From NCBI RefSeq assembly GCF_010975035.1, contig NZ_JAAIUV010000002.1, positions 186,001 through 250,000 of the forward strand: 64,000 nt of DNA. The letters run 5' to 3'. The DNA comes from Neobacillus thermocopriae. GTDB lineage: Bacteria; Bacillota; Bacilli; Bacillales; Cytobacillaceae. This document shows positions 1 through 64,000 of the stretch, in pieces. A program made the position numbers and the translations under genes. How positions within the stretch are numbered: position 1 is the first letter of the stretch; each line of letters starts with the position of its first letter. The notes under the pieces were generated by a model. That model had not been told where the DNA came from and did not search any database. It saw only the letters and a list, made by a program, of their open reading frames with translations.

Positions 1-330
1 TCTATGCTCATTTCAGGGGCATTTGCCGGATTGGCCGGTGCAATGGAAGGATTGGGCACATTTGGATATGCTGCTGTTAAAGGTGGATTTACTGGTGTAG
101 GATTTGAAGGTATTGCGATTGCTTTATTAGGTGCCAATACAGCTTTAGGAGTATTCTTCTCGGCGATCTTATTTGGCATATTAAAAGTTGGATCATTAAA
201 CATGCCACTTGAAGCAGGCGTACCAAATGAACTAGTAAATATTATTATTGCATTGATTGTATTCTTTGTCGCTTCAAGTTATATCATTAGAGTATTTCTT
301 GAACGATTCAGTAAGAAAGGGGTGAAGTAA
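1..330 (+). CDS. nupP: Nucleoside ABC transporter permease, C-terminal part (NupP-like)
   Basis: The reading frame is already open at base 1, so only the last ~109 residues are present; the start lies before the window. The sequence is almost entirely hydrophobic, with a Gly/Ala-rich segment followed by two or more membrane helices, as in the C-terminus of BPD_transp_2 permeases. It ends one base before the next permease gene, and the pair matches NupP-NupQ of the B. subtilis nupNOPQ guanosine importer. The lipoprotein and ATPase genes would lie upstream, outside the window. Family assignment is firm; substrate is inferred from the B. subtilis system. Confidence 0.85.
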   Translation, partial: SMLISGAFAGLAGAMEGLGTFGYAAVKGGFTGVGFEGIAIALLGANTALGVFFSAILFGILKVGSLNMPLEAGVPNELVNIIIALIVFFVASSYIIRVFLERFSKKGVK

Positions 331-331
331 A

Positions 332-1291
332 GTGAGCTTAATGGATATTTTAATGATCGTTGTTCCATCCACCTTATTATGGGCTGCTCCACTTGTCTTC
401 ACTGCATTAGGCGGTATTTTCTCCGAGCGTTCCGGTGTCGTAAATATCGGTCTTGAAGGTTTAATGGTTATCGGTGCTTTTTCAGCAATTGTATTTAATC
501 TTACCTTTGCTGATACATTTGGAGAGGCTACACCTTGGATTGCTGTTCTGTTTGCGATGGTGACTGGAGCATTATTTTCAGTTTTGCATGCTGTTGCTTC
601 CATCACTTTCCGTGCAGACCATACGGTATCCGGTGTGGCGATTAACTTATTGGCTACTGGACTCACTTTGTTTCTTGTAAAACTGATTTATGATAAAGGT
701 GAAACAGGAATCATCAGCCAACCTTTTAGTAAAATTGATATCCCAGTTTTAAAGGATATTCCTTTTATCGGAAAAATATTGTTCCAAAATACTTACTGGA
801 CTTCATTTGTCGCTATTATTGCAGCGGTGATTGTTTGGTATATCATTTATAAGACACCATTTGGACTTCGTCTACGCTCAGTTGGTGAACATCCGATGGC
901 GGCAGACACGATGGGGATTAATGTAACAAAAATGCGTTATTTAGGTGTTATTATTTCTGGTGCGTTTGGTGGAATAGGCGGAGCTGTATATGCCCAGGCT
1001 ATTACTTCCAATTTCAGCCATGCGACTATTAGTGGCCAAGGATTTATGGCACTAGCAGCGATGATTTTCGGAAAATGGCATCCACTTGGTGCACTAGGAG
1101 CCGGTTTATTCTTTGGTTTTGCACAAAGTATTAGTATTATTGGCTCTAGTTTGCCATTCTTAAAAGAAATTCCAAGCGTATATTTATTAATCGCACCATA
1201 TGTATTAACCATTCTCGCGCTAACTGGTTTTATTGGTCGAGCTGATGCACCAAAAGCTGTAGGTACTCATTATATTAAAGGAACGAGATAA
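332..1291 (+). CDS. nupQ: Nucleoside ABC transporter permease (NupQ-like)
   Basis: This is a 319-residue polytopic membrane protein of the BPD_transp_2 family, the second permease of a nucleoside importer. It begins one base after the stop of the upstream permease, with GGGGTGAAG just upstream as ribosome binding site; the start codon is GTG. The conserved segment around residues 20-50 (GGIFSERSGVVNIGLEG) and the cytoplasmic EAA-like loop around residues 175-215 (GLRLRSVGEHPMAADTMGI) are typical. It is the last gene of its operon, being followed by a rho-independent terminator. Guanosine specificity is inferred from NupQ of B. subtilis. Confidence 0.88.
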   Translation: MSLMDILMIVVPSTLLWAAPLVFTALGGIFSERSGVVNIGLEGLMVIGAFSAIVFNLTFADTFGEATPWIAVLFAMVTGALFSVLHAVASITFRADHTVSGVAINLLATGLTLFLVKLIYDKGETGIISQPFSKIDIPVLKDIPFIGKILFQNTYWTSFVAIIAAVIVWYIIYKTPFGLRLRSVGEHPMAADTMGINVTKMRYLGVIISGAFGGIGGAVYAQAITSNFSHATISGQGFMALAAMIFGKWHPLGALGAGLFFGFAQSISIIGSSLPFLKEIPSVYLLIAPYVLTILALTGFIGRADAPKAVGTHYIKGTR

Positions 1292-1303
1292 ACATGATTA
1301 TAG

Positions 1304-1333
1304 GACTCTCAGTTTTAACTGAGGGTCTTTTTT
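1304..1333 (+). terminator. Rho-independent terminator after nupQ
   Basis: A 9-bp stem (GACTCTCAG pairing with CTGAGGGTC, one G-T pair) with a short loop is followed directly by six T residues. Confidence 0.85.
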
Positions 1334-1404
1334 ACATGAAAGTAAAATGATTTTTAACTATGATTTAGCAGTGAAATGTCATCGGCTTATTGCTTAGTTG
1401 AAGA

Positions 1405-1506
1405 GCTTCACTTAGAAAGGCTTCGGCAGCATCAACATCGCACGACCGAAGTCGATAGCTTTTGAGAGGATATCAAACGCTGTTTACCAGGGCTTTTGCT
1501 TTTCTT
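1405..1506 (+). repeat. Dispersed intergenic repeat, partial copy A
   Basis: This ~100-bp stretch shares its backbone with two other intergenic places in the window (7255-7472 on the opposite strand and 32874-33079). Shared blocks include aaggcttcggcagc, catcgcacgaccgaa, cgatagcttttgagagga and an end of the form gggcttttgcttttct. It is non-coding, and only the right half of the element is present here. The rest of the 1292-1616 gap holds the nupQ terminator and the leader of ymfF. Confidence 0.75.
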
Positions 1507-1616
1507 ATTACTTGATTTGACGATGCAATTTAGTATAGGTTTTAGTAGGATGGAAAAAATATAAAGAAAATTGTTTACATATGATATATGAGGACCTTTA
1601 AAAAGGAGGAAAATTG

Positions 1617-2897
1617 ATGGAAGCTGCCGTTGAGAAAATCATTCAAATGCAAGGGTATAAACTTCATGTAATAAAAACAGATAAATTTAAAACAAATACG
1701 ATCGTATGGAGAATGAAGGCACCTTTAACGAAGGAAGATGTTACTAAAAGGGCACTTCTTCCTCATGTTTTACAGTCGAACACAGCAAACCATCCAACAA
1801 CTGCGGGCTTGCGTTCCTATCTAGATGATTTATATGGAGCCACCCTTTTTGTTGATTTAGCTAAAAAGGGTGAATACCATATCATGAGTTTTTACGTGGA
1901 AATGGCCAATGAAAAATTTCTAAGTGATCCCACTCCATTATTGAAAAAAGGTTTAGAGTTATTGTCTGAAATTTTAACCAATCCAAATGTAAAAGGAAAT
2001 GGTTTTGACCCACAAACGGTAGAAATGGAAAAAAGGACTCTAAAGCAAAGAATCCAATCTATTTACGATGATAAAATGCGCTATTCTAATGCTCGCCTCA
2101 TTGAAGAAATGTGTAAAGATGAGCCTTATGCCTTACAAGTAAATGGAAATGCTGAAGATGTTGATGCCATTACACCAGAAAACTTATATGAGTATTACCA
2201 AAAAGCTTTTGCCGAAGATGAATTAGATTTGTATGTGATTGGGGATGTAAATGAGGCAGAAGTAAAATCCATTCTATCCGGTCTACTCCAATTTGCCGAT
2301 CGAACTCCTAAAAAAATAACAGTCGGTGAGTATCAAAGAGATTCAGATGTAAAAGAAATAAAAGAACAACAGAATGTGAAACAAGGTAAGTTAAATATTG
2401 GTTATCGGACCAATATTGTTTATGGTGATCCGGATTATTTTGCTCTCCAAGTATTTAATGGAATTTTTGGTGGATTTTCACATTCTAAACTATTTATCAA
2501 TGTTCGTGAAAAAGCGAGCTTAGCCTATTATGCAGCAAGCCGTCTTGAAAGCCATAAAGGGATTATGATGGTTATGTCTGGAATTGATAATAAAAATTAT
2601 GATCAAGCGGTCGGAATTATTAAAGATCAGTTGGAAGCCATGAAAAAAGGTGATTTTACCGATCAAGAATTCGAACAAACAAAGGCTGTTATCCAAAATC
2701 AAATTTTGGAAACGGTTGATACGGCAAGAGGATTGTTGGAAATTTTATATCATAATGTTGTAGCTGGTACAAAAATTGATGTGGAAACATGGCTGCAAGA
2801 AATGCAGAAAACGACAAGGGAAGAAATTATTGAAGTAGCAAATAAAATAAAAATGGATACGATTTATTTCTTAACGGGAATGGAGGCAGGCAATTAA
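1617..2897 (+). CDS. ymfF: M16-family peptidase-like EF-P modification protein YmfF
   Basis: This 426-residue M16 (pitrilysin/insulinase) family protein is the partner of YmfH. The zinc motif HxxEH is absent from its N-terminal domain (the region reads TTAGLRSYLDDLYGA), so it is probably the catalytically inactive half of an M16 pair. The ATG at 1617 lies 7 bases after GGAGG and is preferred over TTG at 1614. Its stop overlaps the ymfH start by one base. In B. subtilis this locus is needed for 5-aminopentanol modification of elongation factor P; that role is transferred from the family. Confidence 0.88.
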   Translation: MEAAVEKIIQMQGYKLHVIKTDKFKTNTIVWRMKAPLTKEDVTKRALLPHVLQSNTANHPTTAGLRSYLDDLYGATLFVDLAKKGEYHIMSFYVEMANEKFLSDPTPLLKKGLELLSEILTNPNVKGNGFDPQTVEMEKRTLKQRIQSIYDDKMRYSNARLIEEMCKDEPYALQVNGNAEDVDAITPENLYEYYQKAFAEDELDLYVIGDVNEAEVKSILSGLLQFADRTPKKITVGEYQRDSDVKEIKEQQNVKQGKLNIGYRTNIVYGDPDYFALQVFNGIFGGFSHSKLFINVREKASLAYYAASRLESHKGIMMVMSGIDNKNYDQAVGIIKDQLEAMKKGDFTDQEFEQTKAVIQNQILETVDTARGLLEILYHNVVAGTKIDVETWLQEMQKTTREEIIEVANKIKMDTIYFLTGMEAGN

Positions 2898-4189
2898 TGG
2901 ATAAAATTACTTTTGACCAGCTTCAAGAAGAGCTTTATCACGAGAAATTGCCAAACGGATTAGATGTATATATATTGCCGAAAAAAAGTTTTAATAAAAC
3001 GTATGCAACTTTTACTACTAAGTATGGTTCAGTGGATAATACCTTTATCCCTTTCGGTAAACAAGATTATGTAACAGTTCCGGATGGAATTGCTCATTTT
3101 TTAGAGCATAAGTTATTTGAAAAAGAAGATGGAGATGTTTTTCAACAGTTTAGTCAACAAGGTGCATCTGCCAATGCTTTCACCTCCTTTACAAGAACCG
3201 CTTATTTGTTCTCGAGTACGGCAGAAGTAGAGAAAAACCTGGAAACATTGATTGACTTTGTGCAATCACCTTATTTTTCAGAAAAAACCGTAGAAAAAGA
3301 AAAAGGAATTATCGGTCAGGAAATTACGATGTATGATGATAATCCGGATTGGCGTTTATATTTTGGGTTAATTGGAAGCCTTTATCACCATCATCCAGTG
3401 AAAATTGATATCGCAGGAACGATTGAATCCATTTCTCATATCACCAAAGACTTATTATATGAGTGCTACCATACTTTTTACCATCCAAGCAATATGCTAT
3501 TGTTTGTGGTTGGTCCTGTGGATCCGGATCAAATCATGAACCAGGTGAAAGAAAATCAGGCCAAAAAGAATTATAAAGATATGCCGGAGATCAAAAGGAA
3601 ATTTGAAGAAGAACCGGATTCGGTAGCAGAGAAAAAAACGGTATTGCCAATGAATGTTCAAACATCCAAATGCATGCTTGGTATTAAAGGCATTCATATC
3701 CAACAGTATGGTGAAGAGATGTTAAAAAATGAACTGTCTATGAACATCCTTCTTGAATTACTATTTGGTAAAAGTTCAGAAAATTATAATCAGCTGTATA
3801 ATGAAGGTCTTGTAGATGACACATTTTCATTTGATTATACACAAGAACAAGGTTTTGGATTTGCGATGGTTGGTGGGGACACGAGTGATCCGGATCAGTT
3901 GGCTGAGAGGCTAGAAACCATCCTATTGGATGCAAAGAATTCCCTCGCTTTTACAGAAGAACAATTGGAGCGAACGAAAAAGAAGAAAATTGGGGCTTTT
4001 TTACGGGCCATCAATTCTCCGGAATATATTGCTAATCAATTTACTCGATATACATTTAATGAAATGAATCTATTTGATGTAGTCCCATGCCTTGAAAAAA
4101 TTACATTAAACGATATACAAAAACTGGCGCAGGAAGTAATTGCAGAAGAACGGATCGCTATTTGCCAGGTAATTCCTCAGAATAAATAA
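2897..4189 (+). CDS. ymfH: M16-family zinc peptidase, EF-P modification protein YmfH
   Basis: This 430-residue M16 metallopeptidase carries the inverted zinc motif intact: His67-Phe-Leu-Glu70-His71, with the Glu-rich segment near residues 130-150 supplying the third ligand. It is therefore the catalytic partner of the motif-less YmfF just upstream, and the two genes overlap (TAATG), implying translational coupling and equal dosage. The operon ends with a terminator at 4196-4224. In B. subtilis the ymf locus acts in maturation of the EF-P side chain; the substrate cut here is not evident from sequence. Confidence 0.88.
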   Translation: MDKITFDQLQEELYHEKLPNGLDVYILPKKSFNKTYATFTTKYGSVDNTFIPFGKQDYVTVPDGIAHFLEHKLFEKEDGDVFQQFSQQGASANAFTSFTRTAYLFSSTAEVEKNLETLIDFVQSPYFSEKTVEKEKGIIGQEITMYDDNPDWRLYFGLIGSLYHHHPVKIDIAGTIESISHITKDLLYECYHTFYHPSNMLLFVVGPVDPDQIMNQVKENQAKKNYKDMPEIKRKFEEEPDSVAEKKTVLPMNVQTSKCMLGIKGIHIQQYGEEMLKNELSMNILLELLFGKSSENYNQLYNEGLVDDTFSFDYTQEQGFGFAMVGGDTSDPDQLAERLETILLDAKNSLAFTEEQLERTKKKKIGAFLRAINSPEYIANQFTRYTFNEMNLFDVVPCLEKITLNDIQKLAQEVIAEERIAICQVIPQNK

Positions 4190-4195
4190 GAAGGT

Positions 4196-4224
4196 AGTGC
4201 CGGAGAAGTGTCCGGCGCTTTTTC
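4196..4224 (+). terminator. Rho-independent terminator between ymfH and ymfI
   Basis: AGTGCCGGA pairs with TCCGGCGCT (one G-T pair) around a 6-base loop and is followed by five T residues. ymfI begins only 26 bases later, so readthrough is possible. Confidence 0.7.
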
Positions 4225-4249
4225 TGTGGACTTTTAAAATGGAGAAAGA

Positions 4250-4981
4250 GTGAAATCAATGAAGAAATTTGTCTTAATTACGGGAGCTAGCGGTGGAATT
4301 GGACAAGCGGTTGCTTGCCTTCTAGCAGAAAAAGGGTATCACCTATACTTGCATTACAATCAAAACCAAGAGAAAATTCGCGATTTATTGAATCGGTTAA
4401 AACCATATGGTGGAGAATATATACCCATACACGCAGATTTAGCAAAGACAGATGGATATAAAAAGATCCATTCAGAAATTTTTGCGCTTGATGCCATTGT
4501 CCATTGTGGTGGTATGAGTCATTATGGCCTTCTCGTAGATTTAAATCACGAAGAAGCGGAAGCGTTAATAAATGTACATGTATTAAATCCCCTGCTTTTG
4601 ACAAAAGAATTACTGCCGAAATTATTAAAAAAAGGATCTGGTAATATTATTGTCATCTCTTCCATTTGGGGGCAAACTGGCGCATCTTGTGAAGTGGCTT
4701 ATTCCATGGTAAAGGGTGCACAACTTGCCTTTGTGAAATCGTTAAGTAAAGAAGTTGCATTAAACGGTATTCGAGTCAATGCGATTGCACCTGGAGCCAT
4801 CGAAACAAAAATGTTGGAAGGATTTACAAAAGATGAAATCGATCAGCTTGCTTATGAAATACCAATGGGCAGACTTGGTCAACCAGAAGAAATTGCTAAG
4901 GCTGTAGCATTTTTATTGTCAGACGATTCAAGCTATATAACAGGACAAGTATTAGGGGTAAATGGTGGTTGGTATACATAA
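4250..4981 (+). CDS. ymfI: SDR-family reductase YmfI (EF-P 5-aminopentanone reductase)
   Basis: This 243-residue short-chain dehydrogenase/reductase has the nucleotide-binding motif TGASGGIG near residues 11-18, a catalytic Ser in the VISSIWG segment and the Tyr-x-x-x-Lys pair in YSMVK near residue 150. The C-terminus GVNGGWYT is typical of FabG-like SDRs. In B. subtilis YmfI reduces the 5-aminopentanone group on EF-P Lys32. I chose GTG at 4250 because GGAG lies 5 bases upstream; the in-frame ATG at 4259 is 14 bases away. Location beside ymfF-ymfH supports the EF-P role over a fatty-acid role. Confidence 0.85.
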   Translation: MKSMKKFVLITGASGGIGQAVACLLAEKGYHLYLHYNQNQEKIRDLLNRLKPYGGEYIPIHADLAKTDGYKKIHSEIFALDAIVHCGGMSHYGLLVDLNHEEAEALINVHVLNPLLLTKELLPKLLKKGSGNIIVISSIWGQTGASCEVAYSMVKGAQLAFVKSLSKEVALNGIRVNAIAPGAIETKMLEGFTKDEIDQLAYEIPMGRLGQPEEIAKAVAFLLSDDSSYITGQVLGVNGGWYT

Positions 4982-5064
4982 AAAATAAAATGAATCACAA
5001 CGTATAGTTTCGGTCGTCCTATCGCAAAATAACCGTGTACCATTTCTATAGGGAGGTAAAGACC

Positions 5065-5310
5065 ATGTCTGTTTTAGATAACTGGAAACAATGGGAAGAT
5101 TTCCTTGGCGAGCGTCTTCAACAAGCAAAAAATGAAGGAATGAGCGAAGGAGCAATCAGCAGTTTAGCTTATCAAATTGGGGATTATTTAGCAAAACAAG
5201 TGGAACCAAAAAATGAGCAAGAAAGAATTCTTGCGGATATGTGGTCTGTTGCAAGTAAAGAAGAGCAACAAGCAATTGCCAATATCATGGTTAAGCTTGT
5301 ACAACATTAA
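5065..5310 (+). CDS. ymfJ: DUF3243 protein YmfJ
   Basis: This is an 81-residue, mostly helical cytosolic protein of the DUF3243 family, function unknown. It starts at ATG 5065, nine bases after GGAGG, giving MSVLDNWKQWEDFL, which matches YmfJ. It sits between ymfI and ymfK exactly as in B. subtilis and is followed by its own terminator. No membrane segment or cysteine motif is visible. Confidence 0.82.
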   Translation: MSVLDNWKQWEDFLGERLQQAKNEGMSEGAISSLAYQIGDYLAKQVEPKNEQERILADMWSVASKEEQQAIANIMVKLVQH

Positions 5311-5315
5311 AAGGT

Positions 5316-5343
5316 AGAGAGGAGCCAACTCCTCTCTTTTTTT
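5316..5343 (+). terminator. Rho-independent terminator after ymfJ
   Basis: A perfect 9-bp stem, AGAGAGGAG with CTCCTCTCT, has a CCAA loop and is followed by seven or more T residues in total. Confidence 0.88.
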
Positions 5344-5498
5344 ATACATAAATTCAGGGTATATATTTTCTTGAATGATATCGTTTTCAAAGAATGTTTT
5401 TGCTTTCATCTTCCAGCAAAATCATTTATGATAAGGGTTAGGTAATGGGGGTATGACAAATTTTGTCGAAATTTTTTGTTAAGGGGGTACACTGCTGC

Positions 5499-6284
5499 AT
5501 GAAAAAAGAATGGTATTTAGAATATGAAATCAAGAAAAACCGTCCAGGTTTATTAGGTGACATTTCATCCCTCTTAGGAATGCTATCTATTAATATAGTT
5601 ACGATAAATGGTGTAGATGAAGGAAGACGTGGATTATTAATATTAGCAAAAGATGATAATCAAATAAAAAGGCTTGAGTCAATTTTAAATACAATGGATA
5701 CAATAAAAGTAATGAAACTAAGGGAGCCGAAATTACGTGATAGGCTCGCTGTCAGACATGGTCGCTATATTCAGAGAGATGCGGATGATAAAAAAACATT
5801 CCGCTTTGTCAGAGATGAACTTGGATTATTAGTTGATTTTATGGCAGAATTGTTTAAGCAGGAAGGCCATAAACTAATTGGAATCCGTGGTATGCCTCGT
5901 GTGGGAAAAACCGAATCACTTGTTGCAGCTAGTGTATGTGCCAATAAACGTTGGTTATTTGTTTCTTCTACATTATTAAAACAAACGATTCGAAACCAAC
6001 TCATCGAGGATGAATACAATACGGATAATTTGTTCATCATTGATGGGATTGTTTCAACAAGACGGGCAAATGAAAGACATTGGCAATTAGTAAGAGAAAT
6101 AATGAGACTGCCCTCTGTTAAAGTGATAGAACATCCTGATATTTTTGTGCAAAATTCTGAATATACTCTTGATGATTTTGATTATATTATTGAGCTTAGG
6201 AATCATCCAGATGAAGAAATTACATATGAAATAGTCGAACAGCATAATTTGTTTTCCGGATCCGACTTTGGAGCTTTTGATTGA
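5499..6284 (+). CDS. ymfK: DUF3388 protein YmfK (ACT-like domain plus P-loop)
   Basis: This 261-residue protein combines an ACT-like N-terminal domain (residues ~8-70, NRPGLLGDISSLLGML) with a C-terminal domain bearing a Walker A-like motif GMPRVGKTES near residue 137. It is highly conserved in Bacillus but of unknown function; the combination suggests a ligand-sensing NTPase, which is inference. The ATG at 5499 is chosen because the protein from there (MKKEWYLEYEI) aligns with YmfK; AGGGGG lies about 11 bases upstream. Confidence 0.85.
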   Translation: MKKEWYLEYEIKKNRPGLLGDISSLLGMLSINIVTINGVDEGRRGLLILAKDDNQIKRLESILNTMDTIKVMKLREPKLRDRLAVRHGRYIQRDADDKKTFRFVRDELGLLVDFMAELFKQEGHKLIGIRGMPRVGKTESLVAASVCANKRWLFVSSTLLKQTIRNQLIEDEYNTDNLFIIDGIVSTRRANERHWQLVREIMRLPSVKVIEHPDIFVQNSEYTLDDFDYIIELRNHPDEEITYEIVEQHNLFSGSDFGAFD

Positions 6285-6309
6285 TAAAATAATTGGTAGG
6301 TGTTAGCAT

Positions 6310-7221
6310 GTGTCTGAATTAGGGAACCGATTAAAAGAGGCCCGATTAGCGAAAGGATTAAGTTTGGAAGATGTACAAACGATAACAAAAATCCAAAAAC
6401 GATATCTTGTTGGAATTGAAGAAGGCAACTATTCAGGTATGCCTGGTAATTTTTATGTTCGCGCTTTTATAAAGCAATATGCAGAAAGTTTAGGTTTGAA
6501 TCCTGAGGAGATTTTTGAAACGTATAAAAATGAAATTCCAGCGTCCTATAATGAGGAATTGCCACAAAAGCTGTCTAGAGTAAAAACACATAAGAAAATT
6601 TCCCAAGGCCATTCTAAAATCTATGATATTTTACCGAAAATACTAATCGCAGTATTTGTCATTAGTATTGCGAGTGTGATTTATTATTTTTATGCTAGTA
6701 AAGTCGGTCAAGATCCGAATGAGCAAGTCAGTAGTGAAAATGAACCAGTTAAATATGTCAAATCAGAAAATCTAGAAAACGCGAAAGAAGTTGAGAAAGA
6801 GAAATCATCTTCAAAAGAAAAGGAAAAAGTAGAAAATCAAACGAAAGAAGAAGAAAAAGAAAAGACTTCTACTCAAAATGTGCCAACTCAAGAATTGGCA
6901 GTGGTTACAACAAGCGGTAGGAAAACAACGTATTCATTAACAAACGCGGATAAATTTATTGTCAAAGTGGTTTCAAAAGGTGAATCCTGGATAAATATTA
7001 GAAATGGAAAAGGAAAATCATTTTATTCAGGAACATTAAAAGCTGGTGAGACAGATAGCTATACGGCTGATCTAACCGGTGAAAGTGAAGCGATTATCGT
7101 GGTAGGGAGAACACTGGATGCCGATATTTATGTGAATGATCAGAAATTGGAGTATCAAATCAACCCAGCTGATAAGGTTCGGCAGGACATTACGATTCAA
7201 TTTGTTCCAAAGAACGAATAG
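6310..7221 (+). CDS. ymfM: RodZ-like transmembrane helix-turn-helix protein YmfM
   Basis: This 303-residue bitopic protein has an N-terminal Cro/C1-type HTH_25 domain (residues ~4-70, LGNRLKEARLAKGLSLEDV), a basic juxtamembrane stretch and a single membrane helix (~112-132). A Glu/Lys/Ser-rich, low-complexity linker (~140-190) leads to an extracytoplasmic DUF4115 beta domain (~200-295). That is the RodZ layout, so a role with MreB in cell shape is likely. The start is GTG at 6310; the ATG two bases earlier is out of frame and quickly stopped. A palindromic terminator overlaps its stop. Confidence 0.85.
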   Translation: MSELGNRLKEARLAKGLSLEDVQTITKIQKRYLVGIEEGNYSGMPGNFYVRAFIKQYAESLGLNPEEIFETYKNEIPASYNEELPQKLSRVKTHKKISQGHSKIYDILPKILIAVFVISIASVIYYFYASKVGQDPNEQVSSENEPVKYVKSENLENAKEVEKEKSSSKEKEKVENQTKEEEKEKTSTQNVPTQELAVVTTSGRKTTYSLTNADKFIVKVVSKGESWINIRNGKGKSFYSGTLKAGETDSYTADLTGESEAIIVVGRTLDADIYVNDQKLEYQINPADKVRQDITIQFVPKNE

Positions 7222-7243
7222 TCATCAATTGATGACTATTTTC
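7218..7243 (+). terminator. Palindromic terminator at the end of ymfM
   Basis: ATAGTCATCA and TGATGACTAT form a perfect inverted repeat at the ymfM stop codon, followed by a short T stretch interrupted by one C. Confidence 0.6.
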
Positions 7244-7254
7244 TCATTAGAATT

Positions 7255-7472
7255 AGAAAAGCGGAGGCACCCTGTCCAACAGCGTATGGCCTCCTCCCAA
7301 AAGCTATCGCTTTCGGTCGTGCGATGATGATGCTGCGGAAGCTTTCCATGTGATGTCCTCCAACTGAGATAAAGGAAATACGATGAGCCAAAAGGCGAAT
7401 CGATGTTGACTTCTCGTAGGGAGGAGAGCGAGGCTAACTCGCTTCAAGGGGACACTTCTGCTTGTCCATTCT
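7255..7472 (-). repeat. Dispersed intergenic repeat, copy C (full length, inverted)
   Basis: Read on the minus strand, this ~215-bp non-coding stretch aligns end to end with copy B at 32874-33079. Shared blocks include gaagtcaacatcgattcg, tttcctttatctcagt, gcatcatcatcgcacg, accgaaagcgatagctttt, gggaggaggccatacgctg and a final cctccgcttttct. It fills the gap between ymfM and pgsA together with the terminator. No transposase or terminal inverted repeats are visible. Confidence 0.78.
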
Positions 7473-7542
7473 CAAAGATAAATTTCATCTTTAGTAAAGA
7501 CACATATTGGCATTTTGGCTTAATCTATTAGGAGGAAATTGA

Positions 7543-8121
7543 ATGAATTTACCGAATAAAATCACTGTATCAAGGATATTATTGATCCCATTATTCTTGA
7601 TTATTATGCTTTATGATTTTGATTGGGGAAATATGCATCTTTTAGGTGCGGATCTTCCTGTTACTCATTTTGTGGGAGCATTAATTTTTATTTTAGCTTC
7701 CACCACTGACTGGGTGGATGGCTATTTTGCGCGTAAGTACAATCTCGTAACAAATATGGGGAAATTTCTTGATCCATTGGCGGACAAGCTTCTTGTGTCG
7801 GCAGCTTTAATTGTTCTTGTAGAACTAGGTTCTGCTCCTTCTTGGATCGTCATTATCATCATAAGCAGGGAATTTGCTGTTACCGGACTTCGGCTGTTAC
7901 TTGCAGGCGAAGGGGAGGTTGTTGCTGCCAACATGCTTGGTAAGATTAAAACATGGACACAAATAATTGCGATCTCTTCTTTATTATTACATAATACTAT
8001 TTTTGCTATGATTCCATTCCGTTTTGACATGTTAGCATTATGGGTGGCTTTATTCTTTACTATTTGGTCAGGATGGGACTATTTTGCCAAAAACAGTCAT
8101 ATATTAAAAAATTCAAAGTAA
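7543..8121 (+). CDS. pgsA: CDP-diacylglycerol--glycerol-3-phosphate 3-phosphatidyltransferase
   Basis: This 192-residue integral membrane enzyme makes phosphatidylglycerophosphate from CDP-diacylglycerol and glycerol 3-phosphate, the committed step to phosphatidylglycerol. The CDP-alcohol phosphatidyltransferase signature DG(x)2AR(x)8G(x)3D(x)3D is present near residues 60-82 (STTDWVDGYFARKYN, then GKFLDPLADK). ATG 7543 follows AGGAGG at good spacing. It lies upstream of cinA and recA as in B. subtilis. Confidence 0.95.
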   Translation: MNLPNKITVSRILLIPLFLIIMLYDFDWGNMHLLGADLPVTHFVGALIFILASTTDWVDGYFARKYNLVTNMGKFLDPLADKLLVSAALIVLVELGSAPSWIVIIIISREFAVTGLRLLLAGEGEVVAANMLGKIKTWTQIIAISSLLLHNTIFAMIPFRFDMLALWVALFFTIWSGWDYFAKNSHILKNSK

Positions 8122-8146
8122 TGGTTGGGTTGAGGAGTGAAGAGCA

Positions 8147-9400
8147 GTGAATGCTGAGATTATCGCAGTTGGTTCAGAACTGCTTTTAGGCCAAATTGTG
8201 AATACAAATGCTCGTTTTCTATCTCAGCAATTAGCTGGGCTTGGAATTGATGTTTATTATCATACAGTCGTTGGTGACAACCCTGATCGGTTGAAATCGG
8301 CGATAAAAATTGCTGAAAGTCGTTCAAAAATCATTATTTTTACTGGTGGACTTGGACCGACAAAGGATGATTTAACAAAAGAAACGATTGCCCGTCACAT
8401 TGGCACTGAGTTGGTTATGAATAATGAAGCATTGGAGACAATTGAGCAGTATTTCAAACGAACGAACCGAGTGATGACGGAAAATAACCGGAAGCAGGCA
8501 TTGATTTTGGAAGGGTCCCTAGTCTTGCCAAACGATCATGGGATGGCACCAGGGATGGTGCTAAAATCCGGCGGTCATATTTATATGCTCCTTCCTGGTC
8601 CTCCTAAAGAAATGGAACCAATGTTTTTGAATTATGGAAGTAAGGAGCTTGCGTTACTGACAGGAGCTAAGGAACAAATTGTTTCTAGAGTTCTTCGCTT
8701 TTTCGGGATTGGGGAAGCAGCATTAGAAACAGAAATAATGGACATTATTGATGAACAAAAAAATCCAACCGTTGCTCCTCTAGCTGGAGAAGGGGATGTA
8801 ACCTTAAGGCTTACGGCAAAGCATAGGGATGAGATGAAAGCACAAGCCATGCTGGATGAAGTGGAGGCAAAAATCAGGCAGCGAGTCGGCCAGTATATTT
8901 ATGGCTATGAAAATACGACTTTATTTGTTGAATTAGCTAATGTTTTAAAAGAAAGGAAATGGACGATTACTTCTGCTGAAAGTTTAACTGGTGGGCTATT
9001 CCAGCAGGAGATCACCTCTATTTCTGGGGCAAGTTCCATATTTAAAGGTGGAATTGTCTGTTACTCCAATGAAATCAAGCAGGATTTAGTGCAAGTTAAG
9101 CAAGAAACACTTGAGACGTATGGGTCAGTCAGCGAGGAGTGTGCACGTGAACTCGCGGAAAATGTGATGAAAATCTTTGGGACAGATATTGGAATAAGTT
9201 TTACAGGTGTGGCAGGCCCGGATGAATTGGAAGGGAAGCCAGTCGGTACGATTTTTATAGGGATTGCCTTAAAAGGAAGACCATCCATTGTTGAAAGAAT
9301 CAAATTAAGTGGTTCGCGTGGAGCGAACCGGAATCGGGCTGTAAGATACGGCTGTTATTTCTTGTTAAAATATTTGAGAGAATTACAGGACGCGATTTAG
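8147..9400 (+). CDS. cinA: CinA family protein (competence/damage-inducible)
   Basis: This 417-residue protein has an N-terminal molybdopterin-binding/COG1058 domain (~1-170, [17 protein letters not shown]) and a C-terminal CinA domain related to NMN deamidase (~255-410, [10 protein letters not shown] and SFTGVAGPD). Known roles in the family are pyridine-nucleotide recycling (NMN amidohydrolase, ADP-ribose pyrophosphatase) and competence co-expression with recA. The start is GTG 8147 with GAGGAG upstream. A terminator overlaps its stop, and recA has its own promoter. Confidence 0.92.
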
Positions 9401-9417
9401 GTGTCCTGTATTTTTTT
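9384..9417 (+). terminator. Terminator overlapping the cinA stop codon
   Basis: ATTACAGGAC pairs with GTCCTGTAT, with the TAG stop of cinA in the loop region, and is followed by seven T residues. Confidence 0.8.
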
Positions 9418-9559
9418 GTGACAGTAGTCGAATTGTTGAATGATGATAATTTTCTGACATTGAAGCGAAATGCCATTATTATCTCAAAATTCATTAGAAA
9501 TTTATTTTTATATAGTTCAATATGTTTGATTTTTCAAATTTAAAAGACCGGAAAATGGT

Positions 9560-9573
9560 CGAATAAATGTTCG
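9560..9573 (+). promoter_or_regulatory. LexA (SOS) box upstream of recA
   Basis: The 14-mer CGAATAAATGTTCG fits the Bacillus SOS box CGAAC-N4-GTTCG with a single mismatch. It lies 10 bases upstream of the recA -35 element, about 100 bases before the start codon. Confidence 0.85.
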
Positions 9574-9582
9574 TGTTTTTTC

Positions 9583-9611
9583 TCGACAAATAGTAAAAAA
9601 GAGGTTATATT
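9583..9611 (+). promoter_or_regulatory. Sigma-A promoter of recA
   Basis: TCGACA at 9583-9588 and TATATT at 9606-9611 are separated by 17 bases. It lies directly downstream of the SOS box and 62 bases before the recA start. Confidence 0.65.
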
Positions 9612-9672
9612 ATTAATAGGTTTTTTGATTTCAGTCATTCATTTCATTTATTTATAAAAGGAGGAACTATTT

Positions 9673-10713
9673 GTGAGTGACCGCAAGGCTGCCTTAGAAA
9701 TGGCATTAAAACAAATAGAAAAACAATTTGGTAAAGGTTCCATCATGAAAATGGGAGAACAGCAGGAAACAAAAATTTCAACGGTTCCAAGCGGCTCCCT
9801 AGCACTTGATGCAGCACTTGGGGTCGGGGGATATCCTAGGGGACGGATTATCGAAATCTATGGACCAGAGAGCTCTGGTAAAACTACTGTTGCTCTGCAT
9901 GCCATTGCAGAAGTGCAAGCACAAGGCGGGCAGGCAGCATTTATTGATGCGGAGCATGCTCTAGACCCGACTTATGCCCAAAAATTAGGTGTTAATATTG
10001 ATGAATTATTATTATCTCAGCCTGATACAGGGGAACAAGCACTTGAGATTGCAGAAGCTCTAGTGCGAAGCGGTGCTGTTGATATTATCGTTATCGACTC
10101 TGTAGCCGCCTTAGTTCCAAAAGCAGAAATCGAAGGAGAAATGGGAGATTCTCATGTTGGATTGCAAGCCCGCTTAATGTCCCAAGCCCTTCGTAAACTA
10201 TCAGGTGCGATCAATAAATCGAAAACGATTGCTATCTTTATCAACCAAATCCGTGAAAAGGTTGGAGTTATGTTTGGTAACCCTGAGACGACACCTGGGG
10301 GACGTGCATTGAAGTTCTATTCCACAGTCCGTCTTGAAGTCCGCCGTGCAGAGCAGTTAAAACAAGGTAATGACATGGTCGGAAACAAAACTAAGATTAA
10401 AGTGGTAAAAAATAAAGTAGCTCCTCCTTTCCGTACTGCTGAAGTAGATATTATGTATGGAGAAGGTATATCTAAAGAAGGAGAAATCATTGATTTAGGC
10501 TCGGAATTGGATATTATTCAAAAGAGCGGTTCATGGTACTCTTATAATGATGAGAGACTTGGACAAGGACGTGAAAATGCAAAGCTCTTCTTGAAGGAAA
10601 ACCCTGATGTTCGTAATGAAATAGCTCAACAAATTCGTGAACATTATGGTTTGGACGCAATAAAAACGGTTTCTGAGATAGAAGAAGACGAGCAATTTGA
10701 GCTATTAGATTAA
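9673..10713 (+). CDS. recA: Recombinase RecA
   Basis: This 346-residue RecA carries Walker [10 protein letters not shown] near residue 66, the Walker B region [11 protein letters not shown], the loop-2 and multi-functional segment [19 protein letters not shown], and an acidic C-terminus. It drives homologous recombination, LexA co-cleavage and SOS induction. The start is GTG 9673 (MSDRKAALE) after AAGGAGG. It has its own SOS-boxed promoter and a terminator at 10719-10755. Confidence 0.98.
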
Positions 10714-10718
10714 TGTCA

Positions 10719-10755
10719 AGAGCAAAGTCTATTGTCAGGCTTTGCTCTATTTTAT
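10719..10755 (+). terminator. Terminator after recA
   Basis: AGAGCAAAG pairs perfectly with CTTTGCTCT around a 12-base loop and is followed by ATTTTATAA, a weak T tract. Confidence 0.75.
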
Positions 10756-10856
10756 AATTGAATATTTATTCAATAACGCTGATAAAAATACAATAACTTC
10801 CAATAACATACAATTTATTTTTTCGAAATATTTCAAACTGGGATTTTGAGTAAACC

Positions 10857-10885
10857 TTGACAATCAATATTCCCGCCTATACAAT
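10857..10885 (+). promoter_or_regulatory. Putative sigma-A promoter of rny
   Basis: TTGACA at 10857-10862 and TACAAT at 10880-10885 are 17 bases apart, leaving a leader of about 130 bases before rny. The rest of the recA-rny gap holds only the recA terminator. Confidence 0.7.
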
Positions 10886-11019
10886 GGACATGTATATTTT
10901 ACATTTTAGTAATATTTTATTGTGAAAAAGCCTTAGTGCTTGCTGTATGTTGAGTCTAAACAATGTACATGCCGACACTTAAAATGTAACAAAAGTTCAT
11001 AGCAAGAGGAGGTGGAACG

Positions 11020-12579
11020 ATGGAACCAAATACGATCCTCTCCATTTTGCTTGGCCTTATCGTCGGTGCCGTTGTTGGCTATTTTATTCGTAGATCCATT
11101 GCTGAAGCAAAAATTGCAGGCGCTAGAAATGCTGCAGAGCAAATTCTAGAAGATGCTAAACGCGATGCAGAGTCGCTTAAAAAGGAAGCTCTGCTAGAAG
11201 CAAAGGATGAAATTCACAAGCTTCGAACGGAAGCAGAACGTGAGGTTCGTGAACGAAGAAATGAACTGCAAAAACAAGAAAACCGTTTACTGCAAAAAGA
11301 AGAGAATTTAGATCGAAAGGATGAAACGTTAAATAAGCGTGAAATTCTTTTAGAAAAGAAGGATGATTCTCTAAACCAAAGACAACAGCATATTGAAGAG
11401 ATGGAAAGCAAAGTGGACGAGTTGGTACGTACACAACAAGCAGAACTCGAGCGAATTTCAGGCTTAACTCGTGAGGAAGCGAAAGCAATCATTCTTGAGC
11501 GGACCGAGCAAGAACTTGCTTATGATACCGCCATGATGATTAAAGAAAGCGAAAATCGTGCGAAAGAGGAAGCAGACAAAAAGGCGAAGGAAATTCTTTC
11601 GCTTGCGATCCAGCGCTGTGCTGCTGACCATGTAGCAGAGACAACTGTATCGGTTGTTAACCTTCCAAACGATGAGATGAAGGGCCGAATTATTGGACGT
11701 GAAGGACGAAACATTCGTACACTTGAAACCTTAACAGGAATTGATTTAATCATTGATGATACTCCTGAGGCTGTTATTCTATCAGGTTTCGATCCTATTC
11801 GTCGTGAAACGGCTCGCTTGGCCCTTGAAAAGCTTGTACAGGATGGGCGCATTCACCCTGCGAGAATTGAGGAAATGGTCGAAAAATCCCGCCGGGAAGT
11901 GGATGAGCATATCCGTGAAGTTGGTGAACAAACTACATTTGAAGTGGGGGTTCACGGGCTTCATCCAGACCTTATCAAGATTCTTGGCCGTTTGAAATTC
12001 CGTACAAGCTACGGACAAAATGTGTTAAAGCATTCAATCGAGGTAGCACAACTTTCCGGTTTGCTTGCCGCCGAGCTTGGACAGGATGAAACATTGGCCA
12101 GACGTGCAGGTCTATTGCATGATATCGGAAAAGCGATTGACCATGAAGTAGAAGGAAGCCATGTTGAAATCGGGGTGGAACTTGCTACGAAATATAAGGA
12201 ACACCCTGTTGTCATCAATAGTATTGCTTCCCATCATGGTGATACAGCTCCAACTTCGATCATTGCTGTTCTTGTAGCGGCAGCGGATGCATTATCCGCC
12301 GCAAGACCAGGAGCGCGCAGTGAAACATTGGAAAACTATATCCGTCGCCTAGAAAAGCTTGAAGAGATTTCAGAATCCTATGAAGGGGTTGAAAAATCTT
12401 TTGCTATTCAGGCTGGTCGTGAAGTACGGATTATTGTAAGGCCGGATACAATTGATGATCTAGCTGCACATCGATTAGCTCGCGATATTCGCAAGCGGAT
12501 TGAAGAAGAGCTTGATTATCCGGGACATATTAAAGTAACAGTTATCCGTGAAACACGGGCTGTAGAATATGCAAAATAA
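11020..12579 (+). CDS. rny: Ribonuclease Y
   Basis: This 519-residue membrane-anchored endoribonuclease initiates bulk mRNA decay. An N-terminal membrane helix (~5-25) leads to a long charged coiled coil (~30-190), a KH domain (~205-270, [15 protein letters not shown]) and an HD domain with the metal motif [12 protein letters not shown] near residue 365. The length matches B. subtilis RNase Y (520). It is followed by a terminator and ymdB; in B. subtilis RNase Y and YmdB are genetically linked, and RicA, encoded further on in this window, belongs to its specificity complex. Confidence 0.97.
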
Positions 12580-12607
12580 AGTGGTGCGTATGCGCCGCTT
12601 TATTTTT
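12578..12607 (+). terminator. Terminator after rny
   Basis: AAAGTGGTGCG pairs with TGCGCCGCTTT (G-T pairs included) around a tight loop and is followed by ATTTTTAT; it overlaps the stop codon. Confidence 0.75.
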
Positions 12608-12675
12608 ATGTGAATTTTTATTAATAAATTGATAAAATATGATAATGAGTGAATTTTTTAATGAAAGGGAATAAC

Positions 12676-13473
12676 ATGAAAATACTTTTTATCGGCGATG
12701 TGGTTGGTTCACCAGGAAGAGATATGGTGAAAGAATATTTGCCAAAACTAAAGGAAAAATATCGTCCTCATTTTACGATTATTAATGGGGAAAATTCTGC
12801 TGGTGGAAGAGGAATTACGGAAAAAATATATCGACAATTTTTGGAACAAGGGGCTCAAGCAATAACACTAGGGAATCATGCTTGGGATAACCGTGAAATA
12901 TTCGAGTTTATTGATGAGGCCAAATATTTAGTACGACCAGCGAATTTTCCAGATGGTACTCCTGGGAAAGGGATTATTTTCGTAAAAATGAATGAATACG
13001 AATTAGCCATCATCAATTTACAAGGCCGAACGTTTATGAATCCGATTGATTGTCCATTTAAAATGGCTGACGAATTGGTTGCTCAAGCAAGGGAGCGAAC
13101 CCCTTTTATCTTTGTTGATTTTCACGCAGAAGTAACAAGTGAAAAACAAGCACTAGGTTGGTATTTGGATGGGAAAGTATCGGCTGTAATCGGAACCCAT
13201 ACCCATGTGCAAACCGCCGACCATAGAATTTTACCTGGGGGTACGGCTTATTTAACGGATGTAGGCATGACAGGGCCATATGACGGCATTCTAGGGATGG
13301 ACAGGGAGGCAGTATTAAAACGATTCTTAACGAGCTTACCTGTTCGATTTGAAGTCCCTACAAAAGGGAGAAATCAGTTAAGTGCTGTAGCGATTGAATT
13401 GGATTCAAAAACAGGATTAGCTAAACATATTGAAACCATTTTAATTAATGAAGATCACCCGTTGTACATGTAA
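12676..13473 (+). CDS. ymdB: 2',3'-cyclic-nucleotide phosphodiesterase YmdB
   Basis: This 265-residue metallophosphoesterase is of the YmdB family. Metal ligands are visible in IGDVVGSPGR, NGENSAGGRG, GNHAWD, DFHAE and GTHTHVQTAD. B. subtilis YmdB hydrolyses 2',3'-cyclic nucleotides and affects the biofilm/motility switch. ATG 12676 is chosen because the conserved protein starts MKILFIGD and AAAGGG lies 6-7 bases upstream; the in-frame upstream extension is not conserved. Confidence 0.93.
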   Translation: MKILFIGDVVGSPGRDMVKEYLPKLKEKYRPHFTIINGENSAGGRGITEKIYRQFLEQGAQAITLGNHAWDNREIFEFIDEAKYLVRPANFPDGTPGKGIIFVKMNEYELAIINLQGRTFMNPIDCPFKMADELVAQARERTPFIFVDFHAEVTSEKQALGWYLDGKVSAVIGTHTHVQTADHRILPGGTAYLTDVGMTGPYDGILGMDREAVLKRFLTSLPVRFEVPTKGRNQLSAVAIELDSKTGLAKHIETILINEDHPLYM

Positions 13474-13500
13474 GAGCAAAGGTATTTTGCTCTTTTTTTT
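13473..13500 (+). terminator. Terminator after ymdB
   Basis: AGAGCAAA pairs with TTTGCTCT and is followed by seven T residues; the stem begins at the last base of the stop codon. Confidence 0.85.
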
Positions 13501-13598
13501 GACTTTAAGAAAAATCGAACACAAGCTTCCTAGCGGTTTATACGTTGAATTTTCTCTCCACTCTGATACTTTTTTTTGACCAAGCTGGAATATGTTTC

Positions 13599-13627
13599 GG
13601 AGGATATGAATATAGTAGCAGTGGAAT
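13599..13627 (+). promoter_or_regulatory. Candidate sigma-H promoter of spoVS
   Basis: GGAGGATAT fits the sigma-H -35 (RnAGGAwWW) and GTGGAAT fits the -10 (RnnGAAT), with a spacer of 13 bases, one more than the usual 11-12. B. subtilis spoVS is known to be sigma-H dependent, which supports the reading. Confidence 0.5.
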
Positions 13628-13692
13628 GTTATAACCTGATTTGTTCATGAACTAATCATGCGGAATCGGGATTTTACAAGGGGGAGCTAGGA

Positions 13693-13953
13693 ATGGAAAT
13701 ATTAAAAGTTTCAGCAAAATCTAATCCTAATTCTGTAGCTGGTGCACTTGCCGGAGTTCTGCGTGAAAGAGGGGCAGCAGAAATACAGGCAATAGGCGCG
13801 GGTGCATTAAATCAGGCCGTAAAGGCAGTAGCAATTGCAAGAGGGTTTGTAGCACCTAGCGGAGTTGATTTGATCTGTGTTCCTGCATTTACCGATATTT
13901 TAATTGACGGAGAAGAGCGCACAGCTATAAAACTAATTGTAGAACCTAGGTAA
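13693..13953 (+). CDS. spoVS: Stage V sporulation protein S
   Basis: This 86-residue Alba-fold protein has exactly the family length and near-invariant sequence (MEILKVSAKSNPNSVAG at the start, TAIKLIVEPR at the end). SpoVS is needed for coat assembly and core dehydration and links to septation. It is monocistronic, with a candidate sigma-H promoter 66 bases upstream and a terminator downstream. Confidence 0.97.
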   Translation: MEILKVSAKSNPNSVAGALAGVLRERGAAEIQAIGAGALNQAVKAVAIARGFVAPSGVDLICVPAFTDILIDGEERTAIKLIVEPR

Positions 13954-13998
13954 TGTCTATGATTGGTCTATAGAAAGAGAGAGAGGTTTATCCCATTT

Positions 13999-14028
13999 AC
14001 CTGCTTTGTTTGAAAAAGCAGGTTTTTT
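13999..14028 (+). terminator. Terminator after spoVS
   Basis: ACCTGCTTT pairs perfectly with AAAGCAGGT around a 7-base loop and is followed by a run of T residues. Confidence 0.9.
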
Positions 14029-14431
14029 GTTTTTATGGGCAGTTCTCTACAGTCAGAATGATAGTAATGAAAAAATAAAATTATTATTCTAAAACACTTT
14101 TTTATTGGAAAGTACTAGTGGAACGTTTATAGAATCTATTTAGAAAATGTAAAGGTTTTCAGGTGTTTTACCAATTTTATCCAGCAATTCTAACTATAAA
14201 AATCAACTAGTTTATAATAATAAAAAAATATACATATTTTAGACAATATTTCGTCAGAAAGGGTTGCATTTTTTACTTTATAGGTCTAGAATTGAAAGCG
14301 TTTAGTACATATCCATATCTCTAGTCTTGTCTTTAAGATAAAGGCTAATTTCTAGTGATTTACTTGGAGAAGTGCTACACTATTAATACATTCATTTACT
14401 TATCTTTTACATATCCAAAGGGGTGTAAGTC
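14029..14431. other. Non-coding AT-rich leader upstream of korAB, with a cre-like site
   Basis: No gene is visible in this 400-base stretch. At 14293-14306 the 14-mer TGAAAGCGTTTAGT matches the catabolite-responsive element core TGWAANCGNTNWCA in 12 of 14 positions, the last two differing. If functional it would place the oxidoreductase under CcpA. It lies ~125 bases before korA; no convincing sigma-A pair stands out, so the promoter position is unknown. Confidence 0.35.
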
Positions 14432-16165
14432 ATGATCAATCAACTTTCATGGAAAGTTGGCGGACAACAAGGGGAAGGTATTGAAAGTACAGGGGAAATC
14501 TTTGCAATCGCATTGAATCGCCTGGGATATTACTTGTATGGTTATCGTCACTTTTCATCACGTATTAAGGGCGGTCATACTAACAACAAAATCAGAGTAA
14601 GTACGACACAAGTTCGTTCAATCGCTGATGATCTTGATATCCTTGTAGCGTTTGACCAGGAAACTATTGATTTCAACTACAAAGAGCTTCATAGTAAAGG
14701 CGTAATCTTGGCAGATGCGAAGTTTAACCCGAAAAAACCGGAAGATACAGAAGCATCATTGTATGCGGTACCATTTACAGAAATTGCTACTCAACTTGGA
14801 ACTTCTTTAATGAAAAACATGGTGGCAATTGGTGCTACTGCTGCTCTTTTAGATTTAGATATTCAAGTATTTGAAGAAGTTGTAAAGGAAATTTTCGGTA
14901 AAAAAGGCGACCAAGTTGTGGCTAAAAACATGGAAGCTATTAAAGCCGGATTTGATAATATGTCGGCGAACCTGTCTGGGGTTCGAACCATGCAACTGGC
15001 AAAAGCAGATGGCAAAAAACGGATGTTTATGATTGGTAACGATGCAATCGCACTCGGAGCACTTGCAGGCGGATGCCGTTTTATGGCTGCTTACCCAATT
15101 ACACCAGCTTCTGAAATCATGGAATATTTAATTAAGAAATTACCTGCTTTAGGTGGTACGGTTATTCAAACAGAAGATGAAATTGCTGCTGCTACCATGG
15201 CGATTGGTGCGAACTATGCAGGTGTACGCACACTTACTGCTTCAGCAGGTCCTGGACTTTCTTTAAAAATGGAGGCAATCGGCCTTTCCGGTATGACTGA
15301 AACTCCGCTTGTAATTGTAGACACCCAACGCGGCGGTCCTTCTACTGGATTGCCAACGAAGCAAGAACAATCAGACCTTATGGCAATGATTTATGGTACT
15401 CATGGTGAAATTCCGAAAATTGTAATGGCACCAAGTACAGTAGAAGAAGCATTCTATGATACAGCAGAAGCTTTCAACCTTGCTGAGGAATATCAAGTAC
15501 CAGTAATTGTATTATCGGATCTGCAATTATCTTTAGGTAAACAAACCGTTGAACCATTAAACTTTGACAAAGTTGAAATTAGACGAGGTAAATTAATCAC
15601 AGATGAGCTTCCTGAATTGGAAGGTAAGGCTTATTTCAAACGTTATGAAGTAACAGAAGATGGTATATCCCCTCGTGTTCTTCCAGGTATGAAAAATGGA
15701 ATCCACCATGTAACAGGTGTTGAACATGCGGAGACAGGTAAACCGTCTGAATTAGCGGAAAACCGTAAAGCACAAATGGATAAGCGGATGCGCAAAATCC
15801 AAAATATTCGCTTTAATACCCCAGTTCATAAAAATGTGAAGCATGAAGAAGCAGATGTTTTATTCGTTGGTTTCAACTCTACACGTGGGGTAATTGAAGA
15901 AGCGATGGAACGCCTTGAAAAAGATGGATTAAAAGTGAACCATGCACATATTCGTTTAATTCATCCATTCCCAACTGACGAGGTTCTTCCACTTGTTCAA
16001 TCAGCAAAAAAAGTTGTGGTTGTAGAAAATAACGCGACTGGACAATTAGCCAATATTTTAAAAATGAATGTTGGTCATGCCAATAAAATTGTGAATCATT
16101 TGAAGTATGACGGAAATCCGTTCCTGCCTCATGAAGTTTATTCAAAATGTAAGGAGTTGTTCTAA
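14432..16165 (+). CDS. 2-oxoacid:ferredoxin oxidoreductase, alpha subunit (gamma-alpha fusion)
   Basis: This 577-residue subunit has an N-terminal gamma domain (~1-190, GGQQGEGIESTGEIFA) fused to an alpha domain (~195-577) containing the YPITPASEIMEYL motif. The fused alpha plus a ~290-residue beta subunit is the two-subunit Kor/Por type that oxidises 2-oxoglutarate or pyruvate to the acyl-CoA, reducing ferredoxin. The sequence does not settle the substrate; 2-oxoglutarate is common in Bacillales annotation. It follows AAGGGGTG at good spacing. It occupies the place of tdh-kbl in B. subtilis. Confidence 0.88.
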   Translation: MINQLSWKVGGQQGEGIESTGEIFAIALNRLGYYLYGYRHFSSRIKGGHTNNKIRVSTTQVRSIADDLDILVAFDQETIDFNYKELHSKGVILADAKFNPKKPEDTEASLYAVPFTEIATQLGTSLMKNMVAIGATAALLDLDIQVFEEVVKEIFGKKGDQVVAKNMEAIKAGFDNMSANLSGVRTMQLAKADGKKRMFMIGNDAIALGALAGGCRFMAAYPITPASEIMEYLIKKLPALGGTVIQTEDEIAAATMAIGANYAGVRTLTASAGPGLSLKMEAIGLSGMTETPLVIVDTQRGGPSTGLPTKQEQSDLMAMIYGTHGEIPKIVMAPSTVEEAFYDTAEAFNLAEEYQVPVIVLSDLQLSLGKQTVEPLNFDKVEIRRGKLITDELPELEGKAYFKRYEVTEDGISPRVLPGMKNGIHHVTGVEHAETGKPSELAENRKAQMDKRMRKIQNIRFNTPVHKNVKHEEADVLFVGFNSTRGVIEEAMERLEKDGLKVNHAHIRLIHPFPTDEVLPLVQSAKKVVVVENNATGQLANILKMNVGHANKIVNHLKYDGNPFLPHEVYSKCKELF

Positions 16166-17032
16166 ATGGCCACTTTTAAAGACTTTAGAAATGATGTGAA
16201 ACCTAACTGGTGCCCCGGCTGTGGTGACTTCTCTGTACAAGCGGCATTACAACGTGCGGCTGCCAATGTTGGCTTAGAGCCAGAAAATTTAGCTGTCATT
16301 TCTGGTATCGGCTGTTCAGGACGTATTTCCGGATATATTCACTCTTATGGTTTTCACGGAATCCATGGCCGTGCTCTTCCAATTGCACAGGGAGTGAAAA
16401 TGGCTAACAGGGACCTAACCGTAATCGCTTCTGGTGGTGACGGAGACGGATTTGCGATTGGGATGGCTCATACCGTTCATGCCATTCGCCGTAACATTGA
16501 TATCACTTATATTGTAATGGATAACCAAATTTATGGATTGACAAAAGGACAAACGTCCCCTCGTTCTGCAGCAGGTTTTAAAACAAAGTCAACTCCAGCT
16601 GGATCCATTGAACAAGCGATTTCTCCAATGGAATTGGCTCTTACTGCTGGTGCAACATTTGTTGCTCAAAGCTTTTCAACCGACTTAAAAGATCTTACTG
16701 CTTTAATTGAAGCAGGAATTAAACATAAGGGCTTCTCCCTAATTAATGTATTCAGCCCTTGCGTAACGTATAATAAGGTTAATACTTATGATTGGTTTAA
16801 AGAAAATCTTACAAAACTAAGTGATGTGGAAGGCTATGACCCACATAACCGTGAAATGGCCATGCAAACATTAATGAAATATAATGGATTAGTTACTGGT
16901 CTGATTTATCAAAATACAGAACAAAAATCTTACCAAGAATTAGTTCATGGCTATTCAGAAACTCCACTATCAAAAGCTGATCTAAAACTTGATCAAAGTT
17001 ATTTTGATAAATTAGTAGCTGAGTTTATGTAA
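16166..17032 (+). CDS. 2-oxoacid:ferredoxin oxidoreductase, beta subunit
   Basis: This 288-residue thiamine-diphosphate subunit directly abuts the alpha gene (TAA then ATG), with AAGGAG within the end of alpha. Cysteines for the [4Fe-4S] cluster are in WCPGCGD near residue 16 and GIGCSG near residue 50, with a further Cys in SPCVTYN. ThDP/Mg binding is shown by GGDGDGFAIG followed by MDNQIYGLTKGQTSP. A separate ferredoxin is not encoded nearby. A strong terminator follows. Confidence 0.9.
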   Translation: MATFKDFRNDVKPNWCPGCGDFSVQAALQRAAANVGLEPENLAVISGIGCSGRISGYIHSYGFHGIHGRALPIAQGVKMANRDLTVIASGGDGDGFAIGMAHTVHAIRRNIDITYIVMDNQIYGLTKGQTSPRSAAGFKTKSTPAGSIEQAISPMELALTAGATFVAQSFSTDLKDLTALIEAGIKHKGFSLINVFSPCVTYNKVNTYDWFKENLTKLSDVEGYDPHNREMAMQTLMKYNGLVTGLIYQNTEQKSYQELVHGYSETPLSKADLKLDQSYFDKLVAEFM

Positions 17033-17042
17033 GTAATATTTT

Positions 17043-17080
17043 AAAAAAAATCCCGAGTGAGAATCTCGGGATTTTTTTTT
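17043..17080 (+). terminator. Strong terminator after the oxidoreductase operon
   Basis: AAATCCCGAG pairs with CTCGGGATTT around TGAGAAT; A-rich and T-rich flanks extend the stem, so it may work in both directions. Confidence 0.9.
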
Positions 17081-17225
17081 GCATGGGTGAATGCCCTAGA
17101 TTTGCTATTGTTTTCATATCCATAAAGCTTTATACTATAATAATGTGCAGATAACCCCCAATCTTTATGCACGAAATAAAAATTTTTGAAGATGAATTAT
17201 CTCTAGAAAGGGGATCACATAAATC

Positions 17226-18770
17226 ATGAATGAAAAACAACGATTAGAAGGTCAGCAAGCAGTCGCTGCTAATTCTTCGGACAAAAAATCCGCCAAGGAT
17301 TACAGCAAATACTTTGAACGTGTTATCACTGCTCCTTCTCTGAAAGAAGCGAAAAAACGTGGGAAAGAGGAAGTAAAATACCATAATGACTTTGCTATTC
17401 CAGAAGAATTTCGTGGAATGGGAAATGGCCGAAAATTCTATATTCGAACATATGGTTGTCAAATGAACGAGCATGATACGGAAGTAATGGCGGGTATCTT
17501 TTTAGCTTTAGGATATGAGCCAACTGAGCGCCCAGAAGATGCTAATGTGATTCTATTAAATACTTGTGCGATTCGTGAAAATGCGGAAAACAAGGTATTT
17601 GGTGAGCTAGGACATCTTAAGGCATTAAAAATGGAAAACCCTGATTTATTACTTGGGGTTTGCGGTTGTATGTCCCAAGAGGAATCAGTCGTAAACAAAA
17701 TTTTAAAAATGTATCAACATGTAGATATGATTTTCGGAACCCATAATATTCACCGTTTGCCGCATATCTTAAATGAAGCGTATATGTCAAAAGAAATGGT
17801 GGTAGAGGTATGGTCTAAGGAAGGTGACGTCATTGAAAACCTTCCAAAAGAACGCCGTGGTCATATCAAGGCATGGGTTAACATTATGTATGGCTGTGAT
17901 AAGTTCTGTACGTATTGTATTGTGCCTTATACTCGTGGTAAAGAACGCAGCCGTCGTCCGGAAGAAATCATTCAAGAAGTACGTCAGTTAGCAGCACAAG
18001 GTTACAAAGAAATTACGTTACTAGGTCAAAACGTGAATGCGTATGGTAAAGATTTTGAAGATATGAAATATGGCCTTGGCGATTTGATGGATGAGCTTCG
18101 TAAAATCGATATTCCACGGATCCGATTTACAACCAGCCATCCACGTGACTTTGATGATCACTTGATTGAAGTATTGGCTAAAGGCGGTAACTTAATGAAT
18201 CATATTCATTTGCCAGTTCAATCAGGTTCAACTGAAGTGTTGAAAATTATGGCACGAAAATATACGCGTGAACAATATCTTGAACTTGTAAGAAAAATTA
18301 AAGCAGCGATCCCTGATGTTGCCTTAACAACAGATATTATCGTTGGATATCCAAATGAGACAGAAGAGCAGTTTGAAGAAACTCTATCTCTTTACCGTGA
18401 AGTTGGATTTGAATCCGCTTATACCTTTATTTACTCTCCAAGGGAAGGTACTCCAGCAGCAAAAATGGAGGACAATGTCCCTATGGAAGTGAAAAAGGAA
18501 CGCTTGCAACGATTAAATAATCTAGTAAATGAACTTTCCGCAAAAGCGATGAAGAAATATGAGGGCCAAATTGTAGAGGTTCTTGTTGATGGTGAAAGTA
18601 AGAATAATTCTGACGTTCTTGCTGGTTATACAACAAAGAATAAACTGGTTAACTTTACTGGTCCGAAATCAGCGATTGGAAAAATTGTGAAAGTAAAAAT
18701 TACTGAAGCAAAAACATGGTCATTAAACGGAGAAATGGTGGAAGAATTAGAAGCGGCAGAGGTGAAATAA
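17226..18770 (+). CDS. miaB: tRNA-2-methylthio-N6-dimethylallyladenosine synthase
   Basis: This 514-residue radical-SAM methylthiotransferase adds the 2-methylthio group to i6A37 of tRNAs, acting after MiaA (also in this window). The N-terminal UPF0004 domain has Cys in [20 protein letters not shown] and CGCMSQEE for one cluster; the radical-SAM cluster motif CxxxCxxC is in [17 protein letters not shown] near residue 224. A TRAM domain ends the protein. It is translationally adjacent to ricA (one base between stop and start). Confidence 0.97.
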
Positions 18771-18771
18771 G

Positions 18772-19227
18772 GTGGCGAAGTATACAAAAGACGAAATCGT
18801 CGCTCGTGCAAAAGAATTGGCACGCATGATTGCAGAAACTGATGAAGTGGACTTTTTCAAACGCGCAGAAGCAAAAATTCATGAAAATCCGAAAGTGCGT
18901 ATGTTAATTTCCGATATAAAAGGGTTACAGAAACAAGCTGTCAATCTGCAACACTATGGGAAACCAGAAGCATTAAAAAAGGTTGAAGCAAAATTGGCTT
19001 CCCTTGAGCAAGAATTAGATGAAATTCCGGTTGTACAAGAATTTAAACAATCACAAGTTGAAGTCAATGATTTGCTTCAGCTCATTGCTACCACTATTTC
19101 CAATACTGTCACAGATGAAATTATCATTTCAACAGGCGGGGATTTACTCCGTGGTGAAACAGGTGCCAGTTTGAGAAATGGCGGCGCTGCATGTGCAGGG
19201 CATAATGATTGCGATCATGACCATTAA
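18772..19227 (+). CDS. ricA: RicA (YmcA), RNase Y regulatory protein
   Basis: This 151-residue helical protein of the YmcA/YlbF family forms, with RicF and RicT, the Y-complex that steers RNase Y and supports biofilm, competence and sporulation. The start is GTG, one base after the miaB stop, with GAGGTG upstream. The C-terminal tail holds two Cys residues in AACAGHNDCDHDH, consistent with the Fe-S binding reported for the Ric complex. Confidence 0.93.
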   Translation: MAKYTKDEIVARAKELARMIAETDEVDFFKRAEAKIHENPKVRMLISDIKGLQKQAVNLQHYGKPEALKKVEAKLASLEQELDEIPVVQEFKQSQVEVNDLLQLIATTISNTVTDEIIISTGGDLLRGETGASLRNGGAACAGHNDCDHDH

Positions 19228-19232
19228 TGATG

Positions 19233-19273
19233 ATAAGTCAAGACTTTCTAAAAGTCTTGGCTTATTTTTTTTT
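19233..19273 (+). terminator. Terminator after ricA
   Basis: ATAAGTCAAGACTTT pairs with AAAGTCTTGGCTTAT (one G-T pair) with a 3-base loop, followed by eight T residues. Confidence 0.92.
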
Positions 19274-19304
19274 ATCTATTTATCTAAGCATTTGTCCAAA
19301 GGCA

Positions 19305-19405
19305 CACACCTAGACATCCCGCATATGATGAAATCATGAATAAACTTTTTCCAGCATTCCAAGATTTACTTTCACACTAGTCTAGACATTCGCATAGGAT
19401 GAAAT
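19305..19405 (+). promoter_or_regulatory. Duplicated promoter-like motif upstream of cotE
   Basis: Two near-copies of a ~30-base motif lie 71 bases apart: a CACAC stretch, then CTAGACATCCCGCATATGAT (first) and CTAGACATTCGCATAGGAT (second), each followed by GAAAT. Each has AC about 16-17 bases before CATA, resembling mother-cell sigma-E/sigma-K promoters (-10 CATAnnnT). B. subtilis cotE has two mother-cell promoters, P1 (sigma-E) and P2 (sigma-K). Which copy serves which factor cannot be told by eye. Confidence 0.5.
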
Positions 19406-19433
19406 GAAACTGAATGAGGAGGGTTCGCGCGAA

Positions 19434-19979
19434 ATGGGAGAATATAGAGAGATATTTGCGAAGGCCGTAGTAGCGAAAGGACGAAAGTACACCAAGTCCA
19501 ATCATACGATTAGCCCGGCACATAATCCGACAAGCGTGTTAGGTTGTTGGGTTATCAACCATAAATACAACGCGAAAAAAGTTGGCAAGACAGTCGAAAT
19601 TCACGGCTCTTATGACATCAATGTATGGTACTCCTATAATGATAATACGAAAACAGAAGTTGTAACTGAACGTGTACATTATACAGATGTCATTAAGTTA
19701 AAATACCGTGATCACGATTGCTTGGAAGACAATGAAATTGTGGCTAAAGTTCTTCAACAGCCTAATACATGTGAAGCAGTGATTTCTCCAAATGGGAATA
19801 AAATCATTGTTCATGTGGAAAGAGAGTTTCTTGTTGAGGTAATTGGTGAGACTAAAATTTGTGTTCGGGTCAATCCCGAAGGCTGTGAAGACCATGAGGA
19901 TGAATGGGGATTGGATGTAGATGACGAAGAGTTTGAAGATCTAAATCCCGATTTCTTAGTTGGTGGAGAAGAAGAATAA
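19434..19979 (+). CDS. cotE: Outer spore coat morphogenetic protein CotE
   Basis: The length of 181 residues equals B. subtilis CotE. It directs assembly of the outer coat layer on the forespore. Conserved features are the N-terminal [16 protein letters not shown], the central [29 protein letters not shown], and a strongly acidic C-terminal tail. ATG 19434 is used because it gives the conserved MGEYREI start with GGAGGG upstream; the in-frame ATG 30 bases earlier lies inside the promoter-like repeat. Confidence 0.96.
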
Positions 19980-19983
19980 AATG

Positions 19984-20018
19984 AACTAGGAGGTTTTTGC
20001 TTCCTAGTTTTTTTCTTT
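19984..20018 (+). terminator. Terminator after cotE
   Basis: AACTAGGA pairs with TCCTAGTT (loop GGTTTTTGCT) and is followed by TTTTTT. Confidence 0.85.
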
Positions 20019-20167
20019 TCAGTGTAAATGGATGATTAATAATGAATATATTCAACATAAAAAAAATCATACCTTCCTACCCAAAGTTAATAGGTGAAAG
20101 GTTTATTCATGATTGGCCGCTCTTAGACATAGTCATGAATGGAGGATAATTTCAAGGGGGAATCACG

Positions 20168-20635
20168 ATGAATGAACGTCTTTTTCGACAGGCGATGGGG
20201 AAATTTGCAACAGGTGTGACAGTGGTGGCTACAAAGGTGGGAGGAAAAGTTCACGGTATGACAGCGAATGCGTTTATGTCGGTCTCCCTGAATCCGACAC
20301 TTGTAGTAGTCTCCATAGCAGAAAAAGCACAAATGCTTGAATACATGAAAAAAAGCAAACAGTTTTCTGTAAATATCCTTTCTGCAGAACAAAAGGAACT
20401 CTCCATGATTTTTGCTGGTCAACTAAAAGAAAATCGGGAAGTTTCATTTGATCAACTTGGTGGAGTGCCGGTATTGCCAGGGGCAATTGCCCAAGTAGTA
20501 TGTGAGGTTACAGCCGCACATGTGGAAGGGGATCATACATTGTTTATTGGAAAAGTGAAAGAGCTACAGGTGAATGAACATAGGGGAGATCCGCTTATTT
20601 ATTATAGTGGACAATATCGTTCACTAGCAGAATAA
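20168..20635 (+). CDS. Flavin reductase family protein (FMN-binding split barrel)
   Basis: This 155-residue protein has the flavin_reductase-like domain: RQAMGKFATGVTVVATK, then GMTANAFMSVSLNPTLVVVSI for FMN binding, and a C-terminal DPLIYYSGQYRSL. Members reduce FMN or FAD with NAD(P)H and usually supply a flavin monooxygenase. No partner oxygenase is adjacent, so the physiological partner is unknown. It starts at ATG 20168 after AAGGGGG. Confidence 0.88.
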   Translation: MNERLFRQAMGKFATGVTVVATKVGGKVHGMTANAFMSVSLNPTLVVVSIAEKAQMLEYMKKSKQFSVNILSAEQKELSMIFAGQLKENREVSFDQLGGVPVLPGAIAQVVCEVTAAHVEGDHTLFIGKVKELQVNEHRGDPLIYYSGQYRSLAE

Positions 20636-20765
20636 AAAATGTATGTTCATACCTTTTCATATTTGAAGCTTTCCATATCCGGATGAATTCTATTGTTCTT
20701 TCGTTTCTATTTTTTAAAAATTTTGATAATATATTACTTAATCAAGTTTACTGGAGGAAATAGAA

Positions 20766-21554
20766 ATGATCGTACAATTAAAGGATGTTACATTGGTTCG
20801 GGATGGGAAGCATATTTTAAAAAACGTAAATTGGCAAATTGAAAAAGGAGAGCATTGGGTGCTGTTTGGTTTAAATGGTTCCGGAAAAACGGCCATTTTA
20901 AATCTATTAAATGCATACTTGTTTCCAACAACCGGGAGTATCCATGTGCTAGGGATGGAGTTCGGTAAAACGTATCTCGGCGAAAAATTGCGAAGGAAAA
21001 TCGGCTTCGTATCTTCTTCCCTTCAAGAAAAATTTTATCCAGGGGATCATGCCTTTGAGGTAGTATTAAGCGGAGCATTTGCCTCGATTGGACTTTACGA
21101 AACACCGACGGATGAAATGAGAAAAAAGGCCATTCGTCTGCTGGAGGAGCTAGGGTGTATGGAGTATGCCAACCAAAACTACGAAACCTTATCCCAAGGA
21201 GAAAAGCAACGTGTATTAATTGCACGGGCACTCATGGCTGATCCTGAATTATTAATTTTAGACGAACCTTCCAATGGGCTTGATTTTATTGCTCGCGAAA
21301 AATTGTTAGAATCTATTGAGATCATTGGAAAAAACATTAAGGCACCAACGATTATTTACGTTACCCACCATGTGGAAGAGATCTTACCATTATTTAATAA
21401 AACGATGTTATTAAAAGAAGGACAAGTTTTTGCTGCGGGGGCAACGGACGAAATCCTAACAGAGGAACAACTATCAGAATATTTTGGTCTACCCGTCCAT
21501 GTTCGTTGGCAGAATGGTCGACCTTCTTTATCAAAATTACAATTACAAAAATAA
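20766..21554 (+). CDS. ylmA: ABC transporter ATP-binding protein (YlmA-like)
   Basis: This 262-residue single nucleotide-binding domain has Walker A LFGLNGSGKTAI near residue 36, the signature LSQGEKQRV near 141, Walker B LLILDEPSNGLDF and the H-loop YVTHHVEEI. The length and sequence resemble YlmA of B. subtilis. No permease is encoded beside it, so the transport function, if any, is open; it could act with a distant membrane partner or be a non-transport ABC protein. Confidence 0.8.
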   Translation: MIVQLKDVTLVRDGKHILKNVNWQIEKGEHWVLFGLNGSGKTAILNLLNAYLFPTTGSIHVLGMEFGKTYLGEKLRRKIGFVSSSLQEKFYPGDHAFEVVLSGAFASIGLYETPTDEMRKKAIRLLEELGCMEYANQNYETLSQGEKQRVLIARALMADPELLILDEPSNGLDFIAREKLLESIEIIGKNIKAPTIIYVTHHVEEILPLFNKTMLLKEGQVFAAGATDEILTEEQLSEYFGLPVHVRWQNGRPSLSKLQLQK

Positions 21555-21579
21555 GCATACAATGTCTGTGATGATAATT

Positions 21580-21608
21580 AGCGGTCCGTGATGGATCGCT
21601 TTTTATTT
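21580..21608 (+). terminator. Terminator after ylmA
   Basis: AGCGGTCC pairs with GGATCGCT (one G-T pair) around GTGAT and is followed by TTTTATTTTT. Confidence 0.75.
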
Positions 21609-21714
21609 TTCTTGGGACATATATGGTGATTCCTATCATACATTTCTAGAAAAGGACATTCATTTCGGAAGTAGATTGTCTGACAACGGGAATAGAAAAG
21701 GAGAAAATAATAAA

Positions 21715-22449
21715 ATGGAGAAGGTTCTACAAGAAATCATTGATCATTATCAAGCATTTTTCTCGCTAGAGGCTTTCGAACAAATATTTTTAGATCCGTA
21801 TAGCTGGGGAGTCATTGGTTCACTGGTCCTATTAGAAGGATTATTATCCTCCGACAATGCGCTGGTGTTAGCGGTGATGGTAAAGCATTTACCAAAAGAA
21901 CAGCGTAGGAAAGCCCTATTTTACGGGATTTTTGGTGCCTATTTATTCCGATTTTTAATCATTGGCATTGGCATTGCTTTTATTCAAAAAGGGTGGATCA
22001 TGATCGTCGCCGGACATTATTTGTTATACATCGCTTTAAAAAATCTACTTCAGGATAAGGTGGAGGAAGAGGAAGTCGCTCGACATCAATGGGGGTTTTG
22101 GGGAACGATTTTGACCGTTGAGATGATGGACATTGCATTTAGTATTGATAGTATTGTGGCCGCCCTAGGTGTTTCTGATCAAGAATGGGTTTTATTTCTC
22201 GGTGGAATCATTGGCATATTAATGATGAGGGGAGCAGCACAATTATTTCTCGGATTGATAAAAAGGGTACCAGAGTTTGAAGCAACTTCTTTTGTGTTAA
22301 TCGCTATAATAGGGGTAAAAATGATTGTTTCACCATTTGGATACCATATGAATGAAATCGTATTCTTTGGGTTACTTATTTGTACCTTCTTGGGAACGTT
22401 TATTGTCCATTGGATAAGAAAGGACTCCGGTAATGAACCAACGGTTTAG
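21715..22449 (+). CDS. TerC family membrane protein (YjbE/YkoY type)
   Basis: This 244-residue polytopic protein has the TerC motifs LLSSDNALVLAVMVKHLP near residue 42 and EMMDIAFSIDSIVAALG near residue 138, whose acidic residues are the hallmark of the family. TerC homologues in Bacillus export Mn2+ and metallate exoenzymes. I looked for a yybP-ykoY manganese riboswitch in the 160-base leader and saw none. ATG 21715 follows AAGGAG; an earlier in-frame start would add a non-conserved hydrophilic leader. Confidence 0.88.
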   Translation: MEKVLQEIIDHYQAFFSLEAFEQIFLDPYSWGVIGSLVLLEGLLSSDNALVLAVMVKHLPKEQRRKALFYGIFGAYLFRFLIIGIGIAFIQKGWIMIVAGHYLLYIALKNLLQDKVEEEEVARHQWGFWGTILTVEMMDIAFSIDSIVAALGVSDQEWVLFLGGIIGILMMRGAAQLFLGLIKRVPEFEATSFVLIAIIGVKMIVSPFGYHMNEIVFFGLLICTFLGTFIVHWIRKDSGNEPTV

Positions 22450-22530
22450 GATGGAGAGAGTTTTTTTGAATAAGATAAATATGAAGAAAGAAATATTTTT
22501 CCTGAATATGATAATCTTACGTCAAAAATA

Positions 22531-22558
22531 AAAACCCTTGCTAAGGCAAGGGTTTTTT
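22531..22558. terminator. Bidirectional terminator between terC and tRNA-Arg
   Basis: AAAACCCTTG pairs with CAAGGGTTTT around CTAAGG; T tracts on both strands suit the plus-strand terC gene and the minus-strand tRNA alike. Confidence 0.88.
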
Positions 22559-22560
22559 AG

Positions 22561-22634
22561 CGTCCCAGAGAGGATTCGAACCTCCGACCCACAGTTTAGG
22601 AAACTGTTGCTCTATCCTACTGAGCTACTGAGAC
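22561..22634 (-). tRNA. tRNA-Arg (anticodon CCU)
   Basis: This 74-base cloverleaf is read on the minus strand. The acceptor GTCTCAG pairs with CTGGGAC (one G-T), the D arm contains GCTCAGTAGGATAGAGC, the anticodon stem ACAGT/ACTGT encloses TTCCTAA with CCT as anticodon, and the T arm is GGAGG TTCGAAT CCTCT. The discriminator is G and CCA is not encoded. It stands alone rather than in an rRNA-linked cluster. Confidence 0.95.
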
Positions 22635-22759
22635 ATCTGATTGGGAACGTTTTTTATTATAATTCGAACATGGATAAAGGTCAATAAAAAAAACAATAAT
22701 CATGGAACATTTTTCTAGTAGGATAGGTATTTTCCCAATAGTCAGGAATGTTCTGCTTT

Positions 22760-23515
22760 TTATTGGAAATAAGGCTTTTTGAGGTATGGATCATTTTTAG
22801 GAGTTGTTCTCTTATCACTTTTATCCCTAAAAATGAACCAAATCACTATACTTAGGACAATCAGGAGTGCTTCCATTGAAAGAATATAGTATGGATAGGG
22901 GCCCAATAAATCAAGCAAGCTTGGTCCGGGTGGTTTATGACTTAGAAAGAAATAGTTTCCGCTAACACGTTTGTTGATCAATAGGATAACCGGCAATAAA
23001 CCATTTAAAAACACACATAGTTTCACAATGGACCATAAAGTAGGTCGATACCCTTTAACCCATGTAAAATATAAGACGACCCAAATCATCATTAGATGAG
23101 TATAAAAGAAATGAAAGAATCGGAAATGTGGGAAATCAAAGTTGAGATAAGGAGTGATCAAAGCTTGTGATGCCCCTAATAAGGCAGTAAATAATAAAAT
23201 TTCATAGATGAGTTTCTTTTTTGTTATTAATAATAATACGGTTAGAAACAAACTAATACTGCATAATTCTAATGGAAGGGAATGGCTTACCTTCCACATG
23301 CCACCGACAAACATCCATAAATGATAAAGCGCTTCTATGCCAAGTAAGGAAATGGCAGCTGCGATTTCATAACGCCTCCATTTATCATCTTTTAATCTTT
23401 CTTTCTTCCAAAATATCATCATGGAAACGAAGATAAGAATACTAATTACAACGATATGACTAATGGAGAACATTTTAAATGGATTCATTTGATAATTTGA
23501 ACCGAACCAGTCCAA
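22760..23515 (-). CDS. TIGR02206/YwaF-type integral membrane protein
   Basis: This 251-residue protein has seven or more predicted membrane helices and the conserved motifs HLWMFVGGMWKVSHSLPLELCSIS near residue 66 and a glycine-proline-rich KPPGPSLLDLLGPYPYYI near residue 194, typical of the YwaF/TIGR02206 family of unknown function. It is transcribed against its neighbours. Its start at 23515 is preceded on the minus strand by a GAGGGGATC-type ribosome binding site. Confidence 0.75.
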   Translation of the reverse strand: MDWFGSNYQMNPFKMFSISHIVVISILIFVSMMIFWKKERLKDDKWRRYEIAAAISLLGIEALYHLWMFVGGMWKVSHSLPLELCSISLFLTVLLLITKKKLIYEILLFTALLGASQALITPYLNFDFPHFRFFHFFYTHLMMIWVVLYFTWVKGYRPTLWSIVKLCVFLNGLLPVILLINKRVSGNYFFLSHKPPGPSLLDLLGPYPYYILSMEALLIVLSIVIWFIFRDKSDKRTTPKNDPYLKKPYFQ

Positions 23516-23760
23516 TCAGGATCCCCTCATTTCAAATGTAGGCTTACTTTCATTATGAGGTTTTTACTCATTCTGTTAAAGAAGATTTGTCTTTCAAATT
23601 ATGACAAAATCCTATTGGATTTTAGAGAAGGTTTCTATGAAAGAGTTTGGAAGGGATTGGAAAAATGAAGATAGGTTTATTCTGGTTCATAAAGTTACAG
23701 CAAAATATGATATAATAGTTTGTCGAAGATACTCGAATGATTAATAGTTTGGAGGAAATT

Positions 23761-26364
23761 ATGGCTTCTTATACGCCGATGATACAGCAATACTTAACAG
23801 TCAAGGCAGATTATCAGGATGCCTTTTTATTTTTTCGTTTAGGTGATTTTTACGAAATGTTTTTTGAAGATGCGATTAAAGCATCTCAAGAATTAGAAAT
23901 TACATTAACTAGCCGGGATGGTGGGGCCGAGGAACGGATTCCGATGTGTGGAGTCCCGTACCATTCAGCAGCTAACTATATTGAACAGCTCATTTCAAAA
24001 GGATACAAAGTTGCAATTTGTGAACAAATTGAAGATCCGAAGCAGTCAAAAGGCGTGGTGAAGCGTGAGGTCGTTCAAGTCATCACTCCTGGTACCGTGA
24101 TGGACGGAAAAGGGTTAATGGAGAAAGAAAATAACTATATTGTTTCGGTTACAGCTTTTGAAGACCAAACCTTTGGACTAGCATATAATGATATCTCCAC
24201 AGGGGAAAGCAAAGTCACGTTATTATCCAACAATCTGGAAGAAGTATTGAACGAAATTGCTGTTTTAGGAGCAAAGGAAGTCGTCGTTGCTAGTGACTTT
24301 GACGGTGAATGGCAAAAGAAAATGCGGGAGCGGAATGTACTTGTCATATCTTATGAGGATCAAAGTTCAATAGATAGGAAGTTTTCCCACCTACTCGAAG
24401 ATTTGAATCAAGACAAACTCAAACAGACCGCCGCTAGATTATTTCATTATTTATACCGCTCGCAAAAAAGAAGTTTGGACCATCTCCAGCCCGTATCTAC
24501 GTATCAAATCCATCAATTTATGAAAATTGATTATTACTCGAAACGAAATCTAGAATTAACAGAAACGATCCGCACAAAAGGAAAGAAAGGTTCTTTATTA
24601 TGGCTCTTGGATGAAACAAAGACAGCGATGGGCGGAAGGATGTTAAAGCAATGGATTGACCGTCCGTTGATTGACCGAGAAAAAATCGAACAACGTCATC
24701 ACTTCGTTGAATTATTGATGAACTACTATTTTGAACGCCAAGAACTTCGTGAAAAATTGAAGGAAGTATATGATTTGGAGCGTCTGGCAGGCCGGGTTGC
24801 TTTCGGAAATGTAAATGCCCGCGATTTAGTGCAATTAAAACAATCTTTATTACAAGTGCCATATTTAAAGCAAATTCTTCAATCGATCGGAAGCGAAGAG
24901 ATGAACCGACTCATTGAACGCCTCGATCCATGTGAAGAGGTGACAGATCTTTTAGAACGGGCGATTGTGGATAATCCTCCGCTATCATTAAAAGAGGGAA
25001 ACATCATCCGTGATGGGTATCATGCTCAGCTTGACCAATACCGCGATGCCAGCCGAAACGGAAAAACATGGATTGCCCAATTAGAGCGCGAAGAACGGGA
25101 GAAAACCGGGATCAAATCGTTAAAGGTTGGGTATAATCGTGTGTTTGGCTATTATATTGAAGTGACAAAAGCGAACCTTCATCTATTAGAGGAAGGACGA
25201 TATGAGCGGAAACAGACGTTAACAAATGCAGAACGCTTTATCACTCCTGAATTGAAGGAAAAAGAAGCGTTAATTTTACAAGCAGAAGAAAAAATCGGCG
25301 AGCTCGAGTATGAATTGTTTACGGAAATTCGTGAAACGGTAAAAGAATATATTCCACGTCTGCAGGCATTAGCGAAAACGGTTAGTGAGCTCGATGTCTT
25401 ACAATGTTTTGCTCAGGTAAGTGAAGAACGTCGATATGTTAAACCAAAATTTTCTTCGGAACGCCGTGTAGTCATCAAGGATGGACGCCATCCAGTTGTT
25501 GAAAAAGTGTTAAATGCCCAAGAGTACGTTCCAAATGACTGCTTTATGGACAGTGATCGTGAAGTCTTGCTCATTACTGGTCCAAATATGTCAGGGAAAA
25601 GTACGTATATGCGTCAAATTGCATTGACAGCGATACTGGCGCAAATTGGATGCTTTGTTCCGGCGACAGAAGCGGTCCTACCTATTTTTGATCAAGTGTT
25701 TACTAGAATTGGGGCTGCCGATGATCTAATTTCCGGGCAAAGTACATTTATGGTTGAAATGCTTGAGGCAAAAAATGCGATTGCCAATGCAACGCAAAAT
25801 AGCTTAATTTTATTTGATGAAATAGGGCGCGGAACATCGACCTATGACGGTATGGCACTGGCCCAGGCCATTATTGAATATATTCACAATCGAATAGGTG
25901 CAAAAACCTTATTCTCCACCCACTATCATGAATTGACTGTATTAGAGAAAGAACTTGCGCAATTAAAGAATATCCATGTTAGTGCCGTCGAACATAATGG
26001 GAAGGTGGTATTCCTTCATAAAATTAAAGAGGGTCCAGCTGATAAAAGTTATGGTATCCATGTCGCTCAATTAGCGGAATTACCATCAGAACTCATTGAA
26101 AGAGCAAATGAAATTTTAACAACGCTGGAACAGTCAACTGTCTCAGATACTCAAAGGAATGAAAATGCAGCCATTCCTACTGAAAAAGTGGAGCAACCGG
26201 AACAATTGTCATTTTTCGATACACCAGTAGAACCAATAAAATCCGAGCTTTCAGACAAAGAAAAGAAAGTCCTCGACAAAATGAAAGGACTAGATTTGCT
26301 GGATATCACCCCACTCCAGGCGATGAATGTTTTGTACGAACTTCAGAAAATGTTAAAGGGGTAA
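23761..26364 (+). CDS. mutS: DNA mismatch repair protein MutS
   Basis: This 867-residue mismatch-recognition ATPase carries the mismatch-binding wedge [14 protein letters not shown] near residue 25, Walker [15 protein letters not shown] near residue 610, Walker [17 protein letters not shown] and the C-terminal tail. ATG 23761 follows GGAGG by 5 bases and gives [11 protein letters not shown]; the upstream in-frame codons precede the ribosome binding site. MutL follows 21 bases after the stop, so the pair is an operon. Confidence 0.97.
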
Positions 26365-26385
26365 GGAAGGAAGGAGGAGGACATC

Positions 26386-28281
26386 ATGGGGAAAATTATC
26401 CAATTAGATGATGCCCTATCCAATAAAATTGCGGCGGGAGAGGTCGTCGAACGCCCTGCTTCTGTCGTCAAAGAACTCGTGGAAAATTCGATTGATGCTG
26501 GCAGTTCTGTGATTGAAATTGAAGTAGAAGAGGCAGGACTGGCTAAAATTCGAATACTGGACAATGGAAACGGCATTGAAGAGGATGATGTGCTTCTTGC
26601 TTTCCAGCGTCATGCCACTTCCAAAATTAAAAACGAAAATGATTTATTCCGAATTCGAACACTCGGCTTCCGTGGTGAGGCCCTTCCAAGTATCGCATCC
26701 GTGTCCAGATTGGAGATGAAGACCTCAACCGGCGAAGGTGTCGGTCATCGAGTGGTGATTGAGGGAGGAAAAGTAGAGGTTTTTGAAAAAGCGTCGGCAA
26801 GACGGGGGACAGATGTCACGGTTACCGATTTATTTTTCAATACTCCAGCCCGTCTGAAATATATGAAGACAATTCATACGGAATTAGGGAATATCACAGA
26901 TGTAGTGAATCGTCTTGCATTATCTCATCCAGAGGTGGCCTTCCGTTTGGTTCATAATGGGCGGAAGCTGCTGCAAACAAACGGAAATGGTGATGTCCGG
27001 CAGGTGCTTTCTTCGATTTACGGATTAAGCATTGCAAAGCAGCTCGTGCCGATTGAAGGAAGTTCGTTAGATTATAAGGTGAGCGGATTTGCTTCCATGC
27101 CTGAAGTGACAAGAGCTTCAAGAAATTATATTTCCACCATGGTAAACGGTCGTTTTATCAAAAACTATCCTTTAGTGAAGGCCGTCCAAGAGGGGTACCA
27201 CACACTTTTGCCTATTGGAAGGTATCCAATCGTCCTTCTTAACATTGAAATGGATCCATTGTTAGTGGATGTCAATGTCCATCCATCCAAAATGGAAGTC
27301 CGTTTCAGTAAAGAAAAAGAACTGAATGAACTAGTGACAAGGACGATAAAAAATGCCTTTCAATCAAAAGTTTTGATTCCAACCGCTACACCTGTGAAAA
27401 AAGAAGTGCCTAAGACGGAACAAACGGCATTGGATCTGAATGAGGGGACCATTACACCAAGTGTTACTTCCTTCCATTCTAAAGAAGAACGTCCGGTCTC
27501 ATCTTATACCATGCCAGAAATAGGATCAGACTTGAAGAAAGCACAGCAGGTCCATGAACCACCTGTATGGGAGAAGGAAACTTCATATAAAGAGCCGCTT
27601 GCCTCTGTGGAGGATATCGAAGAGAAAGAGCGGAAGGAAGAAACGGTAGAGGATAACGATATCACTCATTCTATTCGTGAAGAGAATCAGGTTGAGAGCC
27701 GTGTTCCACGGATGTATCCCATCGGTCAGATGCATGGCACCTATATTTTTGCTCAAAATGAAAATGGCTTGTATATCATTGATCAGCATGCCGCACAAGA
27801 ACGCTTGAAGTATGAATATTTTAGGGAAAAAGTCGGACAGGTCGCGTCTGAGTTACAGGAAATGCTCATACCGTTAACTTTTGAGTATTCGACAGATGAA
27901 TATATAAAAATTACCGAACATAAAGCCGAGCTTGAAAAGGTAGGGGTATTTCTCGAGGAATTTGGCCCAAATAGCTTTATTGTTCGATCTCATCCACAAT
28001 GGTTTCCAAAAGGGGTAGAAAAAGAAATTATCGAAGAGATGATTGAGCAGCTATTATCCATGAAAAAGGTCGATATCAAAATCTTACGAGAGGAAGCTGC
28101 CATCATGATGAGTTGCAAAGCCTCTATTAAAGCAAACCGTCATCTTCGAAACGATGAAATCCAAGCATTGCTTGATGATTTAAGAAAAGCATCCGATCCT
28201 TTTACTTGTCCGCACGGCCGGCCCATTATCGTGCATTACTCCATTTATGAAATGGAAAAGATGTTTAAGCGGGTGATGTAA
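26386..28281 (+). CDS. mutL: DNA mismatch repair protein MutL
   Basis: This 631-residue protein has a GHKL ATPase N-terminus ([48 protein letters not shown]), a variable acidic linker (~340-430) and a C-terminal dimerisation/endonuclease domain. The [12 protein letters not shown] motif near residue 466 and the later SCK and CPHGRP motifs indicate the Zn/Mn-dependent nicking endonuclease of Bacillus-type MutL. It is co-transcribed with mutS and ends at a terminator. Confidence 0.97.
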
Positions 28282-28291
28282 TTCATACATG

Positions 28292-28325
28292 GTCCAACTC
28301 GATTTAGAGTTGGACTTTTGTTTTT
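28292..28325 (+). terminator. Terminator after mutL
   Basis: GTCCAACTC pairs perfectly with GAGTTGGAC around GATTTA and is followed by TTTTGTTTTT. Confidence 0.88.
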
Positions 28326-28426
28326 ATGATGAAAAATAAACGTGATGGAGGCAGGAATAAAACGTTTTTTGGCCAATTATAATAGAGTAATATGGAAAGA
28401 AGCATGCATAATAGGGGTGGGCAACG

Positions 28427-28876
28427 GTGGTATTGGGTCTATTTGTCATTCTTATACCGGTATTGTTAATCATTTTTGTGATAAATTTTGCTTTGAAATC
28501 GAATGAAAAAGGGGGAGAGTCAGTGTTCCGGCATCTATATATCTATTTAGTATTATTTGCAACCTTAATGATGGTCATTGGTGGCGGTATTTCCATTTTT
28601 ATGGCAGCTGCCGATTTAGTCAGTCCGCCGTCCTATTACCAAAGCTACGAAGAATATAAAATGATGAAACAGAGTGAAGTGACGAAAGAGGAAAACGAAA
28701 AAGCTTTGACAGAAGAGGAACTTCGGGCTAGTTATGAACAAGCGGTAAAAGACGAGCAAAATCGCACAAAGGTACAGGCCAAAAATCAAATCATTAAAAG
28801 CTTAGGTTTTATTGTGATTCCTCTACCCGTCTTTCTCTATTTTAATAAGTTAAGAAAAAAGCATGGTGAAGTATAA
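28427..28876 (+). CDS. Membrane protein of unknown function
   Basis: This 149-residue protein has two membrane helices near the N-terminus (~2-22 and ~35-62) and one near the C-terminus (~122-140), separated by a charged, Glu/Lys-rich cytosolic or extracytosolic loop (~70-118). The start is GTG 28427 with GGGGTGGG upstream. I do not recognise a defined family; it lies alone between mutL and the opposing mreB paralogue, sharing a bidirectional terminator with it. Confidence 0.65.
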   Translation: MVLGLFVILIPVLLIIFVINFALKSNEKGGESVFRHLYIYLVLFATLMMVIGGGISIFMAAADLVSPPSYYQSYEEYKMMKQSEVTKEENEKALTEEELRASYEQAVKDEQNRTKVQAKNQIIKSLGFIVIPLPVFLYFNKLRKKHGEV

Positions 28877-28878
28877 CA

Positions 28879-28928
28879 AAAGCCGCATACCATTTGCCTT
28901 ACAAGTAAACAGGCTGGTATGCGGCTTT
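28879..28928. terminator. Bidirectional terminator between convergent genes
   Basis: A perfect 14-bp stem (AAAGCCGCATACCA with TGGTATGCGGCTTT) has a 22-base loop. It ends both the 28427 gene and the minus-strand mreB paralogue, although T tracts are short. Confidence 0.75.
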
Positions 28929-28946
28929 AAATCTATCACAATAGGA

Positions 28947-29954
28947 TTATTTCACGGCTGCTTGAAGCTTGCTCATATATTGAATGGCCTTTCCAGTACC
29001 ATAAGCGACTGATTCAAGCGGGCTTGGTGCCAGTTGAACGGGAACGACAATCTCATTACTTAGCCATTCTTCCATTCCATTTAACAAGGCACCGCCGCCA
29101 GTCAAAATGACTCCTCGATCCACAATATCTCCACTTAGTTCGGCTGGGCAGTCTTCAAGAGTAGCTCGAATCGCCTCCAAAATATGCAATAGTGCTTCTT
29201 TCAATGCATTACGAATTTCATAGGATGATAGAGTAATTGTTTTTGGCAACCCAGTAACAAGGTCGCGGCCACGTACATCCATTTTCTTTTCTTCATGATC
29301 TACAAGTGCATATCCAATTTCCTTCTTGATATTTTCAGCGGTTAATTCCCCGATTAAGACATTGTATTCCTTGCGTACATATTGGATAATATCTTCATCG
29401 AGACGGTCACCACCAACTTTAATGGAATGGTAAGCAACTACTCCTCCAAAGGAAATGATCGCTACTTCGGTGTTCCCTCCACCAATATCGACGATCACGT
29501 TGGCAACCGGTTCATCGATTGGTAAGCCAGCTCCAATAGCAGCTGCCACCGGTTCTTCAATTAATGTTATTTTTTTAGCGCCTGCATTTTTGACAGCATC
29601 ATGAATCGCTCTTCTTTCCACACTAGTGGAACCGGACGGAATGCATACAACTACATTCGGTTTGCGAACGGCAAAGCCAATCTTCTTTGATGCTTTACGC
29701 ATGATATGTTTTAACATTTCTGTTGTAATATCAAAGTCCGCAATCACACCATCTTTTAATGGACGGATGGCGACGATTTTTTCAGGAGTCTTCCCGAGCA
29801 TTTCTTTTGCTTCTATTCCGACCGCAACGATTTTTTTAGTTTCTGTGTCCATGACGACAACCGATGGTTCATTTAGTGTAATTCCTTTTGCTTTACTATA
29901 AACTAATGTATTTGCAGTCCCTAAATCAATTCCAATATCATATGAGTTTAACAT
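28947..29954 (-). CDS. mreBH: Rod shape-determining protein, MreB paralogue (MreBH-like)
   Basis: This 335-residue bacterial actin has phosphate-1 motif [14 protein letters not shown] near residue 6, phosphate-2 [13 protein letters not shown] near 162 and the adenosine motif [14 protein letters not shown] near 285. The length equals B. subtilis MreBH (335). It is encoded alone, away from mreCD, which argues for Mbl or MreBH rather than MreB; MreBH is my preference but Mbl is not excluded. It guides lateral-wall enzymes under the membrane. Confidence 0.85.
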
Positions 29955-30295
29955 ATCATCACCTATTTCCGTTATAGTAATCTTTTTACAAATAAATCTA
30001 TATTCTCGCGTTCGTTTGACATTTTACGAGTAATACCTACAAAATAGACTACGAACCATCCTACCACGAAAATGGGGGTTGAAAGCGGTTTGTAAAGGAA
30101 CCGTTAATGGATTGTAAATATCCGAGACATTCTTATTCATTTTGAAATAACCGTTATGTTATTTTCATGTAAGAAAGCGCATAGAAATAAAAGTTTTTGT
30201 ATATACTTGTTTGATGTTCTACTGCTATGAAAAAATATGTTACGATAAAGCTGTGAATGTAATGAAAATCTCACAGGAAAAAACGATAAGGCAGT
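29955..30295. other. Divergent intergenic region between mreBH and miaA
   Basis: No gene is visible. On the minus strand an ACCCCC hexamer (30074-30079) lies ~120 bases before mreBH and recalls the sigma-I -35 element known for B. subtilis mreBH, but no CGAA -10 follows at the right distance. At 30145-30164 AAATAAC and GTTATTT form an inverted repeat of unknown role. Confidence 0.3.
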
Positions 30296-31264
30296 GTGAA
30301 AAGATTGGATGCAAAGCAAAAATTACTAGTCATCATTGGCCCGACTGCCGTTGGTAAAACAAAACTCAGTATTGAATTGGCCCATCGATTCAATGCTGAA
30401 ATTATCAGCGGGGATTCCATGCAAATATATCGAGGAATGGATATTGGTACAGCCAAAATTAAAAAGGATGAAATGGAAGGGATACCCCATCATTTAATTG
30501 ATATTAAAGAACCGTATGAAAATTTTTCAGTGGCTGAATTCCAACATCTGGTTCGCGCCAAAATAAAAGAGATTGCCGAGAAAGGGAAACTTCCGATGAT
30601 TGTGGGCGGTACGGGCCTGTACATTCAGTCTGTCATTTATGACTACCGATTTGCCGATGTTCCCGGTGATGAAGCGTTACGACGGAAGCTGGAGGAGAGA
30701 GCGAATGAAATAGGGAATGAGGCACTGCACAAGGAGCTAATGGAAAAAGCCCCTGTAAGTGCAGCACACATTCATCCAAATAATCGGAGAAGGGTGATCC
30801 GTGCATTGGAAATTTTCCATCTTACCGGTGGAAAAACCATGCATGATTTTCAAATCAACCAGCAACCAGAGTTAATGTATCAAACTGCATTAATTGGCTT
30901 AACCATGGAACGGGAGAAGCTGTATGAGCGAATCAATCAGCGTGTGGATTTGATGATGAAGCAAGGTCTATTGGAAGAGGTGAAATCTCTTCATTCCCAA
31001 GGTTTGCGTGATTGTCAATCCATTCAAGCTATTGGCTATAAAGAAATTTATGAATATCTTGATGGGAAAATTAGCCTTGAACAAGCGGTAGAAAACTTGA
31101 AGCAAAATTCCCGGCGCTATGCCAAAAGGCAATTAACTTGGTTTCGGAATAAAATGGATGTACAATGGTTTAATATGACAGATGTGACGAACCTGTCAAA
31201 AAAAATAGAGGAAATTTCACAATATGTGGAAGGAAAGCTTCAAGTAAAATCGAATACATATTAA
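30296..31264 (+). CDS. miaA: tRNA dimethylallyltransferase
   Basis: This 322-residue enzyme transfers dimethylallyl to A37 of tRNAs reading UNN codons, making i6A that MiaB then thiomethylates. It has P-loop GPTAVGKTKLS near residue 13, GDSMQIYRGMDIGTAKI, PHHLIDIKEP, GGTGLYIQSVIYDY and the C-terminal QNSRRYAKRQLTWFRNK. GTG 30296 is the best start; the ribosome binding site is weak. hfq follows 27 bases later, the usual Bacillus arrangement. Confidence 0.96.
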   Translation: MKRLDAKQKLLVIIGPTAVGKTKLSIELAHRFNAEIISGDSMQIYRGMDIGTAKIKKDEMEGIPHHLIDIKEPYENFSVAEFQHLVRAKIKEIAEKGKLPMIVGGTGLYIQSVIYDYRFADVPGDEALRRKLEERANEIGNEALHKELMEKAPVSAAHIHPNNRRRVIRALEIFHLTGGKTMHDFQINQQPELMYQTALIGLTMEREKLYERINQRVDLMMKQGLLEEVKSLHSQGLRDCQSIQAIGYKEIYEYLDGKISLEQAVENLKQNSRRYAKRQLTWFRNKMDVQWFNMTDVTNLSKKIEEISQYVEGKLQVKSNTY

Positions 31265-31291
31265 TAGAGATATAAGAGGAGGATATACAAA

Positions 31292-31522
31292 ATGAAAACA
31301 ACCATTAATATTCAGGATCAGTTCTTAAACCAATGCCGTAAGGACAATACGCATGTGACCGTATTCCTGCTAAACGGGTTTCAATTAAGAGGCCAAATTA
31401 AAGGTTTTGATAATTTTACCGTTCTTTTTGAATCAGATGGGAAACAGCAATTGGTTTACAAGCATGCCATTTCCACCTTTGCACCGCAAAGAAATGTACA
31501 ACTTGACCTGGATAACCAATAA
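31292..31522 (+). CDS. hfq: RNA-binding protein Hfq
   Basis: This 76-residue Sm-like protein forms hexamers that bind small RNAs and A-rich mRNA. Sm1 is [20 protein letters not shown] and Sm2 contains the YKHAIST signature that contacts RNA. ATG 31292 follows AGAGGAGG at ideal spacing. Length and sequence are standard for Bacillaceae; it is the last gene of the miaA operon before a terminator. Confidence 0.97.
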
Positions 31523-31532
31523 TTAAACAACC

Positions 31533-31558
31533 GAGCCCAAATTTTGGGCTCTTTTTTT
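31533..31558 (+). terminator. Terminator after hfq
   Basis: GAGCCCAAA with TTTGGGCTC forms a perfect 9-bp stem, followed by seven T residues. Confidence 0.93.
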
Positions 31559-31777
31559 ATTGGTCAAAATAATAGCTGATTTCAAAATAAACAAGTTCCC
31601 TTCTGAGAGAGTCTTTCGTTCCGTCACCAGCAAATTCAAAAAACTTTTTAATGAAATGAATAAATGGTGAATAAACATAGTATGAAAGAGAAGGATTTTT
31701 TTCCATTGCAATGATTTAAGTACCATCCAATAATTATCCTTTGTCTAAATGGCCTGCAAAAATGAGAGGTGAAAGCT

Positions 31778-32725
31778 TTGGATCAACCGATTCGTATGAA
31801 AAGCAACGGTCAAATAAGCGTAGTCCTCAATTCCCAAAAAAGAAAAACCGTAACAAAAGAGTTACCTGATTTTCACGTTGCTCCAAAGGTTATTCCCCCT
31901 GAACATTCAGCTCTGAAGGAAATTGAAGAAGAGTTGGGAGCTTTGGTTGGCATGGAAGAAATGAAACGAACCATAAAAGAAATATATGCATGGATCTATG
32001 TAAATAAAAAGCGTGAAGAAATGGGCCTAAAAGCTAAAAAACAAGCTCTTCACATGATGTTCAAAGGGAATCCGGGTACTGGGAAAACGACTGTAGCCAG
32101 ATTAATTGGTAAACTGTTTCATAAGATGAATGTATTATCAAAAGGCCACCTAATTGAAGCAGAAAGGGCCGACCTTGTTGGTGAATATATTGGGCATACG
32201 GCACAAAAAACACGGGATCTTATAAAGAAAGCTCAAGGTGGAATATTATTTATTGATGAAGCCTATTCCTTAGGGCGTGGTGGTGAAAAAGATTTTGGGA
32301 AGGAAGCGATTGATACCCTTGTTAAACATATGGAAGATAAACAATATGAATTTATTCTTATTTTAGCTGGATATTCACGCGAAATGGATTATCTATTATC
32401 ACTAAACCCTGGTTTGCATTCTCGTTTTCCTTTAGTGATTGATTTTCCTGATTATACGATCGATCAATTGATGGAAATTGGTGCAAAAATGCTCGCTGAA
32501 CGAGAATATTCTTTAAGTCATGAGGCGGAAAAGAAGCTAAAAGAACATTTAATTGAAGTTCGTTCTGTTATGAGCCCGAATCGCTTTTCGAACGGAAGGT
32601 ATGTTAGAAATATCATTGAAAAATCCATTCGGGCACAGGCTATGCGTTTGTTAATGCAAAATAGCTTTGACAGACATGATTTAATGATGATAAGAAGTAA
32701 TGATCTCGTTTTTGAAGAGAAATAA
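31778..32725 (+). CDS. spoVK: Stage V sporulation protein K (AAA+ ATPase)
   Basis: This 315-residue CbbX-type AAA+ ATPase has Walker A GNPGTGKTTVARLIGK near residue 93, Walker B GGILFIDEAYSLGRGG, sensor-1 ILILAGYS and the Arg-finger/sensor-2 region SNGRYVRN. In B. subtilis it is made in the mother cell and needed for late spore maturation. I place the start at TTG 31778, six bases after GAGAGGTG; GTG 31769 is in frame but overlaps that ribosome binding site. The coordinate is therefore uncertain by three codons. Confidence 0.92.
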   Translation: MDQPIRMKSNGQISVVLNSQKRKTVTKELPDFHVAPKVIPPEHSALKEIEEELGALVGMEEMKRTIKEIYAWIYVNKKREEMGLKAKKQALHMMFKGNPGTGKTTVARLIGKLFHKMNVLSKGHLIEAERADLVGEYIGHTAQKTRDLIKKAQGGILFIDEAYSLGRGGEKDFGKEAIDTLVKHMEDKQYEFILILAGYSREMDYLLSLNPGLHSRFPLVIDFPDYTIDQLMEIGAKMLAEREYSLSHEAEKKLKEHLIEVRSVMSPNRFSNGRYVRNIIEKSIRAQAMRLLMQNSFDRHDLMMIRSNDLVFEEK

Positions 32726-32758
32726 AAATCGGCGGTTCATCCATCCGCCGATTTTTTT
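32725..32758 (+). terminator. Terminator after spoVK
   Basis: AAATCGGCGG pairs with CCGCCGATTT around TTCATCCAT and is followed by a T run. Confidence 0.92.
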
Positions 32759-32807
32759 GAGATAAAACTATTTTTTGTTCAAGTGAACTTTCTAAATCCA
32801 AGCTATA

Positions 32808-32840
32808 CACCGCTGGACAGGTGGCTTTTGCTTTTCCGAA
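32808..32840 (+). repeat. Fragment of the dispersed repeat (right end)
   Basis: acaccgctggacaggtggc then ttttgcttttcc resembles the right end of copies A-C (gctgttggacagggtgcct then ccgcttttct). It sits just before full copy B and is separated from it by a hairpin of the form ttttccga/tcggaaaa, as though two elements were inserted in tandem and the first was trimmed. Confidence 0.5.
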
Positions 32841-32873
32841 AATATGAGAAAGTATCTTTCTACTTCGGAAAAT

Positions 32874-33079
32874 GTCTAGCTCCAGCCCCCTAGCGGCTAA
32901 TGTCTTTCGGTCTCCGCCCTACGATAAGTCAACATCGAATCGCTAACACTCTCCGTGTTTCCTTTATCTCAGTCGGAGGCCACCACAAGGAAGGCTTCAG
33001 CAGCTAAGCATCGCACGACCGAAAGCGATAGCTTTTGGGAGGATGGCATACGCTGCTAAGCAGGGGCTTCCACTTTTCT
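32874..33079 (+). repeat. Dispersed intergenic repeat, copy B (full length)
   Basis: This ~205-bp non-coding element is homologous over its full length to copy C (7255-7472, opposite orientation) and over its right half to copy A (1405-1506). Blocks include tctagctccagccccctag, ataagtcaacatcgaatcgc, tttcctttatctcagtcgga, aaggcttcagcagc, gcatcgcacgaccgaaagcg and atagcttttgggagga. Its right end runs into the stop codon of the minus-strand gene at 33078. Confidence 0.8.
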
Positions 33080-33683
33080 AATGTACTCCAAGTCTGCGGG
33101 ATGGTAGTTTCCAATCATATGTATAGGAAAGTACCCGCAGGATCGTTACAAGGATAAATAAGGTGTATAGTTCCCAAGAGTTGGTGGCAATTTTTAGACC
33201 AATGATCACGCCAGCAAGGATCGCCCAAACAGCATAAATTTCTGAACGAAGCACAATTGGTTTTCGGCCTGCTAATAAATCGCGGATGATTCCTCCTCCG
33301 CTTCCCGTTAACACAGCAGCAACGATGACGGCACTCAACGGGTGATTCATATCCGCTGCATACATGGCCCCTTGGATCGCAAAGGCGGATAAGCCGATGG
33401 CATCAGTGAAATTTCCCCAGCGATTCCAGTGTTTTAATAGATTATTTGGAAACAGAAAGACTGCAGTAATAGAAATTAACGCAATCTGAAAAAATAATCC
33501 TTGCTCCCATAGAGCAGAAACAGGAACACCAATTAATAGGTTTCGAATAGCCCCACCACCGAAAGCGGTGACAATTCCTAAGATATAAACGCCTAGAATA
33601 TCATATTCTTCTTCCATTGCCACAATGGCGCCGCTGACAGCAAAAGCAATGGTGCCAATCATACTTAATACTTCCCATGTCAT
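33078..33683 (-). CDS. UPF0126/TRIC-type membrane protein
   Basis: This 201-residue protein has about seven membrane helices with the duplicated glycine-rich motif of the UPF0126 (YicG, prokaryotic TRIC) family: VTAFGGGAIRNLLIG near residue 40 and LTGSGGGIIRDLLAG near residue 125. Structures in this family are trimeric monovalent cation channels. It is transcribed opposite to hflX. The last residues are encoded inside the end of the dispersed repeat, which may have altered its C-terminus. Confidence 0.85.
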   Translation of the reverse strand: MTWEVLSMIGTIAFAVSGAIVAMEEEYDILGVYILGIVTAFGGGAIRNLLIGVPVSALWEQGLFFQIALISITAVFLFPNNLLKHWNRWGNFTDAIGLSAFAIQGAMYAADMNHPLSAVIVAAVLTGSGGGIIRDLLAGRKPIVLRSEIYAVWAILAGVIIGLKIATNSWELYTLFILVTILRVLSYTYDWKLPSRRLGVH

Positions 33684-33852
33684 TTTCTGTCTGTTTCTCC
33701 TTGATGTTTAATATATTTGTAGCAAACAAAATTTTATCATGGGTACGGAAAAATACAATAATTATTTTTAAAAAATAAAAGGAAAATTAGAGAATCCTTG
33801 TCATTTTTGATAAGATGAAAACTAGAGTGATTCGGAAAGGGAAGGATGTCTT

Positions 33853-35109
33853 GTGGAACAAAGAGAACCAAAAGAAAAGGCCATATTAGTTGGCTGTCAA
33901 ATAGATGATGATGATTTGCGCTTCCATTATTCAATGGAAGAATTGAAATCCTTAACGGAAACAGCACAAGGAATAGTCCTTGCGACTGTCTCTCAAAAGC
34001 GGGACCGACTTCATCCAGCAACCTATATAGGGAAAGGGAAAGTAGAAGAAATTAAGAACTTGGTCGAGGAAACAGAGGCCGACTTGGTGATTTTTAATGA
34101 TGAACTCACACCGAGTCAAAAGCGGAACTTATCTGCTGAAATCGATGCCCGGATTATTGACCGAACTCAGCTTATACTAGATATTTTTGCACAAAGGGCT
34201 CGTTCCAAAGAAGGAAAACTGCAAGTAGAACTTGCCCAGCTTCAATATTTACTTCCAAGGCTAGGGGGTCAAGGAACGGCCTTATCCAGACTCGGTGGTG
34301 GAATCGGTACACGCGGTCCAGGGGAAACCAAATTGGAATCGGATCGACGCCATATCCGTCGGAGAATTGATGATATAAAAAATCAACTTTCCGTCATTAC
34401 AGAACACCGAAACCGTTACCGGGAAAGAAGAAAGAAAAATAAAACTTTCCAAGTAGCGATTGTCGGTTATACGAATGCTGGGAAATCTACGCTATTTAAC
34501 CGTTTGTCTGAAGCGGATTCCTATGAAGAAAACCAATTGTTTGCCACTTTGGATCCGATGACAAGAAAATTGATTTTACCGAGCGGCTTTCTTGCCTTAA
34601 TTACAGATACTGTTGGCTTTATTCAAGATTTGCCAACCTCACTCATTGCGGCCTTTCGGTCAACTTTAGAAGAGGTAAAAGAAGCAGACCTATTGCTTCA
34701 TGTAGTGGATATGTCCAATCCGGATTATTTCCAACACGAAAAAACAGTAAATAAGTTGCTCGAGGAATTAGAAGTAAGTGATGTTCCTCAATTAACCGTC
34801 TATAATAAAAGAGATATTAAGCATCCTGACTTCGTTCCAACGGCGAATACACCAACTGTTTTTATCAGTGCATTGGATGAAGGGGATCGACAAAACTTAA
34901 AACTTAAAATAGAGCAGGTTATGAAAGGGATGATGCAACCATATGAAGTAGTGGTGCCATCTTCGGAAGGGAAACTGCTTTCTCAATTAAAAAATGCAAC
35001 CATTTTAAGAGAGTTAACATTTAATGAAGAGACGCAAGCGTATCATTGTAAAGGATATACATTACAGGATCATCAAATAACAGGACAATTGCAGAAATAT
35101 CAACTATAG
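33853..35109 (+). CDS. hflX: GTPase HflX
   Basis: This 418-residue ribosome-associated GTPase has an N-terminal HflX domain with the glycine-rich [22 protein letters not shown] hinge (only part is quoted by most signatures), then a G domain with G1 [11 protein letters not shown] near residue 206, G3 DTVGF, and G4 NKRD. It splits or rescues ribosomes under stress. GTG 33853 follows a GGGAAGGATG ribosome binding site. ynbB follows closely, as in the B. subtilis ynbA-ynbB-glnR-glnA order. Confidence 0.94.
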
Positions 35110-35127
35110 ATAGGAGAAAAATACAGC

Positions 35128-36396
35128 ATGTTTCAACAGTTAAAAAACGGGGAAAAAATTCAGCCGATTGTGAGTGAAGTGGAAAAGCAAATTTCGGCTG
35201 TTCATCAAGAAATTGAAAGAAGAATTGAATCCAATCAATTTAGGGTACTACAAAGCTTTCAAAAGCATAGGGTAAGTGATGCACATTTTATTCCATCTAC
35301 AGGCTACGGTTATGATGACATCGGTCGAGACACGTTGGAAAAAGTATATGCAGATGTTTTTGGCGGTGAAGCTGGGCTCGTCCGGCCGCAAATAATCTCT
35401 GGGACCCATGCCATTTCGATCGCTTTATTTGGTGTCCTTCGCCCAGGAGATGAACTTCTTTATATTACCGGAAAACCTTATGATACATTAGAAGAAATTG
35501 TCGGTATTCGAGGCAGCGGGGTTGGTTCTCTCAAGGAGTTCGGCATTTCCTACAACAGTGTTTCCTTAACAGAAGAGGGAACCATTGATTGGGATATGAT
35601 CGCTAAAATGATCAAGCCGAATACAAAAATGATCGGAATTCAACGTTCCAAAGGGTATGATGTACGACCATCATTTTCTGTAGCAGAAATCGGAGAAATG
35701 ATTCAATTTGTAAAAGAAATCAAGCCAGATGTGGTCGTGTTCGTTGATAATTGTTACGGGGAATTTGTGGAAGAGTTGGAGCCTTGTCACGTTGGTGCAG
35801 ATTTAATGGCCGGGTCACTTATAAAAAATCCTGGAGGCGGTTTGGCCAAAACGGGGGGATATATTGTTGGTAAAAAGAAATGGGTAGACGCTTGTTCTTA
35901 TCGAATGACCTCCCCTGGAATTGGAGCCGAAGCTGGAGCTTCTCTCTATAGCTTACAAGAAATGTATCAAGGATTTTTCCTCGCACCACATGTAGTTGGC
36001 CAAGCATTAAAAGGGGCAATTTTTACAGCAGCCATGCTAGAAAAATTAGGAATGAATTCCACTCCAAAATGGGATGAAAAGCGAACCGATCTCATCCAAG
36101 CCGTACAATTCGATGATCGGGAAAAAATGGTTTCTTTTTGTCAAGCCATACAATTCGCCTCGCCAATTAACTCTTATGTTACACCTCACCCTAGCTATAT
36201 GCCGGGGTATGAAGATGATGTCATTATGGCGGCTGGAACATTCATTCAAGGAGCTAGTATTGAGCTGACAGCAGATGGTCCACTTCGACCGCCTTATGCG
36301 GCCTATGTGCAAGGTGGCTTAACTTACGCCCATGTTAAGATTGCTGTCTGTTTGGCAATTGATCATTTAGTAGAGAAAGGATTACTTACCTTATAA
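35128..36396 (+). CDS. ynbB: Methionine gamma-lyase-family PLP enzyme YnbB
   Basis: This 422-residue fold-type I PLP enzyme belongs to the Cys/Met metabolism-like family once called aluminium-resistance proteins. The PLP lysine lies in GSLIKNPGGGLAKTGGYIVG near residue 230, and cofactor contacts include VDNCYGEFVE. The true reaction is not established for this group. It is 18 bases downstream of hflX and precedes glnR, which has its own promoter. Confidence 0.9.
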   Translation: MFQQLKNGEKIQPIVSEVEKQISAVHQEIERRIESNQFRVLQSFQKHRVSDAHFIPSTGYGYDDIGRDTLEKVYADVFGGEAGLVRPQIISGTHAISIALFGVLRPGDELLYITGKPYDTLEEIVGIRGSGVGSLKEFGISYNSVSLTEEGTIDWDMIAKMIKPNTKMIGIQRSKGYDVRPSFSVAEIGEMIQFVKEIKPDVVVFVDNCYGEFVEELEPCHVGADLMAGSLIKNPGGGLAKTGGYIVGKKKWVDACSYRMTSPGIGAEAGASLYSLQEMYQGFFLAPHVVGQALKGAIFTAAMLEKLGMNSTPKWDEKRTDLIQAVQFDDREKMVSFCQAIQFASPINSYVTPHPSYMPGYEDDVIMAAGTFIQGASIELTADGPLRPPYAAYVQGGLTYAHVKIAVCLAIDHLVEKGLLTL

Positions 36397-36451
36397 ATAG
36401 AAAAATGTTGGGATAGTGATGAAAGCTATCCCATTTTTATTTTAAAAACCA

Positions 36452-36468
36452 TGTTAGGTTTTCTTACA
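36452..36468 (+). promoter_or_regulatory. GlnR/TnrA operator O1
   Basis: TGTTAGGTTTTCTTACA is a perfect match to the GlnR/TnrA consensus TGTnA-N6/7-TnACA, located upstream of the glnR -35 element. Confidence 0.88.
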
Positions 36469-36473
36469 TATCG

Positions 36474-36502
36474 TTGACATTTTTTCTAACGAGAAATATA
36501 AT
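36474..36502 (+). promoter_or_regulatory. Sigma-A promoter of glnRA with overlapping operator O2
   Basis: Consensus TTGACA (36474-36479) and TATAAT (36497-36502) are 17 bases apart. A second, weaker operator TGACATTTTTTCTAACG (36475-36491) overlaps the -35, matching the O1/O2 arrangement of B. subtilis glnRA where GlnR blocks transcription under nitrogen excess. Confidence 0.88.
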
Positions 36503-36565
36503 GACAATAAGTAATACAAATTAACTCGCGAGTTAAAGTTACTAGAAAGGTAGGAGGAGAATTTG

Positions 36566-36967
36566 GTGAGTGGAAAAGAAATTCGAAGATCAATGCCGCT
36601 GTTTTCCATCGGAACGGTCATGAAGCTTACTGATCTGACCGCAAGACAAATCCGCTACTATGAAGAACACCAATTAATTTCTCCTGCGCGAACAGATGGA
36701 AACAGGCGGATGTTTAGTTTAAATGATATTGATAGGCTATTAGAAATTAAGGATTTAATTGACCAAGGAATCAATATTGCTGGAATTAAACAATTGTTTA
36801 TGGTCAAAGAACAGCAAAACGAGGTAATTGCACAAGAAGTGAAAAAGGCGAAACGTGAAGTGACAGATGAACAATTGAGAAAACTTCTTCGTAATGAATT
36901 GTTACATGCGAACAGATTGAATCGTTCATCATTACGCCAAGGGGATCTATCACGTTTCTTCCATTAA
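36566..36967 (+). CDS. glnR: Nitrogen repressor GlnR
   Basis: This 133-residue MerR-family repressor has a winged-HTH at residues ~10-80 ([21 protein letters not shown]) and a short C-terminal tail that senses feedback-inhibited glutamine synthetase. GTG 36566 lies 7 bases after GGAGGA and gives [13 protein letters not shown] as in other GlnR proteins; TTG 36563 is too close. glnA follows 27 bases after the stop, and two operators precede the promoter. Confidence 0.95.
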
Positions 36968-36994
36968 ATTTTTAATAAATTGGGGGACAGTACG

Positions 36995-38329
36995 ATGGCT
37001 AAGTACTCAAGAGAAGATATTTTACGGATGGCGAAAGAGGAGAATGTAAAATTTATCCGTCTACAGTTTACGGATATTTTAGGAACAATTAAAAACGTGG
37101 AAATTCCTAGTAGTCAATTGGAAAAAGCGTTAGACAACAAAATGATGTTTGATGGATCTTCCATAGAAGGATTTGTACGTATCGAAGAGTCTGATATGTA
37201 TCTTTATCCAGATTTAGATACATGGGTAATATTCCCGTGGACAGCTGAAAAAGGGAAGGTTGCTCGATTAATTTGTGATATTTATAATTCAGATGGTACA
37301 CCATTTGCAGGGGATCCACGCAACAACTTAAAGCGTGTGTTAAAAGAAATGGAAGAGCTTGGCTTTACAGATTTCAATCTTGGGCCTGAGCCTGAATTTT
37401 TCTTATTTAAATTAGACGAAAAAGGCGAACCTACCTTGGAGTTGAATGATAAAGGTGGCTACTTTGACCTTGCACCAACAGACCTAGGTGAGAATTGCCG
37501 ACGTGATATTGTTCTTGAGCTTGAAGAGATGGGCTTTGAAATTGAAGCATCCCACCATGAAGTAGCACCAGGACAACATGAAATTGATTTTAAATATGCC
37601 GATGCCCTAACGGCATGTGATAACATTCAAACTTTTAAACTAGTCGTAAAAACGATTGCTCGTAAACATGGTCTGCATGCAACCTTCATGCCAAAACCAT
37701 TATTTGGTGTAGCTGGTTCTGGTATGCATATGAATCTATCATTATTCAAAAATGGAGAAAATGCCTTCTATGATCCAAATGCCGATTTGAAATTGAGTGA
37801 TACAGCTCGTCATTTCATTGCGGGTATTTTAAAACATGCGACTTCCTTTACTGCCGTGACGAATCCGACTGTCAACTCTTATAAGCGTTTAGTTCCAGGT
37901 TATGAGGCGCCTTGTTATGTTGCATGGTCAGCACAAAACCGTTCTCCATTAATTCGTATTCCAGCTTCTCGTGGTATGAGTACACGTTGTGAAATTCGCA
38001 GTGTTGACCCATCAGCGAACCCATATCTAGCGATGGCTGTTCTACTAAAAGCAGGATTAGATGGTATTAAAAACAAACTTACACCACCTGCACCAGTTGA
38101 TCGTAACATCTACGTGATGACTGCGGAAGAAAGAATCGAGGAAGGAATTATCGATCTTCCGGCTACATTGGCTCAAGCATTAGAGTTATTGAAAAATAAT
38201 GAAGTGGTTAAAGCCGGTCTTGGTGAACATATTTTCGAGCGTTTTGTCGATGCGAAAGAGATTGAATGGGATATGTTCCGTACCGTTGTACATCCTTGGG
38301 AGAGAGAACAATACTTAACAATGTATTAA
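36995..38329 (+). CDS. glnA: Glutamine synthetase type I
   Basis: This 444-residue GSI-alpha enzyme condenses glutamate and ammonia with ATP. The beta-grasp region [24 protein letters not shown], the metal-binding GPEPEFFLF, the ATP motif [18 protein letters not shown] and NRSPLIRIP are present. It lacks the adenylylation tyrosine loop of GSI-beta, as expected in Bacillus. In this phylum it also acts as chaperone for GlnR, giving an autoregulated operon. Confidence 0.97.
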
Positions 38330-38336
38330 TAGATGG

Positions 38337-38378
38337 AAAAAGCCATGGTCCAAATATTTGAGACCGTGGCTTTTTTTT
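38337..38378. terminator. Bidirectional terminator between glnA and lexA
   Basis: AAAGCCATGGTC pairs with GACCGTGGCTTT (one G-T) around an 11-base loop, with A-rich and T-rich flanks that serve the two convergent genes. Confidence 0.9.
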
Positions 38379-38384
38379 GTAAGT

Positions 38385-39008
38385 TTAATGAATTTGTCGA
38401 TAAACACCGATAACTTTTCCTAAAATGGATACATTCTTTAAGATGATCGGCTCCATCGTTGAATTTTCCGGTTGTAGGCGAATATAATCTTTCTCTTTGA
38501 AAAATCTTTTGCAAGTAGCTTCATTATCTTCCGTCATCGCTACAACGATATCACCATTGTTGGCAGATTGCTGCTGTTTTACAATGACATAATCCCCATC
38601 AAGGATTCCCGCCTCAATCATACTTTCTCCCATAATTTCCAGCATAAAAATGGATTCTCCTGCAGGTGCAAGTCTTTCTGGAAGAGGGAAATATTCTTCT
38701 ACATTTTCAATGGCGGTAATTGGAAGTCCAGCAGTAACTTTACCAACGACCGGAACATTAATCACGTTATTCCTTGGGATAGATGCATCTTCATCCGCTT
38801 CTAATATTTCAATCGCTCTAGGTTTTGTAGGATCGCGTCGGATTAATCCTTTACTTTCTAATCTAGCCAGATGTCCGTGTACAGTGGAACTGGATGCTAG
38901 TCCAACCGCTTCACCAATTTCCCGAACAGAGGGAGGGTATCCTTTCCGTTTCACTTCTTCTTTAATGAAGTCTAGGATATCCTGCTGCCTTTTTGATATT
39001 TTTACCAT
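38385..39008 (-). CDS. lexA: SOS repressor LexA
   Basis: This 207-residue repressor has an N-terminal winged HTH ([19 protein letters not shown], then [22 protein letters not shown]) and a C-terminal S24 self-cleavage domain. The Ala-Gly scissile site is in VTAGLPITA near residue 93, the catalytic Ser in [10 protein letters not shown] and the Lys in the NEATCKRF strand. The start at 39008 drops four non-conserved residues. It is divergent from yneA across a region with three SOS boxes. Confidence 0.97.
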
Positions 39009-39069
39009 GATAAATTGCACCTCGTCTGGTTAATGTTGTCTTTATTATAACATGTTCTGCAACAGTATA

Positions 39070-39083
39070 CAAACATAAGTTCG
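39070..39083. promoter_or_regulatory. SOS box 1 (lexA-proximal)
   Basis: CAAACATAAGTTCG, or CGAACTTATGTTTG on the minus strand, fits CGAAC-N4-GTTyG and lies 62 bases upstream of lexA, consistent with autorepression. Confidence 0.88.
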
Positions 39084-39092
39084 AAAACTACT

Positions 39093-39121
39093 TGACATCA
39101 AACAAATGTTCGTACTATAAT
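39093..39121 (+). promoter_or_regulatory. yneA promoter with SOS box 2 in its spacer
   Basis: Perfect consensus TTGACA (39093-39098) and TATAAT (39116-39121) are 17 bases apart. SOS box CAAACAAATGTTCG (39099-39112) fills the spacer, so LexA binding must exclude RNA polymerase. Confidence 0.92.
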
Positions 39122-39136
39122 CAAAACATCAAATGA

Positions 39137-39150
39137 CGAACATATATTCT
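39137..39150. promoter_or_regulatory. SOS box 3 (yneA-proximal)
   Basis: CGAACATATATTCT is a near-consensus SOS box placed just downstream of the yneA -10, over the expected transcription start. Confidence 0.8.
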
Positions 39151-39167
39151 GTAAGAGGTGTGGTTTG

Positions 39168-39491
39168 ATGAATAACCTATGGTCAAAATACTCTTATGCT
39201 ATTATTCTCTTCCTTTTAAGTGGTACTTTTGCACTTATTCTTTCGTACCGACAAATTCCGGTACCGCAGGATCAATATATCACAGTAACGGTATCAGAAG
39301 GAGATTCCCTTTTGAAAATCGCCGGGCAATATTCCGAGCAACATACATTATCAAATGAAGAATTTATTGATTGGGTGAAAAAATATAATAAAATGGTTGG
39401 AGATCAAATTTTTCCTGGAGATGAAATTATGATTCCTGTTCGTAAAGAAGTTCCTTCTCCAAGACAATTAGCCAGTGCTTTGGAGGAATGA
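39168..39491 (+). CDS. yneA: Cell division suppressor YneA
   Basis: This 107-residue SOS-induced division inhibitor has an N-terminal membrane helix (~8-28) and an extracytoplasmic LysM domain (~38-90, ITVTVSEGDSLLKIAGQYSE). ATG 39168 follows AGAGGTG at proper spacing. The strong promoter carries two SOS boxes. The product delays septation during DNA damage and is short-lived. yneB is 4 bases downstream. Confidence 0.94.
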   Translation: MNNLWSKYSYAIILFLLSGTFALILSYRQIPVPQDQYITVTVSEGDSLLKIAGQYSEQHTLSNEEFIDWVKKYNKMVGDQIFPGDEIMIPVRKEVPSPRQLASALEE

Positions 39492-39495
39492 TTGA

Positions 39496-40143
<648 letters not shown>

Positions 40144-40223
40144 GGGATATCCCTTGTCAAATTCATACTTTTTTTGTAAAATTAATTCTTATTGTAAGGA
40201 GTTTTTGAAAGGAATGGGCTTGA

Positions 40224-40454
40224 ATGCTATCCAAAGAAAAGATTGCTAGAATTAATGAATTGGCCAAAAAAGCAAAAACGGAAGGTTTAACCGAAATAGA
40301 AGCTAAGGAACAATCAAAATTAAGAGCTGAATACTTAGCAGCTTTTCGTTCAAGTATGCTTGAGACACTCACTAATACAAAGATTATTGATCCGATGGGA
40401 AATGATGTTACTCCTGAAAAAATAAAAAATAGAAGAAAAAATAGGCTTCACTAA
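40224..40454 (+). CDS. ynzC: DUF896 protein YnzC
   Basis: This 76-residue basic helical protein of the DUF896 family shows the signature INELAKKAKTEGLTEIEAKEQSKLRAEYL. The family forms small three-helix bundles and its function is unclear, although it sits in the SOS operon downstream of yneA-yneB. ATG 40224 follows AAAGGA by 10 bases. A perfect terminator ends the operon. Confidence 0.93.
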   Translation: MLSKEKIARINELAKKAKTEGLTEIEAKEQSKLRAEYLAAFRSSMLETLTNTKIIDPMGNDVTPEKIKNRRKNRLH

Positions 40455-40460
40455 CATCTG

Positions 40461-40488
40461 GGAATACAAATATTTGTATTCCTTTTTT
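40461..40488 (+). terminator. Terminator after ynzC
   Basis: GGAATACAAATATTTGTATTCC is a perfect palindrome followed by six T residues. Confidence 0.93.
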
Positions 40489-40529
40489 AAATAGGATATT
40501 TTTTTACATATAGCTTAGAGTAAAAGTTC

Positions 40530-40680
40530 AATGGGGGATAGACACCTATGTTTGCGACCAATGATTAGTCTCATGTCTAAGAGGTGTTCATCTATTATGA
40601 TTAAACTTGGAGCACATCTTTGAGATGGCAATGATCGTAATTGCACTGCATGTCCACCTTCTTGATTTAGGTGCTTGCGT
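40530..40680. other. Hairpin-rich non-coding stretch between ynzC and tkt
   Basis: Four stem-loops follow one another: ATAGACACCT (40538-40547) with AGGTGTTCATCTAT (40582-40595); CATCT/AGATG (40615-40627); GCAAT/ATTGC (40628-40644), directly abutting; and GCA..CACCT/AGGTG..TGC (40648-40678). No credible coding frame covers it, although a 69-residue minus-strand frame is open. It might be a structured RNA of unknown class or a relic. The rest of the 40455-40833 gap holds the ynzC terminator and the tkt promoter region. Confidence 0.4.
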
Positions 40681-40833
40681 TTTACGAACATATTTCCAAC
40701 ACCATGTGCCAATATGAAGGACAAAGTGGCATATATTTGAAAAACTAGTTGTAATTTGTTGAATTATTTGAAGCTCCACTATAATATTAATGTTGAGGTA
40801 AGATCCTATTGTGATAAAGAAAGGATGTAATTG

Positions 40834-42837
40834 ATGTTTAATACAGTTGATGAATTATCTGTAACTACCATTCGTACACTCTCAATTGATATGATTGAGA
40901 AGGCGAATTCCGGACATCCGGGAATGCCAATGGGTGCTGCACCAATGGCGTATACATTATGGACAAGATTCATGAACCATAACCCAAAAAATCCTAATTG
41001 GTTTAACCGCGACCGTTTTGTCTTATCTGCTGGTCATGGATCTGCTTTATTGTACAGTATGTTACATCTATCTGGATATAATCTATCCATGGATGATTTA
41101 AAGCAATTCCGTCAATGGGGAAGCAAAACACCAGGACATCCAGAGTATGGACATACAGAAGGTGTAGAAGCGACGACTGGTCCACTTGGACAAGGGATTG
41201 CAATGGCTGTAGGAATGGCTATGGCAGAACGTCACCTAGCTAGCGTATATAATAAAGATCGTTATGAAATTGTGAATCATTTTACATATAGTATTTGTGG
41301 TGACGGGGATCTAATGGAAGGTGTTTCTGCGGAAGCTGCTTCTCTTGCTGGGCACTTGAAATTAGGCCGTTTAATTGTTCTTTATGATTCAAATGATATT
41401 TCCCTAGATGGAGACTTGAATAAATCTTTCTCTGAAAGTGTGAAAGAACGTTTCCAATCCTATGGATGGCAATATCTTCGAGTCGAAGACGGAAATAATT
41501 TAGAAGAAATTGCGAAAGCATTGGAAGAAGCAAAAAGCGATCTAGACCGTCCTACCCTTATTGAGGTAAGAACAGTTATCGGATATGGATCACCAAACCG
41601 TGCAGGTACTTCTGGAGTTCATGGAGCACCACTAGGCAAAGAAGAGTTAAAGCTTACAAAAGAAGCTTATCAATGGACTTTTGAAGAAGATTTCTACGTT
41701 CCTCAAGAAGTGTATGATCATTTCCAAAAACTGATCGTCGAACAAGGTGAGAAAAAAGAAAAAGAATGGAACGAACTTTTTGCTGAATACAAAAACGAAT
41801 ATCCAGAATTAGCTACTCAGCTTGAGCAAGCATTACGTGGCGAACTTCCAGAAGGATGGGATAAAGCAATCCCTGTATATAGCGAAGGAAAAGCTCTTGC
41901 TACCCGTGCTTCATCTGGTGAAGTATTAAATGGCATTGCGCAAAATCTTCCAATCTTAATTGGTGGATCAGCTGACCTTGCCGGTTCCAATAAAACCATG
42001 ATCAAAGGATCTGGAGATTATATGCCAGGTTCTTACGAAGGTCGCAATATTTGGTTTGGTGTTCGAGAATTTGCGATGGGTGCTGCCATGAATGGAATGG
42101 CCCTACATGGTGGTGTAAAAGTATTTGGAGGAACGTTCTTCGTATTCTCAGATTACCTACGTCCTGCCATTCGCCTTGCTGCATTAATGGGTCTACCAGT
42201 AACATATGTCTTAACACATGACAGTATTGCTGTCGGTGAGGACGGTCCAACCCATGAACCAATCGAGCATTTAGCTGCTTTACGTGCCATGCCGAACCTT
42301 TCTCTCATTCGTCCTGCTGATGCGAATGAAACGGCAGCCGCATGGAAGCTGGCTGTTGAATCAACCAATAAACCAACAGCATTAGTCCTTACACGTCAAA
42401 ATTTACCGACATTAAAAGGAACCGCAGAAAAAGCGTATGAAGGCGTATCTAAAGGTGCTTATGTGATTTCTCCAGCAGGAAAAGAAACTCCGGATGCGCT
42501 CCTATTAGCTTCTGGTTCAGAAGTAAGCCTTGCGATTGAAGCACAAAAAGCGTTAGCTGAGGAAGGTATTGATGTTTCAGTTGTAAGTATGCCTTCTTGG
42601 GACCGTTTCGAACAACAACCACAAGAGTACAAAGACTCTGTTTTACCTAAGAACGTGAAAAAACGACTAGGTATTGAAATGGGCTCATCCCTTGGTTGGC
42701 ACAAGTATACAGGTGATGAAGGTGAAGTACTAGCCATTGATCAGTTCGGAGCATCAGCACCAGGTGAAAAGATCATGGATGAATTTGGATTTAATGTGAA
42801 TAATGTAGTTGCACGTGTAAAAGCACTACTTCGCTAA
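40834..42837 (+). CDS. tkt: Transketolase
   Basis: This 667-residue ThDP enzyme of the pentose-phosphate pathway swaps two-carbon units between ketose donors and aldose acceptors. The N-terminal ThDP motif [20 protein letters not shown] near residue 154, transketolase signature [21 protein letters not shown] near residue 10, and [14 protein letters not shown] are visible. The length equals B. subtilis Tkt. ATG 40834 follows AAAGGATG by 8 bases. Confidence 0.97.
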
Positions 42838-42848
42838 TAATTTTGTTA

Positions 42849-42880
42849 AGAGAGAACGATGAATCGTTCTCTCTTTTTTT
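42849..42880 (+). terminator. Terminator after tkt
   Basis: AAGAGAGAACGAT pairs perfectly with ATCGTTCTCTCTT and is followed by further T residues. Confidence 0.93.
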
Positions 42881-43036
42881 GGGTTGGAATGTAAGATTTA
42901 AGCTGGGATGAATAGATAGGTTTGACCTTTCTTTCAATCGACAAAAAAAGTGAAAGTTTTTGCCGCTTTCAGACAAATGTTTCTTTTTCGATTTTTTATA
43001 ATAAATGAAAGGAAAGTCGGCGAAGGAGAGGTCAGT

Positions 43037-43477
43037 GTGAGAAAATATCAATTATATTTAATAGAAGATGAATTTGCCACTCATTACTTCGGACGCGAGA
43101 GATTATTTTTTCAACTTTTTAAAGAACATTTGAATGCTAGTGGAGAACTTGCTTTTATTATTAATAAACAAATTGCCTATATCACTAAAAAAGTAGAAGT
43201 ATTGAAAATACACCAGCTTATACAAAAACATCTTGGAAAACGAAAAGGATTTAAAGCCGATCATGGCGCATATACGATTGAATTGAGTGGAAAAATAAGT
43301 AAGGCGAAATTGGAAATATATCAAGACCTCCTCACGATTGAAGCAGATGGCAGTTATGAAGCGGAAACGATCTTTTTTGAAGTGTTAAGAAAATATGAAT
43401 CATCGATTTTAGCGATTGATCTTGAACATGAGCGTTTTGGATGGCTAAAACCCATTAAAGAAAGAAAATATGTCTAA
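43037..43477 (+). CDS. sirA: Sporulation inhibitor of replication SirA
   Basis: This 146-residue protein of the SirA (YneE) family binds DnaA domain I at sporulation onset to stop new replication rounds. The conserved start [20 protein letters not shown] and a region [16 protein letters not shown] near the C-terminus are seen. The start is GTG 43037, with GGAGAGG five bases upstream. Position between tkt and yneF agrees with B. subtilis. Confidence 0.9.
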
Positions 43478-43554
43478 TTGAAACGAAATATTGTGTAATT
43501 CCATTTTATTTAGTACACTGTAGTATGGTAGACAACATGAAGGAGGAAATTAGA

Positions 43555-43764
43555 ATGATGTATGTTCTAGTTGGTATACTAGCACTGCTTGCTGGTGTAG
43601 CACTAGGATTTTTCATTGCTCGTAAATACATGATGAGCTATTTAAAGAAAAATCCACCAATCAATGAGCAAATGTTAAAAACTATGATGATGCAGATGGG
43701 TCAAAAGCCATCTCAAAAGAAGATCAATCAAATGATGCAAGCCATGAACAAGCATATGAAATAA
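43555..43764 (+). CDS. yneF: UPF0154 membrane protein YneF
   Basis: This 69-residue single-pass membrane protein has helix ~3-24 ([22 protein letters not shown]) and a Met/Gln-rich cytosolic tail containing [29 protein letters not shown], the UPF0154 hallmark. Its function is unknown. ATG 43555 follows GGAGG by eight bases. It is the last syntenic gene before an accessory stretch. Confidence 0.93.
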
Positions 43765-43810
43765 AACGAATGGCTAGGACTCCCTTAGGAAATAAGGGGC
43801 TAATGCCGAA

Positions 43811-43856
43811 AAAGCCGCTTTTTGGTGAAATCAGAACCAGAGGAGCGGTTTTTTTA
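43811..43856 (+). terminator. Possible terminator after yneF
   Basis: CCGCT pairs with AGCGG, extended by weaker TTTTGG/CCAGAGG pairing, and is followed by seven T residues. Confidence 0.4.
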
Positions 43857-44012
43857 ATGGGAATGAAAGATGAAACTTCCTAGAAAAGAGCACTCCATGA
43901 TATTAAATAGACTATACTAATAATACTGCAACTAATGATGTAGGTTTGTTGGAGTAGAAATTTCTATTAAGTTGGAAAAGTTAATTGTAAAAGTATGTAT
44001 GAAAGTGGGCTA

Positions 44013-44417
44013 ATGATGATAAAGGAAATGGATATTCGATGACCTTTATACGGTGAAAGTTTTTCCCCAATGAAAATTAAAAAATCAACGGGAATAACCC
44101 TTGAAAAACAAAATGGAAGTAGGAGATATATTATCCAAAGGAAGATATAAAGGAGTACCTTCTTCTTATGGTAATGGTGAATTATGCCCAATAGATAAGT
44201 ATAAAATTCGGAAGATTACGGGCTACTTTGGATAGCAGAGACTCTTCAAAAATACATAGATGTTTTTCGTAGTTATGGGGCCAAAGGCATTGATTGAGTA
44301 ATTGGCGTGTTTTATGAAGGACAGTGCAATTTTATATTTGAACCAATATCTATTAAGTGAATTGGTGAATGAGGTATTCCCTTACAAGTAAGTTGTTATG
44401 AAGTCTTATTTAAGTAA
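44013..44417 (+). pseudogene. Decayed gene for a ~135-residue DUF4279-like protein
   Basis: No single frame is open, but three frames in succession give a coherent protein. First comes MIKEMDIR then a stop then PLYGESFSPMKIKKSTG (from 44016). A second frame gives MEVGDILSKGRYKGVPSSYG and NGELCPIDKY. A third runs from about 44196 to TAA 44415: LWIAETLQKYIDVFRSYGA, then GVFYEGQCNFIFEP and GIPLQVSCYEV, broken by three TGA codons. At least two frameshifts and four stops are needed. The pattern recalls DUF4279/immunity-type proteins of polymorphic toxin loci, but that name is tentative. Confidence 0.55.
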
Positions 44418-44506
44418 CGAGCAGGATAGGTGTTAAGAATGGATAATCATTTTGATGACTTTGTGTTACACTTTATGGACAATAAATTGATAAAAGGTCG
44501 TACAAT

Positions 44507-45349
44507 ATGAATGATTTTAAAGATATAAGAATTTATTTTCTTATGCTACCTTCTATCCTTATAGGAACTCTGGCAATGGTGTCATATGGTGTGACGGTTA
44601 GTCTTTGGATGCAAAACATAATAATTTGGATCATAGGAACTACTTTGAGTTCGGTCTTTATAATTAAGAATAAGAAAAGAAAATTTTTTATTGGTAATTT
44701 TAGTTACACCATTATTATTGTAACTTTATTAATTTTGCCGTTTTTCTTTAATGGATTAGATGGTGTCCATCGCTGGCTATCCTTTGGACCAATCAATCTG
44801 TATATAGCAAGTATTATTTTGCCTTTGTTATTGATTCATATATGGAAATTAGCATTAAATAAACGTGAACATTATGTATTAGGATTAACCATTATTACAT
44901 CAGTGATATTACTATTTCAGCCAGATGCAGGTCAATTAACTGCATTTGCATGTGCGACTGCATTCTTTGTATGGAAAATACTTAGTAATAGGATGATAAA
45001 GATACTATTCATTACATTTACAGCAGCCATTTGTGTTATATCGTGGGTTTTTCTCGATGATTTAGCACCAGTTCCTTATGTAGAACATATTATCTTTTTA
45101 GTTGCAGACTTAGGGAATTTTTGGTTTATATTAGGTATTTTCTCACTTATATTATTATTATTTCCATTCTTTTTTTATGGACGGAAAAGTATGATTTCTT
45201 TATCATTAGGAGTCTACTATCTAATGACGATGATTGTAACTTTAATTGGTTATTTCCCCATGCCAATCATGGGGTATGGAATATCACCCATTATTGGTTA
45301 CCTAATTTCTATTACCTGGCTAAATAAAAATAAAGAAAAGTTTGTTTAG
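44507..45349 (+). CDS. Short SEDS (FtsW/RodA/SpoVE)-like membrane protein
   Basis: This 280-residue protein has about eight membrane helices. Three landmarks align in order with SEDS glycosyltransferases: GVHRWLSFG at residues 86-94 (for G-x-RWI-x-LG), FQPDAGQ at 137-143 (for QPDLGT) and PMPIMGYGISPIIGYLI at 251-267 (for the TGLPLPFISYGGSSL region). It is ~110 residues shorter than FtsW or RodA. The loop that normally reads HTDFIF reads VEHIIF, so polymerase activity is doubtful. It stands alone in an accessory stretch; its role is unknown. Confidence 0.6.
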   Translation: MNDFKDIRIYFLMLPSILIGTLAMVSYGVTVSLWMQNIIIWIIGTTLSSVFIIKNKKRKFFIGNFSYTIIIVTLLILPFFFNGLDGVHRWLSFGPINLYIASIILPLLLIHIWKLALNKREHYVLGLTIITSVILLFQPDAGQLTAFACATAFFVWKILSNRMIKILFITFTAAICVISWVFLDDLAPVPYVEHIIFLVADLGNFWFILGIFSLILLLFPFFFYGRKSMISLSLGVYYLMTMIVTLIGYFPMPIMGYGISPIIGYLISITWLNKNKEKFV

Positions 45350-45384
45350 AAAGTTATTCAACTAAAGAGGGCTTTAGTAAAAGA

Positions 45385-45436
45385 AGAAAGGGTTCTACAT
45401 ATTAAATATGACTAATATGTAGAACCCTTTCTTTTT
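45385..45436 (+). terminator. Long-stem terminator after the SEDS-like gene
   Basis: A perfect 20-bp stem starts AGAAAGGGTTCTACATATTA, closes over an 8-base loop and is followed by five T residues. Confidence 0.92.
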
Positions 45437-45592
45437 CAATCTATTTTTAAATGAGGTCTTGATTAACTTAGGGAAGAGTAAATTCTAAATCTTTATTATT
45501 TTATTAATATTTGGTAAAATGAAACCTCGGAATACGAAATATTTTTAGGTCATTATTGGAGTTGAACGACTTCATATTTTGGGGGCAGAGAT

Positions 45593-47344
45593 ATGAGGGT
45601 TTTTTTAGAACTTAGCTGGTTTTTTAAACAAGAGAAAAAGGCCTATCTTTCTGGAATTTTCTTTTTGTTATTGGTCGCTTTCTTGCAAGTGGTACCGCCC
45701 AAAATCATTGGGCGTGTGACGGATCATATTAACGAAGGAACCTTGACAAAAGGATTACTTGTTCAATATGTGTTACTTTTGATTGGTATCGGACTTCTTA
45801 TGTATGGATTACGATATTACTGGAGAATCATGATTTTTGGTTCAGCTGTGAAGCTAAGTAAGATTTTAAGGGATCGTTTATATCACCATTTCACCAAAAT
45901 GTCTCCATCTTTTTATCAAAAAAGTCGGATTGGAGATCTAATGGCTCATGCGACTAACGATCTGCAAGCGATTCAACAGACGGCGGGAGCAGGAATTTTA
46001 ACCCTTGTTGATTCTCTGTCAACAGGCGGATTTGTGATATTGATGATGGGATTTACGATTAGCTGGAAATTAACATTGATTTGTTTACTTCCGATGCCTT
46101 TCATGGCGATATTGACTAGCTGGTTTGGAACGATGCTACATAGAAGTTTTCATCAATCACAAGAGGCCTTTTCTTCCTTAAATGATAAGACACAGGAAAG
46201 TATGACGGGAATCAAGGTCATCAAAACATTTGGCCAAGAAAAAGAAGAAGTGGAGGATTTTAGAAAGCATTCAGAGGATGTCGTGCGCAAAAATATCGTT
46301 GTGGCTAAAATTGACTCTTTATACGACCCTACTATTTCTATTATTGTTGGTATCTCCTTTTTTTTATCTATCGTATTTGGTGCAAAATATGTACTCAATG
46401 GTGAATTGACGATCGGCGATTTGATATCGTTTACAACCTATTTAGGTTTGTTAGTTTGGCCCATGCTTGCCTTTGGCTGGTTGTTTAATATCGTTGAACG
46501 AGGTCGTGCTTCCTATGACCGGGTTTCCACTTTATTAAAGGAAAGAGTAGAAATGAAAGATGCTGATGGAGCATTGGATATCGTTCCGTGCGGTGATATT
46601 GTCTATTCCATTTCCGAATTCACTTATCCCGGGGAAACCTCACCAGTTTTAAAAGGTATTTATTTTACCCTAAAAAAAGGAGAAACCCTAGGGATTGTCG
46701 GAAAAACAGGCGCAGGGAAAACTACCTTATTGAAGCTTTTCATTCGGGAATTTGAAGGGTATCAAGGTTCTATTACTTTTGGGGGACATGCGCTGCAAGA
46801 ATATAAGATAGAGAGATTAAGGGAGGCCATCGGCTATGTCCCACAAGATCATTTTTTGTTTTCTACGACTGTAGCGGAAAACATTGCCTTTACGAATCCT
46901 GAGTCTGATCAGAAAGAGATTGAACAGGTGGCCAAACTCGCTCATATTCATGAGGATATTCTTCAATTTACCAATGGATACAAGACGATTGTAGGGGAGC
47001 GGGGGGTATCTTTATCAGGTGGACAAAAACAGAGAATTTCCATTGCTCGTGCTTTATTAATGAATCCCGAAGTGTTAATCTTGGATGATTCTTTATCTGC
47101 TGTAGATGCGAAAACAGAAGAAGCCATCCTCTCCTCCCTAAAACAAAATCGCGAAGGAAAAACAACGATTATTACCTCCCATCGATTAAGTGCCATCCAA
47201 CATGCCAATCTCATCCTTGTACTTGAAGACGGAAAAATTATTGAACGGGGTACACACGAAGAATTGATGGGTCAAAACGGTTGGTACAAAGAAATGTATT
47301 TACGCCAGCAGTTGGAAGAGCTGGTGGAGCATGGGGGACATTAA
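45593..47344 (+). CDS. Heterodimeric ABC exporter subunit with degenerate catalytic site (YheI/BmrC-like)
   Basis: This 583-residue half-transporter has six membrane helices in an ABC_membrane domain (~20-300) and one nucleotide-binding domain (~335-570). Walker A is GKTGAGKTT (370-378), the signature LSGGQ (474-478) is canonical, but Walker B reads ILDD with Asp499 where the catalytic Glu should be. The H-loop is His530. The next gene shows the mirror pattern, so the two form an asymmetric exporter of the BmrCD/TM287-288 class. Transported substrate is unknown; multidrug efflux is inference. Confidence 0.85.
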   Translation: MRVFLELSWFFKQEKKAYLSGIFFLLLVAFLQVVPPKIIGRVTDHINEGTLTKGLLVQYVLLLIGIGLLMYGLRYYWRIMIFGSAVKLSKILRDRLYHHFTKMSPSFYQKSRIGDLMAHATNDLQAIQQTAGAGILTLVDSLSTGGFVILMMGFTISWKLTLICLLPMPFMAILTSWFGTMLHRSFHQSQEAFSSLNDKTQESMTGIKVIKTFGQEKEEVEDFRKHSEDVVRKNIVVAKIDSLYDPTISIIVGISFFLSIVFGAKYVLNGELTIGDLISFTTYLGLLVWPMLAFGWLFNIVERGRASYDRVSTLLKERVEMKDADGALDIVPCGDIVYSISEFTYPGETSPVLKGIYFTLKKGETLGIVGKTGAGKTTLLKLFIREFEGYQGSITFGGHALQEYKIERLREAIGYVPQDHFLFSTTVAENIAFTNPESDQKEIEQVAKLAHIHEDILQFTNGYKTIVGERGVSLSGGQKQRISIARALLMNPEVLILDDSLSAVDAKTEEAILSSLKQNREGKTTIITSHRLSAIQHANLILVLEDGKIIERGTHEELMGQNGWYKEMYLRQQLEELVEHGGH

Positions 47345-47345
47345 T

Positions 47346-49124
47346 ATGAAAGAACAATTTCATTTATCGAAACAGGAACAAAGGAAGGTGTTATTTCGCC
47401 TTCTTTCCTATACAAAACCGCATAAAAAGCGAATGGTGATCGCCTTTCTTTTATTACTCATGACTACGATATTAGAAATTATCCTACCCATTTTGGTGAA
47501 AATCTTTATTGATGATTATTTAACACCAGGAAAATTGGAGTTTCAGCCATTGCTTTTACTCGGTACCTTGTATATGGGAATTCAAGTAGTGAAAGCTCTA
47601 TTATTATTTTTTCAACTGGTGAAATTCCAAGAAATTGCGCTATTGATCATTCAGCAACTTCGAATTGATTTGTTTTCAAAAGTCCAAGCTCTTGGATTGA
47701 AATATTTTGATCAAACACCGGCCGGTAGTATTGTCTCCCGAGTAACAAACGATACAGAAGCTATTAAAGATATGTTTGTCACCGTTCTCGCTACGTTTAT
47801 TCAAAGCGGATTTCTACTAGGCGGTATTTTCGTGGCGATGTTTCTGTTAAATGTAAAACTTGCACTATTTTGTGTCGTGCTCATTCCTATCTTAATCTTT
47901 GTCATTCACTTATACAGGAAATGGAGTTCAAAGTATTACCTTGATATGCGGGAAAGACTCAGCCAGTTAAATGCAAAGTTAAACGAGTCATTACAAGGGA
48001 TGGCCATCATTCAGGTATTTCGTCAGGAAAAACGACTACGACGAGAATTTGGGGTAATCAATCATCAACATTATCATGCAGGAATGAAGAATATTAAAAT
48101 CGATGGACTCCTTTTACGCCCAGCCATTGATTTGATTTATATATTTGCTTTAATACTGGTCTTAAGTTACTTCGGGGTTACTTCTTTCGAGACAACGGTA
48201 AAAATTGGTGTCATTTATGCTTTTATCAATTATTTGGAACGCTTTTTCGAACCTGTAAATCAGATGATGATGAGGCTTTCCCTTTTCCAGCAAGCCATTG
48301 TCGCTGGTTCTCGTGTGTTTAAACTGCTTGACGAGGAAGAATTGGCACCCGCGCAAAAAAACAGTTCGAAAACCATTGAACAAGGAAAAATTGAATTTAA
48401 GAATGTGAGTTTCTCTTATGATGGAAAACGGGATGTCTTGAAAAATATATCTTTTACGGCTCATCCCGGAGAAACAGTCGCACTAGTCGGCCATACGGGT
48501 AGTGGAAAAAGTTCAATCATCAACTTGATGATGCGATTTTACGAATTTGATCGTGGGGATATTTTTATTGATGGAGAATCCATTCGGAATTATTCAAAGA
48601 AGGAGTTGCGGAATAAACTAGGTCTTGTCTTACAGGATCCGTTTTTATTTTTTGGAACGGTCAAAGATAATATCCGCCTCCATAACAAAGATTTGACGGA
48701 TGAGCAGGTGAAAGAAGCGGCAAAATTTGTTCAAGCCCATCGTTTTATTGAACGATTGGAAAATGGCTATGAACATCAGGTCGTGGAGAGAGGGGCCACT
48801 TTCTCTAGCGGTCAGCGGCAATTAATTGCGTTTGCACGGACGATTGCGGCCAATCCGAAAATTCTCATTCTCGATGAAGCCACAGCCAATATTGATACAG
48901 AAACAGAGGAAGAGATTCAAATGGCCCTTTCCAAAATGAGAAAAGGACGCACAACGATTGCCATTGCCCATCGATTATCGACCATCCAGGATGCCGATTT
49001 AATTCTCGTTCTACACCAAGGTGAAATTGTTGAACGAGGAACCCATCAAGAACTCCTTTCACTCGGTGGTCTCTATTATAAAATGTTCCTTCTGCAAAAC
49101 GGTGCAGTGGAACATACCCTGTAA
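47346..49124 (+). CDS. Heterodimeric ABC exporter subunit with intact catalytic Glu (YheH/BmrD-like)
   Basis: This 592-residue half-transporter is the partner of the gene just upstream. Walker A is GHTGSGKSS, Walker B LILDEATANID has the catalytic Glu, the signature is the variant FSSGQ, and the H-loop is AHRLSTI. Canonical Glu here plus canonical LSGGQ in the partner build the single hydrolysis site. ATG 47346 has GGGGGAC eight bases upstream; an alternative ATG at 47331 overlaps the end of the first gene. Tight coupling suggests 1:1 synthesis. Confidence 0.85.
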   Translation: MKEQFHLSKQEQRKVLFRLLSYTKPHKKRMVIAFLLLLMTTILEIILPILVKIFIDDYLTPGKLEFQPLLLLGTLYMGIQVVKALLLFFQLVKFQEIALLIIQQLRIDLFSKVQALGLKYFDQTPAGSIVSRVTNDTEAIKDMFVTVLATFIQSGFLLGGIFVAMFLLNVKLALFCVVLIPILIFVIHLYRKWSSKYYLDMRERLSQLNAKLNESLQGMAIIQVFRQEKRLRREFGVINHQHYHAGMKNIKIDGLLLRPAIDLIYIFALILVLSYFGVTSFETTVKIGVIYAFINYLERFFEPVNQMMMRLSLFQQAIVAGSRVFKLLDEEELAPAQKNSSKTIEQGKIEFKNVSFSYDGKRDVLKNISFTAHPGETVALVGHTGSGKSSIINLMMRFYEFDRGDIFIDGESIRNYSKKELRNKLGLVLQDPFLFFGTVKDNIRLHNKDLTDEQVKEAAKFVQAHRFIERLENGYEHQVVERGATFSSGQRQLIAFARTIAANPKILILDEATANIDTETEEEIQMALSKMRKGRTTIAIAHRLSTIQDADLILVLHQGEIVERGTHQELLSLGGLYYKMFLLQNGAVEHTL

Positions 49125-49337
49125 GATGAATGTCTGTTTCTCCCTAGTCGAATAGGAATCGGAAGCTCTTGTTGCTTTGTCATGTTGCCGCTGAGCCAGA
49201 GTAAAAATTTGATAGGATGAAATAGAGGCATAATGATAATCCTTATTTCCTCTCTCTTGAAAAAGTTAGGTGACTCTTCATTTAAGAGGGGATTAGATAT
49301 GGGAAATCTTGTGTTTTAAGCCTTAACCGCAGAAAAA

Positions 49338-49366
49338 AAGAACGTCCATTGATAGATGGGCGTTCT
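49338..49366. terminator. Bidirectional terminator between exporter and small membrane gene
   Basis: AAGAACGTCCAT pairs with ATGGGCGTTCTT (one G-T) around TGATAG. The A-rich left flank gives a T tract on the minus strand, so it mainly serves the minus-strand gene at 49375; the exporter may end here as well. The 49125-49337 gap shows nothing else. Confidence 0.75.
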
Positions 49367-49374
49367 TATGTTTA

Positions 49375-49629
49375 TTAAAATTCGTTGAGAAAGGCTGTTC
49401 CGATAATTCCTATTAGGGATACAGTAAGGATCACAACGACACTAAGAACAACAGAAATCCATTTTCCTTTTCCCGAATTTCGAATACCTACTATAAGAGC
49501 GAGAATAGGGCATAGGATCATGGCAATTACAACGATTGGACCTAGACTTCCAAGTGAGATGCCCGATTGAATGAGACCAAAAAGAAGAAGGGATATGGCT
49601 AGTAATAGATAGGGGACAATTTTGGACAT
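49375..49629 (-). CDS. Small three-helix membrane protein, function unknown
   Basis: This 84-residue protein is almost wholly hydrophobic with three membrane helices (~5-22, ~26-47, ~58-80) and a short basic loop NSGKGKW. It has an AAAGGAGG ribosome binding site on the minus strand and a terminator. I do not recognise the family. Neighbours (ABC exporter, Spo0E-type gene) give no functional link. Confidence 0.6.
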   Translation of the reverse strand: MSKIVPYLLLAISLLLFGLIQSGISLGSLGPIVVIAMILCPILALIVGIRNSGKGKWISVVLSVVVILTVSLIGIIGTAFLNEF

Positions 49630-49822
49630 TGTTGAACCTCCTTTTTCCCAATAGATGGAATATGTTTATTGTACTATAAACGCACCCAATAATTATATAT
49701 TATGGATAAATTTACCTTTTGTTTTATCAAAAAATCCGCTAAAAAAGAAAAAACCTGGTAAATGAACAGTACTCCAATGATTAGGGATGCCTAATGATTG
49801 AAGCAGTTCACTGACTAGGTTT

Positions 49823-49999
49823 TTAATATCTTGAGGAAGAAACATGATTCAAATGTTGTCGATAATATTCATTGATTAAATGATCAAGTTCTTGGCTGTA
49901 ACGAATCGCAACGGTAGACGTTAAGCCGTTGCTATTAGCGACTTTAATTAATTCAGCTCGCTTTTTTTCAATTAATGTGATTAAATCATTTTTGATCAC
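49823..49999 (-). CDS. Spo0E-family aspartyl-phosphate phosphatase
   Basis: This 58-residue two-helix protein has the Spo0E-family signature SQELD at residues 35-39 preceded by a long amphipathic helix (LITLIEKKRAELIKVA). Family members dephosphorylate Spo0A~P and delay sporulation. GTG 49999 is preferred because AGAAAGGA lies about eight bases upstream; a longer frame back to 50062 lacks a ribosome binding site. Which paralogue (Spo0E, YisI, YnzD) it matches cannot be told by eye. Confidence 0.8.
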   Translation of the reverse strand: MIKNDLITLIEKKRAELIKVANSNGLTSTVAIRYSQELDHLINEYYRQHLNHVSSSRY

Positions 50000-50253
50000 G
50001 GCCGCGGTCCTTTCTGGAAGACTCCTGAGTTTGAAAATAGTAGTAGAACCTGAGTCTATCAAAATGACATTGTTTTACTAGTATAACCTAACTTGTCAAT
50101 TATTTCAAAGGGAATTGTAAAAAAATATCCAATTCAAACGGAGGGATTGGGGATGAATCCGAAACTTGTCACAAAATATTTACGTTCATCTTCACCTTTT
50201 GGATGAAAATTTTGTTAGAATGAAGAGGGATTGACCATATTAGGAGTGTTTTT

Positions 50254-50961
50254 ATGTCAGATGTAAATATTTTTATGGCCATCGGTGCAGGCTTTTTGAG
50301 CTTTATTTCTCCTTGCTGTTTGCCGTTGTATCCAGCTTTCCTATCTTACATAACCGGCATGTCTGTAGGAGAAATAAAATCAGAAAATGCGATGCTACAA
50401 AAACGGAGTCTTTTGCACACTTTGTTTTTCTTAATCGGTTTTTCAGTCATCTTTATCGCCATTGGGTTTGGTACTTCATTCGTGGGAAGCTTTTTCCGGG
50501 AATATAAGGATTTAATCCGCCAATTGGGAGCTATTTTTATTGTTTTCTTTGGTTTAATGATAGTTGGTGTTTTAAAACCAGAGTTTTTGATGAAAGATCG
50601 CCGAATCGAGTTCAAAAACCGTCCCTCTGGATACCTTGGCTCGATACTCATCGGGATGGCATTTGCGGCTGGATGGACACCTTGTACCGGACCAATTTTA
50701 GGATTTGTTATTTCACTTGCAGCATCGAATCCAAGCCAGGGCGTCATTTATATGACAGCCTATTCTCTTGGCTTTGCCGTTCCATTTTTCATTTTATCTT
50801 TCTTTGTTGGTCGACTAAATTGGATTAAGAGAAACAGCGTGAAAATCATGAAAATTGGTGGTACCATCATGATTATCATGGGGGTAGTGCTGTTCTTTGA
50901 TTGGATGACGAAAATCATTCAGTTTTTGTCACCATTATTTGGTGGCTTTACTGGATTTTAA
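50254..50961 (+). CDS. ccdA: Cytochrome c biogenesis protein CcdA
   Basis: This 235-residue membrane protein has six helices and carries reducing equivalents across the membrane. The two active cysteines are in [14 protein letters not shown] near residue 21 and [12 protein letters not shown] near residue 148. In Bacillus it serves cytochrome c maturation and endospore cortex synthesis. ATG 50254 follows TAGGAG. In B. subtilis yneI lies between ccdA and ccdC; here it is absent. Confidence 0.95.
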
Positions 50962-50969
50962 TGGTTGGA

Positions 50970-51006
50970 AACCGTTTTGGGTGGAATCCCAGAATGGTTT
51001 TTTCTT
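50970..51006 (+). terminator. Terminator after ccdA
   Basis: AACCGTTTTGGG pairs with CCCAGAATGGTT (G-T pairs) around TGGAAT and is followed by TTTTTCTTTT. Confidence 0.75.
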
Positions 51007-51117
51007 TTATGATGAGAATTGGTAAAAATGGGGACTAAAATGTGTCAAAATCACTTACATCCACTATAAAATTCGATATAATGGGGAAGGAAACATTTCA
51101 AGGGAAGAAGGATTCGA

Positions 51118-51591
51118 ATGAATTACGTTGTTATTTCTTCAATTGGTGCGGTTTTTATGGGGTTTCTTGCACTATATGTCCGCATGAAAGCAGCCAAAAA
51201 ACCAACGAATGTAAGGAAAATCATCATGCCTCCTCTTTTTATGTCCACCGGAGCCTTGATGTACGTCGTGCCTGAATTTCGGTTAACTCCTATAGAAATG
51301 TTAGAGTCGATCGCGCTTGGTATGATTTTTTCCATCCTTTTAATCAAAACCTCGAAATTTGAAATTAGAGACAATGAAATTTATTTAAAACGTTCCAAAG
51401 CGTTTATTTATATCTTGGTAGGTTTGTTAATTTTCCGTTTAGGATTGAAAACGATCTTAAGCTCAACGATCGATTTTGGGGAATTGAGCGGTATGTTTTT
51501 CTTGCTGGCGTTTAGTATGATTGTGCCATGGCGCCTGGCGATGTATCTCTCATATAAAAAGCTTTATCAACAGCTCCATGGGAAAAAGTGA
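51118..51591 (+). CDS. ccdC: CcdC-type membrane protein (YneJ, DUF1453)
   Basis: This 157-residue protein has four to five membrane helices, starting MNYVVISSIGAVFMGFLALY. It is homologous to CcdC/YneJ, which lies with ccdA in Bacillus and is linked to cytochrome c maturation. GAAGGA six bases before ATG 51118 supports the start. It is separated from ccdA by 156 bases with a terminator and no yneI response-regulator gene. Confidence 0.88.
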   Translation: MNYVVISSIGAVFMGFLALYVRMKAAKKPTNVRKIIMPPLFMSTGALMYVVPEFRLTPIEMLESIALGMIFSILLIKTSKFEIRDNEIYLKRSKAFIYILVGLLIFRLGLKTILSSTIDFGELSGMFFLLAFSMIVPWRLAMYLSYKKLYQQLHGKK

Positions 51592-51594
51592 GAA

Positions 51595-51626
51595 ACATTG
51601 GTCCTTTTAGTGGATCAGTGTTTTTT
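51595..51626 (+). terminator. Terminator after ccdC
   Basis: ACATTGGTCC pairs with GGATCAGTGT (two G-T pairs) and is followed by TTTTT. Confidence 0.72.
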
Positions 51627-51731
51627 ATTGTTTATTTCATTGGTATGATATGGGATAAATCTTGATTTTTTAAACGTGTAGAACAAAATATTAAAAATTA
51701 GATTATAAAACTGTAAAAATGTTTAGATGTA

Positions 51732-51758
51732 TAAAAAATGACCTCGAAAAAGGAGGTC
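51732..51758 (-). terminator. Minus-strand terminator after the zinc-ribbon gene
   Basis: Read on the minus strand, GACCTC and GAGGTC form a stem around CTTTTTC, followed by ATTTTTTAT. Confidence 0.78.
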
Positions 51759-51793
51759 CATTCATCATCATCTTGAATGATAACCGATGATTT

Positions 51794-51964
51794 TCATTTT
51801 AATTTATCAGGATTCTTAATTTTTATTGATGCTACCTCACCACAATCCAAGCAAACGGTATACACTTTCTCTGAACCAATGGCCATTTTTTTATCTAAAG
51901 GTCGTAGATTTATATAATCCGTTGCTTGTATAAATGAATTTCCTCCACAATTCTTACAATTCAT
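51794..51964 (-). CDS. Small zinc-ribbon protein
   Basis: This 56-residue protein begins MNCKNCGGNSFIQATDY and contains VYTVCLDCGEVASIKIKNP. The two CxxC pairs (Cys3/Cys6 and Cys38/Cys41) form a rubredoxin-like zinc ribbon. A strong GGGGGTGAT ribosome binding site and a downstream terminator show it is a real gene despite its size. No partner is evident and function is unknown; such ribbons often bind nucleic acid or a protein partner. Confidence 0.8.
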   Translation of the reverse strand: MNCKNCGGNSFIQATDYINLRPLDKKMAIGSEKVYTVCLDCGEVASIKIKNPDKLK

Positions 51965-52151
51965 TTTGTATCACCCCCTAAACTATATGATAACAGAGTT
52001 TGTAAAATTAAAATCATTTAGATAGTGGGGTGACAAGTATTAAAGGTATCATTTTTTACATTCATGATAGAAAAGGAAATCACCAAGTGGTTCCGAAATC
52101 ATAAGATTTTCCTCTAATCGTTAGAAAGGGAAGGGGGAATAGATTTTGAGC

Positions 52152-52183
52152 AAAAAAAAACCGTCACCTAAAAAGGGACGGTC
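52152..52183 (-). terminator. Minus-strand terminator after the DUF2621 gene
   Basis: On the minus strand, ACCGTC and GACGGT form a stem, extended by partly matched CC/GT, and are followed by eight T residues. Confidence 0.82.
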
Positions 52184-52608
52184 TAGAATAAATGCTCATA
52201 TGGTGTAATATCAATTTTATTTTCAAATAGTTTTTTACGTAAAAATTTATGATCACGTTTGGGTGTCGCTTGGATGTAACCGCGAATCACCAAATCCTCG
52301 GTAATCTTCGGAACCTTTTCTTTTAAGGCAAGTTCGCCAATTTTACCGGCAATTTTATGTCTGGCTACATCTCGGAATAATTCAGGAACAGGACTGACAA
52401 GATCCTCAAGGAGCGCTTTTTCTTCAGGGCCCCATAAATGCTGAGATTCTTTCACATAATACTCTTCCCAATCCATTTCAGACTTGCCATCTTCCTTAGG
52501 CATTCGTTTTAAAAATTTCCGGAACATAAAATAGCCGCCAATGGCAAACATGAAAACTAATAGAAAAATCCAAATAAGGATAAACCACAAAAACCAACCT
52601 TGAAGCAT
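52183..52608 (-). CDS. yneK: DUF2621 membrane protein (YneK-like)
   Basis: This 141-residue protein has one N-terminal membrane helix (~5-28) followed by a charged cytosolic domain (MDWEEYYVKESQHLWGPEEKALL, then VPELFRDVARHKIAGKIGELAL). It matches the DUF2621/YneK family that closes the ccdA-yneI-yneJ-yneK group of B. subtilis, here in the opposite orientation. Its function is unknown. Confidence 0.82.
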   Translation of the reverse strand: MLQGWFLWFILIWIFLLVFMFAIGGYFMFRKFLKRMPKEDGKSEMDWEEYYVKESQHLWGPEEKALLEDLVSPVPELFRDVARHKIAGKIGELALKEKVPKITEDLVIRGYIQATPKRDHKFLRKKLFENKIDITPYEHLF

Positions 52609-52730
52609 GTTTATTCACCTACAAAGACTAATGATATCCTTATTATAGTCTGTTTGAAAGAAAAATGACAAGCATGCTTATTCCTATTAAGGTGAAGGTA
52701 CTACATAATAATAAGCGTTTTGCTCTTCTA

Positions 52731-52759
52731 TTGAACAAATGGATGTACTATTGTAATAT
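52731..52759 (+). promoter_or_regulatory. Putative sigma-A promoter of selC
   Basis: TTGAAC (52731-52736) and TAATAT (52754-52759) are 17 bases apart. The expected start lies ~25 bases before the mature tRNA. Confidence 0.6.
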
Positions 52760-52790
52760 AAGTGTTGTCAATCCATTCACTTACTTAGAC

Positions 52791-52887
52791 GGGGCTGGAT
52801 GAGAGACTGGTGTTCTCCACGGTCTTCAAAACCGCTTGAGACCACCGTGTGTGGTCTGGTGGGTTCGATTCCCACACAGTCCCGCCA
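52791..52887 (+). tRNA. selC: tRNA-Sec (selenocysteine tRNA, anticodon UCA)
   Basis: This 97-base tRNA includes an encoded CCA. The acceptor GGGGCTG pairs with CAGTCCC (one G-T); an eighth acceptor pair would be G-A. The D stem is long (GAGAG/TTCTC). The anticodon loop CTTCAAA holds UCA at 52826-52828 and is the standard tRNA-Sec loop. A 7-bp extended variable arm (AGACCAC/GTGGTCT) and T stem GTGGG/CCCAC follow. The G discriminator and UCA anticodon rule out an ordinary serine or tryptophan suppressor reading. It implies SelA, SelB and SelD elsewhere in the genome. Confidence 0.93.
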
Positions 52888-53007
52888 AAAATGTTATTTG
52901 ATAACATTGATTCTTATATTGCCCTCCAGGGTTTCAATGCTTATTAACGAATGACAGTGTACAGTCAATTAGTAACACCGTATTACATAGTTGATATTCA
53001 GTAGTAG

Positions 53008-53044
53008 ATCCTCTTTCGCAAACCATTGTGGAAGGGGATTTTTT
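53008..53044 (+). terminator. Terminator downstream of selC
   Basis: ATCCTCTTTC pairs with GGAAGGGGAT (G-T pairs) and is followed by TTTTTT. A weaker hairpin AATGTTAT/ATAACATT lies directly after the tRNA at 52891-52909. Confidence 0.7.
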
Positions 53045-53431
53045 ATGCGTAAATTTTGTTTCGAGGTAAAATAACCTAATTCACAATGATTCCTATAATA
53101 AAGTCGGAAATGTTTGAAGAATTCCTTAGATTAGTAAGTTTAAGAAGCTAGACTCCAAATGATATTATTTTATGCAGATAGCTTTAAAACGTCTTGTAAC
53201 TCTTGTATAGTCTTGACTGGACTACAAGTTATAATATTGTAAGCTTTTTTTAACCTATTCACACTAAAGTAACAACTTTTAAAAATAATCCAGTATATTA
53301 TGGATTTAATTTTTTTTCATTATTCAATTTAAAGAATAACTTAATATATATTTGTTCATAGTACATTGCAACTTGAAGAAATATTTTAAAAGGTAGTTTG
53401 AGAAACTTTTGTTATTTTTAAATCTTCTTAC
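53045..53431. other. AT-rich stretch with a possible short minus-strand relic
   Basis: No intact gene is visible. On the minus strand 53171-53320 is open for ~49 codons and ends RLKKAYNIITCSPVKTIQEL then QDVLKLSA and a stop, which looks protein-like, but no start codon with a ribosome binding site precedes it. It may be the C-terminal remnant of a lost gene in the accessory stretch after selC. Confidence 0.3.
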
Positions 53432-53699
53432 TTACCGGAGGGTAAGGTGTGAAAAATTATCATTAGGATCGATGAAGGCTCTAGAAAAATTCTTAATCTG
53501 TTCTATTGCTCTTCCTCTATTATTTATGATATTCCCAACTGGATCGTCTAAGCTTGTAGCAAGGAATTCATCCGTCAGAATACTCCTAATATGATTTCCT
53601 GTTTTTAGAGTCAATATCCTTTCGAGTTTCACCCTCAAATAATTTCACTAATCTAGGTTCTCTCTTGCTAAGTATTTCAATTAAAAGTTCTCTGTTCAT
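53432..53699 (-). pseudogene. Frameshifted small gene (~88 residues)
   Basis: A strong AAGGAG lies before ATG 53699, giving MNRELLIEILSKREPRLVKL then FEGETRKDIDSKNR. The frame then stops, and a second frame continues as HIRSILTDEFLATSLDDPVG, then NNRGRAIEQIKNFSRAFIDP to TAA at 53432. The total of 268 bases is one more than a multiple of three, so a single-base indel near the run of A residues around 53594 explains it. I do not recognise the family. Confidence 0.6.
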
Positions 53700-53824
53700 T
53701 ATGTAAACTCTCCTTCCACGCACTCCTTGTTTTAACCTAAGTTGTTATCACATTACTATACTTAATTAATACAACGACAGCGTGTGAATTTCATCATGTA
53801 AGATCCCATTTAAGTAAGGGAAAG

Positions 53825-53859
53825 ACCAGTGTGATCGAATTTCGTCACACTGGTTTTTT
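53825..53859 (+). terminator. Strong hairpin terminator in the gap before the replication genes
   Basis: ACCAGTGTGA pairs perfectly with TCACACTGGT around TCGAATTTCG and is followed by six T residues. No gene precedes it on the plus strand, so it may be a leftover of a lost gene. The remaining 53860-54102 holds nothing else recognisable. Confidence 0.82.
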
Positions 53860-54102
53860 GTTTATTCCGTTTTGCTTCCTCTTATTGAAACAAATGAACG
53901 CTGATTAGGGCGACTTACCCTTATCACAACCTATGTAGGTGAATATTCCGGTATTTTTCCAAACTCTTATGGTTCATTGGCCAAATGACTTTGAAGATTT
54001 AAATTTTGTCACAAAATTTTCACTATTCCTCCTGTCCTTTTTCTATCTTTCTACCTATATAAGAGTTGAAAAGTATTTTAGTAGAAAGGATAGTGGTTGA
54101 AC

Positions 54103-55092
54103 ATGGCAAGGTATCGAATGGTGCGTACAGAGTTTTGGAAGAATCCGATTGTATTGGAAGAGATGACGCCTGAGGATAAATATTTTTATCTGTATCTTTT
54201 AACCAATCCGTATACGACTCAAATTGGCATTTATCGTATTACGAAAAAACAAATGGCGTTTGATTTAGGGTATTCGATGGAGAGTGTAAATGCATTAATG
54301 GAACGATTCACAAACCATCATCAATTGATTCGATACAATCCAGAAACAAGAGAGCTCGCCATTAAAAATTGGGGAAGAGATAATTTGCAGAAAGGCGGAA
54401 AGCCAATCATGGATTGTATTTTATCTGAATTAAAAGACGTCGAGGACCTTTCTCTTATCCTTTATGTTTCAGAATCGATCCCTAAACAAGAAATTAAAAA
54501 TCTCTATGAATCTTTTTACGAACAAGAAAGGAAATGGATTTCCAAACCCGTTGATAATGACCTAAATAGAACGGAAGAAGAAATGATGGACGATACGTTC
54601 GTGACTCATCATACGATACGTGGGCAAAAACAAAAAGAAAATAAAAAAGAAAAACAAAAACAACAACAAAACCTATATCCAGATGTACAGAGTCATTCGA
54701 ACTTAGATCCATCTTTATCAGTATGCCAACCCTCAGAAGAGGTAAAAGAAATTATTGAGTTTTGGGATGCAAATGGATTTGGAATTTCCAACATATATGC
54801 GAAACAACAGCTGTTGTCGTGGTTAGAGGATTCAAGCTTTTTACAGCCAAAAGAAATGATTTTAAAAGCGATGCATATTGCATGTTTAAACAATAAGCGA
54901 AATTTAGGCTATATTGTTGGGATTCTCAAAAACTGGGAAAATAAATCTCTATTGACAGTAGAAGAAGTGGATTCGTCTAAAGAGTACCCACAGTTTGAGC
55001 ATAAAGCTAGGGGGAAAGCTCATTCTTTTTCTGGCGGAAGAGTGATTCCAAATGAATTTACACTGGACCTCACAGCAGGTGAAGAATCATGA
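54103..55092 (+). CDS. Phage-type replisome organiser (DnaD-like)
   Basis: This 329-residue protein has an N-terminal winged-helix domain (~1-105, MARYRMVRTEFWKNPIVLEEM and IYRITKKQMAFDLGYS), a Lys/Gln-rich low-complexity linker (~168-195) and a C-terminal DnaD/DnaB_2-like domain (~215-280). This is the layout of phage replication organisers that load a helicase. ATG 54103 gives MARYRMV; TTG 54097 has better spacing to AAAGGA and cannot be excluded. Its stop overlaps the helicase start, so the two are coupled. Prophage origin is inferred. Confidence 0.75.
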   Translation: MARYRMVRTEFWKNPIVLEEMTPEDKYFYLYLLTNPYTTQIGIYRITKKQMAFDLGYSMESVNALMERFTNHHQLIRYNPETRELAIKNWGRDNLQKGGKPIMDCILSELKDVEDLSLILYVSESIPKQEIKNLYESFYEQERKWISKPVDNDLNRTEEEMMDDTFVTHHTIRGQKQKENKKEKQKQQQNLYPDVQSHSNLDPSLSVCQPSEEVKEIIEFWDANGFGISNIYAKQQLLSWLEDSSFLQPKEMILKAMHIACLNNKRNLGYIVGILKNWENKSLLTVEEVDSSKEYPQFEHKARGKAHSFSGGRVIPNEFTLDLTAGEES

Positions 55093-56342
55093 GTATCGTT
55101 GAAAAAACGTTTCTAGGAAGCTTGATGAAGGCGGAGTATTTACTCAAAGATACCGTGGTTCGACCCGAACAACTTGAAAGTACGCGCCACCAAGAATTAA
55201 TGCGTCGGTTTCTGGAATTTAACCAAGCTGGAAAAAATATTGATTTGCTTACGTTGACCACTTTACCTGACCTTGAAATATATGGTGGGATGTCCTATCT
55301 TGTTGAGCTCCAATCGTATGCTGATGTAGAAAATATCGACATAATCGAGAAGCTCATCCTTGAACAATGGAAGGAACGGGAGAAGCGGAACATCTTGACG
55401 GTTGCTGCCATGAATGATTGGGAGATTGCAAAGGTGATTACCGAATTAGATAAAATTAACCAGTCGAAGATCGAGGATCATACCCCTTTAACACAATCGT
55501 TAGCCAACATGTATGAAGCACCTTGGGAGGATCGGAAGCCACAGACAAGTGTCACTACAGGAATTAAAAAATTGGACGAAGTAACTGGAGGCTTTCAGAA
55601 AGGGGAAGTAACGATTCTGGCAGCAAGACCATCAATGGGAAAAACGGATGTGATGCTACATTTTGCCAAAATGTCGGGGTGGGCAGGCTATTTGCCGCTT
55701 GTATTTTCTCTGGAAATGCCTGAGAGGCTGATCACATCCCGATTAATAGCTTCAACGGGAGGATTTAACCGGATAAAAATGCGGGATCCGAGAAAAATGC
55801 TTACACCCAAACAGAAGAAGAAATGGTCAGAAGTGATTGCCGATCTCAATGAAACCAATATACAAATTTTTGATGGGGCGGGGCAAACGATCCCGGAAAT
55901 GAGAGCGAAAATACGAAAAATGATGCATCAATATCCATCCAGGAAACCGATCATTTTTATCGATTACTTAACCCTGATCCCATCGGGCCAACTTTACGGA
56001 GGGAATTCCCATTTACAAGTAACCGAAATATCGAAATCTCTCAAAACAATGGCAAAAGATTTTGAATGCCCTGTGATCTGTTTAGCACAACTAAATCGTT
56101 CGGTGGAATCACGAGCGAATAAACGGCCATTAATGTCAGATATTCGGGAATCGGGCAGTGTGGAACAGGATGCAGATGTCATATTGTTCTTATATCGTGA
56201 AGCGTATTATGACAAGGAAACTCAAAATCGTTCACTTGAAATCATTGTGGCGAAAAATCGAAATGGCCCAGTGGGGACCATTTCTGTGAACTACAATGAG
56301 CATACAGGGGCCATTGAGGATGGAAAGGAACAGAGCAACTAG
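55089..56342 (+). CDS. DnaB-like replicative helicase, phage type
   Basis: This 417-residue RecA-fold helicase has a DnaB N-terminal domain (~1-100), a linker, and a C-terminal helicase domain with Walker A LAARPSMGKTDVMLHF near residue 180 and Walker B PIIFIDYLTLI near residue 295. It also has QLNRSVESRANKRPLMSDIR and SGSVEQDADVILFLYR. It overlaps the organiser gene (ATGA). The chromosomal DnaC helicase of Bacillus is ~454 residues and encoded elsewhere, so this is a second, probably prophage-derived helicase. No phage structural genes or integrase lie nearby. Confidence 0.85.
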   Translation: MSIVEKTFLGSLMKAEYLLKDTVVRPEQLESTRHQELMRRFLEFNQAGKNIDLLTLTTLPDLEIYGGMSYLVELQSYADVENIDIIEKLILEQWKEREKRNILTVAAMNDWEIAKVITELDKINQSKIEDHTPLTQSLANMYEAPWEDRKPQTSVTTGIKKLDEVTGGFQKGEVTILAARPSMGKTDVMLHFAKMSGWAGYLPLVFSLEMPERLITSRLIASTGGFNRIKMRDPRKMLTPKQKKKWSEVIADLNETNIQIFDGAGQTIPEMRAKIRKMMHQYPSRKPIIFIDYLTLIPSGQLYGGNSHLQVTEISKSLKTMAKDFECPVICLAQLNRSVESRANKRPLMSDIRESGSVEQDADVILFLYREAYYDKETQNRSLEIIVAKNRNGPVGTISVNYNEHTGAIEDGKEQSN

Positions 56343-56391
56343 CTGGAAAAGGCAATACATAGTTGATAACAAAAAAACGAGGTGTTTCGGT

Positions 56392-56817
56392 ATGTTGGTG
56401 AGTGAGTTGTATGAGGAATGTTTACAATATGGAGTCTCCACTTTGGCACATTGCCTTTATTATTTGCTTATGGAGAAGAAAATTTCATTACATGACGATA
56501 TATCCAACATCCATATTAATCAAATTGATCGGCAAAAAATAGAGGAATTGGTTCGAAAAAATGTGCTGGGGCTTTATAAGATAGGGATCTACTCCTTGAA
56601 GGTGAACAAGAAGGATTTTGTCTTTATTTTTGCAGCTACCAAAGAAGAGGCAATCGAATTTTTTATCAACACCTTTCAACAAGCTCCAATGAACTGTCAC
56701 GAATATCCGCTTGATTTTCAAATAGAAAGAGGAAATGAGGTGATTACGTTTCGGGAGATGAGAAAGGAGTTTGAGCGGTTTCCGGCGATAGCGGGGTATT
56801 TCTGTCGTGAGTGGTGA
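56392..56817 (+). CDS. Unknown protein downstream of the phage-type helicase
   Basis: This 141-residue soluble protein has no membrane segment, with two Cys near the start (ELYEECLQYGVSTLAHCLYY) and a Phe-rich C-terminal half (KKDFVFIFAATKEEAIEFFI). GAGGTG lies 7 bases before ATG 56392. It follows the helicase gene by 49 bases and probably belongs to the same transcript and the same phage-derived block. No family is recognised. Confidence 0.6.
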   Translation: MLVSELYEECLQYGVSTLAHCLYYLLMEKKISLHDDISNIHINQIDRQKIEELVRKNVLGLYKIGIYSLKVNKKDFVFIFAATKEEAIEFFINTFQQAPMNCHEYPLDFQIERGNEVITFREMRKEFERFPAIAGYFCREW

Positions 56818-56878
56818 GAAAGAGGAAGGGATGGTTAGAAGCAGATTTGCTGTTCTTTCATCTTTCCTTCCGCAAAAT

Positions 56879-56909
56879 GGTAACCGCCGTAATTGAACCG
56901 GCGGTTACC
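56879..56909. terminator. Terminator between convergent genes before katG
   Basis: GGTAACCGCCG pairs with CGGCGGTTACC around TAATTGAAC. On the minus strand it is followed by ATTTTG, so it probably ends katG; on the plus strand no T tract follows. Confidence 0.65.
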
Positions 56910-56916
56910 TCGTCCC

Positions 56917-59190
<2,274 letters not shown>

Positions 59191-59205
59191 TCATAAAAAC
59201 TAGCA

Positions 59206-59220
59206 TGATATTAATTATTT
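59206..59220 (-). promoter_or_regulatory. Possible PerR box upstream of katG
   Basis: TGATATTAATTATTT matches the PerR consensus TTATAATnATTATAA at 10 of 14 positions and lies 73 bases before the katG start, suggesting peroxide control. Confidence 0.4.
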
Positions 59221-59230
59221 ATGAGTGCAC

Positions 59231-59458
59231 GTGGAAGAAAATGATGAATTGCAACAACTAATTCATGCGGGTTTTCGTCTACTTGATGGTGAAAAAGGGG
59301 TACAAAAGGAAGAAAATCAGATATTATTTTTTGTTAATAAATAATTTTCTGATATTTATTATAGAGCTATTGAAGAAGATATAGCAAATGATCTGCCTAG
59401 GTGTGAAGTAATAGGGAAAATAGGAAGGAGAAGCGTATTATATAAAAAGCAAATCTGA
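59231..59458 (+). pseudogene. Small gene interrupted by an in-frame TAA
   Basis: From GTG 59231 a single frame of 76 codons reads EENDELQQLIHAGFRLLDGE then KGVQKEENQILFFVNK, then TAA (59342-59344), and continues FSDIYYRAIEEDIANDLPRC then EVIGKIGRRSVLYKKQI to TGA 59458. The text on both sides is protein-like and in the same frame, so a nonsense mutation is the simplest explanation. No ribosome binding site precedes GTG, so the 5' end may be missing too. I do not recognise the family. Confidence 0.55.
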
Positions 59459-59606
59459 TCTGTTGGAATCGTTGTTATAGTTGTGGGATTTTTCAAAAAA
59501 ATGAAATAGATTTTTTAATTCATACTTTACAGATAGGAATTTAAGGTTTATAATGCAATTAATCTTAATCAATGGTTCGATCGAATCGTGAAAGAGGTGT
59601 TTCGGG

Positions 59607-59789
59607 ATGAGAAGAAGCGATGATAAAAAACGACAAAAACTAATAAATAAACTTATCTTCTTAAATGTATACGATAAAGACGATCAACAACTTTATGAGA
59701 TGTCCCTTTCCAAATTAAAAAATGAATATAGAAGATATCGATCACAAATACATCCTCATGGGGAGTATGGATCCATTCAATTTGTATAA
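59607..59789 (+). CDS. Fur-regulated basic protein FbpA-like
   Basis: This 60-residue basic protein reads RQKLINKLIFLNVYDKDDQQ then LYEMSLSKLKNEYRRYRSQI, the pattern of the FbpA (Fur-regulated basic protein) family; in B. subtilis FbpA works with the sRNA FsrA in the iron-sparing response. GAGGTG precedes ATG 59607. I could not see a clear Fur box upstream, so iron control here is unproven. Confidence 0.7.
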   Translation: MRRSDDKKRQKLINKLIFLNVYDKDDQQLYEMSLSKLKNEYRRYRSQIHPHGEYGSIQFV

Positions 59790-59896
59790 ATAAGAAAAAA
59801 GAATTCCCATTTGGTACTTCCTCATCACTTGGTGCCAATCCTTTGTTTGCCTTCCTATATGATCCTTTTCTTCTATGAGATTGGTAGTAAATAACC

Positions 59897-59932
59897 GGCT
59901 GGCAGGTTCCATTCTACAAAAACTTGCCAGCC
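59897..59932. other. Isolated 12-bp hairpin
   Basis: GGCTGGCAGGTT pairs with AACTTGCCAGCC (one G-T). No T tract follows on either strand, so it is not a typical terminator, though it lies downstream of the minus-strand spore-protein gene. The rest of 59790-59990 is empty. Confidence 0.5.
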
Positions 59933-59990
59933 CAATGCTGCCACCAAAATGATTTAATCCCCATTAGATCAAAGTATTTCCTTCTTTCAA

Positions 59991-60161
59991 TCAATCATTT
60001 TTCCTTAATGCCCCTGCTTCTCGGGAAGTAATCGCCCCTTGTCCAGCACTAACATCAATTTGAATTTCCTGTTTCACTTTTTGGGCATCGGTCCCCGCAA
60101 AGTTTGTTTGCAAAATCGAATTTGCATTTAACGTCTTATTCGTTTTCTGCCTATTTTGCAT
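59991..60161 (-). CDS. Gamma-type small acid-soluble spore protein candidate
   Basis: This 56-residue protein begins MQNRQKTNKTLNANSILQTN and contains NFAGTDAQKVKQEIQID then GQGAITSREAGALRKND. The FA(S/G)TDxQxVK core is the gamma-type SASP repeat unit, here present once rather than twice. It is rich in Gln, Asn and Ala, with no Cys or Trp. A strong AGAGGAGG ribosome binding site lies before ATG 60161. Gamma SASP serve as amino-acid stores in spores; assignment by motif only, and another small spore protein family is possible. Confidence 0.6.
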   Translation of the reverse strand: MQNRQKTNKTLNANSILQTNFAGTDAQKVKQEIQIDVSAGQGAITSREAGALRKND

Positions 60162-60231
60162 ATCGATCCTCCTCTCTTATCAGGATTCATGTTTATTATG
60201 AACACCAGTAAGGAGAAACATCCTAAATGGA

Positions 60232-60429
60232 CTATTTATATAAATACAAATTAGTTTCCGTTACTGTTTTTACATCCTTATTGGCAAACGGTGCCACATA
60301 AAGATAAAACGAAGCATATATGGCAAGAATAATAGTTAGATAGAGTGGAATTAATAGGAATCGCTTTTTCTTCTTTTCTTTCGCTTTTTTATACTTTTGT
60401 AAACTAACCACCTTATTGTTCTTACTCAT
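60232..60429 (-). CDS. Small basic single-pass membrane protein
   Basis: This 65-residue protein has a strongly basic N-terminus (KYKKAKEKKKKRFLL), one membrane helix (~25-45, LIPLYLTIILAIYASFYLYV) and a short outer tail. The N-in topology follows from the charge distribution. ATG 60429 has GGGAG ten bases upstream. No family is recognised; it lies between two unrelated genes. Confidence 0.6.
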   Translation of the reverse strand: MSKNNKVVSLQKYKKAKEKKKKRFLLIPLYLTIILAIYASFYLYVAPFANKDVKTVTETNLYLYK

Positions 60430-60670
60430 GCTCACTCATCTCCCGCAATATATGATTATTCCTATCATATATCATTATCAGAATTTTGTAAAAATTAAAT
60501 ATTTTTTAAGTGTACATTTTTTACATTCCTCTTAAACTTGTCAGAAAACTCGAATGTAAGGGAGAGACGATTAATATAGTAGTGGTAACGGGCAATCAAT
60601 GACAGATGACTGAATAGAAAGCTTCTAGAATAAATGAAAGAATGATGTGAGTGATCAAGGGAGGGATTCC

Positions 60671-61498
60671 ATGCTGCATATCGTAGCGTGTATTAAGCAA
60701 GTGCCTGATACGAAAATTATTAAGTTGAATCCGAAAACAAATACGATGGACCGTCGGACGGCTCCAGCCATTTTAAATCCATATGATGCCCATGCGGTGG
60801 AAGAAGCGGTTCGATTAAAGAAAAGATATGGAGGAACCGTTTCTGTTGTGACAATGGGCCCACCTCCTGCAGTCAGTGCCATTAAAAAATGTATTGAAAT
60901 AGGCGCGGACGAAGGATATTTAATTACGGACCGTCGGTTTGCGGGAGCCGATACATTAGCAACAAGTTATGCAGTGACAAAAGCGATTGAAAAAATCGCC
61001 AAAACCAAGCCAGTTGATCTAATCATCTGTGGAAAAATGTCTATTGATGGGGATACCGGTCAAGTTGGGCCAGGAATCGCAAGAAGGCTTGATATCCCAC
61101 CATTAACTTCAGTAAACAAAGTAGTGGAAATTAATAAAGAAGAAAGTTATGCCATCGTCCACCGTAAGTTAGAGGACGGATATGAAGTCGTCCGTTCCAC
61201 TTTGCCATGTTTGTTTTCTGTTGAAAAAACAATTAACGAAGTGCCATACTCACCTCTTCCTAACATGATCAGAGCTGCTAGATATAAGCCGCATATTTGG
61301 TCTGTCGATGATTTGGAAGGAGTCGATGTGAAGCAGCTTGGTTTAAAAGGGTCCCCAACGATTGTCTCCAAAGTATGGGCTCCGCCGAAACCAACAGGAG
61401 GGACGTTTATAGAAGGAAGCCCAACGGAGCAAGTGGAACAATTACTCTCTATTATTCTTGAAAAGAAAGAACTGTTCGAACAAAAGGGGGAAAGATAA
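60671..61498 (+). CDS. Electron transfer flavoprotein beta subunit (FixA-like)
   Basis: This 275-residue ETF domain protein reads HIVACIKQVPDTKIIKLNP at the start, with NPYDAHAVEEAVRLK and the conserved DLIICGKMSIDGDTGQVGPG near residue 120. It is longer than the ~257-residue housekeeping EtfB of Bacillus and looks like the FixA type. ATG 60671 follows GGGAGGG. It ends directly before the alpha gene (TAA then GTG). No acyl-CoA or other dehydrogenase lies next to it, so its electron donor is unknown. Confidence 0.88.
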   Translation: MLHIVACIKQVPDTKIIKLNPKTNTMDRRTAPAILNPYDAHAVEEAVRLKKRYGGTVSVVTMGPPPAVSAIKKCIEIGADEGYLITDRRFAGADTLATSYAVTKAIEKIAKTKPVDLIICGKMSIDGDTGQVGPGIARRLDIPPLTSVNKVVEINKEESYAIVHRKLEDGYEVVRSTLPCLFSVEKTINEVPYSPLPNMIRAARYKPHIWSVDDLEGVDVKQLGLKGSPTIVSKVWAPPKPTGGTFIEGSPTEQVEQLLSIILEKKELFEQKGER

Positions 61499-62530
61499 GT
61501 GAATTTACAAGATTATAAAGGTGTTTGGGTTTTCATCGAACAAAAGGACGGAGTGGTTGCCCCTGTTTCCCTTGAGCTTTTAGGAGCGGGGAGAAAATTG
61601 GCAGACAAACGGGGAGTGGAATTGGCGGGAATTTTGATTGGGGAAAATGTAAAGTCTTTAACAAAAACCGTGTTTGAATATGGGGCAGACACTGTATATG
61701 TATATGATCAACCAATTTTTAAACATTATCGGACGGAACCTTTCATGAAGGCACTATTAGAATGTACGGAAAAATATAAACCAGAAATAATTCTCTTCGG
61801 GGCCACGTCCACCGGTAAAGACCTAGCAAGTGCGGTCGCTACGGATTTGCCGACAGGTTTGACAGCTGATACGACAGAGCTCGATGTGGAGGAGGAAACA
61901 GGGTTATTATTGGCGAGTCGACCGGCATTTGGTGGAAATATTATGGCAACTATTTTATGTAAAAAATACCGACCTCAAATGGCGACTGTACGAGCCAAAG
62001 TCATGAAGGCACTTGACCCGGTGCCAGGAAGAACAGGAAAAGTGGTGGAAGAAACGATATCCTTACAGGAAGAAGAAATTCGGACAAAAGTGTTGGAAAT
62101 TGTAAAAGAAACGGTAAAGAAAGTAAGAATCGATGAAGCGGATATCATTGTCGCTGGTGGAAAAGGAATGGGAAGCTATGAGGGATTTCAGCTCATCCAC
62201 CAATTAGCCGAAACTCTCGGTGGAGCCGTTGGTGCCAGCAGGGATGTCGTGGAAGCAGGTTGGATTGACCATGCCCATCAAGTGGGGCAAACCGGCGTAA
62301 CGGTAACACCAAAAATCTATTTTGCGATTGGTATTTCTGGCGCCATTCAACATATCGTCGGTATGAAAAATTCCGGATTAATTATTGCGATTAATAAGGA
62401 CAAAGATGCCCCTATATTCCAAAACTGTCATTATGGAATCGTTGGTGATGCCTTAGAAATTGTCCCACTTTTGATTGAACAGTTTAATAAGGCATTAGGA
62501 AGAGAAAAGGTGAGTCTAAAAAGTGGTTGA
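61499..62530 (+). CDS. Electron transfer flavoprotein alpha subunit (FixB-like)
   Basis: This 343-residue subunit has an N-terminal ETF domain and a C-terminal FAD-binding domain with the signature GGAVGASRDVVEAGWIDH, GQTGVTVTPKIYFAIGISG and QHIVGMKNSGLIIAINKD. GTG 61499 abuts the beta stop, with GGGGGAAAG upstream. It forms the FAD-bearing heterodimer with the gene before it, passing electrons between flavoenzymes and the quinone pool or, in bifurcating systems, ferredoxin. Confidence 0.9.
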   Translation: MNLQDYKGVWVFIEQKDGVVAPVSLELLGAGRKLADKRGVELAGILIGENVKSLTKTVFEYGADTVYVYDQPIFKHYRTEPFMKALLECTEKYKPEIILFGATSTGKDLASAVATDLPTGLTADTTELDVEEETGLLLASRPAFGGNIMATILCKKYRPQMATVRAKVMKALDPVPGRTGKVVEETISLQEEEIRTKVLEIVKETVKKVRIDEADIIVAGGKGMGSYEGFQLIHQLAETLGGAVGASRDVVEAGWIDHAHQVGQTGVTVTPKIYFAIGISGAIQHIVGMKNSGLIIAINKDKDAPIFQNCHYGIVGDALEIVPLLIEQFNKALGREKVSLKSG

Positions 62531-62550
62531 ACTTTTTCATTCCATACAGG

Positions 62551-62577
62551 AGCCAAGAGGGATTTCCGCTCTTGGCT
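62551..62577 (+). terminator. Possible terminator after etfA
   Basis: AGCCAAGAG pairs with CTCTTGGCT around GGATTTCCG, followed by ATTGATTTATT, a weak T tract. Confidence 0.5.
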
Positions 62578-62641
62578 ATTGATTTATTCTATTTAATTAG
62601 GGGGATTTGAGGAGAGGATGACGATTTTTGATATAAGGGGC

Positions 62642-62950
62642 TTATTCATTATTGGATTTTGAGTGCGATTCTTCATGACTTTGTTTGAAGAGTTGGTAAC
62701 CTGAAAGAGTGGCATCACCAGCAATTCCGGCAATGAAAGAGAGGATGATCGTTTCTACATAAGAACGGGGAGAGGTATACAATACAAGAAGAAGAGCAGC
62801 AATGGCACCTAGAAGCCATTCTTCGAGGAAACCGAGATACAAAAACTTTTTTGTTCGACGAGGCATAATCAATTTGCCATGTTTCCGAACATGTCCAACA
62901 ATGCCCACAGTTCCACCAATTACAACAGAGAAAATAATGTCATCTAACAC
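62642..62950 (-). CDS. Small membrane protein, DUF4257-like
   Basis: This 102-residue protein has three membrane helices (~4-18, ~44-60, ~66-84), a basic loop KHGKLIMPRRTKKFLYLGFLEEW and a hydrophilic His/Ser-rich tail. The loop and LGFLEE(W) region resemble DUF4257, a Bacillus family of unknown function; I am not certain. ATG 62950 is preceded by AAGGAG on the minus strand at AAGGAGTGTGAG. Confidence 0.6.
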   Translation of the reverse strand: MLDDIIFSVVIGGTVGIVGHVRKHGKLIMPRRTKKFLYLGFLEEWLLGAIAALLLVLYTSPRSYVETIILSFIAGIAGDATLSGYQLFKQSHEESHSKSNNE

Positions 62951-63482
62951 TTGTTTCTCACACTCCTTAAGCCTGTATTTTTGACCTAAGGTAAATCTTG
63001 GTGTATTACCATTATATCAAAATTGGAAAATTTTGATGATATAAGTATTTTCAAAATTCAAAAGAATGTGAATTTTAAATTTAGACATGAGAAAATTTTC
63101 CCAACATTTTTATATGATAGGAAGAATAGCTTGGCTTCATTTAATGCTTATTTTTGGGAATTTTGAGACGCCTGTAGTTGATGGAACAGAGGATTAAAGG
63201 GAGATTTTGATAAAAATTATACTTTTTTTTCCAAAATTGTCAATTTAATAATTTTAATCATCCGTCCTTCATTTTTAGGGAATCTCCTTCTTGAATGGAA
63301 ATTGAAAGAGTAAGATTTTTGTATTAAAATAGGAAGGTTTATAAAATAGTGATACAGTTATAATAATTTTGAAATTTCAAATAAATATATGGTAAGATGG
63401 AGTCAAATAGAAGGATTTAAAACTATTATTTTATAAAAGTTGTGGCATTTACTATTTATCGAATGGGGGAATACATACACAT
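62951..63482. other. AT-rich intergenic region with two palindromes
   Basis: No gene is visible in these 530 bases. At 63017-63036 TCAAAATT and AATTTTGA form an inverted repeat upstream of the minus-strand gene. At 63368-63381 TTTGAAATTTCAAA is a perfect palindrome covering the -35 (TTGAAA, 63369-63374) of a likely promoter whose -10 is TAAGAT (63393-63398, spacer 18), about 85 bases before the nitronate monooxygenase gene. Confidence 0.5.
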
Positions 63483-64000
63483 ATGTCAAAAATACCATCT
63501 ATTTTAAAAGGTTTGAAGCTCCCGGTCATTGGTGCACCGATGTTTATTATTAGTAATCCGAAGCTTGTCATTGCTCAATGTAAAGCAGGGATTGTTGGTT
63601 CAATGCCGGCACTAAATGCCAGACCTGCTTCCTTGCTTGATGAATGGTTAGCCGAAATAACCGAGGAGTTAACCGCGTACAATAAAAAACATCCGGAGCG
63701 GCCGGCTGCCCCTTTTGCGATCAATCAAATCGTCCATAAATCCAATGATCGCCTCGAACAGGATGTAGAATTATGTAAAAAGTATAAAGTTCCCATCATC
63801 ATTACCTCATTGGGAGCACGCGAAGATGTAAATGATGAGATTCATAGCTATGGAGGAATGGTTTTCCATGATGTCATTAATAATACGTTTGCCCATAAGG
63901 CCATATCGAAAGGAGCCGATGGGTTAATTGCCGTTGCAGCCGGAGCTGGTGGCCATGCAGGGACAAAGAGCCCGTTCGCATTGATTCAAGAAATCCGCCA
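63483..64000 (+). CDS. Nitronate monooxygenase (2-nitropropane dioxygenase type), N-terminal part
   Basis: The first ~172 residues of an FMN-dependent TIM-barrel enzyme run off the window end. The N-terminal LKLPVIGAPMFIISNPKLVI and ADGLIAVAAGAGGHAGTKSP (phosphate/FMN-binding glycine-rich segment with the active-site His) are diagnostic. It detoxifies alkyl nitronates; some members are enoyl reductases (FabK-like), which cannot be ruled out from this part. A candidate promoter with an overlapping palindrome lies upstream. Confidence 0.85.
   Translation, partial: MSKIPSILKGLKLPVIGAPMFIISNPKLVIAQCKAGIVGSMPALNARPASLLDEWLAEITEELTAYNKKHPERPAAPFAINQIVHKSNDRLEQDVELCKKYKVPIIITSLGAREDVNDEIHSYGGMVFHDVINNTFAHKAISKGADGLIAVAAGAGGHAGTKSPFALIQEIR

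Follow-up and report, generated by a model that had tools for sequence, protein, structure and literature searches.

Two questions are raised by a selenocysteine tRNA gene in the chromosome of Neobacillus thermocopriae: whether a gene with irregular stems, found away from its partner genes, is functional, and why it stands alone. The gene, selC, lies at 52791–52887 on the plus strand of the window, by which is meant the whole stretch of 64,000 nucleotides that was analyzed. It is 97 nt long with its encoded CCA, and its UCA anticodon occupies 52826–52828. ARAGORN called these exact coordinates as tRNA-SeC(tca). Rfam cmscan agreed, with a match to RF01852 over 52791–52883 (E 8.3e-11) whose 64.4 bits exceed the cut-off of 47. 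The identity and the ends given in a preliminary description of this locus, made from the sequence before any search, are therefore correct, and the covariance score is above threshold. The genome (3,208,840 bases in 54 contigs, given as 99.97% complete) contained no second candidate among the 25 RF01852 matches listed, as only one exceeded the cut-off and it was this gene.

Direct reading placed the anticodon loop CUUCAAA at 52824–52830. The UCA anticodon is found together with a long D stem and a long variable arm of 7 bp (AGACCAC/GUGGUCU, 52839–52857), and the gene ends in GCCA, which is discriminator G73 followed by the encoded CCA. When the T loop was used to fix the alignment, the acceptor and T stems were read in an 8/5 register containing 12 standard pairs, with a G-A at pair 8; a 7/5 register was ruled out by this same reading. 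Pair 8 apart, none of the 12 acceptor and T pairs departed from the standard in more than one of 86 distinct sequences. The minimum-energy fold from Vienna was not a cloverleaf, and 5 of 200 shuffles folded as well. The anticodon stem is weak on the D-arm side and carries an extra base. This weakness, which had been described as unusual, is real but is common to relatives: the stem CACRGU/ACYGCUU was present in 25 of 30 loci compared, and two forms of it made up 36 of 85 distinct sequences. The locus is very probably an ordinary, working selC gene.

The second supposed irregularity is acceptor pair 8, in which G8 (52798, plus strand) faces an A (52876, plus strand) that adjoins the T-stem pair 52859–52875. 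The preliminary description was right that these two bases are apposed as G-A, but not that this is unusual, since 119 of the 126 distinct tRNA-Sec sequences from Bacillota had two purines at pair 8 (G-A 69, A-G 24, G-G 15 and A-A 11), a sample that leaves out the weakest matches in the phylum. The 126 sequences were obtained from 208 ARAGORN readings, many of which were one gene fetched twice, after five truncated or decayed readings were taken out. They come from the genus and genomes close to it, from the order's other families, from the 30 loci that scored highest in the phylum, and from 40 lower-ranked places in the phylum hand-picked among the matches listed; one Bacillota locus (L237) gave no ARAGORN tRNA-Sec reading.

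The seven exceptions at pair 8 were A-U (4), G-C (2) and G-U (1). Pair 9, the first pair of the T stem, was G-U in six of these seven as compared to 7 of the 119 purine-purine sequences, all of which were G-G at pair 8. Shared ancestry plays into this association, as three of the seven exceptions (L100, L101 and L208) belong to one genus. Locus L240 had standard Watson-Crick pairs at both positions 8 and 9. Pair 10 was U-A in all 126 Bacillota sequences.

Outside the phylum, 11 genes were read, from E. coli K-12 and plasmid records, and two more loci gave no reading. The plasmid records were 10 of the 40 listed among 100 that resemble E. coli selC, and two records from other phyla were found among nine similar to the window's selC; the sample thus leans toward these two genes, because similarity to them is how the records were found. 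Among nine genes from Pseudomonadota, pair 8 was Watson-Crick in eight, the ninth being C-U in Paracoccus, and a wobble was present at pair 9 or 10 in eight, the exception being Phyllobacterium. All three of pairs 8–10 were Watson-Crick in Ilyobacter (Fusobacteriota), and in Gemmatirosa (Gemmatimonadota) pair 8 was G-A and pair 10 was U-G. An irregularity at pair 8, 9 or 10 was considered as a rule for all tRNA-Sec and rejected, because L240, Phyllobacterium and Ilyobacter break it.

In E. coli, pairs 8–10 (C7-G66, G49-U65 and C50-G64) are given as SelB identity elements and as EF-Tu antideterminants in two papers (PMC9976931, PMC6267555). Because these are the pairs that reject EF-Tu, the G-A mismatch at pair 8 may be functional, and by analogy Bacillota may meet the same SelB and EF-Tu need with a purine-purine pair. 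A broader proposal is that the purine-purine pair of Bacillota replaces the E. coli box (C-G/G-U/C-G), that the designs (pair 8 purine-purine, or pair 9 G-U) are interchangeable, and that an irregular junction is the signal for SelB to accept and EF-Tu to refuse. We put this forward tentatively, as an idea with rather less than an even chance of being correct. Among the titles and abstract openings of the literature matches listed, none concerned this junction of tRNA-Sec; older work in closed journals may do so.

It is also possible, if somewhat doubtful, that pair 8 was lost neutrally, leaving an effectively 7-bp acceptor stem that the SelB of Bacillota tolerates. tRNA-Sec of the 7/5 type have been described in other bacteria (PMC5330540), and the same three genes that break the rule above manage with no irregularity at pairs 8–10. 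However, pyrimidines are nearly absent from both sides of pair 8, and decay would not readily produce a set of exceptions in which six of seven carry G-U at the very next pair, with the reservation that the pair-8 counts include common descent. Neutral loss bears on pair 8 alone and leaves the identification of selC untouched. The pair-8 counts show that what had seemed an oddity of one tRNA is commonly the rule in the phylum, at the very pairs by which the E. coli tRNA rejects EF-Tu. The features of tRNA-Sec that SelB and EF-Tu recognize thereby become testable in bacteria other than E. coli.

The remaining machinery for selenocysteine decoding was present elsewhere in the genome. The selA gene (C20:30473-31855, 565 bits), selD (C20:32852-33775, 404 bits) and selB (contig C34, 361 bits) each scored over the cut-off of their NCBIfam equivalog models. 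selC is located on contig C12 and is therefore apart from all three, as had been described. A single in-frame TGA is found in selD and, with this codon read as selenocysteine, the protein begins MSEQDKIRLTSFSTKAGUGCKIGPEDL and is preceded by a ribosome-binding site. The UGA is the active-site codon (context STKAGUGCKIGP), and all 17 loci compared, which come from 16 genomes, retain it.

A hairpin 3' of the selD UGA, GCGCAA-GUU-UUGCGC (columns 31–36/40–45), corresponds to the SECIS and was assessed by five measures. All 84 of its cells were paired across 14 distinct sequences (15 rows), and three of the 14 sequences had A-U in place of G-C on both sides. Its covariation score was matched by none of 500 shuffles and by no slid version of the hairpin. 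Of the 500 shuffles, 16 had at least as many pairs changed on both sides and 213 at least as many further pair types, and neither measure is exceptional. The fold of this genome's own copy was moderately better than its shuffles (z −1.66 for 48 nt and −0.74 for 78 nt), which is why the SECIS assignment rests on comparison among sequences. The presence of selA, selB and a UGA-containing selD with a covarying SECIS indicates that selC is not a relic. We hold with high confidence that it is functional and belongs to a complete bacterial system for selenocysteine in Neobacillus. From established knowledge of the pathway, selC would be transcribed from its own promoter and its product charged with serine by SerRS; SelA would then turn the serine into selenocysteine using selenophosphate from SelD, and SelB would deliver the charged tRNA wherever a UGA codon has a SECIS hairpin behind it, as at the active site of selD.

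SelD was also the only selenoprotein found when five families (SelD, Fdh, AhpC-TSA, thioredoxin and CMD) were searched for in-frame stops. A UGA-containing formate dehydrogenase had been expected and did not appear. TIGR01591 (Fdh-alpha) gave nine matches in the genome, all of them below the cut-off and free of in-frame stops. The best scored 662 bits against a cut-off of 666.25, four bits short, and the same protein scored 874.8 against a NasC model whose cut-off is 1100. It carries a cysteine in GRFCMSS, presumably at the catalytic or selenocysteine position expected in Fdh-type proteins; a selenocysteine formate dehydrogenase was thus rejected as a candidate. Seven AhpC-TSA and five thioredoxin matches in the genome were without in-frame stops, and CMD gave no match. 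Neither SelU nor YqeB was found in the genome. A 2006 survey reports that every organism with selenoproteins had FdhA or SelD, and that the SelD-only species it names also make selenouridine (PMC1794560). The lack of a selenocysteine FdhA, SelU and YqeB here suggests either that a further selenoprotein was missed or that the system chiefly makes its own SelD. This is a puzzle, as the one selenoprotein found so far itself makes the selenium donor.

Selenocysteine decoding had been called uncommon in this group of bacteria. The relatives contradict this: selC was present in 59 of 60 Neobacillus genomes and in 18 of 40 genomes from other families of the order, so that 77 of 100 relatives had a tRNA-Sec over the cut-off, with filters that can lose weak matches. 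selA was over the cut-off in 34 of 40 relatives. These counts indicate that selenocysteine decoding is usual in Neobacillus. In an evenly drawn sample of Bacillota, 201 of 299 genomes had a tRNA-Sec. Searches of the open-licence literature found nothing on Neobacillus and selenocysteine, and nothing on the comparative genomics of selenocysteine or selenoproteins in Bacillaceae. A selenocysteine tRNA has now been seen in nearly every sampled member of a Bacillaceae genus.

Upstream of selC, a likely sigma-A promoter, TTGAAC-17-TAATAT, is located at 52731–52759 on the plus strand. Of 74 selC genes or copies of the clade, 59 had a similar site in the 110 nt upstream, as compared to a mean of 2.8 and a maximum of 7 in 200 mononucleotide shuffles, for a pattern that was picked after inspection of the sequences. 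A simple promoter scan did not report the site at 52731–52759. The clade comparison supports the earlier view that selC has a likely promoter of its own. The DUF2621 gene (52183–52608, minus strand; Pfam PF11084, 241.6 bits) ends 0.18 kb from selC on the 5' side. Two further conserved neighbors are ccdC (51118–51591, plus strand; PF07301) and a ccdA-type DsbD_TM gene (50254–50961, plus strand; PF02683). On the 3' side, the nearest ORF of at least 80 amino acids begins at 54097, 1.2 kb away.

The isolation of selC can be compared with gene order in relatives. In one genome from each of two other families of Bacillales (L077 in G024 and L185 in G038), the order was acnA-selA-selD-selB-selC-DUF2621-ccdC-ccdA, with some other genes between. 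Two more genomes (G027 and G028) had acnA, selA, selD, selB and selC together in about 15 kb, and DUF2621 was absent from the stretch. In the window's genome, selA-selD adjoin acnA and selC adjoins DUF2621-ccdC-ccdA. The neighbors of selB on C34 look like SbcC/SbcD, as we take them to be. DUF2621 lay within 3 kb upstream of selC in 66 of 75 clade selC genes or copies (74 loci). In ten Neobacillus genomes with both genes on one contig, selA was 0.63–1.46 Mb from the selC copy beside DUF2621 (a second selC copy in G020 was about 0.46 Mb from selA); in nine genomes of other families with both on one contig, the distance was at most about 33 kb. It appears that selC stands alone because a cluster reaching from acnA to ccdA was split, with each end keeping its old neighbors. 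The acnA-to-ccdA order is suggested by these gene neighborhoods to be ancestral, and the split probably took place before the genus diversified. This order rests on few complete cases, because DUF2621 was in the fetched stretch for 7 of 18 other-family selC genes, stretches that differ in length. The split cluster would explain the orphan look of selC. A small gene between selA and selD (L064:9969-10373), present in 8 of 8 genus loci and unmatched at E 1e-8 in loci from the other families, resembles Hsp20.

The selC gene of E. coli is a classic insertion site, and signs of mobile elements were also found here. Tyrosine recombinases were searched for with four queries (Pfam PF00589), and 64 of the 75 clade genes or copies had at least 1.5 kb of 3' sequence. 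A match was present within 2.5 kb 3' of selC in 37 of the 75; 21 of these matches spanned at least 200 amino acids and the rest were shorter, with one locus counted twice. The recombinases occurred in two arrangements, same strand and convergent (L067, L069, L072, L076, L108-L180). Extra selC copies were present in six genomes (G003, G020, G063, G070, G072 and G073), and extra copies were 5'-truncated or decayed at L069, L076, L165 and L056 (the same as L119). In G003 and G070, duplicate selC copies flank recombinase genes. A third, divergent selC in G072 (L074, on its contig C12) lies beside a divergent selB; this pair may stem from another organism, as the assembly is 91% complete with 6% contamination. 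selC was searched for in phage records without a match. On plasmid pSHB26 of Peribacillus simplex (L256:4001-4080), a selC-like copy matches from base 18 on; its 5' acceptor strand pairs poorly and an annotated tyrosine recombinase lies about 2 kb away. It is possibly the attachment site of a selC-targeting element.

In the window, 54097–56817 (plus strand) holds phage-type replication genes (DnaD-like and DnaB-like helicase; Pfam, PHROGs) and an ORF without a match. The best ten phage matches of the DnaB-like helicase were 36–39% identical, and among the relatives' loci searched it matched only L110 and L145, downstream of selC. It is possible that 54097–56817 is the remnant of an element inserted at selC. 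The stretch between selC and these genes (53432–54096) is AT-rich, with small, broken-looking reading frames.

An integrative element that targets selC could have brought or moved the gene, with such insertions breaking the sel cluster. The 37 recombinase-flanked genes and the duplicate copies in G003 and G070 favor this explanation, but selC keeps DUF2621-ccdC-ccdA beside it within the genus, and 7 of 18 genomes from other families show the same. In addition, no integrase was found 3' of selC in the window (best match E 1.1), and no second copy of the 21-base piece from the 3' end of selC was found there with up to three mismatches; both an adjacent integrase and a duplicated selC end are present in relatives. 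We consider this origin unlikely, and selC itself probably did not move, given its retained neighbors; later insertions may have had a part in separating selB. That selC is instead a non-working relic or decayed copy left by a mobile element, as the decayed copies in relatives and the phage-type genes downstream might suggest, is highly improbable given acceptor pairs that are all intact save the lineage-typical eighth, its standing as the sole selC over the cut-off in a nearly complete assembly, its place beside DUF2621 with a conserved promoter, and intact selA, selB and UGA-containing selD.

The gene itself is thus ordinary and well confirmed, and the main interest lies in the junction pattern and the split cluster, both of which can be set against known systems. 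The cluster has the same sel genes and outer neighbors as those of G024 and G038, whereas here they are split into three places. With the RF01852 consensus, selC shares the UCA anticodon, the long D stem with a 4-nt loop, the long variable arm, G73, the encoded CCA and the 8+5 register; it differs in its G-A at acceptor pair 8, where the consensus line apparently has c-g, and in one extra base in each of the D and anticodon stems. With E. coli selC (NC_000913, L203) it shares the 8+5 arm, G73, CCA and the anticodon loop, whereas pairs 8, 9 and 10 are G-A, G-C and U-A here and C-G, G-U and C-G there. The 7/5 tRNA-Sec, reported in PMC5330540 from Cloacimonetes, some Clostridiales, Gammaproteobacteria and others, resemble it in having only seven standard acceptor-stem pairs and bulged bases in the D and anticodon stems. 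They have seven residues from the T stem to G73, however, whereas this selC has eight on each side, so that 13 layers could stack.
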